Source: Rickettsia typhi
GTDB lineage: Bacteria > Pseudomonadota > Alphaproteobacteria > Rickettsiales > UBA1997
Reading direction: 5' to 3'
Assembly (NCBI GenBank): GCA_945906835.1
Contig: CAMDRL010000006.1
Location: 1-22,163 of the forward strand
DNA length: 22,163 nucleotides
Shown one piece after another: positions 1 to 22,163 of this stretch. The notes beneath the pieces are model-generated. The model saw only the letters and a program-made list of their open reading frames with translations, did not search any database and was not told the origin of the DNA. Each line of letters starts with the position of its first letter. Position 1 is the stretch's first letter. The position numbers and the translations under genes are program-made.

Positions 1-1251
1 AAGACTGGCTTAGGAATTAATGCGCAGATAAATCTCGTTTCAGTTTTCGATCGTAAAAATTATTTTTATGCTGATTTGCCACAAGGTTATCAAATTTCGC
101 AATTCCTTGACCCAATTGTTGGTGAAGGTTTGGTGGAAATTTTTAATGAAGATGGTGTGAAAAAAATTGTTGGTGTGGAAAGAATTCATCTTGAGCAAGA
201 TGCTGGAAAATCAATTCACGATCAAAGCCCTACTTTAACTTTAATCGATTTGAACCGCTCTGGCGTTGCCTTGATGGAAATTGTTTCTAAGCCAGATATT
301 AGCAGCCCTTTTGAAGCTTGCGAATATGTTAAAAAAATTCGTTCAATTGTACGCGCTTTGGAAACTTGCGATGGCGATATGGAAAAAGGTAATTTGCGCT
401 GTGATGCCAATGTTTCTGTGCGTTTGGTTGGAGCAAAAAAATTAGGCACGCGTTGTGAAATTAAAAATCTCAATTCAATTCGCAATATCTCACGCGCTAT
501 TGAATTTGAAGCTGCCAGACAAGTTGAAATTTTAGAAAATGGTGGATCAATAAATCAAGAAACTCGTCTTTTTGATGCGCTAAATGGCGAAACCAGAACT
601 ATGAGAAGCAAAGGAGATGCGATGGATTATCGCTATTTTCCAGACCCCGATTTACCACCATTGGTTTTAACACAAGAATTTGTGGATGAGATTAAAAAAG
701 CTTTACCAGAGCTTCCAGATGCTAAGAAAGTGCGCTATATGAGCGAGTTTGGAATTCCTGAATATGATGCTGGCGTGTTAACAATTGATACTGAAATTTC
801 TGCTTATTTTGAACAATTAATCAAAAAACATGATGCTAAGATTTCTGTAACTTGGCTTACAGTTGAGCTTCTTGGTCGCATGAATAAATTAGGAATTAAT
901 TTTGAAAATTTAAAAGTTGATGCGGCTAAGTTAATTGGCCTTCTTGACTTGATGAAAGATGGCACAATTTCAGGAAAAATTGCTAAAGATGTTTTAGATA
1001 TAATGATTGAGACTGGCGAAGATGCCGCAAAAATTGTTGATTATAAAGGCTTGAAGCAAGTTTCTGATACTGGTGCAATTGAGAAAATTATTGATAAGGT
1101 TATTGCAGAAAATCAGCCTTCAGTTCTGGAATATAGATCAGGGAAAGACCGTCTTTTTGGGTTTTTTGTTGGTCAGGTTATGAAAGAGTCTAAGGGACAA
1201 GCTAATCCTTCTGTGGTTAATGAGATTTTAAAGAAGAAGTTGGCGGAGTAA
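1..1251 (+). CDS. gatB: Aspartyl/glutamyl-tRNA(Asn/Gln) amidotransferase subunit B, 5'-truncated by window edge
   Basis: GatB is the tRNA-binding and kinase subunit of GatCAB. It phosphorylates Glu-tRNA(Gln) or Asp-tRNA(Asn) and receives ammonia from GatA to give the correctly charged tRNA. The frame is open from base 1 and encodes 416 residues; family members are about 475-485, so roughly the first 60 are outside the window. Visible landmarks are the early TGLGINAQINL segment, the DLPQGYQISQ loop, the GatB signature IDLNRSGVALMEIVSKPDI, the MDYRYFPDPDLPP motif, and a complete YqeY-like tail ending GQANPSVVNEILKKKLAE. An internal TTG at 76 is not a real start because the conserved reading continues upstream of it. 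Its 3' end converges on virB4 across a palindromic repeat. The identification is secure. Confidence 0.97.
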   Translation, partial: KTGLGINAQINLVSVFDRKNYFYADLPQGYQISQFLDPIVGEGLVEIFNEDGVKKIVGVERIHLEQDAGKSIHDQSPTLTLIDLNRSGVALMEIVSKPDISSPFEACEYVKKIRSIVRALETCDGDMEKGNLRCDANVSVRLVGAKKLGTRCEIKNLNSIRNISRAIEFEAARQVEILENGGSINQETRLFDALNGETRTMRSKGDAMDYRYFPDPDLPPLVLTQEFVDEIKKALPELPDAKKVRYMSEFGIPEYDAGVLTIDTEISAYFEQLIKKHDAKISVTWLTVELLGRMNKLGINFENLKVDAAKLIGLLDLMKDGTISGKIAKDVLDIMIETGEDAAKIVDYKGLKQVSDTGAIEKIIDKVIAENQPSVLEYRSGKDRLFGFFVGQVMKESKGQANPSVVNEILKKKLAE

Positions 1252-1287
1252 TTCGGTTGTCTCTAAATAACCATCCCGCTAAAACAA

Positions 1288-1373
1288 AACCGTCATCCTG
1301 AGCGAAGCGAAGGATCTCTTTAGATAGAAGTTTTTTCTCAAAGAGATACTTCGCTTCGCTCAGGATGACGGTT
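1288..1373. repeat. Palindromic intergenic repeat, possible bidirectional terminator
   Basis: A 34-nt left arm (1288-1321) pairs with a right arm (1340-1373) with a single mismatch around an 18-nt spacer. The arm core is GTCATCCTGAGCGAAGCGA, a widespread type of bacterial dispersed palindrome. It is GC-rich compared with its surroundings and sits between the convergent 3' ends of gatB and virB4, where its hairpin could stop transcription from both sides. The terminator role is inferred; the palindrome is seen directly. Confidence 0.85.
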
Positions 1374-1392
1374 GTGAATTATCAAAATAGTT

Positions 1393-3882
1393 TTACTCAA
1401 GACTCGCTTTACGCTTCTTCTCTTCAATAACCGCCTCTTTTTCAAGTCTCTTTTGCTCTTCAATCTGCTCTAACTCAATCTCTTCTAACACCTCAAGAAA
1501 TTGTGGAATCCAAATTTCTGGACCAGGCTCATTGCCAGAATCATCTTTGCTTGCCGCCATAACCTCTTCCATAACAGCAACTGCCATCTCATCTGAAGCA
1601 AGAATTTTTTTAATCTTGGAAAGTTTATTTAAATTAAGAGAAGCGATAATTGAATCTCCACGATTCTTTAACAAGAAATGTCGCGCCGATTTACTCATAA
1701 TTTTAACAATATCAATCTCTTCGTCATTCAAACCCAAAATACTGGAATAGAAATAATGAGGATCCTCATTTGGCATGTAAATCTCACTGGCCACATTCTT
1801 CTTAATATCAAAAATAATTTCACTTTCCCCAACTTCTTCACTGCTATCAGCAGTAAATATTACTACGCAATTTTTTCTTCTCATTCTAACTAAAAAATCA
1901 TTCATTTGCGGAGCAAAAATAGCATTATTCACCAAACTCCAAGCCTCACTTAAAACTATAATTGCTGGCTCACCATTTAAATTTTCCTCAATTCTGTATA
2001 ATAAATAATTTACAATTGGAATTAGAACAGGTTTTTGATCGATAATTTCAGAGAAGTTGAAAGCAATGGTTGGATTAGACCAATCTATTTCAGCGGTTGC
2101 ACTAAAAATATGAGATAATTTTCCGCTATTCCATATCTTTAATCCTTCATAAATATTAGCAGTTTCAACAATGTTAAAAACCTCACAGGCGGCAGAAAAA
2201 TTACTAATATTTAGATCAAAAATTCTTTGAATTACTTGTGGAATAAGATCAAGTTCTCTTTGTAAAATTGGTCTTTTTGCAAAAGCTACAAGACTTAGAA
2301 ACCAAACATTTAGAAACTCTTTATTTTCATCATTTTTTTCTAACAAAAGAGGATTAACTTGAAGTAAATCTTTGCCAACAGAATCATAAGATAAATTATA
2401 ATAAGAACCTTTCAGAGACTTAATAAAACATTTCGATCGCGAATTAACATCAAAATAAAACAGCTTATTATTAAACTTGCGCGCCTGCGCCAACATAAAA
2501 TTAACAAAGATAGTTTTACCAGAATTCCCCGGACCCAGAATCAAACTATGACCCAAATCTTTTTCATGAAAATTAAAGAAATATGGCGTGTTTAGAACAG
2601 TGTTAAGCACCGTAACCGCTGGACCCCAGTGGTTTCCAGCAATCATTCCTGAAGGAAAATCACGAAGCGCTGCAAAGCCTGCCATACTAGATGCTCTTAT
2701 CGTTTTCTGGCGGCGCAAAAATTTAAAATTCCCAGGCAATTGCGCCCAAAAACAATGCTCCAAAAAAACATCCTCTCTAATTGCCACAATTCCTAGATTG
2801 CTAAATTGCTGCATAGCTCTTTTAACATCATTGCTTAGCCTTTCTTTGTTGCGAGCAATGAACATGAAAGTGGTTTGCAATTTACCATATTTAGTTGTTG
2901 AACTATCTTCACTTTCAGAAAATCTATCTGAACCAATAAAACTTTTAAACTCCTCATCACCACTAAGTTTCAGTATATAATCTTGATATTTGTAAGGATC
3001 GATTTCTTTTTCAGAAAAAGTAAAATCAAAAGATTGAGTAATTATAAATTCGAAAGGCAATTGCAGAATTTTATCCAAAGAACTCGTAGGAATTTCTTGA
3101 CATTCCTTAATCGACAACATCGCCGCAAAGTTCTTATTATTATCACCAACCACCTCTAATTCTCTATCACCAAAAGCAACTTTATGACTGGATAAATCAT
3201 TGGACATATCATTAATCGACAATGGATATCTATCTTCATAAAGATTAATGATCTTACCAAAAAAGCGCATTGGCTCTGAATAAAGAATTTCATCCCACTC
3301 ATTAACACCAAGCAATTTTGCTCCATATTCATCAATATCAGCTAAAATATTATTGATGGTTTTGGTGAGCTTTTTATTAGCCTCTTCTAAATGTTTCTGA
3401 TGTAAATTTTTAGTAGCAATGTAAGAAAATGAACGCAGAAATGTGCCAAAATTTACAATTGAAGTATCTAATCCTTCGGTAATTATGGTTATGTAAAACT
3501 CATTCACATATTGATGAGACCATTTATTTTTCTTAACCCAAGCTTCATTAATTTTTTCAGAAATATATTCTTTAAATTCACCTTTGGGAGAAATATTTTT
3601 TTTTCTTCTAATAGTGTGAAACCACAAAGCAACTTTGTTATCTTGAATATGATTGCCAATTGAAGAACGAATATTATCACGCAAAGAAGATAATTCTGAC
3701 ATCATTGAATCATCGCTAAACCCAGTAATTCTAATAACTTTTAACAATTCACCATTTTTAGTTAGAATGGTGTTTTTATCATAGTGACAAACATAAGGAA
3801 TAAAGTCTTGATCTGGCTTTTTTGCAGTTAGCTTATTTTCATCTGATTTATCTTTTTTTTTGAAAAGCTTCTGAAGTAGCAT
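1393..3882 (-). CDS. virB4: Type IV secretion system ATPase, VirB4 family, with degenerate Walker B
   Basis: VirB4 proteins are inner-membrane-associated ATPases that power assembly and transport in VirB/D4-type secretion systems. This one has 829 residues, close to family size. The N-terminal CagE/TrbE/VirB region spans about residues 20-400. The Walker A is intact as GPGNSGKT (450-457). The Walker B position reads IIVLSEAW (641-648), with Ser645 where active VirB4 proteins have the Asp of DEAW, and the later switch-type TQ motif is replaced by FTADS (676-680). The tail (about 795-829) is highly charged and probably coiled coil. The ATG has a good Shine-Dalgarno (AAAGGAT) just upstream, within the 8 nt separating it from gltA and the end of gltA itself. 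Rickettsiales carry duplicated VirB4 with one degenerate copy; this looks like that copy. No other vir genes are in the window. Confidence 0.92.
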   Translation of the reverse strand: MLLQKLFKKKDKSDENKLTAKKPDQDFIPYVCHYDKNTILTKNGELLKVIRITGFSDDSMMSELSSLRDNIRSSIGNHIQDNKVALWFHTIRRKKNISPKGEFKEYISEKINEAWVKKNKWSHQYVNEFYITIITEGLDTSIVNFGTFLRSFSYIATKNLHQKHLEEANKKLTKTINNILADIDEYGAKLLGVNEWDEILYSEPMRFFGKIINLYEDRYPLSINDMSNDLSSHKVAFGDRELEVVGDNNKNFAAMLSIKECQEIPTSSLDKILQLPFEFIITQSFDFTFSEKEIDPYKYQDYILKLSGDEEFKSFIGSDRFSESEDSSTTKYGKLQTTFMFIARNKERLSNDVKRAMQQFSNLGIVAIREDVFLEHCFWAQLPGNFKFLRRQKTIRASSMAGFAALRDFPSGMIAGNHWGPAVTVLNTVLNTPYFFNFHEKDLGHSLILGPGNSGKTIFVNFMLAQARKFNNKLFYFDVNSRSKCFIKSLKGSYYNLSYDSVGKDLLQVNPLLLEKNDENKEFLNVWFLSLVAFAKRPILQRELDLIPQVIQRIFDLNISNFSAACEVFNIVETANIYEGLKIWNSGKLSHIFSATAEIDWSNPTIAFNFSEIIDQKPVLIPIVNYLLYRIEENLNGEPAIIVLSEAWSLVNNAIFAPQMNDFLVRMRRKNCVVIFTADSSEEVGESEIIFDIKKNVASEIYMPNEDPHYFYSSILGLNDEEIDIVKIMSKSARHFLLKNRGDSIIASLNLNKLSKIKKILASDEMAVAVMEEVMAASKDDSGNEPGPEIWIPQFLEVLEEIELEQIEEQKRLEKEAVIEEKKRKASLE

Positions 3883-3890
3883 TGCATCCT

Positions 3891-5183
3891 TTAATGATTA
3901 TCTGGATAATCGCGCTTAACATGACCAGTATATAATTGACGAGGTCTGCCAATTTTAAACGCCTTATCTTCAATCATTTCTTTCCATTGCGCAATCCATC
4001 CAGCTGATCTGGCAATGGCAAAAATTACTGTGAATAAAGTGGTTGGAATTCCTAGTGCTTTGTAAATAATTCCTGAATAGAAATCAACATTTGGAAATAG
4101 CTTTCTGCTGATAAAATATTCATCGCTCAGCGCAATTTTCTCAAGCTCAACTGCAATATCAAGCAATGGATCATTCTTGATTCCAAGCTCAGCCAAAACC
4201 TCATCGCAAGCCTTCTTCAAAACCGCAGCACGCGGATCATAGTTTTTATAAACACGATGACCAAAACCCATCAAACGAAATGGATCATTTTTATCTTTGG
4301 CGCGTTTAATAAATTCAGGAATACGATCTTTGGTGCCAATTTCTTGCAACATTTCAATCACTTCTTCATTAGCGCCACCATGGGCAGGGCCCCATAAAGA
4401 AGCAATTCCAGCGCCAATACAAGCAAATGGATTTGCGCCAGATGAACCAGATAATCTTACTGTTGAAGTTGAGGCATTTTGTTCATGATCAGCATGTAAA
4501 ATAAAAATCATTTCCATTGCCTTGGCAATTGTTGGGCTAACTTTATATTCACGGTTTGGCTTAGCAAAAAGCATATGCAAGAAATTTTCAGCAAAACCAA
4601 GATTATCTTTTGGATAAATTATTGGCTCACCAATCGAGTATTTATAAGCCATCGCAGCCAATGTTGGCATTTTAGCAACAATTTTATAAACCACATCCAT
4701 TCTGCCTTCTGGCGTAGAAATATTGGTGCTTTCGTGATAGAAAGCTGAAAGGGAAGCAACAGCACCAACCATTATTGCCATTGGATGGGCGCGTCTTGGA
4801 AAGCCACGATAAAGAATGTGTAATTGCTCGTGAACCAGAGTATTATTTTTTACATTTTTAACAAAATTTTCATATTGCTCTTCATTTGGCAATTCATGAT
4901 TTAACAGTAAATAACAAACTTCCAAATAATCACTTTTTTTAGCTAAATCTTCAATTGAATAGCCACCATGCCTTAAAGTACCTTGATCACCATCAATAAA
5001 GGTAATTTTAGATTCACAAGACGCAGTTGATAAAAAACCCGGATCATAAGTGAACATACCGCTTTCTTTGTAAAGCTGCGAAATATCAATAACATTTTGA
5101 CCAATTGATGCATCATGAATTGGTAGATTGATTTCTTTGCCATTTGGCAGAGTTAATTTAGCGGATTTGTTGTTGTCAGTCAT
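3891..5183 (-). CDS. gltA: Citrate synthase (type II)
   Basis: It condenses oxaloacetate with acetyl-CoA to form citrate, entering the TCA cycle. From the ATG at 5183 it is 430 residues ([10 protein letters not shown]...), the usual size for Gram-negative hexameric citrate synthase. Catalytic landmarks are [11 protein letters not shown] (His268), the family signature [13 protein letters not shown] (His309) and NVDFYSG (Asp367); the C-terminus [17 protein letters not shown] is classic for alphaproteobacteria. A TTG 30 nt upstream (5213) would add ten residues, but those look unlike the family and neither start has a clear Shine-Dalgarno, so I chose the ATG. It is divergent from mnmA across about 115 nt, which must hold both promoters. 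virB4 follows 8 nt downstream on the same strand. Confidence 0.96.
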
Positions 5184-5298
5184 GGTCAAATTAGGAATTG
5201 ATAAGTTTATCAAGAGGCTTTAAAAATACTCACTTGATATTGAATGCCACTGATATTTTTTCAACATATTATTTGGTAAATTTTTTCAAAAAATTTTA

Positions 5299-6411
5299 AT
5301 GGATTTTTTTAAGGCAGATAAAAAACCTCAAGATACTAAAATTGTCGTCGCCATGTCTGGTGGCGTTGATTCTTCCGTTGTTGCCTGTTTGTTAAAAGAA
5401 CAAGGTTTCAATGTGGTGGGCATTACTTTGCAGCTTTATGATATGGGCGAAGCCTTGAAAAAGAAGAATGCTTGCTGCGCTGGTATTGATATTATGGATG
5501 CAAAAAAAGTTGCACAAAAATTTGATTTCCCGCATTATGTTTTGAATTACCAAAATCTCTTTAAAGAATCTGTAATTGATGATTTCGCTGATAGTTATTT
5601 GAAGGGCGAAACACCAATTCCTTGTGTAAAATGCAATCAATCTGTGAAGTTTAGAGACTTATTGAAAGTGGCAAAAGACTTGGGCGCAGACGCTATGGCA
5701 ACTGGTCATTATGTTAGAAGAATTGACGGAGAAAATGGCGCGCAGTTGCATAAGGCAATCGATTCCAGTAAAGACCAAAGTTATTTTTTATTCACCACCA
5801 CCAAAGAACAATTAGAATTTTTACATTTTCCTTTAGGTTCAAATACCAAAGAAGAAACCAGAAAAGAAGCAGAAAGATTGGGTTTAGAAATTGCGCAAAA
5901 ACCTGACAGCCAAGATATTTGTTTCGTGCCAAATGGCAATTATTCCGCAGTAATTTCCAAACTTCGTCCAACAGCTTTTAAAGAAGGAAATGTTGTGCAT
6001 TTTGAAACTAAAAAAGTTTTAGGAAAACATAATGGTATAATAAATTTCACTTTAGGGCAAAGACGCGGACTTGGAATTGCTTATCCTGAACCACTTTTTG
6101 TAGTTAAAATTGATCCAAAAGAAAATATAGTTTTTGTTGGTTCAGAAAGTTATTTGCAAAATAAAAGGTTTTTAATGCGTGATTTAAATTGGTTGGCTGA
6201 TGATGTTAAAGAAGGTGATAAAATTCACGCCAAAGTGAGGTTGCGCTCAACTCACAGCGAAGAGGATGCCATCATAAAAATCGGCAAAAATAACGAAGCC
6301 GAAGTAACCATGCACTCCCCAACCAGAGCCATCACACCAGGGCAAGCTTGCGTGATTTACCAAGATTCCAGAGTTTTAGGTGGCGGGTGGATTACAAAGG
6401 AAGTTCAGTAA
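5299..6411 (+). CDS. mnmA: tRNA-specific 2-thiouridylase MnmA
   Basis: MnmA (TrmU) adenylates and then thiolates U34 of tRNA(Lys/Glu/Gln) in the cytoplasm, using sulfur relayed from a cysteine desulfurase. The 370-residue product has the ATP-binding PP-loop SGGVDSS (20-26), the catalytic Cys112 in CVKCNQSVKF, the second catalytic Cys208 in DSQDICFV, and the LGQRRGLGI (252-260) and C-terminal ARAITPGQACV-like segments. The start ATG fits the family N-terminus. It is a single gene divergent from gltA and followed by a large inverted-repeat element rather than a neighbour in an operon. The call is secure. Confidence 0.97.
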   Translation: MDFFKADKKPQDTKIVVAMSGGVDSSVVACLLKEQGFNVVGITLQLYDMGEALKKKNACCAGIDIMDAKKVAQKFDFPHYVLNYQNLFKESVIDDFADSYLKGETPIPCVKCNQSVKFRDLLKVAKDLGADAMATGHYVRRIDGENGAQLHKAIDSSKDQSYFLFTTTKEQLEFLHFPLGSNTKEETRKEAERLGLEIAQKPDSQDICFVPNGNYSAVISKLRPTAFKEGNVVHFETKKVLGKHNGIINFTLGQRRGLGIAYPEPLFVVKIDPKENIVFVGSESYLQNKRFLMRDLNWLADDVKEGDKIHAKVRLRSTHSEEDAIIKIGKNNEAEVTMHSPTRAITPGQACVIYQDSRVLGGGWITKEVQ

Positions 6412-6435
6412 TGTTTTAGGTGATGATACGGAACT

Positions 6436-6655
6436 GTTAACTAACTATAGATTTAATATAAATCACCCTCCCCTAGTTTTTGTTTTTTGGGGAGAGTCGA
6501 TGAACAATCGTAGCTTGTGAATCAGGGAGGGGCAATCTTGTCAAAATCTCAATCTTTTTGACCCCTCATCGAATCGCTTCGCTCTTCGATCCTCCCCAAA
6601 AAACAAAAACTAGAGGAGGATTATTTAAACCGAACTCTGTCTATAGTTAGTTAAC
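6436..6655. repeat. Nested inverted-repeat element, MITE-like
   Basis: The outermost perfect 15-nt arms are GTTAACTAACTATAG (6436-6450) and its complement at 6641-6655. Inside, a second pair of arms of about 34 nt (6467-6500 against 6586-6619) pairs with few mismatches and includes a CTAGTTTTTGTTTTTTGGGGAG-like core. An inner GAGGGGC...GACCCCTC palindrome and a CGCTTCG hairpin lie in the middle. The element fills most of the 420-nt gap between mnmA and the HAD-UbiA gene. The remaining part, 6656-6831, is AT-rich with no gene I can support. No ORF is inside, so a MITE or a composite of nested palindromes fits best. Confidence 0.65.
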
Positions 6656-6831
6656 GCTCCAGATGCTACAAATAAGAAAAATTTGACTCTAGTTTTTTGA
6701 AAAGTTAAATTTTTAAATACCTCATTCTTAAATTTTTTAATCAAAAAACTAAAATCACCATGCAAATCCGCATGAAAACTTTTTAGTTGCGTAAACGGCG
6801 CAAGCAATTCCTACATCTTAAACTGAAACTA

Positions 6832-8265
6832 ATGCCTAACTCAAAAAATATATCGCTAGTTGTTGATCTGGATGGCACACTAATTCACTCAGATTTGCTG
6901 CATGAATCGCTATTTGCTTTTGTTTTAAAAAATCCGACTTCGATATTTTTGCCATTTAAATGGCTTGCCAAAGGTAAACCAAATTTGAAAAAGCATTTGG
7001 CGCAAGTAACCGAAATTGATGTTGCAAATTTGCCTTACGATCAACGCGTAATTAAGTTAATTAAATCTGAGCGTCAGAAAGGTAGAAAAATTATTTTAGC
7101 CACCTCAAGTCACATCGTTTATGCTAAACAAATTGCCGAGCATTTAAAACTTTTTGACTATGTTTTTGCCACCGAAAGTGATATTAACTTATCGGCACAA
7201 AATAAGTGTGACAAGCTGGTAAAAGAGTTTGGCGAAGGCGGCTTTGATTATGCCGGGAATTCTTGTGATGACCTAGCTGTGTGGAAAAAATCAAGAGCGG
7301 CGATTGTTGTAAATGCTAGTAAATGCTTGGTTAAAAAAGCACAAGCTCTTGGCAATGTTGAACAAATTATTCCTTTTCCAAAAAATATTTTCAAAGTTTG
7401 GGCTAAGGCGCTTCGCCTGCACCAATGGGTAAAAAATTGTCTTATTTTTGTACCACTGCTTGCAAGTCATGAGTTGGGACAAGATGATCTTTTGTTTAAC
7501 GGAGCATTGGCGTTTTTATTTTTTGGCTGTTGCGCCTCTCATGTTTATTTATTTAACGATTTGGTTGATTTAAAAAACGACAGACATCATGCCACTAAGC
7601 GATTTCGTCCTCTTGCTTCAGGGCTAATTTCTGCCACATCATCCTTGACGATGAGTTTTGTTTTATTATTGATTGCATTTGTGGGTTCGTTTTACTTTTT
7701 ACCACCGCGGTTTGGTCTGTCTTTGGTTATTTATTGCATTTTAACCCTTACCTATTCATTAGTTTTTAAGCGCTTAGTAATGCTTGATATTGTTATCTTA
7801 GCAGTACTTTACACTATGAGAATTATTGCTGGTGCTTTTGTTTTTGACAAACCGCTAACTTTTTGGATGTTGGCTTTTTCAATGTTTATTTTCTTGAGTT
7901 TATCTTTAGTTAAACGCTACGCTGAGCTTTATGATCAAAGGGCGCAAAGCGGAAAAGAAAAAACTAACGCTCGTGGATATCTTCTGGGTGATTTAGAAAT
8001 GTTGTCATCGTTTGGAGCTTCTTCAGGTTATTTATCAGTAATGATTTTGGCACTTTATTTGCAAGATGAGTTGACAATTTCGCTTTATTCTCACCCACAA
8101 ATTATTTGGTTTGCTTGCCCGCTTTTACTTTATTGGATTAGTCGAGTTTGGATGCTAACCCATCGTGGACAAATACATGACGACCCAGTGGTTTTTGCTA
8201 TTAAAGACAAAGTAAGTTGGCTTATTGGAGTAATGATGGCAGTAGTTTTTTGGCTAGCAATATGA
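6832..8265 (+). CDS. HAD phosphatase-UbiA prenyltransferase fusion, DPPR-synthase-like
   Basis: This predicted bifunctional membrane enzyme would attach phosphoribose from PRPP to polyprenyl phosphate (DPPR synthase, as Rv3806c/UbiA of mycobacteria) and perhaps remove the 5-phosphate. It has 477 residues from ATG 6832; an earlier TTG at 6787 lacks family support. The N-terminal HAD domain (about 1-180) has DLDGTL (12-17), an ATSSH segment (90-94) and DYAGNSCDD (139-147). The C-terminal part (about 185-477) is UbiA, with NDLVDLKNDRHHATKRFRPLASG around 242-264, whose ND-D-D and KRFRP pattern is that of DPPR synthases, then KRYAEL (361-366), DDPVVFAIKD (450-459) and about nine membrane segments. 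Its stop overlaps the DprE1-like start in ATGA. The UbiA assignment is firm; the phosphatase role is inferred. Confidence 0.88.
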   Translation: MPNSKNISLVVDLDGTLIHSDLLHESLFAFVLKNPTSIFLPFKWLAKGKPNLKKHLAQVTEIDVANLPYDQRVIKLIKSERQKGRKIILATSSHIVYAKQIAEHLKLFDYVFATESDINLSAQNKCDKLVKEFGEGGFDYAGNSCDDLAVWKKSRAAIVVNASKCLVKKAQALGNVEQIIPFPKNIFKVWAKALRLHQWVKNCLIFVPLLASHELGQDDLLFNGALAFLFFGCCASHVYLFNDLVDLKNDRHHATKRFRPLASGLISATSSLTMSFVLLLIAFVGSFYFLPPRFGLSLVIYCILTLTYSLVFKRLVMLDIVILAVLYTMRIIAGAFVFDKPLTFWMLAFSMFIFLSLSLVKRYAELYDQRAQSGKEKTNARGYLLGDLEMLSSFGASSGYLSVMILALYLQDELTISLYSHPQIIWFACPLLLYWISRVWMLTHRGQIHDDPVVFAIKDKVSWLIGVMMAVVFWLAI

Positions 8266-9560
8266 TAGTAAAATCATGGGGAAATTATCCACCTCATCAA
8301 CAAATTTCTCACATCACAAATTGGCGCGATAATTTAAGTAACGACTTTTTGGCAATTATAAAAAACCATCAAACCACTTTGCCATTTGGCAATGGTTGCA
8401 GCTACGGTGATAGCTGTATGGCAAGCTCGGGACATGTTTTGCAAACTCGCAATCTCAACCGTTTTATTGAAGTTGATTGGACTTGCGGAATTATCAAAGC
8501 CGAAGCCGGCGTCACTCTCGAAGAAGTTTTAAATTTAAGTATTGTGCAAGGTTGGTTTTTACCAGTGACACCTGGCACAAAATATGTCACTTTGGGTGGC
8601 GCCGTTGCCAACGATGTTCACGGAAAAAACCACCATATTCGCGGTACTTTTGGCTGCCATGTGCAAAGTTTTAGTTTGTTGCGCAGCAATCAAAAATTGC
8701 TCATTTGTTCACCGCAAGAAAATGCTAATTTATTTAACGCCACAATTGGCGGGCTTGGTCTTACGGGAATTATTGAATGGGTTGAAATTAAGCTTATGCC
8801 GATTGCTTCAAGCTTAATTGATTCAACCACAATTCGCTTTGATTCAATTGACGAATTTTTTGATCTTTCAAACGAGTTGGACGCCGCAAATGAATATAGC
8901 GTTGCTTGGATTGACTGCCTACAAGTTGGGCGTGGAGTTTTTTTTGTTGGCAATCACGCTAAAAAAGGCGAGCTAAAAGCTAGTCAAAAACCCAAAATCA
9001 CCATGCCAATCACACCGCCATTTTCTTTGATCAATGGGCTGTCGTTAAAATTTTTAAACTCAGCTTACTATAATTTACACAAAAAAAGCAGACAACGAAA
9101 AACTCTAAATTACGATCCATTTTTTTATCCGCTCGATGGCATTTTAAAATGGAACAGAGTTTATGGCAAGAATGGTTTTCAGCAATATCAATGCGTTGTT
9201 CCTGAGCAAAATTCTCGTGCGGCAATTAAAGAAATTTTAAACGAAATTTCGCGCGCTAAGGCGGGCTCTTTTTTGGCTGTGTTAAAGCGCTGCGGTGCAA
9301 TTAAATCTCCCGGACTATTATCTTTTCCACTTCAAGGCATTTCTCTGGCACTAGATTTTGCCCAGCGTGATGAGTTTAATAAAAAATTATTTGAACGCCT
9401 AGATAAAATTTTATGTCAAGCAAATGGACGTCTTTATCCAGCAAAAGACGCTCATATGAGCTCACAAGATTTTAAAAAATTTTATCCTAACTGGCAGTTG
9501 CTAGAAAGCTTGCGCGACCCCGCTTTATCTTCACATTTTTGGAATAGGACTTTGTTATGA
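8262..9560 (+). CDS. dprE1: FAD-linked oxidase, DprE1-like (decaprenylphosphoryl-ribose 2'-oxidase)
   Basis: DprE1 oxidises the 2'-hydroxyl of decaprenylphosphoryl-ribose to a keto intermediate, the first half of epimerisation to D-arabinose. The protein is 432 residues from ATG 8262, which overlaps the upstream stop (ATGA); the longer TTG frame is unlikely. The FAD-binding-4 domain contains PFGNGCSYGD (41-50), TPGTKYVTLGGAVANDVHGK (103-122) running into NHH, and GGLGLTGII (163-171). The C-terminal half carries LLSFPLQG and GRLYPAKD, with Lys395 matching the active-site Lys418 of mycobacterial DprE1. The residue matching Cys387, the covalent inhibitor target there, is Ala363. The next gene again starts within its stop codon, so the three are probably translationally coupled. 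Confidence 0.88.
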   Translation: MIVKSWGNYPPHQQISHITNWRDNLSNDFLAIIKNHQTTLPFGNGCSYGDSCMASSGHVLQTRNLNRFIEVDWTCGIIKAEAGVTLEEVLNLSIVQGWFLPVTPGTKYVTLGGAVANDVHGKNHHIRGTFGCHVQSFSLLRSNQKLLICSPQENANLFNATIGGLGLTGIIEWVEIKLMPIASSLIDSTTIRFDSIDEFFDLSNELDAANEYSVAWIDCLQVGRGVFFVGNHAKKGELKASQKPKITMPITPPFSLINGLSLKFLNSAYYNLHKKSRQRKTLNYDPFFYPLDGILKWNRVYGKNGFQQYQCVVPEQNSRAAIKEILNEISRAKAGSFLAVLKRCGAIKSPGLLSFPLQGISLALDFAQRDEFNKKLFERLDKILCQANGRLYPAKDAHMSSQDFKKFYPNWQLLESLRDPALSSHFWNRTLL

Positions 9561-11169
9561 AAAAAATATTTTTGATTAAGGTCAAATCAATTGAAGATTT
9601 TTTTGAAAAAAAAATCGTTTTTACTAGCGCAGCTTTTTTAATTGTAACTAGTCTTTTATTAATAAAGCTTGGCAATCTCTTAGTTGATCAAACGCTCTGG
9701 GGCGAAGATGGACCTATTTTTATTTCTCAATCTCGAGAGCTTGGCGCGCAATCTATATGGAAGGAGCATGCTGGATATTTGAACTTATACCCAAGACTTT
9801 CTTCTTACTTTGCTAGTTTTTTTGACATTGGTTTAACGCCTATAATTTTTTTGATTTTTTGCGGCTTATCTTATACAGCTTTAGTTTATGTTATAATAAA
9901 TAAAGGCACTTTTTTAAAGAAGAGTCGTTTAGAGTCTTTATTGCTAGCAATACTAATTATTTTTCAGCCTCACCGCGATGAGGTATTTTTTAATATAACA
10001 AATGCTCAGTGGTGGATTGGCTCAGCTCTATGTATTTTTGTTTTGGTTTATTTTAATGGTCAAGAAAAAAACAGCCTCTTTAAATCAACAATTATTTTTG
10101 TTGCCTCACTAACTGGACCTTTTTCATTATTTTTGCTTCCACTTTTAGCTTTTAATTTAGTTATTTTGAGAAACTGGCGCGACAGAAAGCTTGTTTATAT
10201 TCCGGTGCTTCTTGGCGCTTTTATACAACTAATTTTTGTTTTGAATTCTCAACGAATTTATAGCGGAGAATGGATTTTTGAAGATCAGTTACAGCATTTA
10301 CTAACTGGCATAAAAACCCTTATTTTTTTGGCAGCGATTTAAAATTATTAAGATTCTTTTCGATAATTTTATGGATAATGATTCTTTCACAATTGATCCG
10401 AGTGGGTATCAATTTTGTAAAGAAAAACAAAAATAATGCACAAAACATACAGGCCATCCTACTTCTTTTTGCGGCCGCATTTTATTATGCCTCACCAATT
10501 TTCCTGCTCATAGTTCCCGCCGAAATATTATCTCCACTTGGATCAGGCGCTCGTTATTTTTTTATAACATATTCGTTAATATTTTTTGCTGCTTGGTTGT
10601 TATTTTCAAATAACAAAGTTTTAAGGATAACTGTTTTGTCGATTATTTTGCTAATTGATTGCCTTAGCAACCCTTTCAAATGGGCTGAGGATAGAGTTAA
10701 TCACCAATTTCAATCTTATGTAGAATTTTCTAAATACAACAAAGATGTAGTGATAAAAAATAATCCTTATGCTATACCAGATGCTTTACATTGGAAAATT
10801 ATTTTACCAAATCGCGAGCTTAAGAAAATTTCAGGCGAAATGGGTTTTGATCTTTCTTGGAAGAAAGATGAGGTCTCAGCTAATTTAGGTCACAGAACTT
10901 TTTTTGTAGAATTATTTGAAAAATGTAACGATTCAAAACATATAGGAATTGAACTTAAAACCAACTCTACAAAAAGCGGGGTATTACAATTAGCTTGGGG
11001 CAATGAAGAGATTTTTTTGACAAAAAATTTTTTAGATGAACAATTTTTCTCTGGAGAGTCAAAAATATATTTTGCCCTTCCATCTTCCAAAGCCAAGCAT
11101 TTGTTACTAAAATCATCCAAAGTCGAAGATGATTTTGAAATAAAATCTACCAAGCTTTACTGCCTTTAG
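9557..11169 (+). pseudogene. Polytopic membrane protein, candidate GT-C glycosyltransferase, frameshifted
   Basis: Two adjacent frames (9557-10342 and the continuation to 11169) form one gene of about 537 residues. Just before the first stop, the other frame reads KNPYFFGSDLKLLRFFS and runs straight into the second part. One missing A in the A-run at about 10312-10316 explains the break. The N-terminal part has about seven hydrophobic segments, an acidic WGEDG (48-52) in the first external loop, HAGYLNLYPR (71-80) and NITNAQWW (146-153). The second part has more membrane segments and a roughly 130-residue soluble tail. An acidic first-loop motif and this topology suit a GT-C enzyme using a lipid-linked sugar, and its place between the DprE1-like and DprE2-like genes suggests an arabinofuranosyltransferase. 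I do not recognise a named family. The frameshift could be real or a sequencing error. Confidence 0.7.
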
Positions 11170-11328
11170 AGCCTGTTCAAGATCTTTTTTAACCTCATAT
11201 TTAGCCCTGTTTTTGCTTATTTTTTAACAAAATTACTCCAAGTATATCCAGATACTTGTCATAATTTTGCTAAAAAAGCGCTAAAAACATGTCAAAATCT
11301 GAGGTTAAAAAAGATCTTAAGCAGGTTC
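11169..11328. mobile_element. 160-bp palindromic MITE, IS5-like ends
   Basis: The 29-nt arms (11169-11197 and 11300-11328) match at 26 positions, starting GAGCCTGTTCAAGATC on the left. The pairing continues imperfectly inward to the centre AAGTATATCCAGATACTT, so the whole element is one long imperfect hairpin. It is flanked by TTA on both sides (11166-11168 and 11329-11331), consistent with a 3-bp target duplication of IS5-type elements. The insertion lies at the stop codon of the membrane-protein gene; deleting it with one TTA copy restores the same TAG. No coding capacity. The IS5 link rests on the look of the ends only. Confidence 0.72.
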
Positions 11329-11370
11329 TTAGAAACTTTATTTTTCCATTTTTAAAAACAGGATTTTGTC

Positions 11371-12111
11371 ATGAAAAAAATATTAATAATTGGTGCCACT
11401 TCAGCAATTGCGAATTCTTGCGCTAAAATTTGGGCCAAAGAAAAAGCTGAATTTTTTTTAGTGGCGCGTGATCAAAGTAAATTGCAGCAAGTAGCAGCAG
11501 ATCTTATGGCACGCCGTGCCACATCAGTCAAAACTCACGCACTTGATCTAAATAAATTCGACGCCCATCAAGAAATGATCAAGGCTAGCTTTAATGCGCT
11601 TGGCAAAATTGATGTTGTGTTAATTGCCCACGGAACTTTGCCAAATCAGAAAAAATGCGAAGTAAATGTTGAATTAGCGCTACAGGAATTTTCAAACAAC
11701 TGCCTAAGTGCAATTGCGATTTTGACCTTGCTTGCAAATAAAATGGAAAAACAAAATTGTGGTACAATCGCAGTAATTTCTTCAATTGCAGGCGATCGCG
11801 GCAGAAGTTCAAATTATCTTTACGGCAGTGCCAAAGCAGCCGTCACAGCCTTTTGTGAAGGATTAAGAGCGAGAATGTTTAAAGTTGGCGTCCATGTTTT
11901 AACCATCAAACCCGGTTTTGTAAATACACCAATGACCAAAGATTTAACCTTGCCACATCTACTGGTAGCATCACCCGAAAAAGTCGCACAAGACATCTGT
12001 AAAGCCATCGAAAAAAAATCAGATTCAATCTACACTCCATTTTTTTGGTGGGGAATTATGACAATCATCAAAGCCATTCCAACCGCAATTTTTAAGAAGC
12101 TAAAATTATGA
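11371..12111 (+). CDS. dprE2: SDR reductase, DprE2-like (decaprenylphosphoryl-2-keto-ribose reductase)
   Basis: DprE2 uses NAD(P)H to reduce the DprE1 keto product to decaprenylphosphoryl-D-arabinose. The 246-residue product is a classical short-chain dehydrogenase: cofactor loop GATSAIA (8-14), an AHG element (86-88) in place of NAG, catalytic Ser137/138, and YGSAK with Tyr151 and Lys155. It is closer to DprE2 than to generic SDRs at SSIAGDRGRSSNYLYGSAK and at the C-terminus, where IKAIPTAIFKKLKL parallels the HIPRSIFRKLPI ending of mycobacterial DprE2. The ATG has AGGA a suitable distance upstream. Without the upstream palindromic insertion it would sit about 40 nt behind the membrane-protein gene. 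Its stop overlaps the ATG of the following pseudogene. Confidence 0.88.
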   Translation: MKKILIIGATSAIANSCAKIWAKEKAEFFLVARDQSKLQQVAADLMARRATSVKTHALDLNKFDAHQEMIKASFNALGKIDVVLIAHGTLPNQKKCEVNVELALQEFSNNCLSAIAILTLLANKMEKQNCGTIAVISSIAGDRGRSSNYLYGSAKAAVTAFCEGLRARMFKVGVHVLTIKPGFVNTPMTKDLTLPHLLVASPEKVAQDICKAIEKKSDSIYTPFFWWGIMTIIKAIPTAIFKKLKL

Positions 12112-12455
12112 AAAATACTTACAACGAAAATTTATTTTCTTATGGAACTTTGCAATATTAAGAAGTTTAGCTTGCCCCTTTCAACCGCAAATTAAAAGGC
12201 TCTAGAGACATACTCCCGAAATACAATCTTTCCAAATTAAAAATTACCGATCTAGAAATTATCAAAAAAAGTGGCAAAGATATTCATCCAGTAATTTTAT
12301 TTACTGGAAATATTAAAGATAAAATTAAAGGCATGGTTTTTGAGGTTTCATCCGATGAATTAAAACAAGCTGATGAATATGAAAAAGCCAATTACAAAAG
12401 AATTTCAATAAAATTATCCTCTGGAATTGATGCTTGGGTTTATGTGAATAAATAA
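12108..12455 (+). pseudogene. Gamma-glutamylcyclotransferase-like (AIG2 family) gene with two in-frame stops
   Basis: One uninterrupted frame of 115 codons from ATG 12108 (overlapping the dprE2 stop) matches the AIG2/GGCT-like family: LFSYGTLQ near the start, then a KLKGSRDIL segment, SGKDIHPVILFTGN, a GMVFEVSSDEL segment, DEYEKANYKRI and GIDAWVYVNK at the end. There are no frameshifts. The only lesions are TAA at 12159 and TAG at 12168, each where relatives usually have Gln (YGTLQxQEVQLA), so each is one C-to-T change from CAA or CAG. This family cleaves gamma-glutamyl amines or peptides, but this copy can make only a 17-residue peptide under the standard code. Confidence 0.82.
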
Positions 12456-12464
12456 TTGAACCCG

Positions 12465-12544
12465 CATGGACCCCAACAAGTGCAGGTGACAGTGACGAGT
12501 ACAATACCTCCTATTGCCACCCCGCACTTGTTGCAGGGTCCATG
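12465..12544. repeat. Palindromic repeat, imperfect hairpin
   Basis: The left arm begins CATGGACCCCAACAAGTGC (12465-12483) and pairs with GCACTTGTTGCAGGGTCCATG-type sequence ending at 12544, with a 2-nt bulge; pairing extends inward through AGGTGAC/GCCACC. It is GC-rich relative to its surroundings and lies between the cyclotransferase pseudogene and lpd. It may act as a terminator for the cassette upstream. The class resembles dispersed palindromes of other intracellular alphaproteobacteria, judged by appearance only. Confidence 0.75.
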
Positions 12545-12649
12545 ATTCATAGAACATCCAAGCTGCTAAAGAGGATTATGGAATTTAAAAAATCCTCAGT
12601 TAAGCTAAACAAATCTTAAAAATTCCTATCAACTAAATAATCATTAAAA

Positions 12650-14068
12650 ATGACACAGCAAAATTTTGACCTAGTAGTAATTGGTGCCGGACCGGGTGGA
12701 TATGTTGCGGCAATTCGCGCAGCGCAACTTGGACTTAAAACAGCTTGCGTGGAAAAAAGGGGAACTCTTGGCGGAACTTGTTTGAATGTTGGGTGCATTC
12801 CCTCAAAAGCTTTACTTGAGATTTCTCATAAATTTCATGATGCAGATCATCAATTTGAAAAATTAGGAATTACAGTTTCTAAACCAAAAATTGATGTTAA
12901 AAAACTTTTGGCTAATAAAAATGAAATCGTTGCTGGATTGACTGGTGGGATTTCTGGCTTGTTTAAGAAAAACAAAGTTACATCAATTGAAGGTGCGGCA
13001 AAATTTTTAGATAAAAATACTATTGAAGTTACTAAAGTTGACGACCAAGAAAACATAACTAAAGAAAAAATTTCTGCGAAGAATTTTATTATCGCAACTG
13101 GTTCAGAAGTTACAAAATTACCGGGCGTTGAAATTGATGAAAAAGTTATCGTTTCTTCAACTGGCGCTTTGGATTTAGAAAAAGTTCCTGGAAAAATGAT
13201 TGTAATTGGCGCAGGCGTAATTGGGCTTGAGCTTGGTTCAGTTTGGGGTCGTTTTGGCGCGGAAATTGAAGTTATTGAATATCTTGACAAAATCACGCCA
13301 GCAATGGACGCAGAAGTTTCTCGCAACTTCCAAAGAATTCTTGAAAAACAAGGTTTCAAATTTCGTCTTTCAACCAAAGTTGTGTCTGTAAAAAAAGATA
13401 AAAATGGCGCAAAAGTTGAGATTGAATCTGTGGCTGATGGTAAAAAAGAAACTTTAACTGCTGATGTAGTTTTAGTGGCAATTGGTCGCCGTCCAAATAC
13501 TGAAAATTTAGGTTTAGAAAATACTGGAATTAAATTAAATGCTCGTGGATTCATTGAAAATAACCACTTGCGCACTTCAGTTGAAAATATTTTCGTAATT
13601 GGCGATGTAACAACTGGCGCCATGCTTGCTCACAAGGCTGAAGACGAAGGAGTTGCTGCCGCAGAAATTATTGCAGGGCAAGCTGGTCATGTAAATTATG
13701 ATGTTATTCCAAATGTAATTTATACTTATCCAGAAATTGCCTCTGTTGGTAAAACTGAAGAAGAATTAAAGGCGGCTGGAATTGCTTATAAAGCTGGGAA
13801 ATTCTCGATGATGGCAAACTCTAGAGCGCGCGCTACTGGTGATGATCAAGGTTTTGTAAAAATTCTTGCTTGCGCCAAAACTGATAGAATTTTAGGTGCG
13901 CATATTATTGGCAGAGAAGCTGGAAATACAATTCATGAAGTGGTTGTGGCAATGGAGTTTGGTGGATCTTCAGAAGACTTAGCAAGAACTTGTCATGCTC
14001 ATCCAACTTATAATGAAGCGGTTAAAGAAGCTGCTATGGCAGTTGAGAAGAGACAGATTCATAGTTAG
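12650..14068 (+). CDS. lpd: Dihydrolipoyl dehydrogenase (E3)
   Basis: E3 is the FAD-dependent component that reoxidises dihydrolipoamide in pyruvate, 2-oxoglutarate and related dehydrogenase complexes, passing electrons to NAD. The 472-residue product has the FAD dinucleotide motif GAGPGG (12-17), the redox-active disulfide GGTCLNVGC (Cys44, Cys49), an NAD-binding IGAGVIGLELG segment, the second FAD motif FVIGDVTTGAMLAHKAEDEG, and the dimer-interface catalytic pair in HAHPTYNEA (His451, Glu456). It is full length and begins at a plain ATG. It stands alone, with no E1 or E2 genes beside it. The DUF3800 gene follows 42 nt later. Confidence 0.97.
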   Translation: MTQQNFDLVVIGAGPGGYVAAIRAAQLGLKTACVEKRGTLGGTCLNVGCIPSKALLEISHKFHDADHQFEKLGITVSKPKIDVKKLLANKNEIVAGLTGGISGLFKKNKVTSIEGAAKFLDKNTIEVTKVDDQENITKEKISAKNFIIATGSEVTKLPGVEIDEKVIVSSTGALDLEKVPGKMIVIGAGVIGLELGSVWGRFGAEIEVIEYLDKITPAMDAEVSRNFQRILEKQGFKFRLSTKVVSVKKDKNGAKVEIESVADGKKETLTADVVLVAIGRRPNTENLGLENTGIKLNARGFIENNHLRTSVENIFVIGDVTTGAMLAHKAEDEGVAAAEIIAGQAGHVNYDVIPNVIYTYPEIASVGKTEEELKAAGIAYKAGKFSMMANSRARATGDDQGFVKILACAKTDRILGAHIIGREAGNTIHEVVVAMEFGGSSEDLARTCHAHPTYNEAVKEAAMAVEKRQIHS

Positions 14069-14110
14069 GGATATAGATTAAAAAAACCAAACTAGCAATC
14101 CAATAAAACT

Positions 14111-14760
14111 ATGTGGCATCTATATCTTGATGAAAGTGGCGATCTTGGATTCGATTTTGTAAATAAAAAACCATCAAAATTCTTTAACGTCACAATTCTT
14201 GCAGTTAGTAGTGAAGAAAGAAATAAAGCACTTATTAGCGCAACAAAAAAAGTTATTAGAAAAAAATTAAATCCAAAAAATAAAAATAAAATTCATGAAT
14301 TAAAAGGGTCTCAAACAACTCTAGAGATCAAAAAATATTTTTACAAACAAGTTAAAGAAATAAAATTTGGCATTTATTCAATAACCCTTAATAAAAAGCG
14401 ACTCTACAACGATCTAAGTAGGAATAAAGATAGGGTTTATAATTTTATCGCCAGACAAGTAATTTATCAAATTCCTTTCGAAAAATTTAATGATAATGCT
14501 ATTGATCTAATTGTAGATAGGTCTAAAGGAAAGCCAGAAATTTCTGATTTTAATTTTTATATCAAAGGACAGCTGGAAGCAAAAATAACACCAAAAATTC
14601 CGATCAATATTTTCGTCACCTTAAATCTCATGAAAACCATGGATTGCAGGCTTGTGATTTATTTTCTCATGGTATTTTTCTTAAGCATGAACGAGATAAA
14701 AACGAATGGAGAGAAATCTTTTGTAGCAATATTCTTTACGACAAAATTTATCTAGGGTAA
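14111..14760 (+). pseudogene. DUF3800 family protein, frameshifted near the C-terminus
   Basis: DUF3800 proteins are RNase H-fold-like proteins of unclear function, often found in mobile or defence neighbourhoods. The N-terminus MWHLYLDESGDLGFDF carries the diagnostic YLDESGD acidic motif (residues 5-11). From about codon 167 the original frame turns into unrelated sequence, while the adjacent frame gives FRHLKSHENHGLQACDLFSH and continues to ILYDKIYLG and a TAA at 14758, the expected DUF3800 C-terminus with H-x-x-S and LQ-x-x-D. Adding one T to the T-run at about 14610-14613 restores a product of about 216 residues. It follows lpd at 42 nt with no clear Shine-Dalgarno. Genuine loss and sequencing error cannot be separated here. 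Confidence 0.8.
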
Positions 14761-14770
14761 ATGAGAATGG

Positions 14771-14850
14771 AAGTGCCTTATAAGCTCTATAATAGCCTAA
14801 ACTCTTGCCAACCGATGGATGGGAACATTTAGAGCAACTTATAAGGACTT
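14771..14850. other. Imperfect hairpin downstream of the DUF3800 gene
   Basis: AAGTGCCTTATAAGCTCT (14771-14788) pairs with AGAGCAACTTATAAGGACTT (14831-14850) as stems of 4, 9 and 4 bp separated by small bulges, with a loop of about 42 nt. It has no T-run, no recognisable SRP, tmRNA or 6S features, and no ORF. The rest of the 14761-15009 gap shows nothing I can name. Confidence 0.3.
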
Positions 14851-15009
14851 ACCTTGATTTACAAGTTAGTTTTTGTTGCAAAATAAACAAGCCCTAATTT
14901 TGGTAGTCACAAATGCCAGCTTAAAGACAAATTATAGAACGCCCCACAACACTCACAACCCCAAAATAACAATGCTAAAAAATCTACATGATTTCTAATT
15001 TCAATAAAC

Positions 15010-15372
15010 TCAAGGCACCAAAACTTCCTTATAATCCTTCGGAATCTCAAACCCCATTCCTTCAAAAATTCCATTCTCATTCAAAATCTCAGCAATATTC
15101 AGCTTTATTATTTTAGCAACATCCATCAAATCCCATTCATCATAATAAACCTTCAAAGAGCAATCTTGAAATATAAATTTACCACCTTCAGAAAATGGGT
15201 CTTCAAGCTCAATTGTAACTCGCAAAACATGCGATACTTTTTCAAATTCTAAATCACCAAATTCCGCATTATTTTTTTCTGACAAACCAATAATTTGTAA
15301 AACATTTTCATGCACTTGAATTATGAATCCAATCTCTGTAAGCCTTTGCTCTAATTTTTGAATTTGATTCAT
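15010..15372 (-). CDS. Hypothetical protein, 120 residues
   Basis: I do not recognise this family. The product from ATG 15372 is 120 residues (MNQIQKLEQRL...), acidic, with no signal peptide or membrane segment. The pattern suggests a small alpha/beta protein: an amphipathic N-terminal helix, a beta strand GFIIQVHENVLQIIGL, further strands around HVLRVTIEL and SLKVYYDEW, then helices around DVAKIIKLNIAEILN. A TTG two codons upstream (15378) is an alternative start. Codon use and base composition match the neighbours. It lies downstream of alr on the same strand, separated by a palindromic repeat, so it probably has its own promoter. Confidence 0.65.
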   Translation of the reverse strand: MNQIQKLEQRLTEIGFIIQVHENVLQIIGLSEKNNAEFGDLEFEKVSHVLRVTIELEDPFSEGGKFIFQDCSLKVYYDEWDLMDVAKIIKLNIAEILNENGIFEGMGFEIPKDYKEVLVP

Positions 15373-15425
15373 TGACAATATTATAACTTGTTGGCTTGTT
15401 TTTATTTAAGATAAAATCTCAATTT

Positions 15426-15499
15426 TTGTCATTCCCACGAAGGCAGAAATCCAGTATTTACCTTGCTAAAATGGATTCCCGCCTTCGCGGGAATGACAA
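15426..15499. repeat. Palindromic repeat of the GTCATTCCCGCGAAGGCGGGAAT type
   Basis: The 28-nt arms (15426-15453 and 15472-15499) pair with three mismatches around an 18-nt spacer. The right arm reads as the complement of TTGTCATTCCCGCGAAGGCG, a palindrome class found in many unrelated bacterial genomes. The mismatches are all in the left arm, at positions where A replaces G. It lies between the 3' end of alr and the hypothetical gene, so it may terminate the hisI-alr transcript. Confidence 0.85.
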
Positions 15500-15515
15500 G
15501 AGGAAGGTCCCTAAT

Positions 15516-16652
15516 TTATTTTACTATCAAACGCTTTAAAGCCGAATTTATTCTGGTAACAATTTCATAATTTGAAGTTTGTGCCCAAATAGCCAAGTCA
15601 TCCGCAGTAACATTTTCTTTTTTATCATTGCCAATAATTGTTACAACATCACCAGCCTTAACTTGTTTCACATCGGTTACATCAAGTACAATTAAATTCA
15701 TTGTAACCCTGCCAATTTGTGGAACTTTTTGACCATTTACCAAAGCCCAACCTTTACTAGAACTACAACGAAAAATTCCATCATAATAGCCAATTGGCAA
15801 AACAGCAATTTTAGAATCTCTTTTTAAAATATAAGTGCAGCCATAAGAAATTGCACTGCCTTTTGGCATATTTTTAACTTCTGAGATTAGTGCTTTCCAT
15901 GATAAAACTGGAATTAGTTTAGTTTTATTTTTATTGCGAATTTCTACCTCTTTTGATGGCCATAATCCGTAAAGACTTAAACCAATTCTAGAAATATCAA
16001 ATTTCGGCGCGATATTGGTTAAAGTTCCAGCGCTGGCTGAAGCGTGAATCAATGGCTTCAAACCAATTTCAGCTAAAGATTTTTTCCATTTCAACAACAA
16101 CTCAACTTGATTTTTAGTATAAGAATCAAAAGCAGAATCATCCGCAGAAGCAAAATGCGCATAAAGTCCTTTCACTTCAATATTGTTTTGCAGATTTTTA
16201 TTTTTAAGCAAATTCAAAACTTTTTCCATTTCATCAAAAACAAAGCCATCACGCCCTAAACCAGTATCTAAACAAAGATGAATAATTAATTTTTTCTCGT
16301 TCTTTTTCTTTGGGGATTTTTTTTTAACCGCCTCTAAAATATCAAAAGTTGAAACCGTAACTTCAATATTATTTTTTATCGCCAGCGCAATTTGATTAGG
16401 CAAAATGCGACCTAAAACCAAAATTGGTTTGGTAATTTTTTTACTTATTAGAAATATTGCATCGTTAAAATCATAAACCGCCAGATAATCAACTTTGCTT
16501 TTAATTGAATTAACCACCTCTAAAAGCCCATGCCCATAAGCATTAGCCTTCACCACAGCCATAAATTTTGTTTTAGCAGAAAAATTTTTTTTGATTTCTG
16601 CAATATTATTTAAAAGCGCAGATTTGCTTATTTCAAGCCAAGTTAAAGCCAT
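15516..16652 (-). CDS. alr: Alanine racemase
   Basis: Alr is a PLP enzyme that makes D-alanine for peptidoglycan. The 378-residue product has the PLP-binding AVVKANAYGHG (Lys35), the LDTGLGRDGF loop (129-138), the GLSLYG segment (224-229), the second catalytic base in ISYGCTY (Tyr270) and GRVTMNLIVLDVT, where relatives normally have MD, so Asp is replaced by Asn there. Its start is 1 nt from the end of hisI, and the two are almost certainly co-transcribed. Keeping alr implies that a peptidoglycan layer or a D-Ala requirement persists. Confidence 0.95.
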   Translation of the reverse strand: MALTWLEISKSALLNNIAEIKKNFSAKTKFMAVVKANAYGHGLLEVVNSIKSKVDYLAVYDFNDAIFLISKKITKPILVLGRILPNQIALAIKNNIEVTVSTFDILEAVKKKSPKKKNEKKLIIHLCLDTGLGRDGFVFDEMEKVLNLLKNKNLQNNIEVKGLYAHFASADDSAFDSYTKNQVELLLKWKKSLAEIGLKPLIHASASAGTLTNIAPKFDISRIGLSLYGLWPSKEVEIRNKNKTKLIPVLSWKALISEVKNMPKGSAISYGCTYILKRDSKIAVLPIGYYDGIFRCSSSKGWALVNGQKVPQIGRVTMNLIVLDVTDVKQVKAGDVVTIIGNDKKENVTADDLAIWAQTSNYEIVTRINSALKRLIVK

Positions 16653-16653
16653 G

Positions 16654-16980
16654 TTATTCTGATATTTTATTAAAAAAGCAGCTCATTTTTCCCGTGTGAC
16701 AAGCAGCTCCAACCTGTTTTACTTTCAATAAAATACAATCAAAATCACAATCTGTTACAATTGAAATCACCTCTTGCAAATGCCCAGAAGTATCGCCTTT
16801 TTTCCACAAGGATTTTCTAGAGCGCGAATAATAAGTTGCGTAACCCGTTGAAATTGTGAGTTTTAAACTTTCTTCATTCATAAAAGCCATCATCAAAACT
16901 TCACCTGTTTTTTCATCTTGCGCAATCGCAGGAATTAAACCATTTTGATCAAATTTTAATTTTTTTATGATTTTCTTCAT
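16654..16980 (-). CDS. hisI: Phosphoribosyl-AMP cyclohydrolase
   Basis: HisI opens the purine ring of phosphoribosyl-AMP, the third step of histidine synthesis, in the cytoplasm. The 108-residue product is a complete stand-alone cyclohydrolase domain, without the HisE pyrophosphohydrolase part. It has the [18 protein letters not shown] segment and the zinc cysteines in DCDFDC (Cys78), AACHTG (Cys94) and SCF (Cys101) with the family spacing of 16 and 7. Start ATG 16980 is divergent from queD across 96 nt. No other his gene is in the window, and histidine synthesis is normally absent from Rickettsiales, so a complete pathway elsewhere, a relic or another role are all possible. Confidence 0.93.
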
Positions 16981-17076
16981 ACTTAAAGAACTATTGATAA
17001 TTGTGACTTTGCAGCCTAAATTTTAGATTCCCAAAAAGAATTAAAAATACAATAAAATCAATCTCAAAATTTTAAA

Positions 17077-17496
17077 ATGATAACTTGTACCAGAAGAATT
17101 GAATTTGACGCAGCGCACAGGATTTTAAATCATGAAAGCAAATGCAAAATGCTACATGGTCATCGTTATGTTTTGGAAGCCGAATTTACTGCTAAAAAAC
17201 TTGATAAATTAGGTCGCATCATTGATTTTGGCGTAATTCGTGAAGTACTTGGAACTTGGATTGATGACAATTTTGACCATAATACAATTTTATCAAAAAA
17301 AGATAAAAAACTTGGTGATAAAATAACTTCCGAAACTGGTCAAAAAATATTTTATCTTGATGAAAGCCCTACAGCTGAAAATATCGCTAAATTTTTATTT
17401 GAAAAAATCTGTCCAAAACTTTTTGTTAATAAAGATGTAAAATGTGTTGGTTTGCGCCTTTACGAAACTCCAAATTGTTATGCCCATGTTGAATAA
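17077..17496 (+). CDS. queD: 6-carboxy-5,6,7,8-tetrahydropterin synthase (QueD/PTPS family)
   Basis: QueD converts dihydroneopterin triphosphate to 6-carboxytetrahydropterin, an early step towards queuosine in tRNA. The 139-residue product has the zinc ligands His14 (FDAAH) and His27/His29 in the LHGHRY motif, the catalytic Cys23 four residues before it, DFGVIREVL, the catalytic DNFDHNTIL segment and the SPTAENIA motif. The family also includes 6-pyruvoyl-tetrahydropterin synthases; the C-x3-HGH arrangement and size favour QueD. It heads a five-gene operon, and its last codons overlap the start of ybgC in another frame. The remaining queuosine genes are not in the window. Confidence 0.92.
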   Translation: MITCTRRIEFDAAHRILNHESKCKMLHGHRYVLEAEFTAKKLDKLGRIIDFGVIREVLGTWIDDNFDHNTILSKKDKKLGDKITSETGQKIFYLDESPTAENIAKFLFEKICPKLFVNKDVKCVGLRLYETPNCYAHVE

Positions 17497-17884
17497 ATTT
17501 TCTTATCGCATTTATTATGAAGATACTGATGCTGGCGGCGTGGTTTATTATGCTAATTATTTGAAATTTTTTGAACGCGCCAGAACTGATTTTTTGCGAG
17601 AACTTGGCATTAATCAATCACAATTATTACAAGAACAAAGCGTTTGTTTTGTAGTTAGAAAATGTGAAATTGAATATATTTCTCCTATAAAGCTTGATGA
17701 TATGATTTTGGTTGATGTAGAAATAGTAAGTATGAGTGCAACAGCAATAATTATGAATCAAAAAATTCATCGCGACAATAAGATGTTGAGTAGTTTAAAA
17801 GTTGAGATAGTTTGTGTTGCTTCTGAAAGCTTTAGACCTTGCCGTATAAGTGAAGAAATAAAAAATAAAATAAATCTAAATTAA
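17480..17884 (+). CDS. ybgC: Acyl-CoA thioesterase YbgC (Tol-Pal associated hotdog protein)
   Basis: YbgC is a 4-hydroxybenzoyl-CoA-thioesterase-like hotdog enzyme acting on short acyl-CoAs and is usually encoded with tol-pal. From ATG 17480 it is 134 residues, beginning MPMLNKFSYRIYYEDTDAGG, with the catalytic Asp17 and the conserved VVYYANYLKFFERARTDFL helix. The frame is open 36 nt further upstream, but that part lies inside queD and looks unlike the family; ATG 17486 is an equally plausible start. No Shine-Dalgarno is visible, so it may depend on coupling to queD. It is separated from tolQ-like partners here and instead precedes ffh by 6 nt. Confidence 0.92.
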   Translation: MPMLNKFSYRIYYEDTDAGGVVYYANYLKFFERARTDFLRELGINQSQLLQEQSVCFVVRKCEIEYISPIKLDDMILVDVEIVSMSATAIIMNQKIHRDNKMLSSLKVEIVCVASESFRPCRISEEIKNKINLN

Positions 17885-17890
17885 AAAACA

Positions 17891-19258
17891 ATGTTCGATA
17901 ATTTCTCCAATAAAATCTCTAAAATTTTTGACTCAATTTCTGGTAAAAAATTTATTTCTGATGATGATTTAAATGCTACAATGCGTGAAATCAGGGTAGC
18001 TCTTTTAGAAGCTGATGTTTCTTTGCCAATCGCCAAAGAGTTCATTGAAAGAGTCAAAATACAAGCCATTGGACAACAAGTTGTAAAAAGCATTTCAGCT
18101 GGACAAATGGTGATAAAAATTGTTCATGATGAATTAATTAACTTACTTGGCAGTGAAAATTCTGGAATTAATTTCAACGCTCGCCCTGTAATCATTATGT
18201 TGGTTGGTTTGCAAGGTGCTGGCAAAACTACCACAGCTGGAAAATTAGCAGCTAGGTTGAAAAATAAAAATCATAAAAAAGTTTTATTAGCTTCACTTGA
18301 TACCTACAGACCAGCAGCTCAAGAGCAGCTTAGAATTTTAGCTCAAAAAATTGGCACAGATTGCGTTGAAATTATTGCTGGTCAAAATCCACTTGAAATT
18401 ACCAAAAGAACCTTGAAAAAAGCTGAAGATCTTGGTAGTGAAGTTATCATTTTAGACACCGCAGGAAGAACTCATTTAAATGAAGAATTAATGCAAGAAT
18501 TGTTAGAAATAAAACAACTTTCTAACCCTACAGAAATATTGCTGGTAGTCGATTCTTTAATTGGTCAAGATGCCATAAATGTTGCTCAAAATTTCAATGA
18601 AAAATTAGCAATTACTGGTACAATTTTAACTCGTTTAGATGGCGACGGCAGAGGTGGTGCAGCTCTTACCATGAAAGCCGCTACTAATTGCCCAATTAAA
18701 TTTATTGGAGTTGGTGAAAAATTAGATGAATTGGAAGAATTTAATCCCGCTCGTATTGCTTCACGAATTGTTGGTATGGGCGATGTGGTGTCTTTGGTTG
18801 AAAAGGCTCAAGAAATGTTTGATGCAAAAGAGATGGAAAAATCAGCTAAAAAAATGCAGAAAGGTCAATTTGATTTTAACGACCTTTTGTCGCAAATTCG
18901 TAATATGAAAAAAATGGGTGGAATTAATAGTATTCTAAAATTCTTACCCGGAGCCAGCAAACTTAGAGAACATGTTGGGAAAATTGGTGATACTGAAAAA
19001 GAAATGATGCGTCAAGAAGCTTTGATTTTATCAATGACTAAAAAAGAAAGAGCCAATCCAGACATATTAAGTTCTTCACGCAAATATAGAATTGCCAAGG
19101 GCGCAGGAAGCAATATTCAAGAAGTTAATCGTCTGTTAAAAAAATATAAACAGATTCAAAAAATGATGAAGAAACTTGGAAATATGGATCAAAAGCAGGT
19201 TGCGCAAGCTCTTGGTGAAAATGGCGAACTTTCTCAATTTAAAAATTTTATCAATTAA
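17891..19258 (+). CDS. ffh: Signal recognition particle protein Ffh
   Basis: Ffh is the SRP54 GTPase that binds 4.5S RNA and signal sequences and delivers ribosomes to FtsY at the membrane. The 455-residue product has the N-terminal helical domain, the G1 loop GLQGAGKTTT (106-115), DTYRPAA (137-143), DTAGR (189-193), TRLDGDGRGGAALT, and a complete methionine-rich M domain with MKKMGGINSILKFLPG and the SNIQEVNRLLKKYKQIQKMM RNA-binding region. It is full length and begins 6 nt after ybgC. The partner 4.5S RNA gene was not found in the window. Confidence 0.98.
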   Translation: MFDNFSNKISKIFDSISGKKFISDDDLNATMREIRVALLEADVSLPIAKEFIERVKIQAIGQQVVKSISAGQMVIKIVHDELINLLGSENSGINFNARPVIIMLVGLQGAGKTTTAGKLAARLKNKNHKKVLLASLDTYRPAAQEQLRILAQKIGTDCVEIIAGQNPLEITKRTLKKAEDLGSEVIILDTAGRTHLNEELMQELLEIKQLSNPTEILLVVDSLIGQDAINVAQNFNEKLAITGTILTRLDGDGRGGAALTMKAATNCPIKFIGVGEKLDELEEFNPARIASRIVGMGDVVSLVEKAQEMFDAKEMEKSAKKMQKGQFDFNDLLSQIRNMKKMGGINSILKFLPGASKLREHVGKIGDTEKEMMRQEALILSMTKKERANPDILSSSRKYRIAKGAGSNIQEVNRLLKKYKQIQKMMKKLGNMDQKQVAQALGENGELSQFKNFIN

Positions 19259-19261
19259 ATT

Positions 19262-19591
19262 ATGAATAATCTTGCTCAAAAAAAATGCTTAGCCTGTTCT
19301 GAAGCAACGCAGGCTTTTGATCAAGATACTTCTAAAAAACATCTACAACATCTAAAAGATTGGAAAATGCTTGATGATGCGAAATGGATTTCTAAAGAAT
19401 TTAAATTTAAAAATTTTCTTACAACTTTGAAATTTGTAAATCAAATTTCTGAAATTGCTGAGCAAGAAAACCATCATCCTAATATTGATTTTACTTGGGG
19501 TTATTGCAAAATTTCAATTCAAACTCACAAAGTTAATGGACTTTGTGAAAATGATTTTATTTTAGCGGCAAAAATAGATCAAATTTCCTAG
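19262..19591 (+). CDS. phhB: Pterin-4a-carbinolamine dehydratase
   Basis: This enzyme dehydrates 4a-hydroxytetrahydropterin during recycling of the cofactor of aromatic amino acid hydroxylases; related proteins are also linked to molybdopterin enzymes. The 109-residue product fits the family pattern exactly: Glu67-x3-His71-His72-Pro73, Trp79, His89 and Asp98, with QTHKVNGLCENDFILAAKID at the C-terminus. The N-terminus has a CLAC pair (residues 9-12) typical of the family. It starts 3 nt after ffh. No phenylalanine hydroxylase gene is nearby, so the physiological substrate is uncertain. Confidence 0.92.
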   Translation: MNNLAQKKCLACSEATQAFDQDTSKKHLQHLKDWKMLDDAKWISKEFKFKNFLTTLKFVNQISEIAEQENHHPNIDFTWGYCKISIQTHKVNGLCENDFILAAKIDQIS

Positions 19592-19596
19592 ACCTA

Positions 19597-20043
19597 ATGC
19601 CAAATCTTACCGAAAAAAAGATTCTCCCTTATCAAGCAAAGCAGATCTATCAACTGGTTATGGATATTGAAAAATATCCAGAATTTTTACCTTGGTGTAA
19701 ACAGACAAAAATTATTGAAAAAGTTTCTGACAAAAATTTAATTGCAGATTTATTGATTAATTTTAAGAATTTTTTTGAAAAATATCGCTCCGATGTGAAA
19801 CATGGAGTTAATGAAAATGGCGAATATTTTGTTGATGTTGTAGCAATTCAAGGACCTTTTAAAAGTTTAGTAAATAAGTGGAAATTCAAAGATTTAAGTG
19901 ATAATTCTTGCGAAATTGAATTCTTCATTGAGTTTAAATTTAACTCATTTTTATTAGAAAAAATGCTGGGTGGAATTTTTGGTAAAGCCGCCAATAAAAT
20001 GATGTCTGCTTTTGAGAAAAGAGCTAAAGAAATTTTTAAATAG
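19597..20043 (+). CDS. ratA: RatA/Coq10-type START domain protein
   Basis: The 148-residue product belongs to the polyketide cyclase/START-like RatA-Coq10 family. Family markers are the N-terminal LPYQAKQIYQLVMDIEKYPE segment followed by FLPWC (residues 10-34), the EKYRSDV strand, GPFKSLVNKWKF and the final FGKAANKMMSAFEKRAKEI helix. Mitochondrial and alphaproteobacterial members help ubiquinone function, whereas E. coli RatA was described as a ribosome-association toxin; here the alphaproteobacterial setting favours the quinone-chaperone reading, as an inference. It ends the queD-ybgC-ffh-phhB operon, 5 nt after phhB. Confidence 0.9.
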   Translation: MPNLTEKKILPYQAKQIYQLVMDIEKYPEFLPWCKQTKIIEKVSDKNLIADLLINFKNFFEKYRSDVKHGVNENGEYFVDVVAIQGPFKSLVNKWKFKDLSDNSCEIEFFIEFKFNSFLLEKMLGGIFGKAANKMMSAFEKRAKEIFK

Positions 20044-20386
20044 CTACTCTAGGTACTGTTAGCTAATTAGGAAGTTAAATTAGTATAAGACCATATCAGG
20101 AATTTGATGAAGCTTGGAAAACTAAAGATTTTTTTGATCCAAATTTTACTTCACCTGCTGGAGATTTTTTTACTAAAAATTTATCAACTTGAGAGTTGTT
20201 AGTTTGGGAAGTTGGCTCTTGAGAGTTTACGATGGCATAATTAAAAAAATGGGGGGCTAAAAATCAGCTTTTTTTCTTCTCAATATCTCCAAAAACTTTT
20301 CTAATTCAGCAGTTCAAAAACTAACAAAATTATAAATTTTTGGGAAAGATTTTTTTATAAAAAAGTTTTAATACTTAAAATAAAAA
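20044..20386. other. Gene-poor gap with a 14-bp dispersed motif and an orphan coding remnant
   Basis: Between ratA and the convergent pseudopilin gene there is no intact gene. It holds ACTGTTAGCTAATT (20055-20068), identical to a motif at 21560. Starting 17 nt later there is a start-less open stretch (20085-20189) reading RPYQEFDEAWKTKDFFDPNF then TSPAGDFFTKNLST and stop. Its composition is protein-like and it may be the last 30-odd codons of a lost gene that I cannot identify. The rest is A/T-rich with short T-runs and a weak hairpin around 20257-20275. Confidence 0.45.
20055..20068. repeat. 14-bp dispersed motif ACTGTTAGCTAATT, copy 1
   Basis: ACTGTTAGCTAATT lies 11 nt after the ratA stop. 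It is identical to 21560-21573 and differs at two positions from 6433-6446 at the edge of the inverted-repeat element. It may be the terminal repeat of a mobile element whose body is missing here. Confidence 0.5.
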
Positions 20387-21313
20387 TTATTGTAGAGCAA
20401 TTCCCCATTTTTTAGAAAGATATTTTTCAACATATAATATTTCCTCATTTTTTAAACCACTATTGTAAAATATCACTTCTGAAAGATAGAATTCGGGGGT
20501 ATTTTGAATATTATATTGCCAACCCATCTGAAATCGAAGAGTTTGTCCTAAATCTAACGGACTTGAAATTTGTCTTTGGGCAAATGGATTTAAAGATTTG
20601 CCGTTGCTTTTTGCACTTAAGGTTCCATCAGTTTTTAATCTTATTGATATCAAGATCGGAACTTTATCGATGTTGGAAAGCATCCTAAAACTATTATCAG
20701 CTGTATTTTTATCTATTCCCCAGTATGTTACCGCTAGCGTTAAAATATTAGAATAAGTACCAAAATATAAATTAATTCTAGATGAGTTGCTATTAGCAGC
20801 CATAGTAACGAATCTTTGAGTACCTTCATTAAAGGGACCTTTCATAATTAAAACAAAAAACATAGTCAGTTGGTTATTTTTAAAAATCTCACCAAAATTT
20901 GTTACTCCTGCTAGATAGTCATTAATTCCGTCAAATTTTATTGTAGGTAGACCATTTAAGCCATTTTTAATGTAAAGTGGATCATTTGTTGCAGCAGCAT
21001 TTATGAAAGACGGCGCATTTCCAGATCTTCTTGGATTGGCATTATTCCATGTTTTAATTGGGTCATTATTTTGAATATCAGTTTTTCCACTACGGTTAAT
21101 GAGAGAGGAGTTGGAATTTGCTCTTGTGGCATCAAGCCACAAAGTCATTTCTTTTATTGATTCTATCCCAGAGGTTTTGGTTAAATTTTTAGCAGCGGCA
21201 AGCTTGAATTCATAAATCATATTTGAAGCTTGTGTGACGCCTGCTATTAAGATTCCAATTACCAAAATTACAATTGATAACTCAATAAGAGAGAAAGCTT
21301 TTGATTGCTTCAT
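20387..21313 (-). CDS. Type IV pseudopilin-like protein with LamG/ConA-like domain
   Basis: The 308-residue product starts with a prepilin-type leader: six residues (MKQSKA), then FSLIELSIVILVIGILIAGV, with Phe at +1 and Glu at +5 of the mature form and a single hydrophobic helix (about 7-28). The residue before the cleavage site is Ala rather than the usual Gly, which prepilin peptidases may still accept. From about residue 55 the chain looks like a LamG/concanavalin-like jellyroll: MTLWLDATRAN, KNGLNGLPTIKFDGINDYL (133-151 region), and a C-terminal LSEVIFYNSGLKNEEILYVE followed by KYLSKKWGI. Such proteins are exported and may sit at the tip of a pilus or pseudopilus. It is alone, with no other pilus genes here, and has no clear Shine-Dalgarno. 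Confidence 0.82.
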   Translation of the reverse strand: MKQSKAFSLIELSIVILVIGILIAGVTQASNMIYEFKLAAAKNLTKTSGIESIKEMTLWLDATRANSNSSLINRSGKTDIQNNDPIKTWNNANPRRSGNAPSFINAAATNDPLYIKNGLNGLPTIKFDGINDYLAGVTNFGEIFKNNQLTMFFVLIMKGPFNEGTQRFVTMAANSNSSRINLYFGTYSNILTLAVTYWGIDKNTADNSFRMLSNIDKVPILISIRLKTDGTLSAKSNGKSLNPFAQRQISSPLDLGQTLRFQMGWQYNIQNTPEFYLSEVIFYNSGLKNEEILYVEKYLSKKWGIALQ

Positions 21314-21450
21314 GCTTAGACGCTTTTAGTTGCTTAGTCCCTTGAATAATGTAGGGGTTTTGATAATTTTTATCTCTTGAAGATAAACTTCAAACAAGTT
21401 AACTTTTATGAGTTTAAAATTCAATACCAATACATAAACAAAGAGGCTTT

Positions 21451-22020
21451 GTGGCACAAGTTTTACATGCACGCGCTACGACTTCGATTACCATTAGAAA
21501 AAAAATTCAACAATCTAAAAAGAGCGTATCTGAAATAGCTTGAGAATTTAACATTAGACACTGTTAGCTAATTGCAAAACTGCGATGAAGTGGAAAAAGA
21601 GGGACGATGTTCTTGATCTTCCTTTTGGCTCAAAAAAGCTTAGAACTGTTCTAACTGATATTGAGCAGCAAGCTATTTGCATCTTCCGTAAAAGCACAAA
21701 TCATTCTCTGGATGATTGCTTCATTGTCTTAGAAGAAACAATCCCAAATTTAAGCCGCAACAATCTTCACAGATGTTTAAAAAGGAATAGACTTAGTGTT
21801 TTAGCGAAAGAAGACCCAAAAACTTCCTCTTGCTAATAAACAAAAGTTTAAACATACGAGATTGGATATCTTCACATAGATATCACTGAAGTAAATCTTG
21901 AAAACAATCCTAAATTCTATCTCTTCGTTGCTATTGACAGAGTCAGTAAAATGGCAATTGCAAGACTTTATAAAAACCAGACAACAAAAAACTCAATTAA
22001 GTTTCTAAAGGAAGTAATAC
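21451..22020 (+). pseudogene. IS481-family transposase, degraded and truncated
   Basis: Read across frames, the sequence follows an IS481 transposase: AQVLHARATTSITIRKKIQQ from GTG 21451, SVSEIA-stop-EFNI, then KWKKRDDVLDLPFGSKK (from 21585), SLDDCFIVLEETIPNLSRNN, and, after two more frame changes near 21828 and 21860, GYLHIDITEVNLENNPKFYL then FVAIDRVSKMAIARLY. It contains one nonsense codon (TGA at 21541), a 14-bp insertion at 21560-21573 in the helix-turn-helix region, and two single-base deletions. The first catalytic Asp (HIDITEV) is present; the second Asp and the Glu are lost because the gene breaks off at KFLKEVI, where a palindromic element begins. It cannot be active. Confidence 0.85.
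21560..21573. repeat. 14-bp dispersed motif ACTGTTAGCTAATT, copy 2, inside the IS481 gene
   Basis: Removing exactly these 14 nt rejoins the transposase in frame as EFNIRRKTAMKWKKR, matching the INQKTVAKWKKR pattern of the family. The motif is therefore an insertion, not original coding sequence. The exact register may slide by a base or two. Confidence 0.65.
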
Positions 22021-22030
22021 CAATTCCCAT

Positions 22031-22163
22031 CTTTAATTAACTTTTTAGGCGAAATATTTTTGAGGATAAAATTTAGAAGAAAAGCCGCATGTACATAGAT
22101 GTACATAAGGTTTTTATTCTAAATTTTAGACCAAAAAGATGAAGCATAAAAAGTTAATTAAAG
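22031..22163. mobile_element. Palindromic MITE-like element, running to or past the window end
   Basis: The 17-nt terminal arms CTTTAATTAACTTTTTA (22031-22047) and its exact complement (22147-22163) bracket an internal palindrome: AAAATTTAGAAGAAAAGCC pairs with GGTTTTTATTCTAAATTTT, and the centre holds two copies of ATGTACAT. No coding capacity. It interrupts the IS481 transposase, whose recognisable coding ends at about 22017. The left boundary could lie up to 13 nt further left (ACCAATTCCCAT), because the matching right flank is outside the window. Confidence 0.75.

What the first reader, a model, noticed from the sequence alone, without database searches (positions are those of the whole stretch)
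6832..12111. Predicted decaprenylphosphoryl-D-arabinose donor cassette in a Rickettsiales-like genome
A UbiA with the KRFRP pattern of DPPR synthase, a DprE1-like FAD oxidase with VHGKNHH and AKD motifs, and a DprE2-like SDR with the characteristic C-terminus lie in one plus-strand cassette, with a polytopic membrane protein among them. The first three starts overlap the preceding stops as ATGA. These are the steps that make the lipid-linked D-arabinofuranose donor known from mycobacterial cell walls and from arabinosylation of some Gram-negative surface molecules. In this kind of alphaproteobacterium the acceptor is unknown and would be a new surface decoration.
Basis: partly seen in the sequence, partly recalled or inferred. 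Interest (0 to 1): 0.75.

Follow-up and report, generated by a model that had tools for sequence, protein, structure and literature searches.

The report
Arabinose-donor gene cassette in Rickettsiales relative
A bacterium that looks like a relative of the Rickettsiales carries an acquired set of genes predicted to build a lipid-linked form of the rare sugar D-arabinofuranose and attach it to a still unknown surface molecule; the pathway is known from other bacteria, and I found no report of it in this group.

Summary
Window 6832-12111 encodes a HAD phosphatase fused to a UbiA phosphoribosyltransferase, a DprE1-like oxidase, a membrane protein and a DprE2-like reductase. The fusion has the domain order of Citrobacter youngae ORF15, shown to make polyprenyl-P-ribofuranose (PMC11127046); the DprE1/E2-like pair would convert this to the D-arabinofuranose donor. 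The membrane protein, split here over two frames, belongs to a ~550-aa family without Pfam match; an intact homologue models as a GT-C glycosyltransferase with a carbohydrate-binding module, so it is a candidate arabinosyltransferase. 38 of 43 loci fetched with the UbiA protein hold all three donor genes. The nearest held genome shares the window's gene order but has no cassette between mnmA and lpd and carries its triad elsewhere. In that genome's order, 2 of 262 genomes have this HAD-UbiA type; 16 others have a DprE1 relative. Trees join window and relative, apart from that second type: horizontal transfer, donor unresolved. A palindrome repeated in several family genomes lies inside the cassette, against contamination. 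Acceptor, flippase and activity are untested; 'Rickettsiales' is inferred.

The parts
6832..8265 (+). HAD phosphatase domain (Pfam match to residues 10-117) fused to a UbiA-type polyprenyl-phosphate phosphoribosyltransferase (solved relative matches 182-466)
   Evidence: NF006088 633.6 bits (cut-off 351), PF01040, PF12710; 8j8j E 1.2e-29; motif positions
8262..9560 (+). DprE1-like FAD oxidase (polyprenylphosphoryl-ribose 2'-oxidase, predicted)
   Evidence: NF053785 324.9 bits, below its cut-off of 500 (which was given 8217-9560); solved DprE1 E 2.2e-59; tree
9557..10342 (+). N-terminal half of a predicted GT-C membrane glycosyltransferase; the frame changes near 10.32 kb
   Evidence: aligned with 21 homologues in A1; an intact homologue (L035) models with pLDDT 86.4 and a GT-C fold
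10378..11169 (+). C-terminal half of the same gene (last membrane helices and C-terminal beta-sandwich), in another frame
11165..11335 (.). Palindrome inside the cassette (78-nt arms, 79% complementary), a repeat element of the host lineage
   Evidence: inverted repeat I1; matches in 13 of 48 family genomes, full-length at 83-88% in five of them; none in G001
11371..12111 (+). DprE2-like SDR reductase (2'-keto intermediate to arabinose, predicted)
   Evidence: NF005489 354.4 bits (cut-off 267); NF053786 (DprE2) 185.2 bits, below its cut-off of 250; 21gq_C E 1.8e-30
12108..12455 (+). Broken gamma-glutamylcyclotransferase-like (GGACT) remnant; its start overlaps the DprE2 stop
   Evidence: three-frame translation; PF06094 E 1.4e-7 on the open stretch 12201-12455
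6459..6627 (.). Inverted repeat between mnmA and the cassette
   Evidence: I3, 45-nt arms, 87% complementary; only short partial matches, in 2 of 48 family genomes
5299..6411 (+). mnmA, left flank of the insertion site
   Evidence: in the relative L080 the mnmA and lpd frames are 80 bases apart, with no cassette
12650..14068 (+). lpd, right flank of the insertion site
   Evidence: 88% identical in L080

Best explanation
The cassette is a horizontally acquired, extracytoplasmic D-arabinofuranosylation module. The UbiA domain moves 5-phosphoribose from PRPP to a polyprenyl phosphate (expected to be undecaprenyl-P); the fused HAD domain removes the 5-phosphate; the DprE1-like oxidase and DprE2-like reductase invert C2, giving polyprenyl-P-D-arabinofuranose. 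A flippase encoded elsewhere carries it across the membrane, and the GT-C protein with its C-terminal carbohydrate-binding module transfers arabinofuranose to a periplasmic or surface acceptor. Shown here: gene content, order, domain make-up, conserved residues, co-conservation, predicted fold of an intact homologue, insertion site, phylogeny. Shown by others for an architecturally matching fusion (C. youngae ORF15): the transferase and phosphatase steps. Inferred: all activities in this organism, the arabinose identity, the flippase, the acceptor, and whether the split GT-C gene still works.
Against: Three curated cut-offs are not met: NF053785 325 of 500, NF053786 185 of 250, NF008978 156 of 207, so the enzymes are relatives of the mycobacterial ones, not members of those models. 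The GT-C gene is split. No flippase gene was found in the window, while G001 has a GtrA gene beside its triad. Only 2 of 43 loci hold a detectable relative of this GT-C protein, and G001's neighbouring membrane protein shows no similarity to it, so its tie to the triad rests on few cases. Foldseek by itself did not list GT-C enzymes among its best 50. The organism's own genome is not held.
Confidence: 0.8

Rival explanations
1. The cassette is decaying: the donor enzymes remain open but the GT-C gene is broken, so no arabinosylation occurs unless another transferase takes over.
For: One gene lies in two frames; the next gene downstream (GGACT) is also broken; a repeat element sits between GT-C and DprE2.
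Against: Both GT-C pieces are otherwise open, and the C-terminal half still aligns with the family's conserved RY segment; a single frame change can be a sequencing or assembly error or be bypassed; the HAD-UbiA gene is kept in a 13-row clade of diverged relatives.
Confidence: 0.25
2. The product is another lipid-linked pentofuranose (ribose itself or an isomer), with the oxidase/reductase pair acting on something else.
For: ORF12 of C. youngae uses ribose or xylose donors and related systems carry another epimerase; DprE1 and DprE2 curated cut-offs are not met.
Against: Both halves of the DprE1/DprE2 pair lie in the cassette and are best matched among solved structures to DprE1 and DprE2; Kelly 2024 reports DprE1/E2 homologues in the candidate systems of Araf-containing glycans.
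Confidence: 0.1
3. The stretch is a contaminant or a chimeric contig, the cassette coming from another bacterium.
For: The trees place the enzymes among copies of other classes and phyla; the relatives G001 and G248 have no cassette at this site.
Against: Cassette GC 0.357 against 0.333 for the flanking sequence, and 0.61 in the Pseudomonas locus L035; a palindrome repeated in several genomes of this family lies inside the cassette, although G001 itself has no match to it; the UbiA and DprE1 proteins are sisters of those of G001, which shares the window's gene order.
Confidence: 0.03

Closest known systems
Three-component pentofuranose addition, Citrobacter youngae O1/O2 (ORF15/14/12, GT136; Kelly 2024, PMC11127046)
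   Same: N-terminal HAD phosphatase fused to a C-terminal UbiA phosphoribosyltransferase; GT-C transferase with a carbohydrate-binding module; the paper reports DprE1/E2 homologues in the Araf variants.
   Different: Here DprE1/E2-like genes are in the cassette, no MATE flippase was found in the window, and membership of the GT-C protein in GT136 was not testable.
D-arabinofuranose pilin glycosylation, Pseudomonas paraeruginosa PA7/Pa5196 (TfpW; PMC12369383)
   Same: Gram-negative D-Araf pathway on a genomic island, with an oligosaccharyltransferase (TfpW, named a GT-C arabinosyltransferase in a cited title).
   Different: According to Kelly 2024 the P. aeruginosa PPPRS has no fused phosphatase domain; the acceptor there is a type IV pilin, here it is unknown. 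Sequences were not compared.
Azorhizobium caulinodans noeCHOP (PMC2443382)
   Same: Alphaproteobacterial genes; noeC, noeH and noeO proposed, from similarity to mycobacterial proteins, to make a D-arabinose precursor.
   Different: Acceptor is the Nod factor; the sequences were not compared here.
Mycobacterial DPA pathway (Rv3806c, Rv3807c, DprE1, DprE2, Emb/Aft)
   Same: Predicted order of reactions; homologous UbiA, DprE1, DprE2; AftB/AftA among the fold matches of the GT-C homologue.
   Different: Phosphatase unrelated (HAD here); undecaprenyl-P rather than decaprenyl-P expected; NCBIfam cut-offs for the mycobacterial-type models not met.

Membership tests
Three-component pentofuranose system, Araf variant (Kelly 2024) | Polyprenyl phosphoribose synthase, here with fused HAD phosphatase as in ORF15 | tested here: met
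   NF006088 633.6 bits over 351; PF12710 and PF01040; counterparts, by motif spacing, of the mutated residues
Three-component pentofuranose system, Araf variant (Kelly 2024) | DprE1/DprE2 homologues for arabinose | tested here: met
   homology E 2.2e-59 and 1.8e-30 to solved enzymes
Three-component pentofuranose system, Araf variant (Kelly 2024) | GT-C glycosyltransferase | tested here: inconclusive
   intact homologue models as GT-C; the window's own copy is split over two frames
Three-component pentofuranose system, Araf variant (Kelly 2024) | Flippase (MATE, or SMR-type as in mycobacteria) in the system | tested here: inconclusive
   no match of the G001 GtrA protein in the window; no MATE search was run; own genome not held; G001 has GtrA next to its triad
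NCBIfam NF053785 (DprE1 equivalog) | score over 500 bits | tested here: not met
   324.9 bits
NCBIfam NF053786 (DprE2 equivalog) | score over 250 bits | tested here: not met
   185.2 bits
NCBIfam NF008978 (decaprenyl-phosphate phosphoribosyltransferase) | score over 207 bits | tested here: not met
   156.2 bits
NCBIfam NF006088 and NF005489 | scores over 351 and 267 bits | tested here: met
   633.6 and 354.4 bits
GT136 | sequence similarity to C. youngae ORF12 | not tested
   ORF12 sequence not fetched; no Pfam or NCBIfam match of the window pieces at E 0.001

The most novel reading that the evidence does not exclude
A host-associated lineage of the Rickettsiales decorates members of its expanded pilin-like, N-methylation-motif surface proteins (8-13 motif matches in each of four genomes searched) with D-arabinofuranose through an acquired lipid-donor pathway and a GT-C/CBM transferase family without a Pfam model. 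The transferase genes differ between carriers, so acceptors could switch while the donor module stays.
Probability: 0.12. Interest if true: 0.7.

Novelty: new member of a known kind. Interest (0 to 1): 0.42.

Why it matters
D-arabinofuranose is best known from mycobacteria (general knowledge). A donor pathway acquired in a Rickettsiales-like family, plus DprE1 relatives of a second type in 16 of 262 sampled genomes of the order, would make arabinosylated surface molecules a recurring feature of these alphaproteobacteria and give a sugar marker to look for. The GT-C plus carbohydrate-binding-module family found with it has no Pfam match.

Tried and rejected
Rejected: contamination (GC, family palindrome, sister copies in G001). 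Rejected: ordinary 4-hydroxybenzoate or haem-o UbiA (28 bits each against 156 for DPPR synthase). Rejected: another kind of FAD oxidase (other NCBIfam models at most 48 bits against 325 for DprE1; Pfam ALO 20 bits, below its cut-off).

Dropped claim: that the donor was a gammaproteobacterium. The DprE1 tree puts window and G001 next to the Pseudomonas citronellolis group (support 86), but the UbiA trees do not: there the pair falls near Verrucomicrobia and Chlorobiaceae copies (83) or in an open group with Nitrospira, Gallionellaceae and unnamed proteins (97*). The donor is unresolved.

Led nowhere: structure of the 577-aa membrane protein beside the G001 triad (single sequence, pLDDT 41.7, unusable); hhalign of it and of the 770-aa L035 protein against the window's GT-C family (probability 3.0% and 0.2%). 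Viral contigs gave no relative. The search with the N-terminal half could not list relatives over about 457 aa because of the tool's length limits; the longer query gave P0016, the nearest intact homologue among the proteins compared (40% to the N half, 28% to the C half). TfpW was not compared. Foldseek alone listed mostly carbohydrate-binding modules and some unrelated chains; the GT-C match comes from the second look. Searches for print on the palindrome (listing only) and on pilin with laminin G (0 papers) were not pursued.

Counts with rows dropped: the DprE1 tree (52 rows) holds 13 of the 18 genomes with DprE1; short or duplicate loci were left out by hand. The tree (72 rows) keeps rows over 400 aa of the earlier set plus 30 of the 120 proteins listed. 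The three trees are quick searches without bootstrap. G050's cassette contig (5.5 kb, GC 0.59 against 0.55-0.56 for two other contigs) may be a contaminant, and G050 is not in the window's clade. In one search at most 17 candidates a genome were scored, and both strands of one place count as rows.
Full report
What is there. The plus strand of 6832-12111 holds four genes, one of them lying in two open frames. The first protein (477 aa) is a fusion: an N-terminal HAD phosphatase domain (PF12710) and a C-terminal UbiA domain (PF01040). It scores 633.6 bits against NF006088 (cut-off 351), and scores far higher against decaprenyl-phosphate phosphoribosyltransferase models (156 bits for the best) than against 4-hydroxybenzoate or haem-o transferases (28 bits each). 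The solved phosphoribosyltransferase 8j8j matches residues 182-466 at E 1.2e-29. The second is a DprE1-like oxidase (E 2.2e-59 to solved DprE1) and the last a DprE2-like reductase (E 1.8e-30 to 21gq_C). Three stricter NCBIfam cut-offs are not met (DprE1 325 of 500, DprE2 185 of 250, NF008978 156 of 207), so I speak of DprE1-like and DprE2-like enzymes.

How it would work. Kelly and colleagues (PMC11127046; I read the abstract, passages, Results section 7 and part 1 of 2 of the Discussion) showed that ORF15 of Citrobacter youngae, with the same HAD-UbiA order, makes farnesyl-P-ribofuranose from PRPP, that changing its loop-I aspartate leaves mainly the 5-phosphate form, and that N247, D248, D251 and D255 matter for activity while R366 and E369 are largely dispensable. 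By motif spacing the window protein has counterparts at D12, at N242, D243, D246, D250, and at R362 and E365. They report DprE1/E2 homologues in candidate systems of glycans that contain arabinofuranose. So the cassette should make polyprenyl-P-D-arabinofuranose, and the GT-C protein should hand the sugar to an acceptor after flipping. PRPP synthase is present in 4 of 4 tested genomes and UppS in 3 of 4; the nearest relative has both. No flippase was recognised in the window.

Conservation. A scan of genome contigs with the UbiA protein gave 43 loci, some from the same genome: 38 hold UbiA, DprE1 and DprE2 relatives, 35 in this order on one strand; of the other five, two hold only a short stretch similar to the HAD part (E 3e-4) and three hold part of the set, two of these on contigs of about 4-5 kb and one at a contig end. 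They come from Pseudomonas, Chlorobiaceae, Nitrospira, Burkholderiales and others. The FAD amine-oxidase-like gene beside the G001 triad has relatives in 21 of the 43 loci and its GtrA gene in 19 (both counts include L004, G001's own locus), while relatives of the window's GT-C gene were found in 2 of 43: a constant donor set with a changing transferase. The protein search found at least 7082 HAD-UbiA relatives at E 1e-100 or better and listed 120, the nearest apart from the window's own being P0032 at 84% and P0033 at 79%.

Host and insertion. Locus L004 lies in genome G001, titled 'Alphaproteobacteria bacterium isolate C8_D7_3'. G001 has the window's order of ffh, alr, lpd, mnmA, gltA, virB4 and gatB (Ffh 78%, Lpd 88%, GltA 85%, VirB4 54%), but there the mnmA and lpd frames are 80 bases apart. 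Its own triad is on another contig, beside a 577-aa membrane protein without similarity to the window's GT-C, an amine-oxidase-like gene and GtrA. In G248 the slot between lpd and mnmA holds a nucleotidyltransferase/HepT pair; in G221 the region next to mnmA holds an LRR gene and, by my reading of the sequence, a secA gene. The slot is variable. That the order is Rickettsiales is my inference from genome size, two VirB4 genes and the gene order; no record says so.

Distribution in that order. Of 262 genomes, 2 have a HAD-UbiA over the cut-off (G001 and G050, the latter possibly a contaminant contig); in the family 1 of 61. DprE1 relatives at E 1e-30 or better occur in 18 of 262: G001, G050 and 16 others. 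A stand-alone UbiA of 137-184 bits to NF006088 is listed for 17 genomes; 14 of these are among the 16, three are not, and two of the 16 lack it. Of the 16, I read 11 at length around the UbiA gene: in 6 DprE1, DprE2 and UbiA lie close together, in 5 they do not. Six stand-alone UbiA proteins that I scanned all score best against a decaprenyl-phosphate phosphoribosyltransferase model, one of them over a cut-off (two of the six are from genomes without DprE1). In the DprE1 tree the 11 sampled copies of this second type form their own clade (100*), while window and G001 are sisters (99*). In the UbiA tree with 30 added proteins, window, G001 and P0032-P0042 form one 13-row clade (100*); the hosts of P0032-P0042 are not known to me. 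So the order holds at least two separate arabinose-donor sets, and the window's type is an established clade, not a single oddity. Which group gave it is unresolved: the DprE1 tree points to the P. citronellolis group (86), the UbiA trees do not.

Not contamination. The palindrome at 11165-11335 lies inside the cassette; 13 of 48 family genomes match it, four of them with 15 or more rows (G095 35, G163 26, G055 22, G174 15; rows count both strands of one place), and five have copies at 83-88% over most of its length; G001 has none. GC of the cassette (0.357) is close to that of the flanking sequence (0.333) and far from the Pseudomonas locus (0.61).

Acceptor. Unknown. Wzy_C (O-antigen ligase/polymerase family) was not found in G001, G248 or G221 but was in G050, which gives no support for an O-antigen acceptor in the close relatives. 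Pilin-like proteins with the N-methylation motif number 8-13 matches in each of four genomes. The window has such a protein at 20387-21313, and G248 has one (28% identical) in the same neighbourhood. Pilin is a known D-Araf acceptor in P. paraeruginosa (PMC12369383, passages). This is a lead only: G248 and G221 have these proteins and no HAD-UbiA over the cut-off.

Print. Searches of the open-licence PMC library for Rickettsiales with arabinofuranose (1 paper, by its title and abstract on lignocellulose degradation in woodlice), with DprE1 (0), with arabinosyltransferase (0), and Rickettsia with decaprenylphosphoryl (1, the Azorhizobium genome) found no report of this pathway in the group. Subscription papers and preprints are not covered. 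The Azorhizobium paper (PMC2443382, passages) proposes noeC, noeH and noeO for a D-arabinose precursor, so the pathway is not new to alphaproteobacteria.

Verdict. A real, well-supported D-arabinofuranose donor cassette with a candidate GT-C transferase, horizontally acquired in a Rickettsiales-like family. New member of a known kind; the lineage and the unclassified transferase family are the new parts.

Noticed in passing
window 11165-11335: Palindromic repeat (about 170 bp) found in 13 of 48 family genomes, up to 35 match rows in one 1.4-Mb genome; its nature and mobility are unexplored.
   Followed up: partly
window 20387-21313; L117 201-1133: Pilin-like protein (N-methylation motif) of about 300 aa with a 28% identical protein in the same neighbourhood of G248; 8-13 such motif matches in each of four genomes, a multigene family of unknown role.
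   Followed up: partly
window 14764-14863 (minus) and 14111-14755: DUF3800-V RNA (RF02964, 55.6 bits) beside a DUF3800 gene.
   Followed up: no
Genomes G007, G008, G010, G013, G024, G051 and ten others of the order: DprE1 relatives of a second type in 16 of 262 genomes, 14 of them with a stand-alone DPPR-synthase-like UbiA; sampled copies form a separate tree clade; a PMT_2 protein lies in the G051 set and an unclassified membrane-protein-sized gene in the G007 set.
   Followed up: partly
L079 4403-5698 and relatives: FAD amine-oxidase-like enzyme, 61-68% identical in 20 loci besides G001's own and found with the arabinose triad; no role known to me.
   Followed up: no
window 21585-21836: Fragment similar to an IS481-type transposase (35.9 bits, below the model's cut-off).
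   Followed up: no
mnmA-lpd slot in G248 (L117 8089-9089) and mnmA neighbourhood in G221 (L113 156-5676): Nucleotidyltransferase/HepT pair, and an LRR gene with a gene that I read as secA, where the window has the cassette: a variable slot.
   Followed up: partly
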